Both the position numbers and the translations under genes were made by a program. From positions 1 through 64,000 of the forward strand of contig SVSP01000012.1 of assembly GCA_015064255.1 (NCBI GenBank): a stretch of 64,000 nucleotides of DNA, in the 5' to 3' direction. Source of the DNA: Oscillospiraceae bacterium. GTDB taxonomy: Bacteria > Bacillota > Clostridia > Oscillospirales > CAG-272. Positions 1-64,000 of this stretch are shown here, in pieces; position 1 is the first letter of the stretch, and the number at the start of each line of letters is the position of its first letter. The notes under the pieces were generated by a model that worked only from the letters and a program-made list of their open reading frames with translations, did not search any database and was not told the origin of the DNA.

Positions 1-17
1 TATAATGAGGTTAGCGA

Positions 18-156
18 AAAGCCTCCCTCCGAGAGGGAGGTGGCACGCGTAGCGTGACGGAAGGAGCCTGCGTGACTTTTGGTTTGTGCTAACTTTATTG
101 TTACGCGCTCTCCCTCACCCGACTTCGTCGGGAGCTCCCTCCCGGAGGGAGCCTTT
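18..156. repeat. MITE-like non-coding dispersed repeat with imperfect terminal inverted repeats
   Basis: Left end AAAGCCTCCCTCCGAGAGGGAG (18-39) matches the reverse complement of the right end GCTCCCTCCCGGAGGGAGCCTTT (134-156); internal palindromes CACGCGTAGCGTG and CCCGACTTCGTCGGG; no ORF. Confidence 0.6.
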
Positions 157-243
157 GGGTTCGTGCAACCTTAGGGGTATGGGCTTTGCCCTGTGCCTTT
201 GTAATACAAAGGCGAAACTTGCGATAAAAGGAGAAATGACTGT

Positions 244-729
244 ATGATACATCCCGTGAACAATAACAATATTAAAGAATGTGTTGATGTAATCAAAGAA
301 AGTTTTTTAACTGTAGCAAACGAGTTTAGTTTTACGATCGAAAACGCACCTCGCTTTACTGCTTTTGCCACAACGGAGCAACGCTTGTCCTGGCAACTAA
401 ATCATGAAAACAGACCTATGTATGCTTTTGTTGTTGACGGAAATATTGTCGGTTATTATTCATTGGCGTTACAAGGAAACAAAGAGTGCGAACTGAATAA
501 TTTGTGTGTGCTACCGCAATTCAGACATCAAGGTATTGGAAAGAAATTACTATTGCATTCCTTTAACGAAGCAAAAAGCTTGGGATGTTCAAAAATGAAT
601 ATAGGAATTGTTGAGGAAAATCAAGTCCTGAAGAAATGGTATGAATCTTTCGGCTTCAAGCATATCAGAACACAAAAATTCGATTTCTTTCCGTTTACCT
701 GCGGATATATGGAGCTGATTTTTACATAA
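244..729 (+). CDS. GNAT family N-acetyltransferase
   Basis: ORF with GNAT motif NLCVLPQFRHQGIGKKLLLHSFNEAKSLG. Confidence 0.85.
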   Translation: MIHPVNNNNIKECVDVIKESFLTVANEFSFTIENAPRFTAFATTEQRLSWQLNHENRPMYAFVVDGNIVGYYSLALQGNKECELNNLCVLPQFRHQGIGKKLLLHSFNEAKSLGCSKMNIGIVEENQVLKKWYESFGFKHIRTQKFDFFPFTCGYMELIFT

Positions 730-738
730 ACGACAATA

Positions 739-775
739 CCCCGACAGACCTAAAAATCTGTCGGGGTTTATTATT
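739..775 (+). terminator. Rho-independent terminator after the GNAT gene
   Basis: CCCCGACAGA...TCTGTCGGGG hairpin followed by TTTATTATTT. Confidence 0.75.
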
Positions 776-804
776 TGTTTTCTGCGGATCAAATTTGTTT
801 ATCC

Positions 805-852
805 GTAGGGGAGACCTGCGGTCTCCCGAGGGCGAACACAGTTCGCCCCTAC
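805..852. repeat. Dispersed double-hairpin repeat with GTAGGGG/CCCCTAC ends
   Basis: GTAGGGGAGACCTGCGGTCTCCCGAGGGCGAACACAGTTCGCCCCTAC: two internal palindromes bounded by inverted ends. Confidence 0.6.
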
Positions 853-915
853 CGTGCGTTAGGTAAACTTCCTTATGAGAAGCCCGCTTTACGGGCATAT
901 TTTTTTATTCAACAC

Positions 916-952
916 AAAAAATGACCTCGGTAATAATAACTACCGAGGTCAT
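916..952 (-). terminator. Terminator of the NhaC-like antiporter gene
   Basis: ATGACCTCGGTA/TACCGAGGTCAT stem with an A-run on the + strand (T-run on -). Confidence 0.75.
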
Positions 953-971
953 AATATTTGGTTCTAAAGGA

Positions 972-2651
972 TTACTTATTCTTAGTAAGAGCCTTTATTG
1001 CGAAGAGTGTTCCGACAGTAAGTACGATTCCGAGAGGGAGACAGATCCAGATGTTCTGAACAAATCCCGAAATCACGAACATTACGAAGGAGATAGCCGC
1101 AACTGTAATTGCATACGGCATCTGCGTAGAAACGTGGTTGATGTGGTTACACTGACCGCCTGCGGAGGACATAATTGTCGTATCCGAGATAGGTGAGCAG
1201 TGGTCGCCGCAAACCGCACCTGCAAGGCACGCGGACATACCGATGATAAGAAGCTCGCTTTCTGCGGGGAAGATAGCCGTAACGATCGGAATAAGAATAC
1301 CGAATGTACCCCAAGATGTTCCTGTTGCAAATGCAAGAACACAAGCAACAACAAATATAATTGCGGGAAGAAGATATCCGAGCGCTTCTGCCTGTCCTGC
1401 CATAAGGTCGCCGACGAAGTATTTTGCGCCGAGAAGACTTGTCATATTCTTAAGTGCTGTTGCGAATGTAAGGATGAGTATTGCAGGTACCATTGCGATA
1501 AAGCCCTGAGGAACACAGTCAATAGATTCCTTGAAATTAATAACGCCGCGAGATACCATATACGCGATAATGATAACGAGAGCTACAAGACCGCCCCAAG
1601 GAAGTCCTACTGTCGCATCTGTATCAGCGAATGCATCAATGAAATTCTTGCCGTCAAAAGCGCCGCCAACGTAAATAAGGCTGAATACGCAAGCAACGAT
1701 AAGAACTACGATCGGAAGAACGAGGTCGATAACGCGGCCCTTGCTTGAAGGAACAACGTCTGCAGACTCATTCTTTTCACCGCAGGTGTAGAGGTCGCCG
1801 TTTTCGATCGCGTTGCGCTCGTGGAGCTTCATAGGACCGTAGTCAAGCTTCATAAGAGCAATAGCAACTACGAAAACGAGAGTAAGTATCGAATAGAAGT
1901 TGTACGGGATCGCCGAAATGAAGAGCGAAAGTCCTTCGCCTTCTTCTGCATAAGCCGCAACTGCTGCTGCCCAGCTTGAGATAGGAGCTATCATACAAAT
2001 AGGAGCTGCGGTTGCATCAATAATATATGCAAGCTTAGAACGGGATATCTTCTTGCTGTCTGTAACGGGACGCATAACCGATCCGACAGTCAGACAGTTG
2101 AAGTAATCGTCGATAAAGATCAGAACACCGAGGACGAATGTTGCAAGCATAGCTCCTGTACGCGTTTTGATGTGTGTTTTTGCCCAATTTCCGAACGCCG
2201 CAGATCCGCCTGCCTTATTGACAAGAGCAACTATGATACCGAGTTCAACAAGGAAGATGAAAATACCTGCGCTATCCGAAACAGCCGAGATAAGACCGTC
2301 GTTAATGACACCGTCAAGTGTTCCTGTAAACGAGAAGTTTGAGTAAAGGAGCGCGCCCGAAAGGATACCTATAAAGAGCGAGCTGTAAACTTCTTTTGTG
2401 ATCAGTGCAAGTCCTATTGCTATAACAGGGGGAAGAAGTGCCCAAAGTGTTGCGCGTACGTTACTTTCACCGCCGCAGGTTTCGCACATAACAAACATGC
2501 CTCCTCCGCCTACAAATCCGTTTTCACAATCGGGGCAATCAACGGTTTTGCTTGTAGCGTCTGTAACACCCGCGTAAACGAGAAGTGCCACTATGATCAC
2601 AGAAGCCACAAGAAGTATGATTTTCTTTGATTTTGACATAATGTCCTCCAT
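972..2651 (-). CDS. Na+/H+ antiporter NhaC family protein with an N-terminal Cys-rich (zinc-ribbon-like) insert
   Basis: Polytopic 559-aa ORF with NhaC-type motifs (GVLIFIDDYFNCLTVGSVMRPVTD, GDHCSPISDTTIMSSAG); CPDC...CETC near the N-terminus. Confidence 0.85.
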   Translation of the reverse strand: MEDIMSKSKKIILLVASVIIVALLVYAGVTDATSKTVDCPDCENGFVGGGGMFVMCETCGGESNVRATLWALLPPVIAIGLALITKEVYSSLFIGILSGALLYSNFSFTGTLDGVINDGLISAVSDSAGIFIFLVELGIIVALVNKAGGSAAFGNWAKTHIKTRTGAMLATFVLGVLIFIDDYFNCLTVGSVMRPVTDSKKISRSKLAYIIDATAAPICMIAPISSWAAAVAAYAEEGEGLSLFISAIPYNFYSILTLVFVVAIALMKLDYGPMKLHERNAIENGDLYTCGEKNESADVVPSSKGRVIDLVLPIVVLIVACVFSLIYVGGAFDGKNFIDAFADTDATVGLPWGGLVALVIIIAYMVSRGVINFKESIDCVPQGFIAMVPAILILTFATALKNMTSLLGAKYFVGDLMAGQAEALGYLLPAIIFVVACVLAFATGTSWGTFGILIPIVTAIFPAESELLIIGMSACLAGAVCGDHCSPISDTTIMSSAGGQCNHINHVSTQMPYAITVAAISFVMFVISGFVQNIWICLPLGIVLTVGTLFAIKALTKNK

Positions 2652-2844
2652 ATATATTTTGCTGTATGTTTATTCATACAAGCAATAATTGATTAAATAC
2701 AATAATACCACATTTATACACATTTTTCAACAAAAAAACTAATATTATTCATTTTTTTACACATCGCACAAAACAGCCTCACTATATTTGTAACTTTTAT
2801 CCAAACACAGTTTATTCTACTGTTTCACCTCTTAAAATTTTGAC

Positions 2845-2873
2845 TTGACTTTGATATATATTTTTGATACAAT
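2845..2873 (+). promoter_or_regulatory. Sigma-A type promoter for the M28 peptidase gene
   Basis: TTGACT - 17 nt - TACAAT. Confidence 0.7.
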
Positions 2874-2905
2874 ATAAAAAGTCGGTGAAAAGGACGGTTT
2901 ATACT

Positions 2906-3859
2906 ATGACAGAAACTACCAAAACGATTTTTGAAAAATATCAAATCCGAAAGTCTAAGAAGCAAAAATCCGATTTCAGAGATTGCGTGAAATCTATCGC
3001 GTACGGCGGCGGATATAAATTCTCAATCGAGCGCGGAAAAATGGGGGCTGACAATATTGTTATCGGTGACGTAAGCCGCGCAAAGGTGGTTTACACCGCG
3101 CACTATGATACCTGCCCCATACTTCCCTTTCCGAATTTCATAACTCCCAAGAATTTTCTGATCTATCTTCTTTATCAGATATTTATCACGTGCATATTTC
3201 TTTTAGTACCTATGCTTATAATCGGATCAGCATTTTTGGCAGTTGCCAAAAACGCTGGCTTAAGCGAAGACGTTACGGGTGTTATATACCTTGTAATATA
3301 TTACCTGATACTCATAGCGTTTCTCTTCTTTATGATGGCAGGTCCGGCAAACAAACACACGGCAAACGACAACACTTCGGGTGTGACTACTCTTATTGAT
3401 ATTATGAACGCTCTTCCCGACACTCTCAAGGACGACGTAGCGTTTATTTTCTTTGACCTTGAAGAATCAGGACTTTTCGGATCAAAAAGCTTTTACGCAC
3501 AGCATAAAAGTATGATGAAAGACAAGCTTCTTGTAAACTTCGACTGTGTTTCCGACGGAGAAAACATTCTGATCGTCGTAAACAAAAAGGCGCGTCATTA
3601 CACCGAGTATTTAAAAGAAGCCTTTATCGATACAAAAAACATTCACGTCGAAGTCGCCGAAAAAGGAGTATTCTACCCCTCAGACCAGGCAAGCTTTCCC
3701 TGCGGTATCGGCGTCGCTTCGCTTAAATATTCCAAAATGCTTAAAACCTATTATATGGACAAAATACACACAAACAAAGATACTGTCTATCGCGAGGAAA
3801 ACATAGAGTTTCTTACAGCCGGAGCAATAAATCTTGCAGATATTCTCACAAAACAGTAA
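2906..3859 (+). CDS. M28-family peptidase with internal transmembrane segments
   Basis: AHYDT, ANDNTSG and FDLEESGLFGS metal/catalytic motifs; start moved to the ATG at 2906 because the listed TTG at 2864 lies inside the predicted promoter. Confidence 0.75.
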   Translation: MTETTKTIFEKYQIRKSKKQKSDFRDCVKSIAYGGGYKFSIERGKMGADNIVIGDVSRAKVVYTAHYDTCPILPFPNFITPKNFLIYLLYQIFITCIFLLVPMLIIGSAFLAVAKNAGLSEDVTGVIYLVIYYLILIAFLFFMMAGPANKHTANDNTSGVTTLIDIMNALPDTLKDDVAFIFFDLEESGLFGSKSFYAQHKSMMKDKLLVNFDCVSDGENILIVVNKKARHYTEYLKEAFIDTKNIHVEVAEKGVFYPSDQASFPCGIGVASLKYSKMLKTYYMDKIHTNKDTVYREENIEFLTAGAINLADILTKQ

Positions 3860-3903
3860 ATACCAATATCTAATCACATAAAGTCACAAATTCAGAGGTA
3901 ATA

Positions 3904-5112
3904 ATGCTAAAAATAAATGAAAAAGCAAGAATTGCAATTTACATAGGCACGTTATGCTCCGTGTCCTATCTTGCGGTATATTTTGCGCGAAACATTTTGA
4001 GCGCCGTAACACCTCAGATGACAGAGATCGGCGGATTTTCCGAATCTTACATAGGAAAGCTTGAATCTGCTTATCTCATTTGCTACGCTTTCGGGCAACT
4101 GATAAACGGAGCTATCGGCGACAAGATAAAAGCAAAGTATATGATATCTGCGGGACTCTTTCTCTCGGGTATAACAAGCTTTATATTCACTTTCATAAGC
4201 GGTATTTCTTACGCCGCAATCGCCGTTTACGGTCTTACCGGCTTCTTTTTGTCTATGATCTACGGGCCTATGACCAAAGTTGTCGCTGAAAATACCGAGC
4301 CGATATACGCGCCGCGCTGCAGTCTCGGCTACACTTTCGCTTCGTTTTTCGGAACTCCCCTTGCCGGAGTTGCCGCGACCTATATGATCTGGTACGACGT
4401 TTTCAAGCTCAGCGGTACTCTACTTGCCGTAATGGCTATTCTCTGCTTTGTATTTTTCCTCTATTTTGAGCGTATAGGAATCGTAAAATACGGGCAATAC
4501 AAGGCTGAAAAGGTCAAAAACGGAAGCATAAATGTACTTATAAAGCATCATATAATAAAATTTTCCTTTATCGCGATGCTGACGGGAATCGTGCGCACTA
4601 CCGTAATGTTTTGGTTTCCGACGTATATCTCACAGTACCTCGATTTTCCGCACGAAGAAGCTACTATGATCTTTACTGTAGCAAGCTTTATAATATCTAC
4701 AACCGCTTTTATCGCGATATTCATTTATGAACGGCTCAAGCGGAATATGGATCTGACTATACTTATAATGTTCTCTTCTTCCACGATATTCTTTATAGCC
4801 GTATATTTTCTGAAAGCCCCCGTGGTAAACATTATTCTTATGGTTCTTGCCATTATGTCGGCAAGCGCAGCGGCAACGATGCTTTACAGCAGATACTGCC
4901 CGAGCTTGCGCGACACGGGAATGGTATCGGGCGCCACCGGATTTCTTGATTTCCTCAGCTATACCGCCGCTTCAGCGACAAGCACATTTTTCGCCGAATC
5001 GGTTTCGACTATCGGTTGGGGCAATCTTATCCTAATTTGGGCGGCACTTATGTTTTTCGGTATTATCGTTGCACTTCCCTACGGTGCATTTTTCAAGAAA
5101 GCATCTGAATAA
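3904..5112 (+). CDS. MFS transporter (resembles the OPA/sugar-phosphate permease subgroup)
   Basis: About 12 hydrophobic segments, MFS-like layout; RBS-like AGAGGTA upstream. Confidence 0.8.
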   Translation: MLKINEKARIAIYIGTLCSVSYLAVYFARNILSAVTPQMTEIGGFSESYIGKLESAYLICYAFGQLINGAIGDKIKAKYMISAGLFLSGITSFIFTFISGISYAAIAVYGLTGFFLSMIYGPMTKVVAENTEPIYAPRCSLGYTFASFFGTPLAGVAATYMIWYDVFKLSGTLLAVMAILCFVFFLYFERIGIVKYGQYKAEKVKNGSINVLIKHHIIKFSFIAMLTGIVRTTVMFWFPTYISQYLDFPHEEATMIFTVASFIISTTAFIAIFIYERLKRNMDLTILIMFSSSTIFFIAVYFLKAPVVNIILMVLAIMSASAAATMLYSRYCPSLRDTGMVSGATGFLDFLSYTAASATSTFFAESVSTIGWGNLILIWAALMFFGIIVALPYGAFFKKASE

Positions 5113-5132
5113 AATTGATCTTGTTCTAACGT

Positions 5133-5170
5133 AAAAGACGCAAAAGCTTATAGCTTCTGCGTCTTTTCTT
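5133..5170. terminator. Bidirectional terminator between convergent genes
   Basis: AAAAGACGCAAAAGC-TTATA-GCTTCTGCGTCTTTT. Confidence 0.8.
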
Positions 5171-5180
5171 TATTGTATTT

Positions 5181-5798
5181 TCAGAAAGTATAGTTTTCGC
5201 CGTAAATTGTAGCAAGAGCGCCCTTGGCTTTAAGTGCTTCGTTATCCTCGTGTGCTATAAGCCACTTATTCTTTGCTATGATAAGCGGATCGTTAGGCTT
5301 TTTATCAAGTACTGTATTTGTTCCTACGGGAAGAACAACCACGCATCTAAATCCGTCCTCACTGCACTGTATCGGGCAGTAATGAAGGGTCGTTGCATAA
5401 ACCTCAACAGCTTCGCCTTTACAAACCTTAAACGCCTTTACCTTTGCGGAATCGTATCTGTTATCCGCTTCAACGTCACGAAGATCTCCAAGGAGAAGAA
5501 TAACGTCTGTAACCGCGATATTTACTTCAGAGCATTTATGCCATTCAAGAGCATTAAGCTTATTGTTATGTCCAAAGCAAAATCCCATCTGCACAGGAAG
5601 CTGACCGAAATGCTCGTCCTGAATAGGCTGCTTTATTGCAAGACCTTCAAAATCATCAAATGAAGCAACGTATGCAGTACCTTCCTTTGGAAGCGCGACC
5701 TTTTCACCGACACTTACGATTTCGGATGTGTCGATATCGATAACGCGACCGAACTGTTTAAATTCGCTGTCTGTAACTCTGTAAATTTTCATAACCAA
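5181..5798 (-). CDS. DUF4867 family protein (cupin-like)
   Basis: MKIYRVTDSEFKQFGRVID... and VLPVGTNTVLDKKPNDPLIIAKNKWLIAHED; last gene of the catabolic operon. Confidence 0.7.
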   Translation of the reverse strand: MVMKIYRVTDSEFKQFGRVIDIDTSEIVSVGEKVALPKEGTAYVASFDDFEGLAIKQPIQDEHFGQLPVQMGFCFGHNNKLNALEWHKCSEVNIAVTDVILLLGDLRDVEADNRYDSAKVKAFKVCKGEAVEVYATTLHYCPIQCSEDGFRCVVVLPVGTNTVLDKKPNDPLIIAKNKWLIAHEDNEALKAKGALATIYGENYTF

Positions 5799-5803
5799 TC
5801 TCC

Positions 5804-7216
5804 TTATATTTTATTTGAATTTTCTATGATTTCCAGAACTTTTTTTGCATCTCCGACTATACCGTAATCGGCATAATCGAATATCGGTGCATTTTTATCA
5901 TTATTTATTGCAATAATCGTTCCGGAATTTTTCATACCTGCAATATGATGAACTGCGCCCGAAATTCCTACCGCCACGTAAACGCTCGGACTTACGTTTC
6001 TGCCCGTAAGACCTATCTGCATCGGATAGTCTGCCATTTCGCTATCCACGGCGCCGCGCGAAGCAACAAGCTCTGCGCCTGTCTTTTCCGCAAAGCTCTT
6101 CACACTCTCCATAGCATCTCTCGCCCCCTTGCCGACAGCTACCATAACATCTGAAGAATTATCATCCGTTGTTCTGACCGTTGCCATCTGCGGAAGCGTT
6201 TTGCAAGCTATTTTGGCAATTATATTACCCGAAAACGCGGGACGGTACATAAACATTTTTTCTCCATCGGTTTCAAGTAATGTGCAATCGGCACACAGAC
6301 CCGTTTGAAGCATAACGGCAACTCTCGCCGCTGCCTGCTTACTCCAAGGCGTGCTGTCCCACAAGACAACGGGCGGTCGTTCACGCTTTATCATATCGGC
6401 AATAATTTTGGGATCGAGCTTTTCGATGACTTTTATATCATCGCTAACGCTTTCAGCATAATCGTACGGTTTATCACCGATTATCCAGACATTTTTAAGT
6501 TTTTTAGTGCTTTGCATAGTCCGGCTGATTCTTTTTTTGCCGTCAGCTACCGCTTTTTCTATAAGAGACGGGAGTTCCTCCGGCGAAACGAAAGTGCATT
6601 TGCGTTTATCGGAATTATTTTCGAACGATCTTACAACCTGTGTCGGCGAGCCTTTAAGACCACAGCGCGAAATATCCGCACCTATATCGGAAGCGGTCCA
6701 CACAGTCACGTTCCCGACTCTTGAGCGTATGCTCGGAAGACGCAGGTTGTTTATACGCTCGATAGTTAAAAGCGCGGGATAAGTTGCTTTTTTCTCTTCT
6801 CCCGTACGGTCAAGACAGGATATTTCTCTTTCATCTGCCGATATTATTTTCATAACGCCCGTTATAAGCGTCATCTGCATAAATTCGGAAATTCCCGGTC
6901 CGACCTGTCCCGTATCTCCGTCAACTGTCTGCCTGCCGCAAAAAACAAGCTGTGGCTTTAATTTTTCAAGAGCCTTTGAAAGCGTGTATGATGTTGCAAG
7001 AGTATCTGCACCCGCAAACGCTCTGTCGCAAAGCAGATACGCTTCTTTCGCCCCGAGTCTTGTAAGCGACAGAAGCATCGCCTTACTTTTTTCGGGTGCC
7101 ATAGAGAGAAGTATTACCTCGCTTCCCGATATCCGAAGCGCCGCTTCATATGCACAGGCATCAAAGGGATTCAGTTCGCCGTCAGCGCGCTGTTTCACGC
7201 ATACAACAATTCTCAT
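5804..7216 (-). CDS. Fused electron transfer flavoprotein (EtfB domain followed by EtfA-type FAD domain)
   Basis: N-term MRIVVCVKQ... CGRQTVDGDTGQVGPGISEFM (EtfB); C-term LVASRGAVDSEMADYPMQIGLTGRNVSPSVYVAVGISGAVHHIAGMKNSGTIIAINND (EtfA). Confidence 0.85.
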   Translation of the reverse strand: MRIVVCVKQRADGELNPFDACAYEAALRISGSEVILLSMAPEKSKAMLLSLTRLGAKEAYLLCDRAFAGADTLATSYTLSKALEKLKPQLVFCGRQTVDGDTGQVGPGISEFMQMTLITGVMKIISADEREISCLDRTGEEKKATYPALLTIERINNLRLPSIRSRVGNVTVWTASDIGADISRCGLKGSPTQVVRSFENNSDKRKCTFVSPEELPSLIEKAVADGKKRISRTMQSTKKLKNVWIIGDKPYDYAESVSDDIKVIEKLDPKIIADMIKRERPPVVLWDSTPWSKQAAARVAVMLQTGLCADCTLLETDGEKMFMYRPAFSGNIIAKIACKTLPQMATVRTTDDNSSDVMVAVGKGARDAMESVKSFAEKTGAELVASRGAVDSEMADYPMQIGLTGRNVSPSVYVAVGISGAVHHIAGMKNSGTIIAINNDKNAPIFDYADYGIVGDAKKVLEIIENSNKI

Positions 7217-8688
7217 TGATTTCTCTCCCTGTATATAGGTGCAAGCGCATCGTGCACGCGTACGTATTCTTCAAAAAGCTTTTCGTATTTCTCGGTATTT
7301 TCCTTTATCGGCTTCACAGAGGATTTCACCTTTATACATTTTTCGACAGCATCTTCGGGTGTTTTGAACACGCCTACTGCAAGTCCTGCAAGCATCGCGG
7401 AGCCGAGCGAAGAATCGCTGCTCACCGTAACATTCAGCTCAATATCAAGGCAGTCGGCAACGATCTGCTGCCAGAGTCTGCTTTTTGCACCGCCGCCTAT
7501 AAGAGTCGCGCGCTTTGCACAGTTTATTCCAAGCTCCTCGAGCTTCATTTTTGAATGACGAAGAGAATACGCAACACCTTCAAGAACACTTCTTGTAAAA
7601 TGAGCTTTTGTATGCGTCGCACGTATTCCGATAAAACTGCCGCAAAGCTCTGGGTCGGCATACGGTGTAAGTTCTCCGTTAATATACGGATGATAAATGA
7701 GACCTTCGCTTCCCACCGATATTTCCTCTGCCCGTTCGTCAAGCTCTCTGTAATCACCGCCAAAGGTATCGCGATACCATCTAAGCGATGATGCCGCCGC
7801 TTTTGTAGCAGATCCGGGATACCAGAGTCCTTCCACGATGTGCGAGTAATTTACCACGTCGCGATCGGGGCAAGGCTTATCCGTTATGACGCATATACGC
7901 CCTGCCGTAGCAAGCTTTACGGTCGTATCACCGGATCTTACGGCACCCGATGCAAAAACCTCCATAACGGTATCGGTCGTACCGCATATCACGGGTGTTC
8001 CTGCTTTAAGACCTGTAAGAGCTTCTGCTGTCTGAGTAACGCTTCCAACAACGTCTGTTGCGTGGCAGAGCATCGGAAGCACCGACAAATCTATCCCGAC
8101 TATATCGCAAATCTCCTTCGACCATTTGTTTTCTTTCATATCAAGGAGCATACTTCCCTCGGCGTCTATATAATCTGTGCAGTACGTACCCGTGAGAAAA
8201 TAGCGGATATAGTCCTTTTCAAAGAAAATATGCTTTATTTTGTCAAAAGCCTCGCTGTTATTTTCTTTTACCCAAAGTATTTGCGGGAGAGTCCATATTG
8301 TATCCGGTTTATGGAAGGTTTTCTCAAATATCAAGCTTCCGTATTCTTCGCGAAGCTTTGCCGCCTGAAGCCTTGAACGGCTGTCCGTCCAATGTATAGC
8401 GGGAAAAAGCACTTTGAAATCCTCGTCGCACGCAACCCACGTATGCGTTGCCGAGTCTATCGCCACGGCAAGAATGTCACTGCTGTCTATCTTACTTTTT
8501 TCGATAAGCGCAAGTGTATTTTCGCAAAGAGCTTTACACCAATCGTCGGGATTCTGTTCGCAAAATCCGAGTTTTGGGTACAAGGTAGGATATTCGACCG
8601 AGTTTTCAGCAATTATATTACCGTTTGTATCTATCAAAGTTGATTTTGACGAACCGCCGCCAAAATCAATACCCAAGAGATATTTCAT
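7213..8688 (-). CDS. FGGY-family carbohydrate kinase (xylulokinase-like)
   Basis: MKYLLGIDFGGGSSKSTLID; AVAIDSATHTWV; GGGAKSRLWQQIVADCLD. Confidence 0.85.
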   Translation of the reverse strand: MKYLLGIDFGGGSSKSTLIDTNGNIIAENSVEYPTLYPKLGFCEQNPDDWCKALCENTLALIEKSKIDSSDILAVAIDSATHTWVACDEDFKVLFPAIHWTDSRSRLQAAKLREEYGSLIFEKTFHKPDTIWTLPQILWVKENNSEAFDKIKHIFFEKDYIRYFLTGTYCTDYIDAEGSMLLDMKENKWSKEICDIVGIDLSVLPMLCHATDVVGSVTQTAEALTGLKAGTPVICGTTDTVMEVFASGAVRSGDTTVKLATAGRICVITDKPCPDRDVVNYSHIVEGLWYPGSATKAAASSLRWYRDTFGGDYRELDERAEEISVGSEGLIYHPYINGELTPYADPELCGSFIGIRATHTKAHFTRSVLEGVAYSLRHSKMKLEELGINCAKRATLIGGGAKSRLWQQIVADCLDIELNVTVSSDSSLGSAMLAGLAVGVFKTPEDAVEKCIKVKSSVKPIKENTEKYEKLFEEYVRVHDALAPIYRERNQ

Positions 8689-8707
8689 AAAGAACCTCTT
8701 TTTTATT

Positions 8708-9502
8708 TTATCTTTTTTCTATCCAAGCGTGCTCAGGATCGCTGCTTCTGTTAAATCCCTGATAATCGCCTGCCATAAGCCAAAGGAAATAGGTCTTATA
8801 TCCCGGTGTGGAAACTGTTGTATGATAGCCATAAGGGAATTCTACCAGCTCGTCGTTCTTGACTCTGTAAGCCTCGTCAAGCGATCCGTCTGAGGTATAG
8901 AGGCACTGAACTGCAAAGCCCTGCTTCGGATCGAAAAGGAAGTAGTATATTTCCTCTGCGATACATTCCTTAGGCATATTATCCTCGTCGTGCTTATGCG
9001 GAGGGAATCCTGCCCAGTTACCCTCTGTGCAATACGCTTCGCCTATTGTGAGTATCTTTGCATTGGAATTTCCGTCTATTATAAAGCTTGTTTCGCGCTG
9101 ATAAGGCTGTTCACCGAGGAGCTTCAGTACTACGTGATCTTCTCTGAGCACCTGCGGCTCTGTCTTTTCCTTTACAGGTGTTGCACAAACCGCTATCTTT
9201 ATATGGTCGATAGCTTCGATCGCGAGCTTCTGTTCTCTTGGCATATAGAAGCTTTCTGCTTTACGGTTTTCAAAAACGGTCATTCTGTTACCGATATTTT
9301 CCCATTTTTCGCCGTTCACGTAAACGTTGCAGTGTCCTTCGAGCATAATGAAGGCTGTTTCTTTATCTTCTGTGTAAAAATCAAGCTTTTGATCCTTTTC
9401 AAGCTCAATAATACCGAACTCAAGCTTTTTGAGAGTACACTCTCCTATTTTGCATATCGGAGTATAGCCGTTTGCAGGTTTATATGCTTTCTTATAATTC
9501 AT
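8708..9502 (-). CDS. iolB: 5-deoxy-glucuronate isomerase (IolB)
   Basis: NWAGFPPHKHDEDNMPKECIAEEIYYFLFDPKQGFAVQCLYT...GYHTTVSTPGYKTYFLWLMAG is IolB-like. Confidence 0.8.
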   Translation of the reverse strand: MNYKKAYKPANGYTPICKIGECTLKKLEFGIIELEKDQKLDFYTEDKETAFIMLEGHCNVYVNGEKWENIGNRMTVFENRKAESFYMPREQKLAIEAIDHIKIAVCATPVKEKTEPQVLREDHVVLKLLGEQPYQRETSFIIDGNSNAKILTIGEAYCTEGNWAGFPPHKHDEDNMPKECIAEEIYYFLFDPKQGFAVQCLYTSDGSLDEAYRVKNDELVEFPYGYHTTVSTPGYKTYFLWLMAGDYQGFNRSSDPEHAWIEKR

Positions 9503-10406
9503 AACCCTTCTCCTTTAAGAATTTTTTTACTGTTTCAAGCGTCGGAACACTCTCACGCGCACCGATTCCCGTACATTTTATTGCCGAAACGGCACTTGCA
9601 AATATGCAGCATTTCTCAAAGTCAAAGCCGTAAACACGTCCTGCCGCAAAAGCACCGTGAAAAACGTCGCCCGAACCGTTAGTATCTATTGCATTTACCT
9701 TAAACGCGGGATAGTGCCAAAACTTTTTACCGTCGTAATACAGACCGCCCTCTTTGCCCTGTGTTATCACAAGTGCGGCAGGGTGATACATATTCATCAG
9801 CTTTTCAGCGGCTTCCTCCGCATTTTGAGAATTTGTCTTTTTCAGAGCAAATTCTTCTGACGGGATCATAATATCGGTAAGCTTCAGAAGTCTTTCGACA
9901 CCTTCGTAAAGTCCGCCGCAATCGTAAAGGACATTCGTGCCGTTTTCCTTTGCCACAAGGCAGGCTTCTTCCGCACCGTCTATTTCGTTTCCGTCTATCA
10001 TAAGTATTTCCGCATCTGCGACCGCTTTTTTCTGACTTTCGTTAAGACTGAGTGGTGGAAGATCACCCTTATCGAAAACGCAGGTACGCGATGCACTTTT
10101 TGCCGAAAGCCATATTACCGAGGTAAATGAACGGTATCCGCTTTCAAAAGTTATATTTTTTGTATCTACGCCGTATTTTTCGAAATCTTCTGCCAAAAAT
10201 TTTCCGCCGTTATCATCAGACAGTACGCCGACAAATCCCGCAGGTATTCCGAGTTTGCGCGCCGCAACAATTCCTGTTGCTGTTGGACCGCCGCCCGCAA
10301 CCTTTGTCGCGCTTGCACGCATTTTCGTATCTTCGTCAGGATACTCGGGGAGTGTTATGAGAGTATCCATAACACAAGCCCCTATACCTACAATTTTATT
10401 CATCAT
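9492..10406 (-). CDS. PfkB-family carbohydrate kinase (ribokinase / sulfofructose-kinase-like)
   Basis: AGGGPTATGIVAARKLG; PAFKVNAIDTNGSGDVFHGAFAAG PfkB signature. Confidence 0.85.
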   Translation of the reverse strand: MMNKIVGIGACVMDTLITLPEYPDEDTKMRASATKVAGGGPTATGIVAARKLGIPAGFVGVLSDDNGGKFLAEDFEKYGVDTKNITFESGYRSFTSVIWLSAKSASRTCVFDKGDLPPLSLNESQKKAVADAEILMIDGNEIDGAEEACLVAKENGTNVLYDCGGLYEGVERLLKLTDIMIPSEEFALKKTNSQNAEEAAEKLMNMYHPAALVITQGKEGGLYYDGKKFWHYPAFKVNAIDTNGSGDVFHGAFAAGRVYGFDFEKCCIFASAVSAIKCTGIGARESVPTLETVKKFLKEKGYEL

Positions 10407-11245
10407 ATCGATTTACCGTTTGCACCTGTAAGGTATATCTTTTCAAGTGCGAGTTTTTTAACGCATTCTATCGGATTCTTCATAAAGAGATCTATTCCTA
10501 TGCTCTTTGCGGGATTTGCATATTCTGCGCCCACACCTTCGATAAAAGCACAGCATACGTCTGTACCGATATTCATCTTTCTCACGCCTGCTTTGATTGC
10601 CGCCTTGACCTGATCTTCGGGAATTCCCGATCCGCCATGCAAAACAAGCGGAAGACCTTTAACAGCCTCGTGTATAGCACCCACTCTGTCAATATCAAGC
10701 TTCGGAGGCTTTTTATAATGTCCGTGTGCGTTTCCTATAAGAACGGCAAGACAGGATACGCCCGTAAGCTTCACAAATTCGCCTGCCTCATCTGGAGATG
10801 TGAACTCATCCATTACTTCATCGTTTACGCTTCCGATATGACCGAGCTCGCCTTCAACAGGCACGCCCACATCGTGACACATTTCGACTATTTTCTTTGT
10901 CAAAGCTACATTTTCGTCAAAGGGATATGCCGAGCCGTCTATCATTATACCTGTTGCACCGTAGCGGAGTGTCTTTATAACCTCTTTTTCCGAGGGACCG
11001 TGATCGAGATGGAAACATACGGGGACACTTGCCTGCTTTGCCGCCGCAAGAATGATCGGAGCAAGATAATATCCGCTGCCACCGTTTATAAGACGGGGAT
11101 ATACCTGCAAAATTACGGGAGCTTTCGCTTCTTCTGCCGCCTCAATAACACCCATTACTGTTTCCATATTATAAACGTTAAATGCAGGAACACAAAACTT
11201 TCCTTTATCAGCTACCGAAAGTACATAATCGAGATTTACTAACAT
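10403..11245 (-). CDS. Class II fructose-bisphosphate aldolase family protein
   Basis: MLVNLDYVLSVADKGKFCVPAFNVYNMETVMGVIEAAEE; VCFHLDHGPS; VLHGGSGIPEDQVKAAIKAGVRKMNIGTD; start set at MLVNLD. Confidence 0.85.
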   Translation of the reverse strand: MLVNLDYVLSVADKGKFCVPAFNVYNMETVMGVIEAAEEAKAPVILQVYPRLINGGSGYYLAPIILAAAKQASVPVCFHLDHGPSEKEVIKTLRYGATGIMIDGSAYPFDENVALTKKIVEMCHDVGVPVEGELGHIGSVNDEVMDEFTSPDEAGEFVKLTGVSCLAVLIGNAHGHYKKPPKLDIDRVGAIHEAVKGLPLVLHGGSGIPEDQVKAAIKAGVRKMNIGTDVCCAFIEGVGAEYANPAKSIGIDLFMKNPIECVKKLALEKIYLTGANGKSI

Positions 11246-11277
11246 TTTTATGACCATTCCTTTCTTTAGGTTCTGAA

Positions 11278-11345
11278 GTTTTGTGCGCTTTGACTTGGCA
11301 AAAAGCCACAAAACCTCGGTCTGAAAAATGACCCATTTTTCAGAC
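11278..11345 (-). repeat. Intercistronic tandem-hairpin element
   Basis: GTCTGAAAAATG-ACC-CATTTTTCAGAC (11319-11345) next to GTTTTGTG...CACAAAAC (11278-11285 / 11307-11314). Confidence 0.55.
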
Positions 11346-11364
11346 TTTACTCTTCTTGATTTGA

Positions 11365-12441
11365 TCAGCCCAAGATAAGCTCTTCAACAGAAATTATTTC
11401 CACGTCCTCTGCTACAGCCTTGAGGCTTACGTATTCGGACACGGATGCCGTTATTATCGCGTCTGCCTTAACGCCCTTCGCGTTATTTATACGGTCAAGC
11501 GCAACTCCGTTTATAACCTTAGGCATCCACTGTGCCATAAGGATATTACCTGCCCACATAGTATCCTTGCCGTGAACGAGCATTTCACCGAGATCGCAGA
11601 ATGCACTCGCTATTTTTCTTCCCGCATCTGTTTCGGCAAGGTCGCGCGCAAGCTGGAAAGGATCCTGGAATACTGCCTTTTTGCCTGTATTTACTGCATT
11701 TATTTTACCCGATTCAACGAGTTCAGCCACAAACGCAGTATAAGTCTTTACATCGCACAAAAGCTCTACGTTCCATTCCTTATACTCACGCTTAAATACC
11801 TTTGCGTCCTGCGGATCGTATGCAACTACCGTTTTAAACTGATTTATCTGCTTTGCACAGGCAATCATCTGCTGTTTTGTTTCGTCAGCCGCGCTTATAA
11901 GATATTCGAGCTGCTGTCCCGAAGCAAGCTCGTCTTCGAGAACCGTGAATTTTACGCCTGCTTTTTCAAGTGCTTTAATAGCCTTTACCGCACAGTCCGG
12001 TGCAATATATCTTGCATCCACGCCGAGGAAAAGAAGTGTATCTGTTAATTCGCTATGCTCTGCTATCTTATTTTTAAGTTCTGCATCAAGCTCTGTCTTA
12101 CCGTAGGCATTGCCGCAGTCGAGGCAGTTGTCAAGAAGAACGTTTATGTACTCGGGAAGCTTTCCTTCAAGTGCCGCGTCAAGACGCGCTTCCTTAATAA
12201 ACATAACGGGATCCCAGCCTGTTACGCATTCTTTTGTGCACGCACCGCAGCAAGCACATTCGTAAATATTGTCAATAACCTCTGATATATCGTAAACGCC
12301 TCTGTTTACAAGCGAAAGTCCGAGCGCACGCGCACGTGCATTGTTTCGCTCAAGTCCCGTTGTGTTTCCTATGGGACAAATATGTCTGCACATCCAACAG
12401 AATCGGCAAGAATCAACGTGCTTTTTACTTGTTTCGTTCAT
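11365..12441 (-). CDS. (Fe-S)-binding protein, GlcF/HdrD-like
   Basis: CRFCWMCRHICP and CACCGACTKEC [4Fe-4S] motifs. Confidence 0.75.
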   Translation of the reverse strand: MNETSKKHVDSCRFCWMCRHICPIGNTTGLERNNARARALGLSLVNRGVYDISEVIDNIYECACCGACTKECVTGWDPVMFIKEARLDAALEGKLPEYINVLLDNCLDCGNAYGKTELDAELKNKIAEHSELTDTLLFLGVDARYIAPDCAVKAIKALEKAGVKFTVLEDELASGQQLEYLISAADETKQQMIACAKQINQFKTVVAYDPQDAKVFKREYKEWNVELLCDVKTYTAFVAELVESGKINAVNTGKKAVFQDPFQLARDLAETDAGRKIASAFCDLGEMLVHGKDTMWAGNILMAQWMPKVINGVALDRINNAKGVKADAIITASVSEYVSLKAVAEDVEIISVEELILG

Positions 12442-12456
12442 TATGCTTTCCTCCTT

Positions 12457-13887
12457 TTATATACCGAGCTTAAACGGATTCATAATTCCGTTGGGGTCAA
12501 GCTCACGCTTCAAAGCTTCAAACACCTGCATCGCGGGTCCATACTGCTCTTTCATAAGTCTTCCGAGCTTGATTCCGACACCGTGGTGATCGTTTACTAC
12601 GCCGCCGTGTTCAATAGCCGTGCGTACTCCGCAAGTCCATATCTGCTGATGCAGACGGAGTGCCTCTACCGGATCTTCGGGAACGTCCTTGCCGTCAACG
12701 ATGAAACGGTCGTATATCATCGAACCCCATTCATACCAATGCGAGAAGTGTGCAATAAATTTCGCCTGCGGGAAGTTTGTTTCTATTGCGTTCTTCATCG
12801 CCCAGTATATCTCTTCGATCTTTCCGTAAGGAGCGATCGTATCCATTGTACCGAACATTTGAGGAAGGTCCATCATATGACCGGGATAGAAGAAGGTTAT
12901 CTTTTCATTCCACCACTTTTCGCCGTATTCGCTTCCCATATCCTCTGCACCGTACTTTGTAAAGGTATCGAGAAGGATCTTTTCTTCGACCTCTACCATT
13001 TCCTTTACGCCCTCGTATGCGATATTCATAAATGCACCTTCGCGTTCTACGCCAACGATCTTCTTTATAAGAGATGCAGTTTCAGCGGGGTCGTAAAGAC
13101 GCATAACAGAGGGCTTGAACTTCTGAAGAAGTTCTCTTGAAGCCTTGAATGCCGCACTCATATCCTTGAACAAAAATCCGCGGAAGCGTCTTTCCTCAGG
13201 CTGATCGAAAATACGTATCTGTGCCTTGGTTATAACGCCGAGAGTTCCTTCCGAGCCTATGAATATCTGGTTAAGGTCTGGGCCTGCCGCGTGCTTGGGA
13301 GCCGCCGAGGTGTTTATAATATCTCCGTTGGGAAGAACGACCTCCATCTGAAGCACCATATCGTCGATCTTACCGTATTTTGTCGAAACGACACCTATAC
13401 CCCGGTGTGCAAGAAATCCGCCGACTGTCGAGCAGGTGAGCGACGAGGGATAGTGCATCGTAGCCTTACCTACCTCGTTTGCCGCCCATTCGATGTGCTT
13501 ATATATAGCACCCGTTCCGCATTCTATATACATAGCTTCCGTATTTACTTCGTATATCTTATTCATACGTTTCGTATCGAGCACGATACCGCCGCAAACC
13601 GGAATAGCCCCGCCCTGCGTACCGCCGCCGCCACCCCAAGTGGTAACGGGAAGCTTATAATAATTAGCTATTTTAAGTACCTTAGAGGTTTCCTTTGCAT
13701 CCTTCGGAGCAACTATAAAGTCGGCTTCCGGCATAATTCTTCCTCTGTCAGCCCACATACGGGAAAGCCAGTAATAGTCAACGCTGTGAGTTACCTTATC
13801 TATCTCTCGTGTTGAACAGTTTTCGATACCCACCGCATCTTCAAGTTCTGTAAGTATCATCGCTTGTAAAAAGTCATTTCTCTGCAT
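12457..13887 (-). CDS. FAD-binding oxidoreductase, GlcD-like
   Basis: ADFIVAPKDAKETSKVLKIANYYKLPVTTWGGGGGTQGG; IGSEGTLGVITKAQIRIF; NDHHGVGIKLGRLM; start set at MQRNDF. Confidence 0.85.
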   Translation of the reverse strand: MQRNDFLQAMILTELEDAVGIENCSTREIDKVTHSVDYYWLSRMWADRGRIMPEADFIVAPKDAKETSKVLKIANYYKLPVTTWGGGGGTQGGAIPVCGGIVLDTKRMNKIYEVNTEAMYIECGTGAIYKHIEWAANEVGKATMHYPSSLTCSTVGGFLAHRGIGVVSTKYGKIDDMVLQMEVVLPNGDIINTSAAPKHAAGPDLNQIFIGSEGTLGVITKAQIRIFDQPEERRFRGFLFKDMSAAFKASRELLQKFKPSVMRLYDPAETASLIKKIVGVEREGAFMNIAYEGVKEMVEVEEKILLDTFTKYGAEDMGSEYGEKWWNEKITFFYPGHMMDLPQMFGTMDTIAPYGKIEEIYWAMKNAIETNFPQAKFIAHFSHWYEWGSMIYDRFIVDGKDVPEDPVEALRLHQQIWTCGVRTAIEHGGVVNDHHGVGIKLGRLMKEQYGPAMQVFEALKRELDPNGIMNPFKLGI

Positions 13888-13909
13888 TTTATTTTCTCCT
13901 TCAGTAATT

Positions 13910-15313
13910 TTAGTCAAGTGTTTTATCTATTGCCAAATTCGGACAGTATTTTGTAAATTCACGTATTTCTTTTACATAGTTGCCCTCTATCTCAACGAAA
14001 TGATGGATATACGGACCGTCAAGCAGTCTGTCTTCCCATTTCTGAAGATCATCAAACTCTGCCCAGATATACGTACCGTGAGTCTGCGGTCCGGGAACGG
14101 TCTTGCAGTTACCCGCAAGAACCATATAGTTTCCGTTTTCCTGATCTATTCTTGCGATAGTGTAATTTCCGTCCTTTGCTCTGAACCATTCACGCTGATT
14201 TACAAGGCGCGCACACGAATCGGGAGCCTTTATCGAAAGCGGGAAAGGTCCGCAGTGCCAGAGAAGCTCTGCATTTCTGTTTTCGGGATGGCGCACTGTA
14301 AATTCTCCGAGGAAAGGTCTGCCTTTACCGAGCGATGCCGATTCAAGAAGTACCATTGTCATAGCGCAGTGCATATCGCTTTCACAGCTGATTATATATC
14401 CGAGGTCGTTAAGCACCGAGTAAACCGCGCAAGGCGCAAGACCGTCGAACATAACGGGGGTTGCCGTCCAACACTCTGCCGATATAACGTCGAGCTTAAA
14501 TTCTTCGAAAATAGCGATATATGTAACAACAAGGCAAGCCATTCTCTCGAGATACTGCGGTGTAAGCTCGTCCATTTTATAATTATCCTTGAAGAACTGA
14601 ACGTACTTTGCAATTTTTTCCTTTTTTTCTTCCATATTTTTAAGGAAGCGGTCCTGAAGGATCGCAAGGTTTATCGGAACGATACGAACTCCGAATTTCT
14701 GCATCAGCTCGCCTTCATTCCATATAACCGAGAAGAAGGGGGCCGGACGTGTGCCGACCTGACCGATACGCAGACCTGTGAAATTCTTTACCATACAGGC
14801 AACACGGATAAAGCTGTCAAATGCATCCTTAAATTCATCAGACTCTATTCTGCAGCAAGGAATATGCGAAAAAGGTATTCCGTATCTTTGGAATTGACGC
14901 GAAACGCCGAAAAGTCCGCACTGTGAGTCGGTAGGACGCATACCGTCAACGTAATATTCATCATCAAGAGGTGCCCAAAGCACACACGGTTTTCCTATTG
15001 CCTTTGCAAGATCGGCTGCGGCTTCTTCGTTTCCGAAGTTACAGTTAATTATCATTACAGCATCTACTTTTTCATTCTTGAAGCGTTCTACCGTTGCGCA
15101 AACCGAATCATCGTCAAAAATGAGGTCTTTGCATCCGAGTCCCTTCGTATCAACAAAAGAAAGATTTTCACTTGCGAAATTTTCTTCGATGTACTTTACG
15201 AATCTTTCTCCTCTTGCCTCGGCAGATGACCAGGTAAGAAACGTTTTCGCGGGGCGGTCTGTGGTATTACGTCGCATCGGCACGATACCCAATTTTATTT
15301 TATGATCGAGCAT
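13910..15313 (-). CDS. L-fucose/L-arabinose isomerase family protein
   Basis: KLGIVPMRRNTTDRPAKTFLTWSSAEARGERF; EFKLDVISAECWTATP; CESDMHCAMTMVLLE; RBS GGAGG before MLDHK. Confidence 0.7.
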   Translation of the reverse strand: MLDHKIKLGIVPMRRNTTDRPAKTFLTWSSAEARGERFVKYIEENFASENLSFVDTKGLGCKDLIFDDDSVCATVERFKNEKVDAVMIINCNFGNEEAAADLAKAIGKPCVLWAPLDDEYYVDGMRPTDSQCGLFGVSRQFQRYGIPFSHIPCCRIESDEFKDAFDSFIRVACMVKNFTGLRIGQVGTRPAPFFSVIWNEGELMQKFGVRIVPINLAILQDRFLKNMEEKKEKIAKYVQFFKDNYKMDELTPQYLERMACLVVTYIAIFEEFKLDVISAECWTATPVMFDGLAPCAVYSVLNDLGYIISCESDMHCAMTMVLLESASLGKGRPFLGEFTVRHPENRNAELLWHCGPFPLSIKAPDSCARLVNQREWFRAKDGNYTIARIDQENGNYMVLAGNCKTVPGPQTHGTYIWAEFDDLQKWEDRLLDGPYIHHFVEIEGNYVKEIREFTKYCPNLAIDKTLD

Positions 15314-15343
15314 AAATTTTACCTCCAATAATTATTCACTTAT

Positions 15344-15371
15344 ATTATAATATTGCTTATATTTTTTTCAA
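15344..15371 (-). promoter_or_regulatory. Promoter of the isomerase-led catabolic operon
   Basis: On - strand TTGAAA - 16 nt - TATAAT upstream of GGAGG and ATG. Confidence 0.6.
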
Positions 15372-15477
15372 TGTTAAAATCAGTAATTTTTTTGTAAAAA
15401 ACGATACTATTTTTTCAAAAGTGTGATATAATACACTCAGCGGTATTTTTAACGGTTTCAAACAAAGGAGTATATCT

Positions 15478-16302
15478 ATGAAAATAATCCCATTTGAAGA
15501 GCTGTATCACTCACAGTTCGTAATAAGCGAGCCTTTTTCCAAGGTTCAAAACTGGTATTCACGAGGCAACATTTATTCATCTATCGGTCGTCCGAAGCCG
15601 TCGCACACTCTTCTGTGGTTCAAATCCTGCAGCGGAAAAATAACCGATAGCAAAGGAAATATACTGAATGTACAGCAAAATCAGCTCACTTATACATCAA
15701 AAGACATTGAATACACCGTGGATTTTTTCGATACCGCACCCGATCAGACCGACTGCATCGTAATACATTTTCAAATGACCGATATTTTCGGAAACGATAT
15801 TGCGCCAACTCTTATACCAGAATTATGTATGAAAAGCGTGAGCGTTTCAACAGGAATTGCTTTTGAAAAGATTGCCGAAGAATTTAGAAAAAACGTCGTT
15901 TGTATTCCCGAAGCCTGTTCGGTCATCTACAAAATACTTGCAGACATATGCAAAAGCAGAAGAAACGATACTGCCGATTTCAAATTCAACTGTATAAAAC
16001 CGGGAATAGATCTACTTGAAAACGATACTGATATGTCCATAAAAGAGCTTTCATCCATCTGCGGCGTAAGCGAATGTTACTTCAGACGTCTTTTCAAGGA
16101 ATACAGCGGAGAGTCGCCTATTGATTTCAGGCAGAAGCACAGGATCGAGAAAGCCAAGCAGTTACTTCTTTCCGATATGCTGACAATCGGCGAGATATCG
16201 CAGGAGCTTCATTTTTCCGATATTTATCATTTCAGCAAAACATTTAAAAACATAGTCGGTATCTCTCCGAGCCGTTTTATCGAAGAGAATCGCAGAGGAT
16301 GA
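15478..16302 (+). CDS. AraC family transcriptional regulator
   Basis: C-terminal double HTH: IKELSSICGVSECYFRRLFKEYSGESPIDFRQKHRIEKAKQLLL...FSDIYHFSKTFKNIVGISPSRF. Confidence 0.9.
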   Translation: MKIIPFEELYHSQFVISEPFSKVQNWYSRGNIYSSIGRPKPSHTLLWFKSCSGKITDSKGNILNVQQNQLTYTSKDIEYTVDFFDTAPDQTDCIVIHFQMTDIFGNDIAPTLIPELCMKSVSVSTGIAFEKIAEEFRKNVVCIPEACSVIYKILADICKSRRNDTADFKFNCIKPGIDLLENDTDMSIKELSSICGVSECYFRRLFKEYSGESPIDFRQKHRIEKAKQLLLSDMLTIGEISQELHFSDIYHFSKTFKNIVGISPSRFIEENRRG

Positions 16303-16320
16303 ATTTATATCCAATATGCA

Positions 16321-16356
16321 AAAAATGAGAAGTCACATAAGACTTCTCATTTTTAT
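16321..16356. terminator. Bidirectional terminator
   Basis: AAAAATGAGAAGTC-ACATAA-GACTTCTCATTTTT. Confidence 0.8.
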
Positions 16357-16357
16357 A

Positions 16358-17755
16358 TTACTTATTGAACGCGAGGAATGCCTTATACGCCATATAAAGG
16401 TCAGCTTTGGAAATAGCTTCATAAGGAGCATGCATAGATATAACGCCTACTCCGAGGTCAACAACGTCGATATTATGGCTTGCGATATAAACTGCAACAG
16501 TTCCGCCGCCTCCCTGATCCACCTTGCCGAGCTCTGCGCTCTGCCAGATAACGCCTTCCTTATCGAAAATATTGCGAACGAATGCTACCATCTCTGCCGA
16601 AGCGTCGGATGTTCCGCCCTTTCCGCCCGAGCCTGTATATTTGGACATTACAACGCCGCAGTTGAGAAATGCCGAGTTGCGAGATTCGTAAACTTCTGCA
16701 AAATTGGGATCAAAAATAGCGTTTACGTCAGCCGAGAGGCACTTAGAGTTTGCCTTGACAAGTCTTTCGTTTGCGCCCATAGCTATCGATATCTCAGAAA
16801 TAAGGTCTGTGAAGATATCGCTTCTCATACCTGTGTTTCCGCCGCTTCCTATTTCTTCCTTATCGGCAAGGATAGCCATAAGAGTATGAACGGGAGCTTC
16901 TGTTTCGATTATTGCGCTGAGTGCGGGATATGCACATACTCTGTCGTCGTGACCATATGCGCCGATTATGCTTCTGTCAAAGCCGATTTCTCTTGCCTTG
17001 AGAGCAGGAACTGCGCTGATCTCCGCGCTGAGGAAATCTTCTTCTTTAATTCCGTATTTTTCATTAAGGAGCTTCAGTATGCCGAGCTTTATATCGTTTG
17101 AGTCTTCGCCAAGCGGAATGGAGCCGACAAGAATATTCAGCTTTTCGCCGGGAATAACCTGCGATGCGGGCTTTGCCATCTGATCTCTTCCGAGGTGAGG
17201 AAGAAGGTCGTTGATATAGAATATCGGGTCATTATCGTCTTCACCGATGCAAACGTCGATGCTCTTACCTTCGCTTGTAATAATACAGCCGTGGAGCGCG
17301 AGAGGCATAGCTGTCCACTGATACTTCTTAATTCCGCCGTAGTAATGGGTCTTGAAGAAGCCCATATTTCCCTCTTCGTAAACGGGATTCGGCTTAAGGT
17401 CAAGTCTGGGAGAGTCTATATGTGCAGCAGAAATTCTGATACCGTTTTCGATATTTTCGCTTCCTATCGAGAAGAGATAGAGCGATTTACCGCGGTTATT
17501 GTAGTAATATTTGCCGCCTACTTCTAGCTTATCACCGAAATTATAGGGGACAAATCCGTTCGCAGAAGCTATCGCGATAGACTCAGTTACCGCTTCTCTT
17601 TCTGTTTTTGCATTATCGAGATAATTACAATATCCTTTTGCATATTCGTTGATCTTTTCGATTTCTTCTTCTGAAACGCACGAGTAAACGTTCTTACGCT
17701 TATATGTAAGTTCACTTCTGAGCGCATCAAGTTCTTCCTTATTAACGTTCATCAT
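16358..17755 (-). CDS. M18 family aminopeptidase
   Basis: ISAAHIDSPRLDLKPNP; ALHGCII; GAYGHDDRVCAYPAL; ADKEEIGSGGNTGM. Confidence 0.85.
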   Translation of the reverse strand: MMNVNKEELDALRSELTYKRKNVYSCVSEEEIEKINEYAKGYCNYLDNAKTEREAVTESIAIASANGFVPYNFGDKLEVGGKYYYNNRGKSLYLFSIGSENIENGIRISAAHIDSPRLDLKPNPVYEEGNMGFFKTHYYGGIKKYQWTAMPLALHGCIITSEGKSIDVCIGEDDNDPIFYINDLLPHLGRDQMAKPASQVIPGEKLNILVGSIPLGEDSNDIKLGILKLLNEKYGIKEEDFLSAEISAVPALKAREIGFDRSIIGAYGHDDRVCAYPALSAIIETEAPVHTLMAILADKEEIGSGGNTGMRSDIFTDLISEISIAMGANERLVKANSKCLSADVNAIFDPNFAEVYESRNSAFLNCGVVMSKYTGSGGKGGTSDASAEMVAFVRNIFDKEGVIWQSAELGKVDQGGGGTVAVYIASHNIDVVDLGVGVISMHAPYEAISKADLYMAYKAFLAFNK

Positions 17756-17781
17756 TGTTTGTTTTCTCCTTGATTTGTTTT

Positions 17782-18390
17782 TTATTTTGAAAAATAGAGT
17801 TCTTTATATTTTTCTTTGGCTATTGCCACTTTTTTTACATAATTTTTTGTTTCTTTAAACGGAATATCTGTAAGCTTTCCATCCTTTGAATATCTGTCGT
17901 CGTCAAGCCACGACCAAACGTTTCCCATTCCTGCGTTATACGCCGCGTGAACGTGTTCCCAGTCCCCGAAAATCCTGTAAAGGTATGCAAGGTAATAGGT
18001 TCCCGCACGGATATTCACCCCAGGGTCATAAAGATCATCGTCAGTATAGTTCGTACCGAGTGCCTTTTGAATATCCTTAAAGGTCGAGGGCATTATCTGC
18101 ATAAGTCCGCGCGCACCCACCGATGATTTCGCATCAGCGTTAAACTTGCTTTCTGCATATATTACCGCACAGATAGTTTCCTTTGGCACGTCAAATTCCT
18201 CTGACGCATCTTCTATTTCTTCTCTGTACTTAAGCGGATACGTGACGTCTTCCACCGGCTCTGATACTTCGGGAACCTCTTCGAGCAGAACAGTAACGAC
18301 GACCAAAACCACACCCATAAGGAGTGCCAGAAGTATAACCGTAGATGCTGCCAAAACTCCGCTAAGCTTTTTCTCAAATGTGTTTTTCAA
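17782..18390 (-). CDS. Lytic transglycosylase
   Basis: VIYAESKFNADAKSSVGARGLMQIMPST; AYNAGMGNVWSWL. Confidence 0.9.
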   Translation of the reverse strand: MKNTFEKKLSGVLAASTVILLALLMGVVLVVVTVLLEEVPEVSEPVEDVTYPLKYREEIEDASEEFDVPKETICAVIYAESKFNADAKSSVGARGLMQIMPSTFKDIQKALGTNYTDDDLYDPGVNIRAGTYYLAYLYRIFGDWEHVHAAYNAGMGNVWSWLDDDRYSKDGKLTDIPFKETKNYVKKVAIAKEKYKELYFSK

Positions 18391-18989
18391 ATGATGCCCT
18401 CCGTCGAAAGTATCTTTTCTATCTGCGGTTTCAGGTCATCGTTTCCATTATTAATTATAACGTAATCAGCTTTTTCGGCGAAAAACTCGTCCGTATGCTG
18501 ATTTTTTATTCTTCTTTCAATATCGGCATCCGACAGATCATCTCTGATAGCAAGTCTTTTACGTCTTATATCAACATCTGCGGTAACCGCGATCACCATA
18601 TCGCAGGTGTTTTCCATTTTAGCTTCAAATAGCTGAGGTGCATCTATTATAAATGCCTTTTCCCCGCGCATTTTTGCGTGTTCTTTCTCTTCGTCGCATT
18701 TTTTTATAACGTATTTATGAACTATACTATTCAGTTTAACGAGCTTTTCTTTATCCGAAAAAACTATCGCTGCAAGAGCTTTTCTGTTGATATTACCGTC
18801 TTCGTCAAAAATGCCGTCGCCGTATTCCTCACGAAGCTCGTTTCTGCATTCCTCGTCGCTTTCGTAAAGAGTATGTACTGTTTTATCGGTATCTATCGAT
18901 CTTATACCGTACGAAGAAAAAATCGCACTGACGTAACCTTTTCCGCTTCCGCTTGTTCCTGTAAGTCCTATAATTTTCAACGTCAGCAC
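18387..18989 (-). CDS. coaE: Dephospho-CoA kinase
   Basis: IGLTGTSGSGKGYVSAIFSSYGIRSIDTD; FIIDAPQLFEAKME. Confidence 0.9.
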   Translation of the reverse strand: MLTLKIIGLTGTSGSGKGYVSAIFSSYGIRSIDTDKTVHTLYESDEECRNELREEYGDGIFDEDGNINRKALAAIVFSDKEKLVKLNSIVHKYVIKKCDEEKEHAKMRGEKAFIIDAPQLFEAKMENTCDMVIAVTADVDIRRKRLAIRDDLSDADIERRIKNQHTDEFFAEKADYVIINNGNDDLKPQIEKILSTEGII

Positions 18990-19085
18990 GCTCCCTCACA
19001 AATATTATTTTTATTATACTACATTCTGCTTATTTTTTCAAGAGTATCGCGTGTTTTTTATCGTTATTAATAAATTATTTATTTT

Positions 19086-19583
19086 TCAGTTAAGTAGGCA
19101 AATACAGAAATTCAGCGCACAGCAGTAAAGAAGCCATACAAAATATACACCCATAATAACTGACACAAGCTTATTTATCCTTAAAAACTTTTTCAGAGTT
19201 ACAAAAGTCATAACACTTATCATAACGCATATCAGAAAGGAGAGAAAAAAAGCGTTTGCTCCGAAGAAAAAGGGAAACCACAAATAACCGAGCGCGACCG
19301 TAAAAATAAACAAACATACAAGCTTTTCTTTATGTAAAACGCATCTTGTGGAAAGTATAATTTCAAGCGTAAATCCGAAAGTGATATAAAACAAAGTCCA
19401 CAGTACAACGAAAACGCCTCTGCCAAGCGCGAAATTCGGCAAAAGAAGCGTTATATAGATATACGTACTTCCCGAACAAAAGGCTGTAAGCATTCCTACT
19501 GCCAAAAACATTGCCGAAAATATGATTGCCCGTTTCAAATCTATACAGTAGCACTCTTTTTTAAAATCGAAACGTATTTTCAT
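19086..19583 (-). CDS. TspO/MBR-like membrane protein
   Basis: Five hydrophobic segments with LPNFALGRGVFVVLWTLFYITFGFTLEI, TspO-like. Confidence 0.55.
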   Translation of the reverse strand: MKIRFDFKKECYCIDLKRAIIFSAMFLAVGMLTAFCSGSTYIYITLLLPNFALGRGVFVVLWTLFYITFGFTLEIILSTRCVLHKEKLVCLFIFTVALGYLWFPFFFGANAFFLSFLICVMISVMTFVTLKKFLRINKLVSVIMGVYFVWLLYCCALNFCICLLN

Positions 19584-19630
19584 TCTATCAAATTCTTCCC
19601 TTCAAACTAAATGACCGTTCAAACAAAAAA

Positions 19631-19668
19631 TGACCGTTCCATATAAAATATGAAACGGTCGTATTTTT
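19631..19668. terminator. Terminator downstream of the PBP gene
   Basis: GACCGTTC-CATAT-AAA-ATATG-AACGGTC with A/T runs on both sides. Confidence 0.7.
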
Positions 19669-19703
19669 TATTCTGTTTTAAGTGTTATAGTTATCACAGC
19701 TAC

Positions 19704-22124
19704 TTACTGATCTGGATTTGTGTCTGTTCCGTCCCCGTTTTCAGTACCATCAACAGGCGCATCCGGATTATAGTGACATCTGCATGAAAGGCGTTCATCA
19801 TAAACATATTCTGTATCCGTAGGCGCATACTTGAAGTCCAACGGAATCATACTTCTGTCAACCTTAAGCATTATTTTTGTTGTCAACTCTGATTCGGGGC
19901 AATATGCGTGTGCCGGTGCATTACAGGTAGCACACCATACAGCTTCAAAATGCACGTCACACTCCTCTGTCGGAAGAGTATCCTTTGTGAAATATCCCGT
20001 ATTACTGCGGTTTCCTCTGGTATCCTGCTTACAAAGATCTGTCATAAGCTTACCTGAATCCTTACAGAAGGTCGCTTTTATAAGCATATCGCTATCGAAT
20101 CCCTTAAGCGTTTCTCCTTTAGACGTGATCTTCGTTGTGTGAATATCCGCCATAATAGCGTCCCAAAGCTCAATATGACCGTGAGTACCTCCAAGATCCT
20201 GCGGCTGATCGTAACCTATCCAAACACCCGCCACGTAGTACGGAGAATATCCGATAAACCATTTATCATAGTTATTATCAGTCGTTCCTGTCTTTCCCGC
20301 TACCTCAAGCTTCAGTTTATTGACCTTTTTGGTATAGGTATATGCAGTACCGTAGTTAATAACCGATTTCATAAGTCTGACCATCGACTGTGCGGTTTCT
20401 TCTTTTATTGCAACCGTCTGCCTTGGCTTATTGTCTATAACGATATTTCCCTCTGAATCGAGAATCTTGACGACAGTAGATGACGAGGTGTAAAGGCCTC
20501 CTGCCGGGAAAATTCCGTAAGCTGTAGTCATATCCTTAAGTGTTACGCCATAGGTAGTACCACCCAGTGCAAGAGCTGACAAAACCTGGTCACCCGAAAC
20601 AAGCGTGCTTATTCCAAGCGTATTCTTAAGGAATTTATATACCGTAGTTATTCCGAGCGACGCAACGAGCTTTACCGGAAGTGTATTCTTTGAATATGCA
20701 AGTGCATATTCAACAGTTACAAGTCCGCCGAAACGGTTATTGGAGTTTCGCGGCCAGAATGACGTAGCTCCGTTTTCAGCCACGACCAACGTATACGGTG
20801 TATCGTCAAGCACCGATCCGTAGTTTATAATTCCCTTATCAAGTGCAAGTGCATACGATGCTATCGGTTTCATCGACGAACCGGGAGATCTTGTAGTAGA
20901 AGTCGCTCTGTTAAGAATACGGCTCGCGGTCTTTTCTCCGCGTCCTCCTACAAGTCCTTTAATTTGTCCCGTATAAGGATCTATAACTATAAAAGACGCC
21001 TCGTGATTAAGAACTTCGGAATTTTTAAGATATTCGCTCTTTTCATCCTCGAGATAATCTTCGATTATATACTGAATTTCGGGGTCCATCGCCGTAATTA
21101 TCTGATATCCGCCGTAGAAAAGCATTCTTTCCGCAACTTTGGTAGTAACCCCGTATTTTTCCTTAAAAAGCTCTATACATTCTTCGATAACGGCGTCAGT
21201 GTACCACGACGTTGTACCGCCCGAGGACTCCTGAATATAGCTTGTATCAAGCACAAGCTCTTTAAGATACGCTTCATCAAATTCAGCCTGCGTAATAAGT
21301 CCCTGCTCAAGCATCTGCTTAAGTATAAGGTTTCTTCTGACCGCATTATTTTCGGGATAAAGAAGCGGATCCCAATATGATGGGTTCTGAACTATCGCCG
21401 CCATAGCCGCGCACTCTATAAGTGTCAGATCCTTGGCATCCTTACTGAAATATACCTGTGCCGCTTCCTGAATTCCGTCGGCGCCTTGCGCAAAATATAC
21501 TATATTACAGTACTGCTCGATTATTTCACTCTTATCTCCAAGCTCTTTTTCAAGATTTATCGCTCGGAATATTTCCTGTATCTTTCTTTGTATTGAATAA
21601 TCCTTATCACCTGTAAGGTTCTTTACAAGCTGCTGTGTCAGCGTAGAGCCTCCTCGGTCATTTCCTATCGGAACGAAGAAAACTATCGCCGCCTGTGCCG
21701 TCGTTATCCAGTCAACTCCGTTATGGTCCCAGAAGCGCTTATCCTCTATCGCAATAAAAGCATCTCTGAGATAGGTCGGGATATCTTCATACTCAACCCA
21801 AGTAGCACCGCTTCCGCTGCTTATATTCTGTTCGGTATTCTCTACGAGATTTCCGTCGTCGTCGTAATAATACAGACGTGTAGCAAGCTCGTTATCCTGT
21901 GTTGTGATGATAATATCGTCAACACTCATATCGACGTTATTGGAAATATAGATAAGGAATGCGCAACCGACTATTGCCGCCGCTATGACACCTATAAGAC
22001 CGACTGTAAATATAATATTGAATACAGTCATAACAGCCTTTCCCACGATGCCCATAACTATAAGCGGAATACGGCCTGCCGCTTCAAAATCTTTTTGTTT
22101 CTTCAAATTTTTACTATTTTTCAC
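19704..22124 (-). CDS. Class A penicillin-binding protein (PBP1A-type transglycosylase/transpeptidase)
   Basis: AIEDKRFWDHNGVDW; RGGSTLTQQLVKNLTG; SPGSSMKPIASYALAL; GKTGTTDNNYDKWFIGYSP. Confidence 0.93.
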   Translation of the reverse strand: MKNSKNLKKQKDFEAAGRIPLIVMGIVGKAVMTVFNIIFTVGLIGVIAAAIVGCAFLIYISNNVDMSVDDIIITTQDNELATRLYYYDDDGNLVENTEQNISSGSGATWVEYEDIPTYLRDAFIAIEDKRFWDHNGVDWITTAQAAIVFFVPIGNDRGGSTLTQQLVKNLTGDKDYSIQRKIQEIFRAINLEKELGDKSEIIEQYCNIVYFAQGADGIQEAAQVYFSKDAKDLTLIECAAMAAIVQNPSYWDPLLYPENNAVRRNLILKQMLEQGLITQAEFDEAYLKELVLDTSYIQESSGGTTSWYTDAVIEECIELFKEKYGVTTKVAERMLFYGGYQIITAMDPEIQYIIEDYLEDEKSEYLKNSEVLNHEASFIVIDPYTGQIKGLVGGRGEKTASRILNRATSTTRSPGSSMKPIASYALALDKGIINYGSVLDDTPYTLVVAENGATSFWPRNSNNRFGGLVTVEYALAYSKNTLPVKLVASLGITTVYKFLKNTLGISTLVSGDQVLSALALGGTTYGVTLKDMTTAYGIFPAGGLYTSSSTVVKILDSEGNIVIDNKPRQTVAIKEETAQSMVRLMKSVINYGTAYTYTKKVNKLKLEVAGKTGTTDNNYDKWFIGYSPYYVAGVWIGYDQPQDLGGTHGHIELWDAIMADIHTTKITSKGETLKGFDSDMLIKATFCKDSGKLMTDLCKQDTRGNRSNTGYFTKDTLPTEECDVHFEAVWCATCNAPAHAYCPESELTTKIMLKVDRSMIPLDFKYAPTDTEYVYDERLSCRCHYNPDAPVDGTENGDGTDTNPDQ

Positions 22125-22266
22125 TTTACAACCCCTCGAAAATTCCTCGATTGATCTACTGTGTTTATATTACCACAAATTAATACAAAATATCAATATT
22201 ATAATACTATAATACTATGAAAATTTATCCTCTGATAATTGTACAAAGAGTAAATTTCCTCGCAAA

Positions 22267-25200
22267 TTATTTAACGATAACGTTTTCTTTTCCGCATATA
22301 TCCGAGAGAAGCCTATACACGTTCTCGGTAAGCTCAAGACGCGGTGACGCGAGCTTTCTGTACGACGCTGACGAGTTATCGTAAAATATTACCTCACAAT
22401 TACCCTCGCAGAATATTTCCACAAGTGCCATAATACGTCTGTACTGAACACAGTCAAGACTCGGAACTTTAAGATATATCTTTGAAGCACCCGCAAGGTC
22501 GGTCTTCGGCTGTTTTACAGTCTGCACCTCGTTTTTTTCTTTTGTCAGCTTACGGTCTATATTTTTATCGGGCAAAGTCTGTGAAGAATATTCACTGTCC
22601 CTGCGAAGTGTTTCAACACGTTTTGCAAGAATTTCTGCCGTACCGTCATCTCTCATTGACACGTCGCCGACTACCGAAACGATAGAATCAACGCCTACGA
22701 TCGAAGACACCTTTTCGTAAAGCTTGGAAAATACAAGGACTCTTATCTGCGACGTTCTATCTTCGAGCGTGAGTATCACCATCATATCGCCGTTCTTTGT
22801 AGTTTTCCTGTTAGATACGGTAATTATACCGACGACCGTGACAGTTTGTTTATCCGAAATACTTCCGTATTCTTCATTTTCTTCGTTTGCAGAGGCATTT
22901 ATATATCCGATATTCATCGGAGAAAGCGCCTCGATATTTTTGTTGTAATCGTCAAGCAGACTTCCCGAAATATAAATTCCTATATATTCCCTCTCGAGTG
23001 CAAGCTTTTTTCTCGCATCGTATTCGGGAATATCGGGATACTCATAGCTCGGTTGTGAAGAAATATTTTCTTCTCCGTCCGAAAGGGATGCAAAAAGGTC
23101 AAGCTGACCGTCAAGATTTCTGCGTTTTGCCGCCGATGCACTTTCAAGCACCACGTCAAGCGCTTCGACAAGACTACTTCTCGGCGTTCCGAGGCTGTCA
23201 AATGCACCCACGCATATCAGCGCGAGAAGCGACTGTCTGTTAAGTTCCCTGCCCGTCATACGGTCAGCAAAATCGCCGAGCGATTTATAAGGACCGCCGC
23301 GCGCATATTCAGCCGAAATTGCCTGCGCAAAGGCTTCTCCCACACCTTTTACAGCCGCAAGTCCGAATCTTATTTTATCTCCGCTTACCGTAAAGCCCGA
23401 TCTGCTTTCGTTTATATCGGGCGGCAGAACTTTCAGACCCATAGAACGTGCATCCGTTATATACTCTGACATTTTCGGAGTATATCCCATAACAGAGGTA
23501 AGAAGCGCGGCATAATACTGTGCCGGATAATGTGTTTTGAGATAAGCCGTTCTGTACGAGGTTATCGAATAAGCGGCTGCGTGAGATTTATTGAACGCAT
23601 AGTGCGCAAAGCTTGCCATTTCGTCGAAAATCTCATTTGCGGTTTCTTTCGGAATGAAATTATCCATCGCACCGCGCACAAAGGTTTCGCGTTCTTTTTC
23701 CATTTCCGCCGATTTTTTCTTCGACATCGCGCGGCGCACCGTATCAGCTTTGCCGTATGAATAATTTGCCACCTTACGGCAAATCTGCATTACCTGCTCC
23801 TGATATATTATACATCCTGCGGTATCTTCAAGAATTTCGCGAAGTTTCTCCGTTTTATACGAAACAAGCGAAGGATTTCTTCTGTTTTCAAGGAAGCGCG
23901 GTATCGAATCCATCGGTCCGGGTCGGTAGAGGGAAAGCGCGAGCATTATATCCTCTATACATTTCGGCTTCATATTCATCAGAAGCCTCTTTATTCCCGA
24001 AGATTCAAACTGAAATACCCCTTCTGTATTACCCTGCGAGAAAAGCTCATACGTTTCGGTATCGTCAAAGCCGAGAGCTTCCACCGAGAAATTCGGCTCT
24101 GTTTTTCTTATTTCTTCTTCCGCATCTGCTATTATCGTCAGATTTCGGAGGGCAAGAAAGTCGAATTTAAGAAGTCCGAGGTTTGCAACGGTATCCATAT
24201 CGAACTGCGTAACGACAGTATCTCCGCTGAGTGCAAGAGGCAGATACGAGCTTACCGGATCTTTTGTTATAACAACGCCTGCCGCGTGTGTTGAAGCGTG
24301 GCGGGGCATTCCCTCAATTTTTGACGCATAGTCTATAAGAGTTTTGACTTCTACGCTTCGTGCATATTCTTCTGAGAGTTCCTTACTTGATCTAAGCGCG
24401 TCTTTAAGCGTTATGCCCATGTCTCGCGGTATCATTTTGGATATGCGGTCAACGTCATCGTATGACATACCGAGAACGCGTCCGACGTCGCGTACAGCCG
24501 CACGCGCCGCAAGAGTTCCGAATGTGATTATCTGTGAAACTCTGTCCTCGCCGTAGCGGGAAATAACGTATTTTATTACCTCGTCACGTCGTATATAGCA
24601 AAAATCTATATCAAAGTCGGGCATACTTACTCTTTCGGGATTTAAAAATCTCTCGAAAAGCAGGTCGTATTTTATCGAATCGACATCGGTTATTCCGACA
24701 AGATATGCGACAAGGCTTCCTGCACCTGAGCCTCTGCCCGGTCCTGTCTGTATGCCGTTTTGTTTTGCGTAATTAACAAAATCGCGCACGATCAGATAAT
24801 ACTGCGAATACCCCATCTTCTCTATCATAAGAAGCTCGTAAAGAATGCGCGCCTTATAATCGTCCTCGCTGTGCTTTTCGGTGAAGACTATCTTACCCTC
24901 GGCTTTTTTCTTTTCGTAGCCCTCATACGTGAGCTTTTTGAGAAAATCGCGCGGCGATGAGCCGTCTTCGGGGGTATATGTCGGAAGCTTCAGCTTACCG
25001 AATTCAAAATCATAACTGCATTTTTCTGCAATTTTCAGAGTGTTTTCGAGTGCTTCGGGAATATCCCCGAATATATCTGCCATCTCGTCGCCGCTCTTCA
25101 TATAAAACTCGTCCGTTTCAAATCCGAGGGGATTTCCGTCGGAGAGCTTATTTCCCGTTTGTACGCAAACAAGCACCGACTGCACCTTTGCATCTTCGCG

Positions 25201-25830
25201 AGAAATATAGTGTGCATCGTTTGTCGCTACCGTTTGTATATCAAGCTTTCTTGCGATATCATAAAGCTCGGAAATAACCTTTTTCTGATCTGCAAGACCT
25301 TGATTTTGCAGTTCGATATAGAAATCCTCACCGAATATATTTTTCATCTGACGCGCGAAATTTTCGGCGTCCTCTCTTTCATCTGCAAGCACTGCCCTTG
25401 CCATATACCCCGAAAGACAAGCCGAAAGGCAGACAAGTCCTTCGCTATGCTCTCTGAGTATCTCCATATCAATTCTCGGCTTTACGTAAAATCCGTCTGT
25501 AAAAGCCGAGGAAACGAGATAAGAAAGGTTTTTATAGCCCATCTCGTTTTTCACAAGAAGGACAAGGTGAGTGTTGAAATATCTGCCCGTATGCTTTTTA
25601 TCAAAGCGGCTGCCCTCGGCAAGATAGACCTCACAGCCGATTATCGGCTTTATTCCCTCTTTTTTACACTCTTTATAAAAATCAACAACTCCGTACATAA
25701 CCCCGTGGTCGGTAACCGCGACCGAGGTCTGTCCGAGTTCCTTTGCTCTTTTGGGAATGTCGGCAATACGGCAGGCACCGTCAAGCAAGCTGTATTCGCT
25801 ATGCAAATGCAGGTGAACAAAATCCTTCAT
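22267..25830 (-). CDS. dnaE: DNA polymerase III subunit alpha
   Basis: PHP domain FVHLHLHSEYSLLDGACRI; GPGRGSGAGSLVAYLVGITDVDSIKYDLLFERFLNPERVSMPDFDIDFC. Confidence 0.96.
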   Translation of the reverse strand: MKDFVHLHLHSEYSLLDGACRIADIPKRAKELGQTSVAVTDHGVMYGVVDFYKECKKEGIKPIIGCEVYLAEGSRFDKKHTGRYFNTHLVLLVKNEMGYKNLSYLVSSAFTDGFYVKPRIDMEILREHSEGLVCLSACLSGYMARAVLADEREDAENFARQMKNIFGEDFYIELQNQGLADQKKVISELYDIARKLDIQTVATNDAHYISREDAKVQSVLVCVQTGNKLSDGNPLGFETDEFYMKSGDEMADIFGDIPEALENTLKIAEKCSYDFEFGKLKLPTYTPEDGSSPRDFLKKLTYEGYEKKKAEGKIVFTEKHSEDDYKARILYELLMIEKMGYSQYYLIVRDFVNYAKQNGIQTGPGRGSGAGSLVAYLVGITDVDSIKYDLLFERFLNPERVSMPDFDIDFCYIRRDEVIKYVISRYGEDRVSQIITFGTLAARAAVRDVGRVLGMSYDDVDRISKMIPRDMGITLKDALRSSKELSEEYARSVEVKTLIDYASKIEGMPRHASTHAAGVVITKDPVSSYLPLALSGDTVVTQFDMDTVANLGLLKFDFLALRNLTIIADAEEEIRKTEPNFSVEALGFDDTETYELFSQGNTEGVFQFESSGIKRLLMNMKPKCIEDIMLALSLYRPGPMDSIPRFLENRRNPSLVSYKTEKLREILEDTAGCIIYQEQVMQICRKVANYSYGKADTVRRAMSKKKSAEMEKERETFVRGAMDNFIPKETANEIFDEMASFAHYAFNKSHAAAYSITSYRTAYLKTHYPAQYYAALLTSVMGYTPKMSEYITDARSMGLKVLPPDINESRSGFTVSGDKIRFGLAAVKGVGEAFAQAISAEYARGGPYKSLGDFADRMTGRELNRQSLLALICVGAFDSLGTPRSSLVEALDVVLESASAAKRRNLDGQLDLFASLSDGEENISSQPSYEYPDIPEYDARKKLALEREYIGIYISGSLLDDYNKNIEALSPMNIGYINASANEENEEYGSISDKQTVTVVGIITVSNRKTTKNGDMMVILTLEDRTSQIRVLVFSKLYEKVSSIVGVDSIVSVVGDVSMRDDGTAEILAKRVETLRRDSEYSSQTLPDKNIDRKLTKEKNEVQTVKQPKTDLAGASKIYLKVPSLDCVQYRRIMALVEIFCEGNCEVIFYDNSSASYRKLASPRLELTENVYRLLSDICGKENVIVK

Positions 25831-25862
25831 ATCCGTATTACTCCTTTCCCAAATTCAATATT

Positions 25863-26765
25863 TTATTTTTTACTGTCATCAAAATCGACTATTTTGGCAA
25901 GTCTGTGGCTCACGCCCGACTTACTTATATATCCCTCGTGAAGAGATGCAAGCTCTTCAAGCGATGCCTGCGGATTTTCGAGTCTTATTTTCGCGGTTTC
26001 CTTTAGCTGATCGGGCATAAATTCAAATCTGCCCGTATCCATAAGATGCTTTATCGCGTGTATCTGATGAGTAGCTGCGCCCGTCGTTTTATAGAGATTT
26101 GCCGAGTCGCAGTTCATTCGTCTGTTGACGTTATTTCTTATATCTCGCATTATTTTGGCGTTCATAATTGTGAGAGATGCCTGCGCCGCACCTATAAATG
26201 TCATAAAATCCTCGATGCTTTCGCTTTCCTTTATGTAAAGCGAGGGTACGCCCCGTCTTACGGTTCGGCGCGCGGGAAAACCGTTTTCATTTAAATATTC
26301 CATAAGTGCAAAGCATTTTTTATCGTTTGACACCGAAAACTCAAGGTGATAACCGTGGCTTGGGTCGGTCACCGATCCCGATGCGAGGAAAAGTCCTCTC
26401 ATAAATGCACCCGCACACGCTTCACACTTAAAAATCTCCTCGTTTACTATCTGCTGAGAAGCAAATTTTTCGTTTATCTGCGTCATTATTTCAAGACCCG
26501 GATAATCAAGGCGGTAAAAATTCTGTGCTTCTTTCATTCGTGAAAGTCGCTCGCCTACAGTAAAAGACACCTTCGTCCCGAAGACAGATTTAGTCATCGC
26601 GGTAAACAGCGTAGCAACCGACTCATTATCTGTCGAAAAATTCAGCGGCGAGCCTTTAAATTCATTCAGCGAATAGAGCATTCCGTAAAGCACCGAGGCT
26701 CTGCAGCACGGTCTTTTTATATTGACTGCACTCACTGATGTTTTTATTTCTGACGAAAAGGACAT
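25863..26765 (-). CDS. whiA: DNA-binding protein WhiA
   Basis: MSFSSEIKTSVSAV; AFMRGLFLASGSVTDPSHGYHLEF; RMNCDSANLYKTTGAATHQIHAI. Confidence 0.93.
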   Translation of the reverse strand: MSFSSEIKTSVSAVNIKRPCCRASVLYGMLYSLNEFKGSPLNFSTDNESVATLFTAMTKSVFGTKVSFTVGERLSRMKEAQNFYRLDYPGLEIMTQINEKFASQQIVNEEIFKCEACAGAFMRGLFLASGSVTDPSHGYHLEFSVSNDKKCFALMEYLNENGFPARRTVRRGVPSLYIKESESIEDFMTFIGAAQASLTIMNAKIMRDIRNNVNRRMNCDSANLYKTTGAATHQIHAIKHLMDTGRFEFMPDQLKETAKIRLENPQASLEELASLHEGYISKSGVSHRLAKIVDFDDSKK

Positions 26766-26783
26766 TTTGCCGTTTTCCTTTCG

Positions 26784-27680
26784 TTATTTTTCAATTTTAG
26801 TGTTGTTTATCTGCAATTTTTCAATATCTCTGTGGCAAAGCACCGTTCTTATTGCGGGCATTTTATTTTTTATCTTTTCACAAAGCTCATACGCCACAGT
26901 TACAGAGCGATGTCTTCCGCCCGTACATCCGAGTGCTACGGTAAGGTGAGATTTTCCCTCTTCTATATACAGCGGGATAAGAAAAGAGATCATATCATCA
27001 AGCTTATTTAAAAATTCCACGGCATTACCGTCTGAGAGAACGAAATCTCTTATGACCTTATCAAGACCTGTAAGCGGTCTGAGATTTGGGTCATAGTGAG
27101 GATTTGCAAAGCATCTGACGTCGAAAACAAGGTCGGCGTCTGTCGGCGCTCCGTACTTAAAGCCGAATGTCATACAGGTAAGAGTAAATTTACCCGGCTT
27201 TTCATTTTTTAATATCTCATAAAGTTTGTCGCGAGTCTGGCTTATTCTGAGATTAGACGTATCTATTATGTTATCTGCTGCTTCCCGAAGTACGGAAAGT
27301 ATTTTGCGCTCACGCATCAGCGCTTCCGTGAGAGTTATTCCGTCGGAAATTATATACGGATGGATATGTCTGCTTTCCTTATATCTCGCAACGATGACTT
27401 CATCCGAAGCATCGAGAAAGATTATTCTGAACGAGCATTCAAGCTCTTTTTTTAATTCTTCTATCGTAGCGAGCAAGGTCGAAAATTCGCTTTCCGCGCG
27501 TATATCCACAGTATATACTATATCCTTCTGACGAAGAGATGACTGACTGCACAGCTGTGCAAATTCCTTCAGCATCGACACGGGCATATTATCTACTTTA
27601 TAATATCCGAAATCCTCAAGAGCTTGTCCTGCACTCGATTTACCTGCACCCGATATTCCCGTAAGTATGATTATTTGCAT
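26784..27680 (-). CDS. rapZ: RNase adapter RapZ / YvcJ family nucleotide-binding protein
   Basis: IILTGISGAGKSSAGQALEDFGYYKVDNMP; TLTCMTFGFKYGAPTDADLVFDVRCFANPH; VALGCTGGRHRSVTVAYEL. Confidence 0.93.
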   Translation of the reverse strand: MQIIILTGISGAGKSSAGQALEDFGYYKVDNMPVSMLKEFAQLCSQSSLRQKDIVYTVDIRAESEFSTLLATIEELKKELECSFRIIFLDASDEVIVARYKESRHIHPYIISDGITLTEALMRERKILSVLREAADNIIDTSNLRISQTRDKLYEILKNEKPGKFTLTCMTFGFKYGAPTDADLVFDVRCFANPHYDPNLRPLTGLDKVIRDFVLSDGNAVEFLNKLDDMISFLIPLYIEEGKSHLTVALGCTGGRHRSVTVAYELCEKIKNKMPAIRTVLCHRDIEKLQINNTKIEK

Positions 27681-27693
27681 ATAATTTTACCGT

Positions 27694-28620
27694 TTATTCT
27701 ATTATTTTTATCTCACATTTGATTTCAACACCGCTGTTTTTATACACGGCCTTCTGTATATCGGAAACGAGCTTTTTAACGTCTTCAGACGTCGCTCCGC
27801 CGCGGTTGATAACAAAGCCCGCGTGCTTTTCCGACACCTGTGCGCCTCCGACCGAATATCCCTTAAGACCTGCTTCATCTATCAGCTTTGCGGTAAAGTA
27901 TCCGGGTGCGCGCTTGAACGTGCTTCCCGCGCTCGGATATTCAAGAGGCTGTTTTTCGCTTCTTGCACGCATAAATCCTTGCATTTTTTCAAGAATTGCC
28001 GTACTATCGCCCTTTTCAAGCTCAAATCTTGCTCCGAGAATAACAAGTCCGTCTTTTTCCTGATAAACGCTTTCACGGTATCCTAATTTATTTTCTTCGC
28101 CTGTAAATTCGCCGAAGGTATCATTTTTCACGTCGTAATAATATGTTTTTGTTACTACGTTTTTAATTTCTCCGTCGTACGCGCCTGCGTTCATATATAC
28201 CGCACCGCCCACGCTTCCGGGAATACCGTATGCAAATTCAAGACCGGTAAGAGAAAGCTTCTGTGCGCGCGAAGCGAGTGCGGTAAGTGAATATCCGCAC
28301 TCTGCTTCGATAATATTATCTTCACACGTAAGAGCTGTCATAGAAGTTGTAAGAATTATAACTCCTTCGTAACGCTCATCCGAAAACAGAATATTGCTTC
28401 CGTTTCCTATAACCGCATATTTAACAGAATTACCGTACAAAAATCTCAAAATTTCCGCAAGGGATTCTTTTGTATGCACCTTGACGATAAAATCCGCTTT
28501 TCCACCTATCTTAAACGTAGAATACGGGGCACGGTCTGCATCCTGTGAATATGAAAGCAGATCTTTTTCCGCCATTTCAGATAATTTCTTGATAAGAATT
28601 TCATTTTTGATAGAGTCCAT
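27694..28620 (-). CDS. murB: UDP-N-acetylmuramate dehydrogenase
   Basis: YAVIGNGSNILFSDERYEGVII; GLEFAYGIPGSVGGAVYMNAGAYDGEI; YPSAGSTFKR. Confidence 0.95.
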   Translation of the reverse strand: MDSIKNEILIKKLSEMAEKDLLSYSQDADRAPYSTFKIGGKADFIVKVHTKESLAEILRFLYGNSVKYAVIGNGSNILFSDERYEGVIILTTSMTALTCEDNIIEAECGYSLTALASRAQKLSLTGLEFAYGIPGSVGGAVYMNAGAYDGEIKNVVTKTYYYDVKNDTFGEFTGEENKLGYRESVYQEKDGLVILGARFELEKGDSTAILEKMQGFMRARSEKQPLEYPSAGSTFKRAPGYFTAKLIDEAGLKGYSVGGAQVSEKHAGFVINRGGATSEDVKKLVSDIQKAVYKNSGVEIKCEIKIIE

Positions 28621-28650
28621 AGGATCTTACCGCCTTTCGCAGATGTAACG

Positions 28651-29880
28651 TTATTTTTTAATAACGAATTTGTGGTGTACCTTCTTACCCTTCTTGATAA
28701 CTATATCCTTGTTTTCAAAGTCTTCGATAGCAACAGAGAGGTTCATATCGGTAACCTTTTCGTCGCAGAGTGCGATTCCGCCCTGCTTAATGAGAGTTCT
28801 TGCATCGTTTCTTGAGGATGCAAGCTTAGCCTTGAGCATCATATTTATTACGGAAACACGTCCTTCGGCAAAATCAGCTTCTTCAAGCTCTGTTGTGGGC
28901 ATATCATCGGATGCATTTCCCGCGCCGAAGAGAGATCTTGCAGCCGCAAGCGCTTTTTCTGCCTCTTCCTCGCCGTGAACGAGCTTTGTAAGCTCATAAC
29001 CGAGGATTTCCTTTGCCTGATTGAGCTGTGCGCCTTCCCAGCTTTCCATCTTTTCGATTTCTTCGAGAGGAAGGAAGGTGAGCATCTTTATGCACTTAAG
29101 AACGTCAGCGTCACCAACGTTTCTCCAATACTGGAAGAAATCGTACGGAGATGTCTTTTCGGGATCGAGCCATACGGCGTTACCTGCTGTCTTACCCATC
29201 TTATTTCCGTTAGAGTCGCAAAGAAGAGTGATAGTAAGTGCGTATGCATCCTTACCGAGCTTACGGCGTATGAGTTCTGTACCGCCGAGCATATTCGACC
29301 ACTGGTCATCGCCGCCGCACTGGAGATTACAGCCGTATCTGTTAAAGAGTTCGTAGAAGTCGTAGCTCTGCATAAGCATATAGTTGAATTCAAGGAAAGA
29401 AAGTCCCTTTTCAAGTCTCTGCTTATAGCATTCTGCGGAAAGCATCTTGTTTACGCTGAAATGCGGTCCGATATCGCGGAGAAATTCAACGTAGTTAAGA
29501 GCGAGAAGCCAATCGCCGTTATTTACCATAAGTGCTTTGCCTTCGGAAAAGTCAATAAAACGGCTCATCTGCTTCTTGAAGCATTCACAGTTATGGTCAA
29601 CTATTTCTTTTGTCATCATCTTTCTCATATCGGTTCTTCCCGAAGGGTCGCCTATCATACCCGTTCCGCCGCCTACGAGAGCTATCGGTTTATTTCCCGC
29701 TTCCTGAAGTCTCTTCATAAGTGTAAGAGCCATAAAATGTCCTGCTGTAAGCGAGTCTGCTGTCGGGTCAAATCCAATATAGAAGGTTGCTTTTCCGTTA
29801 TTTATAAGGTCTGCTATCTCCTCTTCATCTGTAACCTGCGCGACAAGTCCGCGCGCTTTAAGTTCTTCGTAAAGTGTCAT
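28651..29880 (-). CDS. tyrS: Tyrosine--tRNA ligase
   Basis: [47 protein letters not shown]4 domain at C-term. Confidence 0.95.
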
Positions 29881-29925
29881 TTTTTGTTTTACTCCTTTAT
29901 TTTAAGAAAATATTATTATTTTATT

Positions 29926-31623
29926 TTAAAGATTTTCTGCCGTTTCAAGCATTTCTGCCGCAGAATCTCTTATTTTATCGGTTATGTTAACTCCGCCCAT
30001 AATTCTTGATATTTCGGCAATTCTGCCCTCTCTGTCAAGAAGATTTACCTCGGTCTCCGACCTGCCGTCCACCGTGTTTTTCTTTATTTTGAAGTGGTTT
30101 TCGGCAGTTGCGGCAACCTGTGCCGAGTGCGTAATGGAAAGTATCTGAAGCGACTTTCCGAGTTCTCTGAGCTTTATACCTATCTTTTGCGAGGTCTTGC
30201 CCGAAACGCCTGTATCTATTTCGTCAAAAATAAGCGTTTCTATATTGTCCGCGCTTGTTAAGACACATTTCATCGCGAGAAGTATTCTCGCCGCTTCACC
30301 GCCCGATGCTATCTTTGAAAGTGCTTTCGGAGGCTCACCCGGGTTAGTCGAAACAAGAAATTCAATTTTATCGGTTCCGTCTTTTGTAAAGACGATCTCG
30401 CCCTTGATATCATATAAGCTTGAAACGTCAACCGAGAATTTAACCTTTTCCATATCGAGGAAGCGTATCTCGGCAGTTATCTTTTCTGAAAGCTCTTTTG
30501 CCGCAAGGCTTCTCTTTTCGGAAAGCTCTTTTGCCAGAGAAAGCGCATTTGCGCGATAGACAACGACCTCTTTTTCAAGCTCTTTTATTCTATCGTCCGA
30601 AAGAAGTATCTCGTCAAGCTCTTTTTTCGATTTATCAAGATATTCAAGAATCTGCTCGACCGTGCTTCCGTACTTACGCTTAAGCTTATGAATCGTGTCA
30701 AGTCTTGTTTCTATTTCGTCAAGACGTTTTTCAGGGTCGCTGTGCTCATTTGGCAAAGCCGCAAGAACGTTTTCCGCGATATGCTCCATTTCGAAGCTTA
30801 TCTCGTAAAGCCGCTCGGCGTATTCCGAAGCCTCCGGCACAAACTCTGTCATACTTTCAAGAGTATCGTGCGCGATATCAACAAGCCGAGTCGCCGACAT
30901 ACCCTTATCGTTTTTATAAAGTGCTCTGTAAACGGTACTTACCTGCTTTGCTATCTGACGGAAATTTTTGAGCATTTTTTTCTCGCTGTCAAGCTCTTCC
31001 TCTTCGCCCGCTTTAAGCTCAGCCGATTCTATATCGTTTATCTGATAGCTGAGAAGCTCTGTCTTACGCTCTTTTTCGCGTTCATCGCTTGACAGACGCT
31101 CTATTTCCGAGAGCGCAGAGGTCATTTTTTTATATTCCTCGCGGTATTTTTCTCTTAATGTATATAGATCGGCGTAAGAGTCCACGAGATCTATATACGT
31201 TTTTTCATCAAAAATATCACGATTATCAAGCTGACCGTGAATATTTACGAGCAGATTTCCAACCTCTCTTAAAACCGAAAGCGGATAGGTACACCCGTTT
31301 ATTTTCGATTTCGATTTTCCGTCCGCACTTACACTTCTCTGTATAAAAACGCACTCTTCTTCGTCAAGCTCTATTCCGAGTGCAGAGAGCTTTTCGACAG
31401 TTTCCGAGGAAATATCCGAAAAAATTGCAGAAACCGAAGCGATATTTTCGCCCGTTCTTACAAGATCCCTTTCGGTCTTCGCGCCGAGAAGCATATTAAG
31501 CGAATCTATGAGTATGGATTTTCCCGCGCCCGTTTCGCCCGTAAGTGCCGAAAAGCCTTTCGGAAAATCAACGTCAAGACTTTTTATTACCGCTATATTT
31601 TCTATATGCATAGATGTAAGCAT
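29926..31623 (-). CDS. recN: DNA repair protein RecN
   Basis: MLTSMHIENIAVIKSLDVDFPKGFSALTGETGAGKSILIDSLNMLLG; LIFDEIDTGVSGKTSQKIG. Confidence 0.95.
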   Translation of the reverse strand: MLTSMHIENIAVIKSLDVDFPKGFSALTGETGAGKSILIDSLNMLLGAKTERDLVRTGENIASVSAIFSDISSETVEKLSALGIELDEEECVFIQRSVSADGKSKSKINGCTYPLSVLREVGNLLVNIHGQLDNRDIFDEKTYIDLVDSYADLYTLREKYREEYKKMTSALSEIERLSSDEREKERKTELLSYQINDIESAELKAGEEEELDSEKKMLKNFRQIAKQVSTVYRALYKNDKGMSATRLVDIAHDTLESMTEFVPEASEYAERLYEISFEMEHIAENVLAALPNEHSDPEKRLDEIETRLDTIHKLKRKYGSTVEQILEYLDKSKKELDEILLSDDRIKELEKEVVVYRANALSLAKELSEKRSLAAKELSEKITAEIRFLDMEKVKFSVDVSSLYDIKGEIVFTKDGTDKIEFLVSTNPGEPPKALSKIASGGEAARILLAMKCVLTSADNIETLIFDEIDTGVSGKTSQKIGIKLRELGKSLQILSITHSAQVAATAENHFKIKKNTVDGRSETEVNLLDREGRIAEISRIMGGVNITDKIRDSAAEMLETAENL

Positions 31624-31659
31624 ACTTTCCGACTCCCTTAATTTTTATATCAGTTTTCA

Positions 31660-32121
31660 TCAGTCGTTTCGGTGCAGAAGAACGTCATCTATTCTTTTGG
31701 TAAGAGCCTTTGCAGAGTCTTCGTCCGAGGTAGCAACAAATATAGTATCGTCACCTGCTATACTTCCGAGAATAGCATAGTGCCACATAAGGTCAATAGC
31801 CGCTGCCGAAGCGTTTGCCATACCCGAATAGGTTCTTATTATAACAAGATTTCCCGCGGAAACGACCGATTGTGTAGCCTCGCGTAAAATATTAGCATAC
31901 TTTGCACTCGGTCTTTCGTCTTCGCCTTTCTTTACCGAATATTTATATCCTGCATTTTTTGTTGACATTTTTATTATATCAAGCTCTTTAATATCTCTTG
32001 ATACAGTTGCCTGCGTAACGTCATAGCCTTCTTCTTTGAGCTTTTCAAGCAGTGCTTCCTGAGTTTCCACATCATATTTACCTATGATTTCAATTATCTT
32101 CAGCTGTCTGTCGTTTTTCAT
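31660..32121 (-). CDS. argR: Arginine repressor
   Basis: YDVTQATVSRDIKELDIIKM; GSIAGDDTIFVATSDEDSAKAL. Confidence 0.93.
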   Translation of the reverse strand: MKNDRQLKIIEIIGKYDVETQEALLEKLKEEGYDVTQATVSRDIKELDIIKMSTKNAGYKYSVKKGEDERPSAKYANILREATQSVVSAGNLVIIRTYSGMANASAAAIDLMWHYAILGSIAGDDTIFVATSDEDSAKALTKRIDDVLLHRND

Positions 32122-32140
32122 ATCAATTCCCTCCGAAGTT

Positions 32141-33004
32141 TCATATATCCGACATTTTGCGGTAAAGCACGTTGCAGAAATTACTTTCGCCCGTTCTTAT
32201 CAGTCGTGTAACATATCTTGATTTTTTTATTCTGACAACATCATTGTCTTTAAGGTCAAAGGTTTCCGAGCCGTCAACAGACAGTTTTGCGTGATCGGGT
32301 GTTGCACGGCTTACTATTTCAAACACGGATTCTCCCGAAAAAACGATCGGGCGGCATCTCAGCGAATGTGCACATATCGGCGTTACCGAAATACAGTCAA
32401 GCGAGGTGTCCATTACCGGTCCTCCCGCTGACATCGAATATGCGCTTGATCCCGTTGCAGTTGCGGCGATAAGTCCGTCGCCTCTGTATTTATATACCGG
32501 CTGTCCGTTACAGAAAAGCTCTGTTTCTATCACGCCGAGTCCGGTTGCACGAACGATAGCCGCGTCGTTAAGTCCGAGGATCTGCGATATCACCGTTTCA
32601 CCGTCGCGTATTACCTCTGCTTCTATCATAGTACGCTCTTCGGTCCAAAGCTCACTCGAAAGTATTTTGTTTATATTTGATATATCCGAGGTTTCTATCT
32701 CCGCTATATATCCGAGACGTCCGAGATTTATTCCTATTATCGGCACCGATGCTCTTGATGCTTTTCCTGCCGCACGGAGTATTGAGCCGTCCCCGCCGAG
32801 AACGATAATAAGATCCGATTCGGAATATAAATCATCTTCGCTTACTGTTTTTGCACGGCATTTTTCGGCAAGTGATGAAAATTCTTTATTAAGAATCACC
32901 TCATAATCTTTTTCAAGATATGAGATCAGTTCGCGCGTACGCAAAAGTCCTTTGTCCTTTGAAAGATTCGGAAGCACCGCTATCTTTCTGAAGTTGTATT
33001 TCAT
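32141..33004 (-). CDS. nadK: NAD kinase
   Basis: LIIVLGGDGSILRAAGKA; GINLGRLGYIAEIE; YRGDGLIAATATGSSAYSMSAGGP. Confidence 0.95.
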   Translation of the reverse strand: MKYNFRKIAVLPNLSKDKGLLRTRELISYLEKDYEVILNKEFSSLAEKCRAKTVSEDDLYSESDLIIVLGGDGSILRAAGKASRASVPIIGINLGRLGYIAEIETSDISNINKILSSELWTEERTMIEAEVIRDGETVISQILGLNDAAIVRATGLGVIETELFCNGQPVYKYRGDGLIAATATGSSAYSMSAGGPVMDTSLDCISVTPICAHSLRCRPIVFSGESVFEIVSRATPDHAKLSVDGSETFDLKDNDVVRIKKSRYVTRLIRTGESNFCNVLYRKMSDI

Positions 33005-33050
33005 TTTGCAGCCTCCGTAATTTATTGTAGTTTATTAATGTAAATTAACG

Positions 33051-33827
33051 TCAAAGTCCTTCGGGCATTTTAAAGCCTGACAGCTTAACGTCCTCCGCCT
33101 TACTGAATTTGAAAAGTGCAAGGTATTCGGTATTTCCGTCTCCGCCCTGTATCGGTGAGGTTATAACGCCCTCGCAGTAGAGATTGCATTTTACTGCTTC
33201 GTTTACAAGCGATTCTATTACTTTTTTATGTATTTTTTTGTCTTTCACTATTCCGTTTTTTGAAAGATATTCTCTTCCCGCCTCAAACTGCGGCTTTATA
33301 AGACTTACAAAAAGTCCGTCCTCTTTAAGTATCTTATTCACCGGATCATAAACATATTTCTGTGAAATAAACGACAGATCGCAGACCGCTATATCGACTT
33401 TTCCGCCAAGCGCACCTGCGCTCAGCGCTCTTGCATTAAAATTCTCCATAACGACTACTCTGTCATCACTGCGAAGCGATTCGTGAAGCTGATCGGTACC
33501 GCTATCTATCGCGAAGACCTTTTTTGCACCGCTTCTGAGAAGGCAATCGGTAAATCCGCCCGTAGAAGAGCCTATATCGGCGGCGGTAAGGTCTTTAACG
33601 TCAATTTTGAAATATTCAAGAGCCTTTTCGAGCTTGACTCCGCCGCGGCTCACGTACACGTAAGGCTTTCCCGTAACGACGGGAGTTTTCTGCTCGGGGT
33701 CAAAATCATACGACGGTTTTGTTATCTGTTTTTTATCAATATACACCATTCCCGCCTCTATTATTTCTCTTGCCTTCTGGCGGCTCTGAGCGTATCCGTT
33801 TTCAAAAAGGTATTTATCTATTCTCAT
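33051..33827 (-). CDS. tlyA: TlyA family rRNA (cytidine-2'-O)-methyltransferase
   Basis: S4 N-term MRIDKYLFENGYAQSRQKAREII; DIGSSTGGFTDCLLRSGAKKVFAIDSG. Confidence 0.93.
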   Translation of the reverse strand: MRIDKYLFENGYAQSRQKAREIIEAGMVYIDKKQITKPSYDFDPEQKTPVVTGKPYVYVSRGGVKLEKALEYFKIDVKDLTAADIGSSTGGFTDCLLRSGAKKVFAIDSGTDQLHESLRSDDRVVVMENFNARALSAGALGGKVDIAVCDLSFISQKYVYDPVNKILKEDGLFVSLIKPQFEAGREYLSKNGIVKDKKIHKKVIESLVNEAVKCNLYCEGVITSPIQGGDGNTEYLALFKFSKAEDVKLSGFKMPEGL

Positions 33828-33833
33828 AATATA

Positions 33834-34721
33834 TCAACTGTTTCTCATAAGAAGATTTTTTGCAAGTTCTATAAGTATCTCCGAGGATTCAAACTCGGAC
33901 ACCGCGGCACACGCCTGTGCGGTATATTGTGCCGCTTTATCAAACGCTTCTTCATACGGAAAAAGCTTTGCAAAGGTAACGGTATCGTTCTTTTCATCCA
34001 TACCGATATTCTTTCCGAGGAGCTTTGGGTCACCCGTAACGTCGAGCAGGTCGTCTATAATCTGAAAAGCAAGACCAATACGGTCAGCGTACACTATTGC
34101 CGCCTCATAGAGCTTACTGCCCTTAAAGTTACCCGAAGCGATACATCCGAGAAGACAGGCGGCACGTATCATACGTCCTGTTTTAAGGCTTTGCAGCTTT
34201 ACGAGCTTTTCTTCCGAGCGCACATTACCCGAAATATCCATCTGCTGACCGCCTATCATTCCGTACATTCCCGAAGCCTCTGAAAGTATCTTCACCCCTT
34301 CAAGCTTTTCTTCCGCAGACACGCCTTCAAGAGAAGCTATCACCTCGTACGGATATATCATAAGCGCGTCCCCCGCAAGAAGCGCTGTCGCTTCACCATA
34401 CGCTATATGCGCCGAAGGTTTTCCGCGTCTTATATCGTCGTCATCCATACAGGGCAGATCGTCGTGTATAAGTGATGCCGCGTGTATCATCTCGACCGCA
34501 GATGCATAAACGAGAACTTTTTCGGAGCTTTCTCCCCCGAGTCTTGCAAACTCTGTTGTAAGAAATCCTCTTATTCTCTTTCCTCCGCCGAGAGCAGAGT
34601 ATCTTGATGCTTCAGTCAGCACCGAAAAATCGCCGTCAGTTTTTGAGAGAAGCTCGTCAAGCTTTTTTTCTATTTTTTCCGCGCGGTCCGCAAGCACAGA
34701 TTTAATATTGTTTTCTTTCAT
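33834..34721 (-). CDS. ispA: Polyprenyl (farnesyl/geranylgeranyl) diphosphate synthase
   Basis: LIHDDLPCMDDDDIRRGKPSAH; GLAFQIIDDLLDVTGD. Confidence 0.93.
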   Translation of the reverse strand: MKENNIKSVLADRAEKIEKKLDELLSKTDGDFSVLTEASRYSALGGGKRIRGFLTTEFARLGGESSEKVLVYASAVEMIHAASLIHDDLPCMDDDDIRRGKPSAHIAYGEATALLAGDALMIYPYEVIASLEGVSAEEKLEGVKILSEASGMYGMIGGQQMDISGNVRSEEKLVKLQSLKTGRMIRAACLLGCIASGNFKGSKLYEAAIVYADRIGLAFQIIDDLLDVTGDPKLLGKNIGMDEKNDTVTFAKLFPYEEAFDKAAQYTAQACAAVSEFESSEILIELAKNLLMRNS

Positions 34722-34966
34722 ATCTCGTTACCCGAAAAATCTTTTTCTGTAAGTTCACCGTCTTTATTATTTACAAGTATTTTTATCTGCTTTTCGGCGT
34801 TATCAAGCAGTTTTGCACATTTTGATGCGAGTAAAGTACCCTTTTTATACAATTCAACAGCCTCTTCAAGCGATGCTTCTCCGTTTTCAAGCTGTGCAAC
34901 TATTTTTTCAAGCTCGGAGAGCATATCTTCGAAGCTATATTCATTTATATTGTTTATTTCATCCAT
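34718..34966 (-). CDS. xseB: Exodeoxyribonuclease VII small subunit
   Basis: YSFEDMLSELEKIVAQLENGEASLEEAVELYKKGTLLASKCAKLLDNAEKQI. Confidence 0.92.
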   Translation of the reverse strand: MDEINNINEYSFEDMLSELEKIVAQLENGEASLEEAVELYKKGTLLASKCAKLLDNAEKQIKILVNNKDGELTEKDFSGNEI

Positions 34967-36180
34967 TATTCTTTTACCGCGCCGCAAACCTCGGCGATTA
35001 TCCTTCCGTCAGACACGCGAAGTGTTATTTTTTCTCCCGATTTAACGTCGGAGACCGATTTTACAAGAGTTTCCTTTTCATCAAACGCCATAGAGTAGCC
35101 TCTCGACAAAACCGCAAGAGGGCTGAGTGCTTCAAGCTGCGATATTTTACGCGAAAATTCAGCTTTTTTATCCGATATCATCTTACCGTAAGCTGCATCA
35201 AGCTTCTCAGAAGCATTCGCAAGGCGCATATTCTTATCGTCTAAAATCACACTCGGTGAACGCATCACGCGCCTTGACATCAGCGAGTCAAGCTCTTTAC
35301 GCGCTCTGTTTATTCGTCCCGAAAGTGCAGTTTTAAGTCTTGACTCAAGTGTGAGAATTCTTGCCGAAAGCTCTGTCAGGTCGGGCACGGCAAGCTCTGC
35401 CGCCGCCGACGGTGTAGGGGCTCTCATATCCGCTACGAAATCGCATATAGTAAAATCGCTTTCGTGACCGACAGCCGATATTACCGGTATTTTCGATGCG
35501 AATATCTCTCTTGCAAGGTTTTCATCGTTAAATGCCCAAAGGTCTTCTATTGATCCGCCTCCGCGTCCGATAATGATAACGTCAACGCTCTTTGTTCTAT
35601 TAAAATATCTGAGTCCCTCGGCAAGCTGCTTTGCCGCACCATCACCCTGCACGAGCGACGGATACAGAAGCATTTTTGCAGACGGGAAACGCCTTGTCAT
35701 TATGTTTATTATATCTCTTACAGCCGCCCCCGCGGGAGATGTTATAACACCGACTGTTTTAGGAATTTGCGGAAGCTTTTTCTTATATTTTGCATCGAAA
35801 AGTCCTTCGGCTTCAAGTTTTTTCTTAAGCTGTTCATATGCTTTGGCAAGTGCGCCGATTCCTTCCGGCTCGAGCATATCTATATAAAGCTGATACTGAC
35901 CGCTTTGCTCGTAAACGTTTATTCGTCCGTGTGCAACGACGTTCATCGAATTTTCCGGTCTGAATTTTATTCTTGACAGCGACGTACGGAATATTACCGC
36001 CTTTATCACTGCACCGTCATCCTTAAGCGTCATATACATATGACCGCCGCGCTCGACAAGATTGGATATTTCTCCTCTGACCGAGATACTCTGAACGAGA
36101 ACGTCAGACGAAAACATTGATTTTATATACTGTGTTATCTGCGATACCGTAAGTATCGGACATTCTCTTTCACTTATCAT
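34966..36180 (-). CDS. xseA: Exodeoxyribonuclease VII large subunit
   Basis: LTVSQITQYIKSMFSSDVLVQSISVRGEISNL; VIIIGRGGGSIEDLWAFNDENLAREI. Confidence 0.95.
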   Translation of the reverse strand: MISERECPILTVSQITQYIKSMFSSDVLVQSISVRGEISNLVERGGHMYMTLKDDGAVIKAVIFRTSLSRIKFRPENSMNVVAHGRINVYEQSGQYQLYIDMLEPEGIGALAKAYEQLKKKLEAEGLFDAKYKKKLPQIPKTVGVITSPAGAAVRDIINIMTRRFPSAKMLLYPSLVQGDGAAKQLAEGLRYFNRTKSVDVIIIGRGGGSIEDLWAFNDENLAREIFASKIPVISAVGHESDFTICDFVADMRAPTPSAAAELAVPDLTELSARILTLESRLKTALSGRINRARKELDSLMSRRVMRSPSVILDDKNMRLANASEKLDAAYGKMISDKKAEFSRKISQLEALSPLAVLSRGYSMAFDEKETLVKSVSDVKSGEKITLRVSDGRIIAEVCGAVKE

Positions 36181-36183
36181 AAC

Positions 36184-37098
36184 TCAGATCCCAAGGCAGG
36201 CTTTTCTCGCAAGATATGCAGTTCCGACCGCATTATCTCTCGAATAGTCGGGTGCTGTAAATATTGCGTTATATTTTGCTTCAAGCGCTGTCTTTATATA
36301 TTTATTGGCGGTAACTCCGCCTGCGAATACGACGGGTAGTTTGCCGTATTCTTTTATGGCGTTTTCGCACATTTTATCAAGCGTAACAAGTACACTTCCG
36401 AGTGTAAACGCCGCGATATTTTCGGGTAATTCGCCCTTTTTCAGCATATCCGATGCTCTGTTTTCAAGTCCCGACAGGTTACACTGCATACCCTTGACAC
36501 AGGACATAGGCTTCACGCTGTTTATTGGGGCGGAAATTTTCTCAAGCTCTTTTCCGCAGGGAAATTCAAGTCCGAGCATAACTCCCACTCTGTCTATTGC
36601 CTGACCTGCGTTAAGGTCAAGCGTACCGCCTATCTGTGTTATTTTCAAATTATCAACAAGGAGCAGATCGGTAGTGCCTCCCGATACGTGAAACGCTATA
36701 AACTTTTCGTTCAGCAGCTCTTCTCTTCCCGCGGTGCAAACAGCCGCCGCAATATGTCCTGCCTGATGAGAAAATTCAAGACACGGCAGACCGGCAACCG
36801 AAGCAATACTCTTTGCCGCCGACACTCCCGAAAGAAAGCAGGGCATATAAGAACCCTCTACGTCGCGCGGTGCATACGATACTCCCACAGCGGAGAGTGA
36901 GGAGATCACGTTTCCGATTCCTGCCATAACCTCTGGAAGATTTTTCACGTGAGTAAAAACAGCGTCCGATTGACGTATTCCGCGGTCGCCCGACGCGACC
37001 TTTACAGGCAAACGTGAGTCGGCGACAAGAGTCCCGTCATCAGACACGACTGCCGCCGACGTCGTATAGTTACTTGTATCTATTCCGAGATAATACAT
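36184..37098 (-). CDS. TsaD/Kae1-like paralogue
   Basis: YYLGIDTSNYTTSAAVVSDDG; FSHQAGHIAAA (HxxxH); VVFAGGVTANKYI; distinct from canonical TsaD. Confidence 0.8.
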   Translation of the reverse strand: MYYLGIDTSNYTTSAAVVSDDGTLVADSRLPVKVASGDRGIRQSDAVFTHVKNLPEVMAGIGNVISSLSAVGVSYAPRDVEGSYMPCFLSGVSAAKSIASVAGLPCLEFSHQAGHIAAAVCTAGREELLNEKFIAFHVSGGTTDLLLVDNLKITQIGGTLDLNAGQAIDRVGVMLGLEFPCGKELEKISAPINSVKPMSCVKGMQCNLSGLENRASDMLKKGELPENIAAFTLGSVLVTLDKMCENAIKEYGKLPVVFAGGVTANKYIKTALEAKYNAIFTAPDYSRDNAVGTAYLARKACLGI

Positions 37099-37099
37099 A

Positions 37100-37516
37100 T
37101 CAGTTGTTTTCCGGCTTATTTTTGAGATCGTTCTTATCGGCGATCGCGTTAAGAATACCGTTTATGAACGACGGTGCCTGATCGTGGTCGTATTTTTTTG
37201 CAAGCTCAAGGGCTTCGTTTATTGCTATCTTAACGGGAATATCGGTATAGATCATCTCATAGCATCCGAGGCGGAGTATAGCGTGAGATACCTTTGAAAT
37301 TCTTTCAAGCTTCCAACCTACCAGATTCTGCGCAATAAGCTCGTCTATTTCTTCGATATGCTCAAAAGTACCCGAAAATCCTTCGCTGATATACGGGTCA
37401 CCGAGATCTCTTTCTTCCGCTTCTTTTTCAAAAATTTCGCTTATCTCGGTTTCCTTATAAAACGGAGCTTCATATATAAGTGTGAACAGTGCTTCACGTG
37501 CTTCTCTTCTTGTCAT
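37100..37516 (-). CDS. nusB: Transcription antitermination factor NusB
   Basis: MTRREAREALFTLIYE; LGCYEMIYTDIPVKIAINEALELAKKYDHDQAPSFINGILNAI. Confidence 0.93.
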   Translation of the reverse strand: MTRREAREALFTLIYEAPFYKETEISEIFEKEAEERDLGDPYISEGFSGTFEHIEEIDELIAQNLVGWKLERISKVSHAILRLGCYEMIYTDIPVKIAINEALELAKKYDHDQAPSFINGILNAIADKNDLKNKPENN

Positions 37517-37713
37517 ATTTGCCTTCCAAATGTAATGTATGTATTTTTGCATAAATTTGCATATTCATATACATTATACACCGACTTTCAAAATATGTCA
37601 ATAAATATTGTAAATTTTATATCTAATTATATATTCAATTTATATGTTCAATTTATTTTATCCCGAATATACGTCCGACTGTCAGCTTATAAAAGTGTTT
37701 TTTGCATAAAAAA

Positions 37714-37744
37714 GCGCAGTATCCGCAAAAAAGAGATACTGCGC
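37714..37744 (-). terminator. Minus-strand intrinsic terminator with no minus-strand ORF immediately upstream
   Basis: GCGCAGTATC...GATACTGCGC stem; T-run (GCGCTTTTTTATG) only on the - strand. Confidence 0.65.
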
Positions 37745-37798
37745 ACCCTGTAAAAAGGCTCAAATTTTAACAATGTGTATATTTTTATATGACAGCAC

Positions 37799-37826
37799 TT
37801 GAAAAGTAAAAAATCTGTGCTATAAT
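37799..37826 (+). promoter_or_regulatory. Promoter for the small membrane protein gene
   Basis: TTGAAA - 16 nt - TATAAT. Confidence 0.65.
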
Positions 37827-37864
37827 AGACTCTACAAAGAACTTTTTATCAAAGAGGTCCGACA

Positions 37865-38287
37865 ATGACCAAATTCACAAATTTTTTCTCAAGAAAGATA
37901 CTTGTTCCGTCTGCCGTTATTTTCACGGCTGTATATTTTCTTATTCTCTGCTTTGCAAATCTCACAAGTGATACTCAGCAGGCAATAACGCTTAAAAATT
38001 CGGCGATCATATATCTTTTCGCAGTGCTTCTCTCTTCGTGCGACCTTATATTCGCGCACAAGAAATTATCTTTCGCTCTCAAGGTAGTTTGTCACTTTGT
38101 TCTCACACTCGTTTCTACCGTTGCAGTCGCCGCGCTTGCGGGATACGACTTCACTTACAGAGCATATCTTATGCTTATAATATTCATCTTCGTATATGCT
38201 TTGATCTCCCCGCTCTATATTCTCATCGGTAAAAAGCATAAAAAGAAGGTTTCCGAAGAATACGTAAGTATTTTTAAGAAAGATTGA
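37865..38287 (+). CDS. Small four-TM membrane protein (DUF3021-like, unknown function)
   Basis: 140-aa ORF with 4 hydrophobic segments, its own promoter and an AAAGAGG RBS. Confidence 0.6.
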   Translation: MTKFTNFFSRKILVPSAVIFTAVYFLILCFANLTSDTQQAITLKNSAIIYLFAVLLSSCDLIFAHKKLSFALKVVCHFVLTLVSTVAVAALAGYDFTYRAYLMLIIFIFVYALISPLYILIGKKHKKKVSEEYVSIFKKD

Positions 38288-38906
38288 ATCTCGCTTCAAG
38301 CGACTTGATATTTATTCCCTGCGAAGAAAAATTCTTTTCGTATTCGGTCATAATATTGTCGCGTGCAAAATCTTCCGAGTGAAGATCGTAGGTAATTTTA
38401 TCAAGCGTCCATCCGCACTCTTTAAACTCTTCAAGAGAAAATTCAAAAAGCCCGTCGTTGTCTGTCTTCATTCTGATAACGCCGTCATCCGAAAGAATAT
38501 TTTTATAAACGCTCAGAAAGCCGCGGTACGTAAGTCTGCGCTTGGTATGTCCCTTTTTCGGCCACGGATCGGAAAAGTTAAGGTATATTTCTTTAACGTC
38601 ACCCTTTTTGAAAAATTCACCGAGGTTCATAGCGTTTACGTTCATAAAGCGCACGTTTGTAAGCTCAGCGGCTTTGGAGTTTTCGAGTGCCGTTATGATC
38701 GCGGAGGTCTGAAGCTCTGCGGCAATAAAGAGTCTGTCAGGATATCTTTTAGCCATATCGCGTATGAATCCGCCCTTTCCGCAGCCTATCTCTAGATAAA
38801 CGGGAAATCTGTCACGGTAAATTTCAAGCTCTTCGGGTGTATTTATTATCAGCTCGGCACACGCTTCAAGTCTTGCTTCGCTGTTTTTCTTTTTTCTCAT
38901 TCTCAT
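38274..38906 (-). CDS. trmB: tRNA (guanine-N7-)-methyltransferase
   Basis: YLEIGCGKGGFIRDMAKRYPD; LNFSDPWPKKGHTKRRL. Confidence 0.94.
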   Translation of the reverse strand: MRMRKKKNSEARLEACAELIINTPEELEIYRDRFPVYLEIGCGKGGFIRDMAKRYPDRLFIAAELQTSAIITALENSKAAELTNVRFMNVNAMNLGEFFKKGDVKEIYLNFSDPWPKKGHTKRRLTYRGFLSVYKNILSDDGVIRMKTDNDGLFEFSLEEFKECGWTLDKITYDLHSEDFARDNIMTEYEKNFSSQGINIKSLEARFNLS

Positions 38907-39071
38907 AAGGTTCTATGCATCCTTTCGGCAAGTTATAATTACAAAAGACAGTATAACCGCTTTTATAAAAATATTCAATAGTTTTTTTAAAATAATTGAC
39001 AAATAACTGATAAATTAACTCCATTTTACATATTTATCTATATTTATCCATATTTACCCAAGGAGGACATA

Positions 39072-40049
39072 ATGACAAAACAAGAATTTTTGACTGCCTT
39101 TGAAAATTCTCTGCGCAAAGAAAAGGTTACCGCAGATTTTGTAGAAGAGCAAGTAAAGCTTCTGTCCGAAAAGCTCAGTTCACTGCCCGACGAAGACTTT
39201 CAGAAAACCGCGGGAGATGAAAACGTTTCTATGCTTGTAAAATCTTCCGTTGAAGAATATCTTGCCCGTACAAGACAGACAAGCGTACCGACCTCAAAGC
39301 GTATTGAGGTTGACTCTTCGGACACGGTAATAATAGAAACAAGAAAGCTCGACCCTGTAAAGAAAGAGCCCAAAGCAGAAAAAAAAGCCAAGCCCGATGA
39401 CGAAAAATCAGAGCCCAAGGTTACGAAAGAGCCTAAGACTACAAAGGAACCCGCAAAAAAATCCGGTACTCCGAAGAAAAAGGAAGCTCCAAAAGCAGAA
39501 AAAGCCGAAAAGAAAAAAACAAAAGCAAACGATGACGTTGTAAGCATGGAAATAATGCCTGTTTCCAAGGGTGACCGTGCGCTTACAGAGAAAAAGACAT
39601 TTCTTTCCTCTCTTTCCGAAAAAGCAGAAGCAAGAACGCCTTCAATAATTTTCACAATTATTACGATCCTTGCACTTCCCCTTCTCGTGCTTCTTGCATT
39701 CGTATCTATCGGAACGCTCGTATCGCTTTATTTTGCTCTTGCCGCAGTAATACTTGCTATCGTTTTCCTTATCATTTTTATCGTATTCGGAGGAAGCCTT
39801 ACAGCACTTGTTGCTCTTCTTTACGGTGCAACGCAGATAATGCAGGAGCCGAGATACGTAGGTATCCACGAGATCGGACTTGCGTTCATAATACTCGGCG
39901 GTACTATTCTTTCTTCTGTACTGCTCTACAACGTAGCTGTACGATTCATTCCCTGGATTCTTTCAAGAGCGTCCCTCTTGTTCAAGCTCCTCTTCACAGG
40001 TGTAAAAGTTCTCGCAGAAAAAGTAAGGAAAGGATGTGAAAAGCTTTGA
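39072..40049 (+). CDS. DUF1700-like membrane protein with a long K/E/P-rich linker
   Basis: N-terminal helical domain, linker EPKAEKKAKPDDEKSEPKVTKEPKTTKEPAKKSGTPKKKEAPKAEKAEKKK, then 3-4 TM segments; coupled to a DUF4097-like gene. Confidence 0.55.
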   Translation: MTKQEFLTAFENSLRKEKVTADFVEEQVKLLSEKLSSLPDEDFQKTAGDENVSMLVKSSVEEYLARTRQTSVPTSKRIEVDSSDTVIIETRKLDPVKKEPKAEKKAKPDDEKSEPKVTKEPKTTKEPAKKSGTPKKKEAPKAEKAEKKKTKANDDVVSMEIMPVSKGDRALTEKKTFLSSLSEKAEARTPSIIFTIITILALPLLVLLAFVSIGTLVSLYFALAAVILAIVFLIIFIVFGGSLTALVALLYGATQIMQEPRYVGIHEIGLAFIILGGTILSSVLLYNVAVRFIPWILSRASLLFKLLFTGVKVLAEKVRKGCEKL

Positions 40050-41071
40050 AACCCGCATCTATTATAAGTATTTGTATTTCTCTCGTTCTTATTATCGGAG
40101 GATATTTTCTCTGCGCACACGCAAGGTCTACTGCTCCGAACGATGCCGCAATCGACGGTAACACCTCGCTCAGCGAAGACGGTAACGTAGTTACAGAGCT
40201 CACTCTCACAGGTCAGACCTTCTCAAAGGTTGACATAGATATTTCAAACTGCAAGGTCGAGATACACGGCGGCGCCGAAGCATCCTCCGTTACCCTTGTA
40301 AACTTCTATGAAAACACTTACATCGCTGCTGCCGGCGAAAAAGTACTGACAGTATCAAATCAGATCACACTTCTTGATTATATCAATCTCGACGGTACTG
40401 GCGTAACCTTCAGCGGTGTTTGGAAAACACTTCGTTCTTTCTTCACCTACGACACATCCGATGCACAGCAGGAAATACACATTTATCTCGGAAATGACGC
40501 CGAAATCTCACAGATAAGCGTTGCGGTTGACTCCGGAACGACCCTCAGACTCGTAGATATCGACAGGGACTGCGATATTTCTGTGAAAGTTACCGACAGT
40601 AATGCGGAAATAAGCAACGTAAACGTTGCATCTATGTCCGTATCAGGCTCGGGCTCTGAGATCACTATCGGAAACGCATCGGCTACAAATTTCGAATATA
40701 CCGCTAAAAACACCAAGTTTATTGCAAACAACTTCATTTCAGAAAACCTCGTGCTTGAATCGGAAGCATCTGATATTTCTCTTCTTAATACCGATTTCAG
40801 AAATATTACGGCAACGCTCGGAACAAGTAATCTTATTATGTCCACAAAGTATGACAGAACCTCTTATTTCCGCAAGATACAGATCAACGAGGGTGCTATA
40901 ACCGAAAACGAAACGGAAATAGGTCAAAAGGATGAATCCGCGGAAGAACTCCTCGGAACACTGCCCGGCAATATGACAATTGAGGTCGAATCCGGAAGCA
41001 TCAATATCACATTCGGTGTTGAAATCCTTCCTCCCGTTGTCACAGAGGACACGCAGACTCCCGCAGCTTAA
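40046..41071 (+). CDS. DUF4097-like beta-strand-repeat protein with N-terminal TM anchor
   Basis: TM SIISICISLVLIIGGYFL followed by repetitive beta-type sequence; ATGA overlap with the upstream gene. Confidence 0.6.
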   Translation: MKPASIISICISLVLIIGGYFLCAHARSTAPNDAAIDGNTSLSEDGNVVTELTLTGQTFSKVDIDISNCKVEIHGGAEASSVTLVNFYENTYIAAAGEKVLTVSNQITLLDYINLDGTGVTFSGVWKTLRSFFTYDTSDAQQEIHIYLGNDAEISQISVAVDSGTTLRLVDIDRDCDISVKVTDSNAEISNVNVASMSVSGSGSEITIGNASATNFEYTAKNTKFIANNFISENLVLESEASDISLLNTDFRNITATLGTSNLIMSTKYDRTSYFRKIQINEGAITENETEIGQKDESAEELLGTLPGNMTIEVESGSINITFGVEILPPVVTEDTQTPAA

Positions 41072-41247
41072 AAATTCCAAACTATACAAAAGCACTTACG
41101 CGCATCACGTAAGTGCTTTACTTTTTAAACATTTTTTGCTATATTTTTTCGAGAATAAAAACAAATTTACAGCACAAAATAATTTTGCGCTCAATAACTG
41201 AAAAACAAAAAGTTAAAAGAGCCATACCAAAAGAAAGGTCTGAAAAA

Positions 41248-41466
41248 ATGATTATAGACAGAATAGCTCTTCTCCTCTCGATCGTGGGCGGACTTAACTG
41301 GGGCAGCATAGGTTTTTTCGGCTATGATTTTGTAGCTTGGATTTTTGGCGGACAGAACACAGTAGGAAGCAGAATCATATATTCGCTCGTAGGTGTAGCA
41401 GCAATCTGGTGCATTTCTCTTCTCTTCAGAGAAAGATCACCTATTCTTGACACAGCAGAAGAATAA
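41248..41466 (+). CDS. DUF378 family membrane protein
   Basis: MIIDRIALLLSIVGGLNWGSIGFFGYDFVAWIFGG...RIIYSLVGVAAIWCI; start reset to ATG 41248. Confidence 0.85.
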   Translation: MIIDRIALLLSIVGGLNWGSIGFFGYDFVAWIFGGQNTVGSRIIYSLVGVAAIWCISLLFRERSPILDTAEE

Positions 41467-41496
41467 CACAAAAATGCAGGCTTATTCGGCCGAAAG

Positions 41497-41533
41497 AAAA
41501 ATCGGGAAGTTCAAATACTTCCCGATTTTTTTA
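41497..41533. terminator. Bidirectional terminator
   Basis: AAAAATCGGGAAGT-TCAAAT-ACTTCCCGATTTTTTT. Confidence 0.8.
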
Positions 41534-41534
41534 T

Positions 41535-42287
41535 TCAGTTTTCTGTATTTTTAATAAAATCAAGAACAAGTTTTCCCAAAACAGAGATCCCGTTTTCATC
41601 TCTTTCACCGTCATACTGGCAGTGCTTCTTGCCTTCCATAAATTTATAGCTTACTTTATCACCCTGTCCGAAATGTTTGAGAGTTGACATTGTAAGAATA
41701 GTCTGTTCATATCTGTTTGTCATATCGAACTCCGAAACGACAAAGAGCATCGGCGAATATTCCTTTTCGCAAATATGATAAAGCGGAGCGCTGTCATCTA
41801 CTATAACGCGTCTTGAATCTGTTTTACGCTCTCTCAAAACATTGTAGTGCGCGGTAGGCTGTCCCGCATTATGAACATATCCCGCAATATCCGTGGGTTT
41901 TATTCCGTGTGCACCGAGATACTTATCGTCAAAGCAAAGCATCATACTGATATATCCGCCTGCCGAGCTTCCGCCGAGATATATTTTATTGCATTTTCCG
42001 TATTTTGATATATTATTCTTTACATACTTGACAACATCTGCGGCATCGATCAAAAAGTCGGGATATTTTGCATTCGGGTACATACGGTAGTTTGCCGAAA
42101 CTGTCGCCACGGAATTTTCCGCAAGATAAGGTACAAAAATATTTGCGGCATTCTTATCTCCCGCTTCAAGTCCGCCGCCGTGAAAAAATATAAACACGGA
42201 AAACTCTTCACTTTCGGGAATATGTATATCAAGACTCAGCTTCTGCGAGTCAACTTCTTTGTAAACTATATCTTTATAAGATTTCAT
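41535..42287 (-). CDS. Alpha/beta hydrolase (esterase, HSL/BD-FAE-like)
   Basis: FFHGGGLEAGD; IYLGGSSAGGYISMMLCFD (GxSxG). Confidence 0.8.
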   Translation of the reverse strand: MKSYKDIVYKEVDSQKLSLDIHIPESEEFSVFIFFHGGGLEAGDKNAANIFVPYLAENSVATVSANYRMYPNAKYPDFLIDAADVVKYVKNNISKYGKCNKIYLGGSSAGGYISMMLCFDDKYLGAHGIKPTDIAGYVHNAGQPTAHYNVLRERKTDSRRVIVDDSAPLYHICEKEYSPMLFVVSEFDMTNRYEQTILTMSTLKHFGQGDKVSYKFMEGKKHCQYDGERDENGISVLGKLVLDFIKNTEN

Positions 42288-42402
42288 TTGTATATTCTCC
42301 TTATTCTTACTTAGTTATATATTAGCATACTTTTTTATAAAATGCAATATTTATGCTCATAATAATGTAATAAAATAGCTTAATAAATTTCGCAAAAAAC
42401 CG

Positions 42403-42431
42403 TTGACAGAAAGCACAAAATAGTGTACAAT
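42403..42431 (+). promoter_or_regulatory. Sigma-A promoter for the DUF1292 gene
   Basis: TTGACA - 17 nt - TACAAT. Confidence 0.75.
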
Positions 42432-42465
42432 AGAGGTACAAAATAAAGAAAGGAACGTGATTCCA

Positions 42466-42786
42466 ATGAACGATGAAATAAAGAATGCAAACGAACTCCC
42501 CGAAGAAGAATTCGGAATACTCACACTTACCGACGAAGAGGACGGAACAGAATCCAAATTCGAGCTTATCGAAACATATCAGGCTGATGACGGCTCTATC
42601 TACTATGCTCTCGCTCCCGTAAACGAAGACGGCTCCGAGGCTGAAGAATACGTTATCCTCAAGGTTGAAGAAGAGGACGACGGCGGAGTTTCTCTCGTTA
42701 CCATCGAGGATGATGACGAGTACGATCGCATCGCCGACATTTTCGACGATATGCTTTTCTCCGAAATTGATTACGACGCAGAATAA
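42466..42786 (+). CDS. DUF1292 domain-containing protein
   Basis: ILTLTDEEDGTESKFELIETYQADDGSIYYALAPV...EEYVILKVEEEDDG; acidic YrzB-like. Confidence 0.85.
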   Translation: MNDEIKNANELPEEEFGILTLTDEEDGTESKFELIETYQADDGSIYYALAPVNEDGSEAEEYVILKVEEEDDGGVSLVTIEDDDEYDRIADIFDDMLFSEIDYDAE

Positions 42787-42867
42787 TTTTGCGCTATCTT
42801 CCAAAATCGGAATAAATTTCCGCTTTTAAAACTCGATTTTCTGAGTACAATAATATCGGAAAGAAAA

Positions 42868-42914
42868 ACGGAAGATGCCGGGCTGATAAAGGTATTTTCC
42901 GGCATCCTTCCGAA
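42868..42914 (-). terminator. Minus-strand hairpin terminator
   Basis: CGGAAGGATGCCGG...CCGGCATCTTCCG followed by TTTTTCTTT on the - strand. Confidence 0.5.
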
Positions 42915-42924
42915 TATTCTGTTA

Positions 42925-43150
42925 TCGGGTTTCCTGCTTTATGCGTGGAAATGTCAGGTAAATAAACCTACAAAATGATATTGGAGTCCGGAATAACTTC
43001 CGAGCCGGAGTGCAGACCTCCTTATTCAGACCCTGCTTACGTCACGGTCTGTCTAAGACGTTGGGAGCACCATAAAGCACCGGAGAGGACACCACCCTGG
43101 CGATAGACAGGGTTATATTTCTTGACCCACGGTACGGCGGGGCCCACATT
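42925..43150 (+). ncRNA. ssrS: Probable 6S RNA
   Basis: Hand fold: closing stem GGG/CCC, CCUGC/GCGGG, CGUGG/CCACG, GUCAGG/CUUGAC, AAAUA/UAUUU; open centre with 3' hairpin CCCUG-GCGAUAGA-CAGGG; apical arm GG.GUCC/GGAC.CC, CCGG.GUGC/GCACCGG, CUCC/GGAG, CAGACC/GGUCUG; G-U pairs favour + strand. Confidence 0.7.
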
Positions 43151-43154
43151 TAAC

Positions 43155-43196
43155 AGAAAAAACTCACTACTTTCAAAAGGTAGTGAGTTTTTTGTT
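43155..43196. terminator. Bidirectional terminator between the ncRNA and spoIID-like gene
   Basis: AAAAAACTCACTAC...GTAGTGAGTTTTTTG. Confidence 0.8.
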
Positions 43197-43237
43197 TTGC
43201 TAAAATCCTTTTCAAAAATCAATGAAACAGATTGATT

Positions 43238-45025
43238 TCATATTTCATCTGAACCCTCAAGCTTTTCCACGGTGACGCCGCTGTAATACAGCTTTATCAC
43301 GTCTATATAGGCGTCTTCATACGAGTAACCGTTATTTACGATATCGTTTACTCCGTTAAGGCTCATTCCAAGACCGCTTCCACTTCCGCGTCCAACGAAA
43401 ACAAAGTTTCCGTGTGCGCCGTCAAGCTTTACTGTCTGTTCCGACGAAGCAGTTTCTTTGTTTTCGGCGTTATATTTAAGCTGCGTTTCTTTTACTTCGC
43501 TTCCTGCTTTTCCCACCTCGAAGCTTGAGCTTTTCACAACGCCTGCAAGAAGATTTCGTATTATCTCGCTGCCGCGAAGTGTGAGTTTGTTTTCAAATAT
43601 GTCGATAAATTCTATTTCTGTTGTGTAAATACCGTTTTCCGAGCGTTTTGTTATATTTATCTCCGAAATATTACCCTCAAGCTTACAGTCTGCCACTCTC
43701 TGTGAAAGTATTTCGTAAAGCTCGCTCGGCGTAACCTCGGTCTGCCATCTGCCCGAGTAACGTTTTTCGTAGTTTTCCCACGCCGTAAGTCTTCCTTCAA
43801 GATATTTACCGTCGGAAGAAAGGAGATCACCATACGCTTCCGAAAGAGATACCGTCGCGCCCGGATAGTTTACTCCGAACACTGCATTTATAAGCTCTCC
43901 GTCACTTTTTATTACCGTATTCTGCGTAGAATTTACGGCAACTGCGGCATTTTCGTTTACGCTTCCGCATCCGTGATATTCTCCGCAGTGAGCATCCGTA
44001 CAGAAATCAAATCCTTCTTCGCTATGCACCGATTTATCACCGAGTGCCGCGTATGCATTCGTACGTATAACGGTAGCAACAGCCTTAAGTGCTTCCACAT
44101 TCCAAGACGTATCAACCTCTGATGAAAGCCGTGATGCCACGTATTCTTCCATACAAAGCGTATTTATTATCTCAAATCCGTCTTCGGATGTTCTTTCAAA
44201 CAGCAAACGTCCGTAATAATCCTTACCGTTGCTTGCAGAAAACTTAGCATTACCTACAGGTGTTACCATAAGAGATTCTATACCCGAAAAATGGAATATC
44301 ACGTTATTTGTCTGATAATCTATGACCGAATAGGCGCTTTTATCCGGTTCTGTTACAGTATAATCACACACGTAGGACTTTCCAAACGATTCTACAAAAG
44401 CTTCTGCATCTTCTTTACTTTCAAAAGCACCGAGTGAAATATAATATTTTCCGTCGATATATGCGGGAAATGCGTGACTTCCGAGTTTTTCAACGGTAGC
44501 AGCTATTCTTTTTATATAACCCTGAATATTTTCCTTATCAAAAGCGATCGTAGTAGTTGCCATCGGTCTGAAAAGAATTATGTTATCATTATCGGACGAT
44601 CCGCCAACCTTTGTTGAATATGAAGAAACCATTACGCGGTATCCGCCGACGTGAACGTCGGTATTTTCTCCCGCGCTTATGTAGGTTCCGCCTTCTTTAA
44701 GAAGATTTGCTCCGCTTACAACAGAAACAGATTTTATTTCGCTTGCTTCATTAAAAGTAAGGATGCCGTCACCTGAAGGGATCTCAAGTCGAAATCCCTT
44801 CTCGGTGCTTGCAGTAAAGCTTTCTGCCAAAGAGTCCGCATAGAATAGACCGACATCTACTTCTTCGCCGAGTCTTAAATCGGTAGCTGAATTTTCGTAC
44901 GCACTTATCGCTACGACAAGTACCGAAAAGACCATAAGAAAGCAAAGTATTCCCGCTACTATGCGTATAGCCAGCTCGCGGGCACGCGGTAATTTCTTAT
45001 TCGGCTGTCTGTTTTGTTTAGACAT
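43238..45025 (-). CDS. SpoIID/LytB domain protein with SPOR-like segment
   Basis: MEEYVASRLSSEVDTSWNVEALKAVATVIRTNAYAAL; GRGSGSGLGMSLNGVNDIVNNGYSYEDAYIDVIKLYYSGV; SLGAFESKEDAEAFVESFG. Confidence 0.85.
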   Translation of the reverse strand: MSKQNRQPNKKLPRARELAIRIVAGILCFLMVFSVLVVAISAYENSATDLRLGEEVDVGLFYADSLAESFTASTEKGFRLEIPSGDGILTFNEASEIKSVSVVSGANLLKEGGTYISAGENTDVHVGGYRVMVSSYSTKVGGSSDNDNIILFRPMATTTIAFDKENIQGYIKRIAATVEKLGSHAFPAYIDGKYYISLGAFESKEDAEAFVESFGKSYVCDYTVTEPDKSAYSVIDYQTNNVIFHFSGIESLMVTPVGNAKFSASNGKDYYGRLLFERTSEDGFEIINTLCMEEYVASRLSSEVDTSWNVEALKAVATVIRTNAYAALGDKSVHSEEGFDFCTDAHCGEYHGCGSVNENAAVAVNSTQNTVIKSDGELINAVFGVNYPGATVSLSEAYGDLLSSDGKYLEGRLTAWENYEKRYSGRWQTEVTPSELYEILSQRVADCKLEGNISEINITKRSENGIYTTEIEFIDIFENKLTLRGSEIIRNLLAGVVKSSSFEVGKAGSEVKETQLKYNAENKETASSEQTVKLDGAHGNFVFVGRGSGSGLGMSLNGVNDIVNNGYSYEDAYIDVIKLYYSGVTVEKLEGSDEI

Positions 45026-45057
45026 CTGTAAACCTCCTTACGTTATTTTAAAATCTG

Positions 45058-47295
45058 TTAAATGAGCTGAATTTGCTGTTTTTCCGCATCGTATTCATCG
45101 ATAGCGATTCCCGTTGCAGGTATTTTTATCTTCTTGAGAGATTTCGAGCTTGTGAATTTATCTGAAAAATCTACAAGCACATCTATAAGCTTTTGTCCGC
45201 CCTTGAGTGTAAATATCATCACTCCCTGCGAAGATCTTGAAGACTTCACGGGAACGAGATTGCTGCTTATTACGATTCCGCGTTTAGCGTTTGATATAAA
45301 GAGAAGCTCTGTAGGTGTTTCCTCGTAAATTATCTTCACTATCGGAGAAACATCCGAAAATGCTCCGACAAGCTTCTTTCTGTTTGTCTTCGTTTCGTAT
45401 GCGAGTACCGGAATTTTTACGCCCTTTCCGTTTTCAAAGAAGAACATAAAGTTACCTTTAGTGTAGTCATTACCCTTTATACACTTCATAAATACGACTT
45501 TTTCGTCTTTATCCATTGAAAGCTTACTCGGGATATAATCACCAAGCTGTGATGCTTTAGAGTAATCAAATGCCGAAGCATTGGATTTATAGCACTGTGC
45601 TTTATCTGTGAAGAATATTATATCGTCGCTATTTGTCGCATCCTCGGATATTCTTACAGAGTCGCCATCTTTAAGCGTTTGCTCATCGTTTCCTCTGAGC
45701 GACTGCATAGTTATCTTTTTAAAATATCCGTCCTTGGTAAGCACGATTCTTACGGGTGTTGTATCAACTACCTCTTCTTCAACGTCAAACGAAATATCTT
45801 CCGCATATATAAGATCCGTACGTCTTTCCTTACCGTATTTAGCCTTTATTTCTTTAAGCTGCTTTGCGATATAGTTTTTCAGCTTTGCCTCGCTTGTGAT
45901 AAGTGATTTAAGCTCTCCTATCTCCTCGGTAAGCCGCTTTATTTCATCAAGACGTGAAATGATATATTCGCGGTTAAGATGACGAAGCTTTATTTCCGCG
46001 ATAAATTCCGCCTGAACCTCGTCAATTCTGAAGCCTGCCATAAGGTTCGGGATAACGTCCTTATCGTTTTTAGTATCACGAATTATCTTTATTGCCTTAT
46101 CAATATCGAGAAGTATCTCGCGCAAACCTTCGAGCAGGTGAAGTCTTTCTTCTTTCTTTCCGAGGTCGAAGCTGAGTTCTCTTCTCACGCAGTCCATACG
46201 GAAGCGTATCCATTCCTTAAGTATCTCTATTACACCTATCTGACGGGGTGCGCTGTCGATAAGCACGTTGAAGTTACACGAAAATTCATCTTCAAGAGGA
46301 GTCTGTCTATACAGCTTATTCATAAGCTTATCGGGGTCTGTTCCGCGCTTAAGGTCAAGAGTAAGCTTAAAGCCTTTCAGGTCTATTTCATCTCTGAAGT
46401 CGGAAATCTCTTTAAGGCTTCCGTTTTTGACCATTTCGGTAAGACGCTTCATTATCGCCTCGAGCGAAGTTGAATACGGTATCTCTATAATATCTATACA
46501 GTTAGCCGATTTATCATATACGTATTTTGCACGCATAGTGAAGCTTCCGCGCCCTGTTGCATATATATCGGCAAGCTGTTTTCTGTCGTATATTATAGAC
46601 GCACCGCCCTGAAAATCGGGAGCTTTTATTATATCGAGCATCTGATCAACGTCGGTATTGGGGTTTCTGAGCACCTGTATTGCTCCGTCGCAGACTTCAC
46701 CGAGGTTAAACGAGCAAATTCTGCTCGCCATACCTACCGCGATACCCATATTTGCTGAAACGAGAATATTCGGGAATGTCGTGGGAAGAAGCACCGGCTC
46801 CACCATAGTATTATCGTAATTGGGAACCATTTCAACCGCTGTTTTATCTATTCCTCTGAATATTTCCGCGCAGAAAGGATCAAGCTTTACCTCTGTATAT
46901 CTCGGTGCCGCATACGCCATATCGCTGCTGTAATGCTTACCAAAGCTCCCCTTGGAATCAACAAACGGGTGAAGTAGCGCTTCGTGTCCTCTTGTAAGTC
47001 TTACGAGAGTATCGTATATCGAAGCATCACCGTGAGGGTGTATCTTCATCGTCTGTCCGACCACGTTTGCACTCTTTGTTCGCGGTCCTGTCAAAAGGCC
47101 CTGCTTATACATCGTGTAAAGCACTTTTCTGTGTGCAGGCTTAAATCCGTCTATTTCGGGGATTGCGCGCGATATAATGACACTCATTACATACGGCATA
47201 TAGTTTTTCTCAACGGTTTCTGTTATAGGCTGATCTACTATCGGAGCGACTACATCGTCCGCTTTATGCTCTTTTTGTATCTTTTTCTTCGCCAC
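45058..47295 (-). CDS. Type IIA topoisomerase subunit A (ParC/GyrA-like)
   Basis: YMPYVMSVIISRAIPEIDGFKPAHRKVLYTMY; HPHGDASIYDTLVRLTR; YAAPRYTEVKLD catalytic Tyr. Confidence 0.92.
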   Translation of the reverse strand: MAKKKIQKEHKADDVVAPIVDQPITETVEKNYMPYVMSVIISRAIPEIDGFKPAHRKVLYTMYKQGLLTGPRTKSANVVGQTMKIHPHGDASIYDTLVRLTRGHEALLHPFVDSKGSFGKHYSSDMAYAAPRYTEVKLDPFCAEIFRGIDKTAVEMVPNYDNTMVEPVLLPTTFPNILVSANMGIAVGMASRICSFNLGEVCDGAIQVLRNPNTDVDQMLDIIKAPDFQGGASIIYDRKQLADIYATGRGSFTMRAKYVYDKSANCIDIIEIPYSTSLEAIMKRLTEMVKNGSLKEISDFRDEIDLKGFKLTLDLKRGTDPDKLMNKLYRQTPLEDEFSCNFNVLIDSAPRQIGVIEILKEWIRFRMDCVRRELSFDLGKKEERLHLLEGLREILLDIDKAIKIIRDTKNDKDVIPNLMAGFRIDEVQAEFIAEIKLRHLNREYIISRLDEIKRLTEEIGELKSLITSEAKLKNYIAKQLKEIKAKYGKERRTDLIYAEDISFDVEEEVVDTTPVRIVLTKDGYFKKITMQSLRGNDEQTLKDGDSVRISEDATNSDDIIFFTDKAQCYKSNASAFDYSKASQLGDYIPSKLSMDKDEKVVFMKCIKGNDYTKGNFMFFFENGKGVKIPVLAYETKTNRKKLVGAFSDVSPIVKIIYEETPTELLFISNAKRGIVISSNLVPVKSSRSSQGVMIFTLKGGQKLIDVLVDFSDKFTSSKSLKKIKIPATGIAIDEYDAEKQQIQLI

Positions 47296-47336
47296 GTTCG
47301 CGATTTCCTTTCGTATTTATGTATGTAACTTATATT

Positions 47337-48380
47337 TTATACTTCTATTACCGTATAGCCCGACGCCTTGAGCATTCGGTTAAATATTGCAAGTCCTATC
47401 CCTTTTTTTTCGGGAAGCGGTGCATATATCTGCTTTATTTCTTCCTTATCGTCAAAAGATCTCAGCAGTGCAAAAAGTCTGTGTGCCTGTCCGTCGGGAT
47501 CGTTTTTACTGCCTATTATGTAAGCATTCGGCAAGTTCTTTATTTTCTCGTCTTCATCAAAACAGACAAGTGCCACCGATCTGTCCTCCGCAAAGCGCGA
47601 AAGAAAAGCAATTCTTTTTTCGTCGCTTCCGCAAACGAGCGAAACGGGTGCGCCCGGTGCGTAGTGACGGTATTTCATTCCAGGTGCGGCAGGCTTTTCG
47701 CCCTCCGAAAGCTTTTCTGTAACAGCCTTATCAAGCTCGACCTCAAAGCCTTCTTTTTCAAGCATTTCGAGCGTTATCCGACCGGGACGAAGCATTTTCA
47801 GCTTATTTTTACCGCATACAGACACTATAGTCGATTCAAGACCGATATCACAGTCACCGCCGTCAATTATCATATCTATTCTTCCGAGCATATCCGAAAT
47901 AACGTGGTCGGCAGACGTCGTTGACGGTCTTCCCGAAAGATTTGCCGAAGGTGCGGCTATCGGCACACCCGCGAGAGATATAAGCTCTCTTGCGGCAATA
48001 TGGCTCGGAATTCTCACGGCAACCGTATCAAGTCCGCCCGTGACCGTGCTCGGAATGATATCTTTTTTCTTCATTACGACGGTAAGCGGTCCGGGCATAA
48101 ACGCTTTTGCGAGTCGCAAAAATTCGGGCGTTACGTGGCAGTACTTTTCCGCGTCGGACGGTTCTGCAAGATGAATTATAAGCGGATTATCCGACGGTCT
48201 GCCTTTTGCTCTGTAAACCTTTTCAGCCGCGTCCGAAAGAAGCGCATTTGCCCCGAGTCCGTAAACCGTTTCTGTCGGAAATGCGACAAGTGCGCCCTTT
48301 TTTATAAGCTCTGCGCCTTCCTTCATACCGTTATTATCCGGATAAGTTATTACCTTGGTGTTTATATGTTTTTCTGACAT
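47337..48380 (-). CDS. tsaC: L-threonylcarbamoyladenylate synthase (Sua5/YwlC type)
   Basis: GALVAFPTETVYGLGANALL; KGRPSDNPLIIHL; APSANLSGRPSTTSADHV. Confidence 0.94.
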   Translation of the reverse strand: MSEKHINTKVITYPDNNGMKEGAELIKKGALVAFPTETVYGLGANALLSDAAEKVYRAKGRPSDNPLIIHLAEPSDAEKYCHVTPEFLRLAKAFMPGPLTVVMKKKDIIPSTVTGGLDTVAVRIPSHIAARELISLAGVPIAAPSANLSGRPSTTSADHVISDMLGRIDMIIDGGDCDIGLESTIVSVCGKNKLKMLRPGRITLEMLEKEGFEVELDKAVTEKLSEGEKPAAPGMKYRHYAPGAPVSLVCGSDEKRIAFLSRFAEDRSVALVCFDEDEKIKNLPNAYIIGSKNDPDGQAHRLFALLRSFDDKEEIKQIYAPLPEKKGIGLAIFNRMLKASGYTVIEV

Positions 48381-48383
48381 TTT

Positions 48384-49484
48384 TTAAAATTCACTGTTCT
48401 TTAGTTTTTCCGCCGTATCTGCGGTAATAAGCGCTTCTATCATTTCGCCTATATTTCCATTAAGGAAATTTTCAAGTGAGTAGAGAGTGAGTCCTATTCT
48501 ATGGTCTGTTACTCTTCCCTGCGGATAGTTATAAGTACGGATACGCTCGCTTCGGTCGCCTGTTCCGACCTGACTCTTACGTTCGCTCGTTATCTTATCA
48601 TTCTGCTCGCGCTCCTGCATATCCTGCAGCTTTGCGCGAAGTACTTTCATAGCTTTATCGCGGTTTTTGAACTGACTGCGCTCTTCCTGACACTCTACAA
48701 CTATTCCTGTCGGCTTATGAGTGAGTCTTACCGCCGATTCGGTCTTATTAATATGCTGTCCGCCCGCACCGCTTGATTTACAGGACTCTATAATTATATC
48801 CGCGGGATTTATTACGACCTCTATTTCCTCTGCCTCGGGAAGAACGGCAACCGTTACCGTTGACGTGTGTATTCTTCCCTGTGTTTCGGTTTCGGGAACT
48901 CTCTGAACTCTGTGAACGCCGCTTTCAAATTTGAATTTGGAGTACGCGCCGTCACCCTCTATCATAAAGTCAATTTCTTTATATCCGCCAAGCTCTGTTT
49001 CGTTGCAGCCGATTATTTCGGTCTTATAACCCGCGCCTGCGCAGTACATACTGTACATTCTGTAAAGCGAGCCTGCAAAAAGTGCCGCTTCTTCTCCTCC
49101 CGCGCCGCCTCGTATTTCAACGATGACATTCTTATCATCGTTTGGGTCTCTCGGAAGTATCAGTATGCGAAGTTCTTCTATGAGAGCGCGCATAGTGTCC
49201 TCAGCTGAGTCAAGGTCATCCTGTGCAAGTGCAAGCATTTCTTCGTCTTCCTCGATTTCAAGAAGCTCACGAAGATCTTTACACTCGCTGTCAAGCTTCA
49301 TAAACTGTCCGTATTTTTCGGCAATTTTCGCAAGAGATTTGTACTCCCGCATTATTTTTGTATATTCAGTCTGATTTGATATTATCTCGGAATCCCCGAG
49401 CATTTCTTCAAGCCTATGGTATCTTTCTACTGCGACACCGAGCTTTTCTATCATATTTTTTTCACTTTGTGTTAAAGTAAGCAA
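48384..49484 (-). CDS. prfA: Peptide chain release factor 1
   Basis: IEIRGGAGGEEAALFAGSLYRMY-type core; SSGAGGQHINKTESAVRLTHKPTGIVVECQEERSQ (GGQ). Confidence 0.95.
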   Translation of the reverse strand: MLTLTQSEKNMIEKLGVAVERYHRLEEMLGDSEIISNQTEYTKIMREYKSLAKIAEKYGQFMKLDSECKDLRELLEIEEDEEMLALAQDDLDSAEDTMRALIEELRILILPRDPNDDKNVIVEIRGGAGGEEAALFAGSLYRMYSMYCAGAGYKTEIIGCNETELGGYKEIDFMIEGDGAYSKFKFESGVHRVQRVPETETQGRIHTSTVTVAVLPEAEEIEVVINPADIIIESCKSSGAGGQHINKTESAVRLTHKPTGIVVECQEERSQFKNRDKAMKVLRAKLQDMQEREQNDKITSERKSQVGTGDRSERIRTYNYPQGRVTDHRIGLTLYSLENFLNGNIGEMIEALITADTAEKLKNSEF

Positions 49485-49548
49485 ATCTCTTTCCTCCGAA
49501 ATTTTGAAATTTTATTTAGAAACAAGTCAAAAAGATTCCGAAAGAAAG

Positions 49549-50823
49549 CTATCTCACGTAGTCAAACTCAAAATCGTATATACTTACCGTATCTCCGTCC
49601 GAAACACCCGCTTCTTCAAGCGCTTTTATGACACCGCTGTTTTTAAGTACTCTCTGGAAGTACATAAGCGATTCTCTGTCCGAGAAATTTACCGAGTTCA
49701 TAACTCTGCGCAGCCAATCACCCTCAACGATAAAGAGATCGTCCTCTCTATGTATCGAGAATTCGTGGCTTCCAGTATCCTCGGAAAGCTCGGGTGCTGT
49801 ATATTCTGCCTCGAATATCTTAACGGGCGGAAGTGTCTGAAGTGCGGTAAAGGTCTTATCAACAAGCTCCTTTATGCCCATATTCATAGCCGCCGAAACG
49901 TATATAACCTCGCTTCCTCTCACTTCTGCGAACTCATTAAAGTCTGTAAGATCGGCATCCTCGGGAAGAAGGTCATATTTATTTGCAATTATTATCTGCG
50001 GACGCTTTGCAAGCTCTGGGCTGTATCTTTCAAGCTCTGCGTTTATTGCGATTATATCATCGATAGGATCTCTGCCCTCGCTGCCCGAAATATCAACAAC
50101 GTGAAGAAGAAGTCTGCATCTGTCAACGTGGCGAAGGAAAGAATGTCCGAGACCGATTCCCTCTGCCGCACCCTCAATAAGTCCGGGAATATCTGCGGCA
50201 ACGAAGCCTCTCTCGTCACCCACCGACACAACGCCGATATTAGGCGCAAGCGTGGTGAAATGATAGTCGGCTATCTTCGGTCTTGCAGATGAGATCATAG
50301 AAAGTATAGACGATTTTCCGACGTTCGGGAATCCTATAAGTCCTACGTCTGCGATCATTTTAAGTTCAAGGATTATTTCTTTTTCCTCGCCCAAAAGTCC
50401 GGGCTTTGCAAATCGCGGAATCTGTCTTGTAGGTGTCGCGAAATGACGGTTGCCCCATCCGCCGCGTCCGCCTTTACATATCACAAACGTGTCGCACTCT
50501 GACATATCCTGTATTACAAGTCCCGATGCCGCGTCCTTTATAACCGTTCCGGGAGGCACGGGAAGAACGAGGTCTGCTCCGTTTTTACCGTGATACTTCG
50601 AGCCTGAGCCGTCGCCTCCGTTTTCCGCCTTGAACTTACGCTTATACTTGTAGTAGGTAAGCGTATTTTGTCCTTCGTCTATTTTAAAAATTATATTACC
50701 GCCGTTACCGCCGTCACCGCCGTCGGGTCCGCCATGTGAAACGTATTTTTCACGTCTGAAGGAGATAGCACCGTGACCGCCGTCTCCTGCCTTTAAATTT
50801 ACAGTTACATTATCAAAAAGCAT
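49549..50823 (-). CDS. obgE: GTPase Obg
   Basis: LKAGDGGHGAISFRREKYVSHGGPDGGDGGNGGN; DVGLIGFPNVGKSSILSMIS. Confidence 0.96.
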   Translation of the reverse strand: MLFDNVTVNLKAGDGGHGAISFRREKYVSHGGPDGGDGGNGGNIIFKIDEGQNTLTYYKYKRKFKAENGGDGSGSKYHGKNGADLVLPVPPGTVIKDAASGLVIQDMSECDTFVICKGGRGGWGNRHFATPTRQIPRFAKPGLLGEEKEIILELKMIADVGLIGFPNVGKSSILSMISSARPKIADYHFTTLAPNIGVVSVGDERGFVAADIPGLIEGAAEGIGLGHSFLRHVDRCRLLLHVVDISGSEGRDPIDDIIAINAELERYSPELAKRPQIIIANKYDLLPEDADLTDFNEFAEVRGSEVIYVSAAMNMGIKELVDKTFTALQTLPPVKIFEAEYTAPELSEDTGSHEFSIHREDDLFIVEGDWLRRVMNSVNFSDRESLMYFQRVLKNSGVIKALEEAGVSDGDTVSIYDFEFDYVR

Positions 50824-50850
50824 ATTTTTCTCCGTTACTTATATTATTTT

Positions 50851-52857
<2,007 letters not shown>

Positions 52858-52859
52858 TC

Positions 52860-52910
52860 AAAAGGTATTTTATTCTTGGCATCTCAACATTTCACATTAA
52901 AATACCTTTT
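52860..52910 (-). promoter_or_regulatory. Perfect 13-bp inverted repeat in the ligA 5' leader
   Basis: AAAAGGTATTTTA (52860-52872) / TAAAATACCTTTT (52898-52910). Confidence 0.5.
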
Positions 52911-53041
52911 CACAATATTATCCCTATTATGAAGTATTATATCATACTTTTTCGGAATTTTCAATGATATTATAAAGATATTATAAAATTTTTCACCTTA
53001 AAATCTATTTAAATTCATTTAAACACTAATATTTACAAAAG

Positions 53042-53078
53042 AAAAAAAGCAGGAAGTTTTTTCTCCCCGCTTTTTTGT
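53042..53078 (-). terminator. Terminator downstream of the SASP gene
   Basis: AAAAAAAGCAGG...CCCCGCTTTTTT. Confidence 0.6.
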
Positions 53079-53135
53079 CCGCACAGTATATGCATACTGT
53101 TTCGATATAAGCAAATAATATATTCTAAGGCTTAC

Positions 53136-53339
53136 TTACTTGTTGTTCTTGAGGTCGTTTTCGTACTTCTCGACCATTTTCTTAACCATCTGTCCACCGA
53201 TAGAGCCTGCCTGACGGCTTGTGAGATCGCCGTTATAACCCTGCTTAAGGTTTACACCAACTTCTCCTGCTGCTTCCATCTTAAATTTATCAAGGCCTTC
53301 CTTTGCTTCAGGAACAAGCTTCTTGTTACTAGTTGCCAT
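53136..53339 (-). CDS. Alpha/beta-type small acid-soluble spore protein
   Basis: MATSNKKLVPEAKEGLDKFKMEAAGEVGVNLKQGYNGDLTSRQAGSIGGQMVKKMVEKYE; start reset to MATSNK, preceded by AAGGAG. Confidence 0.92.
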   Translation of the reverse strand: MATSNKKLVPEAKEGLDKFKMEAAGEVGVNLKQGYNGDLTSRQAGSIGGQMVKKMVEKYENDLKNNK

Positions 53340-53536
53340 AATTTTAATTCTCCTTATTTTTGAATCTTTGATTCTTTTATTGAGCGTTGTCTTACGCTCT
53401 GATATTATTATGATACGTATCCGTTTTATTATGTATGGAAAATTTTGAAAATCAAAAACAAATATCAACTCCGGCAAAAAAAGCAAAGGCAGATGCACAA
53501 AACTGTGTATCCACCTTTTTCTTTATTTTCTTAAAA

Positions 53537-55000
53537 TCAAAGCTCTATTTTAAGACAGTTGGTATAATTTGTAGGCATTTCCGTGGGCAATTTAACGGTA
53601 AGTACTCCAAACGCCTGCGAAAATTCAACCTTTCCGTAACCGAGAAGTGTTACAGATTTAACCGTTTCGTTTTCGTTGAAGCTCTTGATAACGGCAACCC
53701 TGCTTTCAGGAACAGCCATAACGTAAGCATAAACGAAGTTATTCTTCTTCACAAAACGGAAATCGCTGTCTTTCCACGAAACTTGATCCTCTTGGAAGCG
53801 GTTTATTATTACCGCGCTATCACCTTCTGCGGCGACTCTCCACGGTTCTGTTTCATAAACTGCCTCTGCGCATATCTTAAACCACTTTTCAAGCTCTTCA
53901 AGGATATATACGGCTTCTCTATCAATACTTCCGTCGGGACGCTGAAGGATATTGAGAAGCATTACTCCATTCTTTGAAATAATATCAACGAGCATTTCTA
54001 TTATATGCGCCGGAGTTTTATAGTCCTGTCTGACGTCGTAAAACCAGTTGCCTATACAAGTATCCGTCTGCCATACGTCACTTGATATATCTGAAAGCTG
54101 ACTCTTTTCTATATCGAGTATGCCCACGCTGTATATTTCTCTTGCACGTTCTTTTTGATTATAAACAGCTCGGTTTTCACCGTATTTTTCGATAGATTTG
54201 TTATACAGATAGGATACTGCTTCAAGTCCCTCCGCGTAAGGATTTGAGTCGTCCGTACGTTCTGCTCCGTAGTAGACATGGAACGGAAGTGCACCGTCGC
54301 TATACAAAAGATCGGGTTCGAATCTGTCTATAAGCTCCTTCATAGAATCAAGCCAATAGCGGTGAAAATCTTCGTTTTGTGTATACCAAGGAACAACCGC
54401 GTACTTATCCACGAGATTTTCCACGTAGTGCTCGCGATTATTATAATAGAACGGACACTCGGGATTGTTACCGTCGTACGGAACTCCCGCGTACGGTCCT
54501 TTCTTATCTGCACCCTTATTCACAGAAAACCACGAAAAGCTCGCGGCGAGATGCTCTGTAAGTCCAAACGGAAGTCCGTATTTCCTTGCGGCATTTTTCC
54601 ATTCCATACAAATGTCTCTTTTCGGTCCAACGTTTACCGAATTGAACTTATTGACCTTGGAATCGTAGTTAAAAAAGTTATCGTGATGCATAGCCTGTGC
54701 AACAAAATATTTTGCACCCGCACGAACGTAGAGATCCATAAGCGCATCGGGATCAAACTTTTCTGCTTTCCAGAGCTCACACAGATCCTTGTATCCGAAT
54801 TCCGAAGGGTGTCCGTAATGGCGCAGATGATATTTATAGGCATCGCTTCCCTCTATATACATCGCCCTTGCGTACCAGTCGCCGTACATCGGTACACTCT
54901 GCGGTCCCCAATGGCTCCAGATACCGAACTTCGCATCCTTAAACCATTTCGGACATTCAAACGTCCTGAGAGATTCAAATGTCGGTTCGAATTTTTTCAT
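53537..55000 (-). CDS. GH29 alpha-L-fucosidase
   Basis: PKWFKDAKFGIWSHWGPQSVP; GAKYFVAQAMHHDNFFNYDSK; FEPDLLYSDGALPF (likely nucleophile Asp). Confidence 0.9.
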   Translation of the reverse strand: MKKFEPTFESLRTFECPKWFKDAKFGIWSHWGPQSVPMYGDWYARAMYIEGSDAYKYHLRHYGHPSEFGYKDLCELWKAEKFDPDALMDLYVRAGAKYFVAQAMHHDNFFNYDSKVNKFNSVNVGPKRDICMEWKNAARKYGLPFGLTEHLAASFSWFSVNKGADKKGPYAGVPYDGNNPECPFYYNNREHYVENLVDKYAVVPWYTQNEDFHRYWLDSMKELIDRFEPDLLYSDGALPFHVYYGAERTDDSNPYAEGLEAVSYLYNKSIEKYGENRAVYNQKERAREIYSVGILDIEKSQLSDISSDVWQTDTCIGNWFYDVRQDYKTPAHIIEMLVDIISKNGVMLLNILQRPDGSIDREAVYILEELEKWFKICAEAVYETEPWRVAAEGDSAVIINRFQEDQVSWKDSDFRFVKKNNFVYAYVMAVPESRVAVIKSFNENETVKSVTLLGYGKVEFSQAFGVLTVKLPTEMPTNYTNCLKIEL

Positions 55001-55025
55001 AGTCACTCCCATTTATGTATACGCT

Positions 55026-55673
55026 TTATCTTCTTACCTCACTTACAACCGTTGCCGAAGAGTTATAATATTTCACAGCACCGAGTGCCTGCGATGTCAT
55101 TTCAAAAAATACAACAGTTTTTTTGCCGTTTTCGTCCGTATGGCAGGCAAAATAAATATCATCCGCGCTGCTTGAAGAATATGCTTCAACCTTTTCTGCA
55201 TCTGCAGCAAATTCATCAGCCTGATTTTTATATGTATCATTATACGGTGCGATTATAGAAAAGTCTTTTATTTTTCCTTCAAACATCAGCTCTTCATATC
55301 TGTCTCCGTAAACGGTCTTTACAGTAAAGAGCGCGTGGTCAACCGTATATTTATACTCAATCGAAACGAAAGGCCAAGTAAAATAAACAGCCATCCAGAG
55401 GAAAAGCGGTGTAAGTGCTACAAACCAAAGTAAAAATTTAACTGCCGCACAAACAGCCACAAACAAGCCTGCACCGAAAATATATGCAAGGAGCATAAGC
55501 GTTCTTTGCGATTTATATTTTCCTTCTTTCTTCTTATCTACCGAAAATTCAGCATAGTTTTTCGAGCCGAAAGCATCGTCCGCACGTGCGGTTATCGACG
55601 GAAGGTCGCTTCTTCCCTTTTCAACCTTCGGACCTTTATTGATTTTTGTAAGTTTTCTTTTGTTTGTACTCAT
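55026..55673 (-). CDS. Two-TM membrane protein of unknown function (DUF6106-like)
   Basis: ORF with two hydrophobic segments; start set at MSTNKRK. Confidence 0.6.
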   Translation of the reverse strand: MSTNKRKLTKINKGPKVEKGRSDLPSITARADDAFGSKNYAEFSVDKKKEGKYKSQRTLMLLAYIFGAGLFVAVCAAVKFLLWFVALTPLFLWMAVYFTWPFVSIEYKYTVDHALFTVKTVYGDRYEELMFEGKIKDFSIIAPYNDTYKNQADEFAADAEKVEAYSSSSADDIYFACHTDENGKKTVVFFEMTSQALGAVKYYNSSATVVSEVRR

Positions 55674-55817
55674 TTTTAATCCTTTCCGCATCCGCTTGAA
55701 TTTTTATTTTCACACATAGAAACCGATACAGTATGATTGTAACACATAATTTTGAATTTTTCAATATTATATTTAATTTATGTGATTTTTTTGCAATTAT
55801 TTTCTATCTATCAACTC

Positions 55818-55846
55818 TTGACTTTTTATAAAATAAGTGATAGACT
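55818..55846 (+). promoter_or_regulatory. Promoter for the MATE transporter gene
   Basis: TTGACT - 17 nt - TAGACT. Confidence 0.55.
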
Positions 55847-55882
55847 TTCTTATGTGTTAAATGCACTATATTTTGAAAGCAG

Positions 55883-57307
55883 GTGGCAAAAATTTCACAC
55901 ACCCAATCCTTACAGAGTCCACGCCGTATTAAAGGACAAATAGATCCTCTAAGTGGAAATCTCTTCAAAAGTATTCTTGCTTTTGCGGTTCCGATTATGT
56001 TAACCGGAATACTTCAGCTCGCATTCAACGCCGCCGACATAATAATTGTCGGTCAGGCAGCCGGAAGCGACGCTGTCGGTCAGGTCGGTGCAACAAACTC
56101 TATAATAAACCTTATAGTCAATATGTTTATAGGATTTTCGGTCGGTGTCAGCGTAAGTGTTTCGCGTGAATACGGTGCGGGAAATCACCAAAACGTAAAC
56201 AAGCTCGTACATACCGCGGTTGCCACCGCAATCGTCGGCGGAATAGTATGTTCAATAATCGGTTTCTTCGGAGCACGTTATTTCCTCACTCTTATGCAGA
56301 CCGACCTTATACATATCGACGGCTCAACTCTTTATATGAAGATATACTTCCTTTCGATGCCCGCATCAATGATGTATAACTTCTGCTCGGCAATACTGAG
56401 AGCCCTAGGAAACTCAAAAACTCCCCTCGTTATACTTACAAGCGCAGGAGTTGTCAACGTTATCTTCAACCTCTTTTTCGTGTACGCATTCGGTATGGCG
56501 GTAGAAGGTGTCGCGCTTGCTACCGTAATATCTCAGTACGTTGCTATGGTTTGGATTCTGATATATCTTACCAAAGCGGAAGGACCGCACAAGCTGAATC
56601 TTAAAAAAGTTTCTTTTGACCAAAAGAGTCTGAAATCTATAATAGTTATAGGCTTCCCTGCCGGAATTTACGGTTCGCTCTTTTCTCTGTCAAACGTTGT
56701 AATTCAGTCATCTGTAAACTCCTTCGGGAATATAGTTGTAAACGGAAATGCCGCAGCGGCAAGTATTGAAGGATTTATTTATACCGCGTCAAACTCATTC
56801 CATCAAGCCGCGATAACCTTTATCGGACAGAACAGAGGTGCGGGAAAGTACGACAGAATTTTGAAATCCCTTGGAGTATGCGTTATTTATTCATTTGTAT
56901 TCGAAGTCATACTTGCCTTCATAACCTACACCTTCGGCGAGCTTCTTCTCGGAATATATATCAAGGATTCAAGTGCCGCAATAATGACCGGAATAATACG
57001 AATATCGGTTATCGGAATTCCTCACTTCCTTTGCGGAATTATGGACGTTGTGAACGGCGCACTCCGAGGACTCGGAGCTTCAACTTCACCGACGGTCATC
57101 TCTCTTATCTGCGCGTGCGGATTCAGAATCGTATGGATATACACAATATTTGAAAGATATAAAACAATATCTATGCTATATCTCGTATATCCGATCTCGT
57201 GGGGTGTTTCAACAGTCTTCCTTACCGCACTCTTCTTTGCGCTCTACTTTTCAAAGCTCAAAAAATTCAAAAAACTGTCTGCTGAAAATGCAGTAAATAC
57301 TTTATAA
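55883..57307 (+). CDS. MATE family efflux transporter
   Basis: PLSGNLFKSILAFAVPIMLTGILQLAFNAADIIIVGQAAGSDAVGQVGAT; 12 TM layout; GTG start. Confidence 0.9.
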   Translation: MAKISHTQSLQSPRRIKGQIDPLSGNLFKSILAFAVPIMLTGILQLAFNAADIIIVGQAAGSDAVGQVGATNSIINLIVNMFIGFSVGVSVSVSREYGAGNHQNVNKLVHTAVATAIVGGIVCSIIGFFGARYFLTLMQTDLIHIDGSTLYMKIYFLSMPASMMYNFCSAILRALGNSKTPLVILTSAGVVNVIFNLFFVYAFGMAVEGVALATVISQYVAMVWILIYLTKAEGPHKLNLKKVSFDQKSLKSIIVIGFPAGIYGSLFSLSNVVIQSSVNSFGNIVVNGNAAAASIEGFIYTASNSFHQAAITFIGQNRGAGKYDRILKSLGVCVIYSFVFEVILAFITYTFGELLLGIYIKDSSAAIMTGIIRISVIGIPHFLCGIMDVVNGALRGLGASTSPTVISLICACGFRIVWIYTIFERYKTISMLYLVYPISWGVSTVFLTALFFALYFSKLKKFKKLSAENAVNTL

Positions 57308-57334
57308 AACAAGTTATTTTCGGAGGTAAAAGCA

Positions 57335-58261
57335 TTGAACATATACAGATCTGCCGAAGAGCTTATAGGGAAAACTCCTCTCGTTCGGCTCAGCAGAATA
57401 GAAAAAAAATATGATCTTAAAGCAAATCTTATCGCAAAGCTCGAATTTTTAAATCCCGCAGGAAGTGCCAAGGACCGCGTTGCAAAGGCTATGCTTGACG
57501 ATGCGGAAGCACGCGGACTTATCTCGGAGGGTGCAGTAATTATCGAACCAACGTCGGGAAATACGGGCATCGGTCTTGCTTCTGTCGCATCCGTGCGCGG
57601 TTACCGTACTATTATAGTTATGCCCGACTCAATGTCCGAGGAACGCAGAACTATCCTCAAGGCATACGGTGCCGAGCTTGTCCTTACGGACGCTTCTCTC
57701 GGTATGAAGGGCTGTATAGCAAAAGCCGAGGAGATTGCCAAGGAAACGCCAAACAGCTTTATACCCGGTCAGTTTGACAACCCCGCAAACGCAATAGCTC
57801 ACGAGGAAACCACCGGTCCCGAAATTTGGGAAGATACCGACGGAAAGGTCGATATATTTATCGCGGGCGTCGGAACGGGCGGAACTATCACGGGAGTAGG
57901 ACGTTATCTTAAATCAAAAAATCCGAACGTCAAAATCGTTGCCGTTGAGCCGAAATCATCGCCTCTTCTTTCAAAAGGAATCGCAAACTCTCACGGAATT
58001 CAGGGAATCGGAGCGAATTTCATTCCCTCTGTTCTCGACACTACCGTTTACGATGAAATCATTACCGTTTCGGACGACGACGCATTCAGACTCGGACGCG
58101 AGATCGGCAAAGTCGAAGGAATACTCGTGGGAATATCCTCGGGTGCAGCGCTTCGCGCGGCAATAGATCTTGCGCTTCGTCCCGAAAACGAAGGCAAAAA
58201 CATAGTTGTTCTTCTTCCCGACACGGGCGACAGATATCTTTCGACAAAGATGTTTAAGTGA
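57335..58261 (+). CDS. cysK: Cysteine synthase A
   Basis: ELIGKTPLVRLSRIE; LEFLNPAGSAKDRVAKAM; IIEPTSGNTGIGLASVA. Confidence 0.95.
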   Translation: MNIYRSAEELIGKTPLVRLSRIEKKYDLKANLIAKLEFLNPAGSAKDRVAKAMLDDAEARGLISEGAVIIEPTSGNTGIGLASVASVRGYRTIIVMPDSMSEERRTILKAYGAELVLTDASLGMKGCIAKAEEIAKETPNSFIPGQFDNPANAIAHEETTGPEIWEDTDGKVDIFIAGVGTGGTITGVGRYLKSKNPNVKIVAVEPKSSPLLSKGIANSHGIQGIGANFIPSVLDTTVYDEIITVSDDDAFRLGREIGKVEGILVGISSGAALRAAIDLALRPENEGKNIVVLLPDTGDRYLSTKMFK

Positions 58262-58273
58262 GAAAATGATTTA

Positions 58274-58326
58274 TTGGGGCTTTACCCCAAACCCCATTTA
58301 GGGGACTTTTTGAAAAAAGTCCCCTA
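58274..58326. repeat. Dispersed double-hairpin repeat
   Basis: TTGGGGCTTTACCCCAA and AGGGGACTTTTTGAAAAAAGTCCCCT palindromes. Confidence 0.55.
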
Positions 58327-58369
58327 AAAACCTTCAAAAACTTCTATAATACAGCTTGTCTATCTTTTT

Positions 58370-58415
58370 AACCAAGCGACTCTACCTCACGGCAGAGTTT
58401 GCTTGGTTTTTATCA
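58370..58415 (+). terminator. Plus-strand terminator after cysK, overlapping the 3' end of spoIIID
   Basis: AACCAAGC...GCTTGGTT followed by TTTATCATTTTT. Confidence 0.65.
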
Positions 58416-58677
58416 TTTTTATTTCCGAATATTTTTTTCTCGTTGCTTCGCCGCCGCGGACGTGACGCTCCGATTTGTTTACGTCAAGCAGCTCCTTGAC
58501 CTTCAGGTAGAGTCGGTAATTATATTTTTTCAAATTTCCCGTAACGTCTTTATGTACCGTTGATTTACTTATACCGAATCTTGAAGCCGCCTTGCGCACC
58601 GTCGCATTATTTTCAAGCATATAAAGAGCTATCTGCTCACACCGTTCCTCTGTTCTGTCCGAATATACCTTTCGCAT
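58387..58677 (-). CDS. spoIIID: Sporulation transcriptional regulator SpoIIID
   Basis: ERCEQIALYMLENNATVRKAASRFGISKSTVHKDVTGNLKKYNYRLYLKVKELLDVNKSERHVRGGEATRKKY. Confidence 0.93.
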   Translation of the reverse strand: MRKVYSDRTEERCEQIALYMLENNATVRKAASRFGISKSTVHKDVTGNLKKYNYRLYLKVKELLDVNKSERHVRGGEATRKKYSEIKMIKTKQTLP

Positions 58678-58780
58678 TGTCCCCTCCGATATTTTTTCCC
58701 CGGATCCCGATGTTACAGTATATGTGACGACGATTTTTTTATTCTGATTTTTACAAATTTATTTTATATTGCACAAATGA

Positions 58781-58809
58781 TTGACAGAGGATATTTTTTG
58801 TGATAAAAT
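58781..58809 (+). promoter_or_regulatory. Sigma-A promoter for the esterase/SMP-30 gene
   Basis: TTGACA - 17 nt - TAAAAT. Confidence 0.7.
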
Positions 58810-58850
58810 TCCTTAAAAGATAATTATTTTACCGAAAGGATATATTGTCT

Positions 58851-60230
58851 ATGTTTAAGCTCGACGGAAAATTTTTCGAAGGAGTCTATGAAGGAAAAAA
58901 TCTAAAAAAAGGCTCTCTTTTGAATTACGTATTATATACTTCGAGTCTTTATGACAAAAGCAAGCCTGCTGCGTTCTGCCTCACGTTCGACGGACTGAAC
59001 ACAGAGCAGGTATCTGCGCTTGAGTATCTCGCGCACGAGGGAGAAATGCCGCCCTTCGTTGCTCTCGGTGTTTTTCCCGGACGCGTCGAGCCGACTCTTG
59101 ATGGCGGTATTGCACGCAATATGCGAAAAGAGGAATACGACGTCGCCGACCGAGAATTTCCCGATTTTCTTGTTGACGAGCTCATTCCCGAAATACTCGC
59201 AAAGCACGGCATCAAGATCTCCGACTCGCCCGATCTCCATATGATAAGCGGCGGATCATCGGGAGGTATTGCCGCTTGGACAGGAGCTTGGTACAGAAAC
59301 GATTTCTTCCGACGCGCTTTCATTTCGAGTCCGAGCTTTCTCGCTATGGGAATGGGAGAGGATATTCCTTTTCTCGTCAAGAAGCTTGAAGCCCGTCCCA
59401 TAAAAATTTGCCTTACGCTCGGTGAGCACGAGCCCGACGATTATTTCGGCAGCTCATATCCCGTAGGTCTTCTCTTTGAAAGATCTCTCAACTTTGCGGG
59501 CTACGACTACGAGTACAGTTATTTTCCAAACGAAGGACACTGCTGCAGAATAAGAGATTACGAGTCGCAGATAGGCTTTATGCGCTATCTTTGGAAGGAC
59601 GCTCTTACAAATCCTGTAAAACTTGCAGAAAAATCAAAGCGTATTGTAGACCTCATCGGAGAAAATTCTACTTGGTGTGCAGCAGAAAGCACCGACTTCA
59701 AATCTCACAAATCGGTTATCTGCCACGCAGGCACTTACGAAGCGTGTGGGGATAAAGTATACTTTATCGGTGAAAGCAAGGAAAAGACCGTTGCCGCAGA
59801 AGGATTCGGAAATATATCCGCACTTGCCGTATCGGCAGACAAATGGCGGCTCTATATTGCAGACAGGGACAGGCGCTATATCTACGCTATGTCGATATGC
59901 GCGGACAGTACGCTCAAAGACCTCTGCAAGCTCGGAACTCTTCATTTAGACAAGGATTGCCGCACGATCGGTGCTTACGATATGACCGTGGATTCAAACG
60001 ACCGTCTGTATATCGCGACCGATATGGGCGTGCAGTGTATGAGGTCTTACGGCATCGTGGATATAATTCTCCCGTTGCCAAACGATATTGCCGCAAATTC
60101 CGTAATGCTTTGCGGACACATTCTTTATGCACAGTCGGGGGAAAAGTGCTTCGCAAGAACTATAATTCCCGAAGAGCTTCAGTCTGACGGTAAAAATGCG
60201 GCTTTACGCCACACGGGATATTACGACTGA
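58851..60230 (+). CDS. Esterase (Fes/EstD-like alpha/beta hydrolase) fused to a C-terminal SMP-30/gluconolactonase-like beta-propeller
   Basis: LHMISGGSSGGIAAWTGAW (GxSxG); C-terminal half NISALAVSADKWRLYIADRDRRYIYAM...AYDMTVDSNDRLYIATDMGVQCM; start reset to ATG 58851. Confidence 0.75.
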   Translation: MFKLDGKFFEGVYEGKNLKKGSLLNYVLYTSSLYDKSKPAAFCLTFDGLNTEQVSALEYLAHEGEMPPFVALGVFPGRVEPTLDGGIARNMRKEEYDVADREFPDFLVDELIPEILAKHGIKISDSPDLHMISGGSSGGIAAWTGAWYRNDFFRRAFISSPSFLAMGMGEDIPFLVKKLEARPIKICLTLGEHEPDDYFGSSYPVGLLFERSLNFAGYDYEYSYFPNEGHCCRIRDYESQIGFMRYLWKDALTNPVKLAEKSKRIVDLIGENSTWCAAESTDFKSHKSVICHAGTYEACGDKVYFIGESKEKTVAAEGFGNISALAVSADKWRLYIADRDRRYIYAMSICADSTLKDLCKLGTLHLDKDCRTIGAYDMTVDSNDRLYIATDMGVQCMRSYGIVDIILPLPNDIAANSVMLCGHILYAQSGEKCFARTIIPEELQSDGKNAALRHTGYYD

Positions 60231-60291
60231 TAAAACCGATGAGATACTAAACATAAAAATGTATTTTTGTTAGCGAAAGGAAGGTATTAAA

Positions 60292-62538
60292 ATGCTTTAC
60301 AAAAAGAATCAAGAAAAAGTTCTTTCAGATGAACTTTTCAAACAACCGACAGCAGAATACCGCGGAACTCCGTTCTGGTCTTGGAACTGCAAAATGACCC
60401 CGGAAATTCTTGAAAAACAGATCGAATATCTGAAAGAAATGGGATTCGGCGGATTCCATATGCATTCAAGAGACGGTATGGACAACGCATATCTCAGCGA
60501 TGAATTTATGGGACTTGTAAGAGCCTGCGTTGAAAAAGCAAAGAGCGAGGATATGCTTGCATGGCTTTACGACGAGGACAGATGGCCCTCCGGTGCGGCA
60601 GGCGGTCTTGTAACAAAAGATCCCGTATATCGCGAAAGAAAGATAGTTATAGCTCCCGCTGAACGCATAAAGATTGCCGAAAAATACAACCATAAGACGT
60701 CAGCAACTCTTCCCGTTATCGATTATTCCAACGAGCTTCCCATCAGCGAAGCCGTGAAACAGGGTGTTCCTTATTTTATTGCTGCATACGACATCGTTCT
60801 TGACGAAAACGGTTATCTCGCAAGCTACAAAAAGGTCAGAAGAAACGCCAAGGCAGTAGGCACAAAGTGGTTCGTTTTCTGCGTAACAAATAATCCGAGC
60901 GATTGGTTCAACGGCTACACTTATCTCGACACGCTCTCTAAAAAGGCTGTCAAAAAGTTCGTCGAGCTCACTCACGAAACGTACAAGGCAAAGGTTGGCG
61001 ACGAATTTGACAAAGCTGTTCCCGCAATTTTTACCGACGAGCCTCAGTACAGCAGCATAATAAAGCTCGGCAACCCCACCGACAAGAGTATCTGCGAATT
61101 TCCTTGGACTCCCGACTTCCCTGCGACCTACAAAAGATGCTACGGCGTGGATATCGTCGACCACATTCCCGAGCTTATCTGGGATCTTCCGAATTCTGAA
61201 ATTTCTGTTGACAGATACCGTTTCTACGATCATATTTGCGACCGCTTCACATCTGCTTTCAGCGAAGAATACGGAAAATGGTGCAGACGCAACAATATTC
61301 AGTTCACAGGTCATATGATGTGCGAGCACGATCTTCCCGCACAGACAAACAAGGTTGGCGAGGCTATGCGTGCATACAAGCATTTCGGATTTCCCGGAAT
61401 TGATATGCTTTGCAACGAGGTAGAGCTTACAACGGCAAAGCAGACACAGTCTGTCGTTCATCAGTACGGAAAGGAAGCTATGCTCTCCGAGCTTTACGGC
61501 GTTACAAACTGGGATTTCGACTTCAGAGGTCACAAATTCCAAGGCGACTGGCAGGCTGCGCTCGGCGTTACCATCCGTGTTCCCCATCTTTCTTGGGTTT
61601 CTATGAAGGGTACCGCAAAGCGTGACTATCCCGCTTCTCTCAGCTATCAGTCCCCTTGGTACAAGCAGTATCCTTACATTGAGGATCACTTTGCCCGTCT
61701 TAATACCGCACTTACACGAGGCAATCCCGACGTTTCGATCGGCGTTATCCATCCCATCGAAAGCTATTGGCTCTACTGCGGACCCGGACGTACCACGTCG
61801 GACGCAAGAAATCAGATACAGAACGATTTCACAAATCTTATAAACTGGATGCTCTTCGCTCAGCTCGACTTTGACTACGTAAGCGAAGCACTTCTGCCCG
61901 ACGCATGCAAGAAAGCGGGAAATCCCATCGCTGTCGGAAAGATGAAGTACGACACCATCGTTGTTCCCGCACTCAGAACTATCCGCCGCACAACGCTTGA
62001 ACGTCTTTACGACTTTAATGCCGCAGGCGGTAAGGTCCTCTTCCTCGGTCCCTGCCCCGAATACGTAGATGCCGAAAAGAGCGATGACGTACGTGAACTC
62101 TATGAAAAATCTACCGTTATTCCTTTTGAAAGACTTGCTCTTATAAACGCGCTCGAAGGCGACAGAAAGCTCGAAATACGCACCTCAAACGGCGAATACA
62201 CCGACAACTACATCTATCAGATGAGAAAAGACGGAGCTTATAAGTGGCTCTTTATAGCAAATGCAAAGCATTACAAGCTCGCTGACGTTGTTCGTCCGAA
62301 GCATCTTTTCATAAAGATCAAGGGGGAATATTCGCCTAAGCTTTACGACACGATCAGCGGAGAGATAAAGGATATTTCCTACCGTGCCGAAAAGGGTTAC
62401 ACCTATATCGAGTTTGACGCATATCTCCACGATTCCTTCCTGATCCGTCTTGAAAGATCTAAGATCAAATCTCTTGCAGTTGCACAGACCGCTTACCGTC
62501 AAATAGCAAGCATAAACTACAAGACCAAGGTAGATTAA
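60292..62538 (+). CDS. GH106-like glycoside hydrolase (alpha-L-rhamnosidase-like), N-terminal part of an apparently frameshifted gene
   Basis: PFWSWNCKMTPEILEKQIEYLKEMGFGGFHMHSRDGMDNAYLSDEFMGLV...LAWLYDEDRWPSGAAGGLV. Confidence 0.8.
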   Translation: MLYKKNQEKVLSDELFKQPTAEYRGTPFWSWNCKMTPEILEKQIEYLKEMGFGGFHMHSRDGMDNAYLSDEFMGLVRACVEKAKSEDMLAWLYDEDRWPSGAAGGLVTKDPVYRERKIVIAPAERIKIAEKYNHKTSATLPVIDYSNELPISEAVKQGVPYFIAAYDIVLDENGYLASYKKVRRNAKAVGTKWFVFCVTNNPSDWFNGYTYLDTLSKKAVKKFVELTHETYKAKVGDEFDKAVPAIFTDEPQYSSIIKLGNPTDKSICEFPWTPDFPATYKRCYGVDIVDHIPELIWDLPNSEISVDRYRFYDHICDRFTSAFSEEYGKWCRRNNIQFTGHMMCEHDLPAQTNKVGEAMRAYKHFGFPGIDMLCNEVELTTAKQTQSVVHQYGKEAMLSELYGVTNWDFDFRGHKFQGDWQAALGVTIRVPHLSWVSMKGTAKRDYPASLSYQSPWYKQYPYIEDHFARLNTALTRGNPDVSIGVIHPIESYWLYCGPGRTTSDARNQIQNDFTNLINWMLFAQLDFDYVSEALLPDACKKAGNPIAVGKMKYDTIVVPALRTIRRTTLERLYDFNAAGGKVLFLGPCPEYVDAEKSDDVRELYEKSTVIPFERLALINALEGDRKLEIRTSNGEYTDNYIYQMRKDGAYKWLFIANAKHYKLADVVRPKHLFIKIKGEYSPKLYDTISGEIKDISYRAEKGYTYIEFDAYLHDSFLIRLERSKIKSLAVAQTAYRQIASINYKTKVD

Positions 62539-62570
62539 AGCGCGAAGAGCCCAACGTACTCGTTCTCGAT

Positions 62571-63434
62571 ATGGCAGAATTCACTTATGACGACAAGAGC
62601 GACTTTATGCCTCTTGAAGAGATCCGCAAGCTTGACAACATCGTAAGAAAAATGGCTTCAATTCCTCCCAAATCGGGCAAGCAGCCTTGGACACTTGAGC
62701 CCGAAATTCCGACTCACACCGTGACACTCAGATTCACATTTGATTCCGAAATTACCGTAGACGGAGCAAAATTCGCAAGCGAAGATCCCGAAGTAAGTAC
62801 TATCCTCTACGACGGAAAAGAAATTTCGAATGCAGTTGACGGATATTTCACTGACGAAGCTATAAAGACCGTTGCTCTCCCCGAAATCACTCCCGGACGC
62901 CACACTATAACGCTTACTATGCCTCTCGCACCGAGAACCTATATTGAAAACTGCTTCATACTCGGAGAATTCAACGTACGTCTTGAAGGCTGTGAAAAAA
63001 CTCTTATTGCACCCACCGAAAAGGTCGGATTCGGATCTCTCGTTCCGCAGGGACTTCCCTTCTACGGCGGAAACATCGTATATTCCTGCCCGATCGAAAT
63101 TCCCGAGGACGACTGCGCAATCGAAGTTCACGCTAACTTCTATCGCGGTGCTCTTATTTCCGCAAAGCTTGACGGAAAAGACATAGGAAACATAGTTTTC
63201 GCGCCTTACAACGTAAAAGCTGACGGTATTTCAAAGGGCACGCATACTCTTGAGCTTACCCTCTACGGAAACAGATTCAACTGCTTCGCGGCTCTCCACA
63301 ACGCGGAAACAGACCTTCGCTGGACAGGTCCCGGAATGTATTCGACCGGCGGCGACGCATTCAGCTATGAATATCATCTCAGAGATCTTGGTATTATAGC
63401 AAGTCCTATTGTTAAGATTTTGAAGAAGGATTGA
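62571..63434 (+). CDS. C-terminal part of the same GH106-like gene, displaced by a 1-nt frameshift
   Basis: In-frame extension upstream of ATG reads K-R-E-E-P-N-V-L-V-L-D-M-A-E-F and restores continuity if one base is added near 62537; beta-sandwich-like domain. Confidence 0.75.
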   Translation: MAEFTYDDKSDFMPLEEIRKLDNIVRKMASIPPKSGKQPWTLEPEIPTHTVTLRFTFDSEITVDGAKFASEDPEVSTILYDGKEISNAVDGYFTDEAIKTVALPEITPGRHTITLTMPLAPRTYIENCFILGEFNVRLEGCEKTLIAPTEKVGFGSLVPQGLPFYGGNIVYSCPIEIPEDDCAIEVHANFYRGALISAKLDGKDIGNIVFAPYNVKADGISKGTHTLELTLYGNRFNCFAALHNAETDLRWTGPGMYSTGGDAFSYEYHLRDLGIIASPIVKILKKD

Positions 63435-63479
63435 GTCTTTGATTTACACTCTCCCAAAATCATTCTACTTCTACTGATA

Positions 63480-63517
63480 AAAATTTTCCCGCCTTTATTG
63501 GCGGGAAAATTTTTTAT
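63480..63517. terminator. Bidirectional terminator
   Basis: AAATTTTCCCGCC-TTTATT-GGCGGGAAAATTTTTT. Confidence 0.8.
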
Positions 63518-64000
63518 ACAAGAGCTTCAAGTTTTGATTTTATTGAAGCAAAACGATCATCGTTCTCCAAGCATTTAAATCTTGAATTTTCATTCAAATC
63601 GCACAAAATAACCTTTGCAAGGCTTTCTTCGCTGCGCTTTCCGGATTGTGATATATCATAATGCAATCCTTTAACAAGCGTTGAGGTATGATCAATACTT
63701 TTGAAATCTTTGAATTTTTCCAAATGCTTACACATTTCTTCAAGTTCTGAGATAGCACGATCATTTTTTCCGCTTTCGGCAGAGCTTCTCGCCATATCAC
63801 GGCATATGCGCGCGAGTCTTTCTTCCCAAAAACCAAAATCTCCATCTGAAAAGATAACGTTGAAAATGTCATATATAGCTTTTCTGATTTTGTGGCGGTC
63901 TTCTGCAGTATAACTCGCTTCGGCGCATTGTGTCAAGCGGTTTTCAGTCGCATACATATCGTCGCAAACTCTCCAAAAATACCATTTACAATGTTCGACC
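63514..64000 (-). CDS. C-terminal part of a larger protein, likely an XRE/HTH regulator with a TPR-like tail (truncated by window edge)
   Basis: Reading frame remains open through 64000 (VEHCKWYFWRVCDDMYATEN...); helical repeat FWEERLARICRDMARSSAESGKNDRAISELEEMCKHLEKF. Confidence 0.55.
   Translation of the reverse strand, partial: VEHCKWYFWRVCDDMYATENRLTQCAEASYTAEDRHKIRKAIYDIFNVIFSDGDFGFWEERLARICRDMARSSAESGKNDRAISELEEMCKHLEKFKDFKSIDHTSTLVKGLHYDISQSGKRSEESLAKVILCDLNENSRFKCLENDDRFASIKSKLEALV

Follow-up and report, generated by a model that had tools for sequence, protein, structure and literature searches.

The nine-gene operon described here, on contig SVSP01000012.1 of an Oscillospiraceae bacterium, raises the question of whether its isomerase, kinase, aldolase and flavin redox genes form one pathway, and on what kind of substrate such a pathway would act. 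The window is the whole stretch of 64,000 nucleotides that was analysed. The original prediction proposed an undescribed anaerobic sugar or sugar-acid route whose IolB, PfkB kinase and aldolase would match the reaction types of late myo-inositol breakdown (IolB-IolC-IolJ). The reading as one unit with enzymes for ETF-linked oxidation and aldol cleavage is supported; the IolB-IolC-IolJ analogy is not. It is quite possible, if still short of probable, that an undescribed AGPS-type, ETF-coupled sugar or sugar-acid dehydrogenase and a new IolB-like subfamily start a new pathway in anaerobic Clostridia of the herbivore gut.

Operon organisation

The nine genes are co-directional and occupy positions 5181-15313 of the minus strand. 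Intergenic gaps range from -11 to +22 bp, with the sole exception of 119 bp between the genes of the Fe-S protein (FES) and the aldolase (ALD). A Shine-Dalgarno-like sequence lies ahead of most gene starts, and corrected start codons are at 15313 for the isomerase (ISO), 13887 for the oxidase (FAD), 11245 for ALD and 5792 for DUF4867. The putative sigma-70-like promoter TTGAAA-16-TATAAT (15344..15371, minus strand) has 11 of 12 consensus matches and is the best-scoring site of the region, in which promoter-like sites are about as frequent as in shuffled sequence (25 versus 21.2, sd 5.1). Family search identifies a divergent AraC-family regulator at 15478..16302 on the plus strand. All nine genes, the promoter and the opposing regulator were thus found as described at the outset. 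Many relatives have an RpiR gene in place of AraC.

The operon was said to contain no transporter, which is correct, though a convergent MFS transporter gene (3904..5112, plus strand) ends 68 bp from it. The nearest NCBIfam model of this transporter is PgtP (TIGR00881; 80.7 bits, cut-off 407.75), its membership of the pathway is uncertain, and no homologue occurs in any other locus fetched.

Conservation in Clostridia

The FAD oxidase is 82-92% identical across many Clostridia families and was found with 85-92% identity at 80 Clostridia loci, mainly from herbivore gut and usually with the same partner genes, so that the operon is nearly complete in many Clostridia that have not been cultured; each title among the 80 that names an animal names a herbivore. 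The oxidase is present in about 7% of the Clostridia-class genomes sampled, spread over many families. IolB-family proteins occur in 20 of 21 oxidase-bearing genomes and in 2 of 225 others (p=3.9e-26). A search for conserved co-occurrence, suggested as a check, finds the partner genes in dozens of genomes with much the same arrangement, far more than chance would bring together. It looks like one functional unit, probably a genuine sugar-degrading pathway, and both the enzyme classes and their co-occurrence are well supported. The open-access literature searched, a scope that excludes subscription papers and preprints, holds no paper describing the nine-gene set; as predicted, the pathway is apparently undescribed there. 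Among 102 flanking proteins no family dominates that would represent a dedicated transporter or hydrolase.

Enzymes of the operon

Operon genes were assigned to families by Pfam and NCBIfam profile searches. ISO (467 aa, 13910..15313, minus strand) has no Pfam match and is placed by fold in the AraA/FucI superfamily of aldose-ketose isomerases. Its AlphaFold model (pLDDT 91.9) has L-arabinose isomerase 7chl as its best PDB fold (TM 0.83). E280, E337, H353 and H437/H438 are invariant in 28 homologues and are candidate metal ligands, presumably equivalent to those of AraA. ISO is missing from some operons and located elsewhere in many of those genomes checked. NagA/NagB was considered as a replacement for ISO and rejected: the two are anticorrelated among operon loci (p=6e-4, an optimistic value, as the table counts a genome more than once in some cases and contains L117, a glycerol-type locus), and the case is weakened because four of those genomes carry ISO at another site.

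The PfkB-family sugar kinase (304 aa, 9492..10406, minus strand; PF00294) scores higher with the ribokinase model (140.5 bits) than with IolC (104.9). Its nearest PDB sequence is sulfofructose (SF) kinase 7ag6 (1e-34), and Lys28 is invariant in 68 of 68 homologues. The class II aldolase expected to cleave the product is present as ALD (280 aa, 10403..11245, minus strand; PF01116, 297 bits). It is YdjI-like, with YdjI 6ofu as its best PDB match (1.4e-56), and it lacks the distal-phosphate motif DPR(K/Y) of the bisphosphate aldolases compared. Among 70 operon homologues, at least 93% share an arginine with it (R52 in the numbering of the homologue comparison). The DUF4867 cupin (5181..5792, minus strand; PF16161, 246.5 bits) is a putative ring-opening enzyme or mutarotase of the SqvB/SftX family, which is covered in PMC11968277 and PMC9594981.

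The IolB-like cupin isomerase (264 aa, 8708..9502, minus strand) belongs to KduI/IolB and reaches 226.8 bits with TIGR04378 (cut-off 205), compared with 343 and 333 bits for the iol-operon IolBs of genomes G030 and G117. Its metal ligands are retained. The canonical C-terminal motif YLNVMAGP..W(K/R)F, present in 2qjv and in IolBs encoded by two genuine iol operons (L132, L133), is missing and LWLMAGDYQGF stands there. Motif loss alone is not decisive, because a divergent, below-cut-off IolB-like protein in the iol-type operon L166 also lacks it. With the motif the protein has lost its basic residues, so an acidic substrate is not favoured for that step. The FGGY ketose kinase (491 aa, 7213..8688, minus strand) is xylulokinase-like (XylB, 400.5 bits, cut-off 380) and scores far lower with the glycerol kinase model (152 bits).

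The comparison with late inositol breakdown is unsupported for three proteins: the IolB motif is missing, PfkB is nearer ribokinase and SF kinase, and the aldolase is nearest YdjI. Relatives with separated modules have IolB beside FGGY and PfkB beside an AraA-like isomerase, so IolB, PfkB and aldolase are not clearly a natural trio. The operon was said to lack iolG, iolE, iolD and iolA, and it does. In the genome, which is 94.5% complete, iolE (best 45.6 bits, cut-off 290) and iolD (best 225.5 bits, cut-off 715) are absent as well; the best iolD match is an acetolactate-synthase-like IlvB-like gene that lies just ahead of an IlvN-like one.

The flavin redox module consists of the predicted FAD, Fe-S and fused EtfBA families, and enzymes for ETF-linked oxidation are thus present. 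FAD (476 aa, 12457..13887, minus strand; FAD_binding_4 and FAD-oxidase_C) is an oxidase or dehydrogenase of the AGPS/GlcD superfamily whose closest PDB sequence is AGPS 2uuu (E 2.8e-42), and its motifs HFSHWYEWG...NDHHGVG resemble AGPS. The His-His-Glu metal site with its EHG motif, whose residues presumably bind the metal in D-2-hydroxyacid dehydrogenases (LctD, D2HGDH, GlcD), is missing from FAD, which has NDHHGVG where D-lactate dehydrogenase has GEHGIG. FES (358 aa, 11365..12441, minus strand; Fer4_8, 30.3 bits, cut-off 27) is a GlpC/GlcF-like 4Fe-4S dicluster electron carrier that comes after FAD in nearly all loci. EtfBA (470 aa, 5804..7216, minus strand) joins PF01012 and PF00766 in one ORF. 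A non-redox role like that of AGPS is conceivable for the oxidase, but its Fe-S and ETF partner genes speak against one. Oxidative cleavage of an ether was also considered as a role for this AGPS-like enzyme.

Proposed pathway and substrate

Gene order in relatives suggests a division into ISO-PfkB (with DUF4867), IolB-like-FGGY, one YdjI-like aldolase and one FAD-FeS-ETF dehydrogenase. Tentatively, two inlets may converge on one DHAP-releasing aldolase, with the oxidase upstream of the IolB-like protein and FGGY and probably a sugar acid or polyol as its substrate. In the first inlet, DUF4867 or an aldose epimerase would open the ring, ISO would convert the aldose to a ketose and PfkB would form the ketose-1-phosphate. 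In the second, the FAD-FeS-EtfBA dehydrogenase would first oxidise a sugar acid or polyol, with electrons leaving through ETF, presumably linked to NAD or ferredoxin; the IolB-like cupin would then isomerise the oxidised product to a ketose for phosphorylation by FGGY. ALD would cleave the ketose-1-phosphate or -phosphates to DHAP and a short unphosphorylated aldehyde.

Homology and co-occurrence establish which enzyme classes are present, that there is one aldolase, and that oxidase and IolB-like protein go together. The two isomerase-kinase pairings are suggested by gene order in relatives; the order of steps, the place of the oxidase, the convergence on ALD and a terminal-acid substrate of the uronate or aldonate class are conjectural. 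In two genomes (L125, L126) ISO, PfkB, ALD and DUF4867 form a separate operon that lacks FAD, IolB and FGGY and has ALDH, glycerate 2-kinase and an enolase paralogue as neighbours. The distant genome G504 has IolB, FGGY, FAD and FES in one cluster with TRAP genes, a TIM-barrel epimerase, a GldA-like dehydrogenase and, between FES and GldA, an ALD-like gene (38%). These arrangements favour two inlets, as do the co-occurrence of IolB with FAD, the presence of ISO elsewhere in many genomes whose operon lacks it, and the missing distal-phosphate motif of ALD. Against them, ALD and PfkB are missing locally from the operons L016 and L026, and nothing close to ALD or ISO is present anywhere in the L016 genome. 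PfkB and ISO are absent from the G504 cluster; with FGGY as its only kinase, that cluster would have to work through a single inlet.

A clue to an acid-ended substrate comes by analogy from the nearest characterised relatives, SftI for ISO, SF kinase for PfkB, YdjI for ALD, and IolB, all of which act on sugars that end in a sulfonate or carboxylate group. Genes flanking relatives give conflicting indications, namely uronate genes, beta-galactosidases, NagA/NagB and a TRAP transporter. Locus L198 is flanked by uxaC, uxaB and a UxaA-like gene, L024, L042 and L061 by uxaC, and L024, L061, L068, L070 and L121 by a kdgK-like gene. The TRAP receptor of G504 resembles sialic-acid receptors among others. 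GH2 beta-galactosidase-like genes, 10-12 bp away from ISO or IolB in three relatives, and NagA/NagB in others argue for neutral or amino sugars. Mutarotase and DUF4867 replace one another among the relatives' loci, which parallels sulfo-EMP2 (PMC9594981).

Alternative readings

It is less likely that ISO, PfkB and ALD turn an aldohexose into DHAP plus glyceraldehyde (or tartronate semialdehyde), and that the IolB-like protein, FGGY and FAD-FeS-ETF then process the C3 fragment, and perhaps glycerol as well, to triose phosphate. The neighbours of the L125/L126 module would provide a C3 exit, G504 has a glycerol-dehydrogenase-like gene, and FAD relatives of about 31-34% identity lie beside glycerol-kinase-like FGGY and GlpA-like genes (L115, L116, L117 and L179, with gene names assigned by eye). 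AGPS, whose substrate is a lipid, also acts on a DHAP skeleton. However, FGGY matches xylulokinase far above glycerol kinase, and the G504 locus lacks ISO and PfkB.

A beta-galactoside route is improbable. GH2 would free D-galactose, which ISO would convert to D-tagatose, PfkB to tagatose-1-phosphate and ALD to DHAP and glyceraldehyde, with FAD, IolB and FGGY serving the aglycone or the C3 fragment. AraA-fold enzymes accept D-galactose, and GH2 genes lie 10-12 bp from ISO (L200, L202), right after IolB (L073) or near ISO (L062). Their best model is beta-galactosidase GalA (731-769 bits, cut-off 900) and their best PDB matches are beta-galactosidases. Against this route, GH2 is found in only about five loci, and 15 of 21 FAD-bearing genomes have galactokinase above cut-off, more often than others (p=0.002), although the window's own genome does not. 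A missing Leloir pathway, considered as the explanation of galactose use, is not supported in view of these galactokinases.

EMP-type sulfoglycolysis, with SQ isomerase, SF kinase, SF-1-phosphate aldolase and DUF4867, is a weak and still less probable reading. SftI is the sole family match of ISO, SF kinase is the best PDB match of PfkB, and the PF01116 aldolase and DUF4867 occur as in sulfo-EMP2 (PMC9594981). Against this, SftI scores 100 bits with a cut-off of 700, for GH31 sulfoquinovosidase the genome has only a marginal, partial match of 28 bits, the operon has no sulfolactaldehyde reductase or dehydrogenase, and IolB, FGGY and FAD are left unexplained. PfkB keeps only the lysine of K27, N109 and R138, which we take to be the sulfonate residues of SF kinase. 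Least probable of all is an inositol variant in which IolB-IolC-IolJ steps would yield malonate semialdehyde and DHAP. In its favour, IolB exceeds its TIGR04378 cut-off, and Gfo/Idh and TIM-barrel genes lie near a few relatives (L011, L129, L175). Against it, the genome has neither iolD nor iolE, the canonical IolB motif is absent, and PfkB and ALD are nearer to proteins of other families, so an inositol route is unlikely.

If the oxidase reaction is confirmed, the operon would give anaerobes a further route to oxidise sugars through ETF. It would also provide a context for DUF4867 and an IolB-like subfamily that lies above the 5-deoxy-glucuronate isomerase model cut-off and may act otherwise.

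Comparison with known systems

Electron-confurcating lactate dehydrogenase LctBCD and glycolate oxidase GlcDEF likewise combine a FAD subunit of the GlcD superfamily with Fe-S and/or ETF proteins. In contrast, the FAD subunit of the operon is nearest AGPS, lacks the His/Glu metal motif and is located in a sugar operon. AGPS (alkyl-DHAP synthase), its closest solved sequence, shares HxSHxY-like and HHG motifs; to our knowledge AGPS is non-redox and has no Fe-S or ETF partners.

The myo-inositol pathway also brings together an IolB-family protein, a PfkB kinase and a class II aldolase as neighbours, whereas here the genome lacks iolD and iolE, IolB lacks its motif, and kinase and aldolase are closer to other families. 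The E. coli ydj cluster (YdjH kinase, YdjI aldolase) resembles the operon in its PfkB kinase and YdjI-type class II aldolase; we know of no isomerase, IolB, FAD or ETF genes in it. Sulfo-EMP2 (SqvD, SqvB/DUF4867, SqiK, SqiA) has a FucI/AraA-fold isomerase, a sugar kinase and a PF01116 aldolase, and the isomerase and aldolase occur together with DUF4867 in the operon too; in both systems DUF4867 is interchangeable with an aldose epimerase. The operon differs in having a PF00294 kinase rather than the PF00365 SF kinase SqiK, in the lack of any sulfoquinovosidase or sulfolactaldehyde enzyme found, and in adding the FAD-FeS-ETF, IolB-like and FGGY genes.

Operon Structure

Nine consecutive genes on the minus strand (5181-15313) form a real, conserved catabolic operon, which, as far as could be found in the search made, is undescribed in the literature. 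Family profile matches agree with the original prediction, which had named an aldose/ketose isomerase (ISO), an FAD oxidase (FAD), an Fe-S protein (FES), a class II aldolase (ALD), a PfkB kinase, IolB, an FGGY kinase, a fused ETF, and DUF4867. The ETF is one 470-aa ORF carrying beta and alpha domains. Intergenic gaps, which rest on starts picked by Shine-Dalgarno-like sequences, are -11 to +22 bp, the sole exception being 119 bp between FES and ALD. This gap contains a 13-pair stem-loop (11318-11346), flagged by the scan on the plus strand; it lacks a T-tail on the operon strand and could therefore act in internal processing or attenuation. The predicted promoter TTGAAA-16-TATAAT (15371-15344, minus strand) has 11 of 12 consensus bases and is the top site of the region, where promoter-like sites are no more numerous than in shuffled sequence. 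An AraC gene diverges from the operon, and a weakly PgtP-like MFS gene on the opposite strand ends 68 bp from it.

Conservation

A scan of GTDB genomes with the FAD protein gives 245 relatives. The best 80 loci among them are 85-92% identical, all come from MAGs or uncultured assemblies, and the animals named in their titles are deer, goat, sheep, cattle, buffalo, yak, and rabbit. Sufficiently long loci keep a similar order of recurring partner genes. Compared with the window proteins, the collected homologues have median identities of 89% for FAD (inflated, as loci were chosen by FAD identity), 83% for IolB, 70% for ISO, 66% each for PfkB, FGGY, and ALD, 61% for FES, 54% for ETF, and 49% for DUF4867. 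The picture is similar in 392 Clostridia-class genomes: about 7% have the FAD gene, with matches at 78-90%, one at 54%, and the next at about 34%.

Gene Modules

Layouts in relatives suggest how the enzymes are paired. Two Clostridia genomes (loci L125 and L126) have PfkB-ISO-ALD-DUF4867 in a separate operon without FAD, IolB, and FGGY. Genome G504, which does not belong to this class, carries FAD-FES-ALD-GldA-TRAP(PQM)-TIM barrel-IolB-FGGY, and ISO, PfkB, and DUF4867 are absent from this locus. Genome G403 has NagA-Gfo/Idh-NagB-TIM barrel-FAD-FES-ALD-PfkB-IolB-FGGY-FAD oxidoreductase. Because of these layouts, ISO would pair with PfkB and IolB with FGGY, with the aldolase downstream of both isomerase-kinase pairs. 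ISO is present in 16/20 FAD-bearing genomes, and several genomes whose operon lacks it carry it elsewhere. Which enzymes the operon encodes is well supported, and gene order in relatives supports their pairing; the reaction order and the substrate we infer.

The separate operon (L125:281-11828, L126:1-12545) comprises LDH2, a KDPG-type aldolase, SDR, AKR, glycerate 2-kinase, aldehyde dehydrogenase, PfkB, ISO, ALD, and DUF4867, together with an enolase paralogue (276.6 bits, cut-off 300). It may encode a second undescribed route with PEP as its end point. Another cluster (L124:1643-16184), adjoining NagA/NagB, contains FGGY, two OPA-type MFS genes, a FucI-like protein, an FSA-type transaldolase, ISO, an M20-like peptidase, and a GH3-like gene. 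Two operons have an inserted 560-565 aa SIS protein (L130:3134-4831, L054:16130-17812), GKRP-related (MurQ-like by eye), accompanied by a NagB-like gene and either NagA or a GlcNAc 2-epimerase gene.

Individual Enzymes

FAD oxidase: This is the operon's most interesting component. Its nearest PDB sequence is alkyl-DHAP synthase (AGPS, 2uuu), followed by D-lactate dehydrogenase and LctD. Its HFSHWYEWG and NDHHGVG motifs are similar to those of AGPS, while DHHGVG corresponds to GEHGIG of D-lactate dehydrogenase. Relatives of about 31-34% identity adjoin glycerol-kinase-like and GlpA-like genes (L115-L117, L179). Two loci (L114, L176) have relatives of 54-57% identity, each with an Fe-S partner; next in line in L114 is a Tm-1-like (UPF0261) gene, identified by eye only. 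Some operons contain a second, PF12831-type FAD oxidoreductase (L023:10582-11823, L025:4420-5661, L203:6471-7682, L175:15005-16231).

ISO: Pfam gives no match for ISO, and the match to the SQ isomerase SftI is weak (100 bits, cut-off 700). A fold search with its AlphaFold model (pLDDT 91.9) finds L-arabinose isomerases at TM 0.83, with fucose isomerases second. The 28 homologues compared all have Glu280, Glu337, His353, and His437/438, which by analogy are candidate metal ligands.

ALD and PfkB: The closest relative of ALD in the PDB is YdjI. ALD lacks DPR(K/Y), the motif of the compared bisphosphate aldolases, and has a conserved Arg (R52), which would lie near the substrate's distal end. The nearest PDB match of PfkB is sulfofructose kinase, whose Lys27 is shared and invariant in 68/68 sequences; Val and Asn occupy the positions of N109 and R138. 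These three are sulfonate residues of sulfofructose kinase.

Substrate and the Inositol Question

Substrate clues conflict. The G504 TRAP solute receptor is similar to receptors for sialic acid and other acids, and uronate genes stand beside several loci; these point to an acid. A neutral or amino sugar is suggested by beta-galactosidase-like GH2 genes 10-12 bp from ISO or IolB (L200, L202, L073) and by NagA/NagB genes within other operons. The flanking genes taken together have no dominant family.

The occurrence of IolB follows that of the oxidase. The cut-off of the IolB model TIGR04378 is exceeded in 22/246 Clostridia genomes, 20 of which have the FAD gene; the other two (G030, G117) have real iol operons, in which iolD, iolE, and Gfo/Idh genes are named by eye. 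IolB passes the cut-off in 20/21 FAD carriers (p=3.9e-26, which overstates independence, as the genomes are related). The operon is probably not an inositol route. A search of the window's genome finds neither iolD nor iolE. All 18 aligned sequences of the operon IolB retain the cupin ligands; this IolB has LW(L/I)MAG...(Q/R)GF, compared with YLNVMAGP..W(K/R)F in 2qjv and the IolBs of both iol operons. A role as 5-deoxy-glucuronate isomerase is doubtful, with the caution that the canonical motif is also missing from the L166 protein of an iol-type operon. That divergent protein (L166:7187-7978), encoded with iolD/iolE-type genes, is below the TIGR04378 cut-off, has LWVIR in place of LNVMAG, and is a further IolB subfamily. 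The genome's second KduI/IolB-family match (G000:C33, locus L002) is KduI-like and 558 aa long, and the gene after it encodes a KduD-like SDR; both are ordinary uronate genes. Lack of the Leloir pathway does not account for the operon, because most carriers have galactokinase.

Comparison with Known Systems

The upper module is laid out as in sulfo-EMP2 sulfoglycolysis (PMC9594981, PMC11968277), but the operon does not show that pathway's other features. Like the inositol pathway, it includes an IolB-family protein, but it is most likely a different route.
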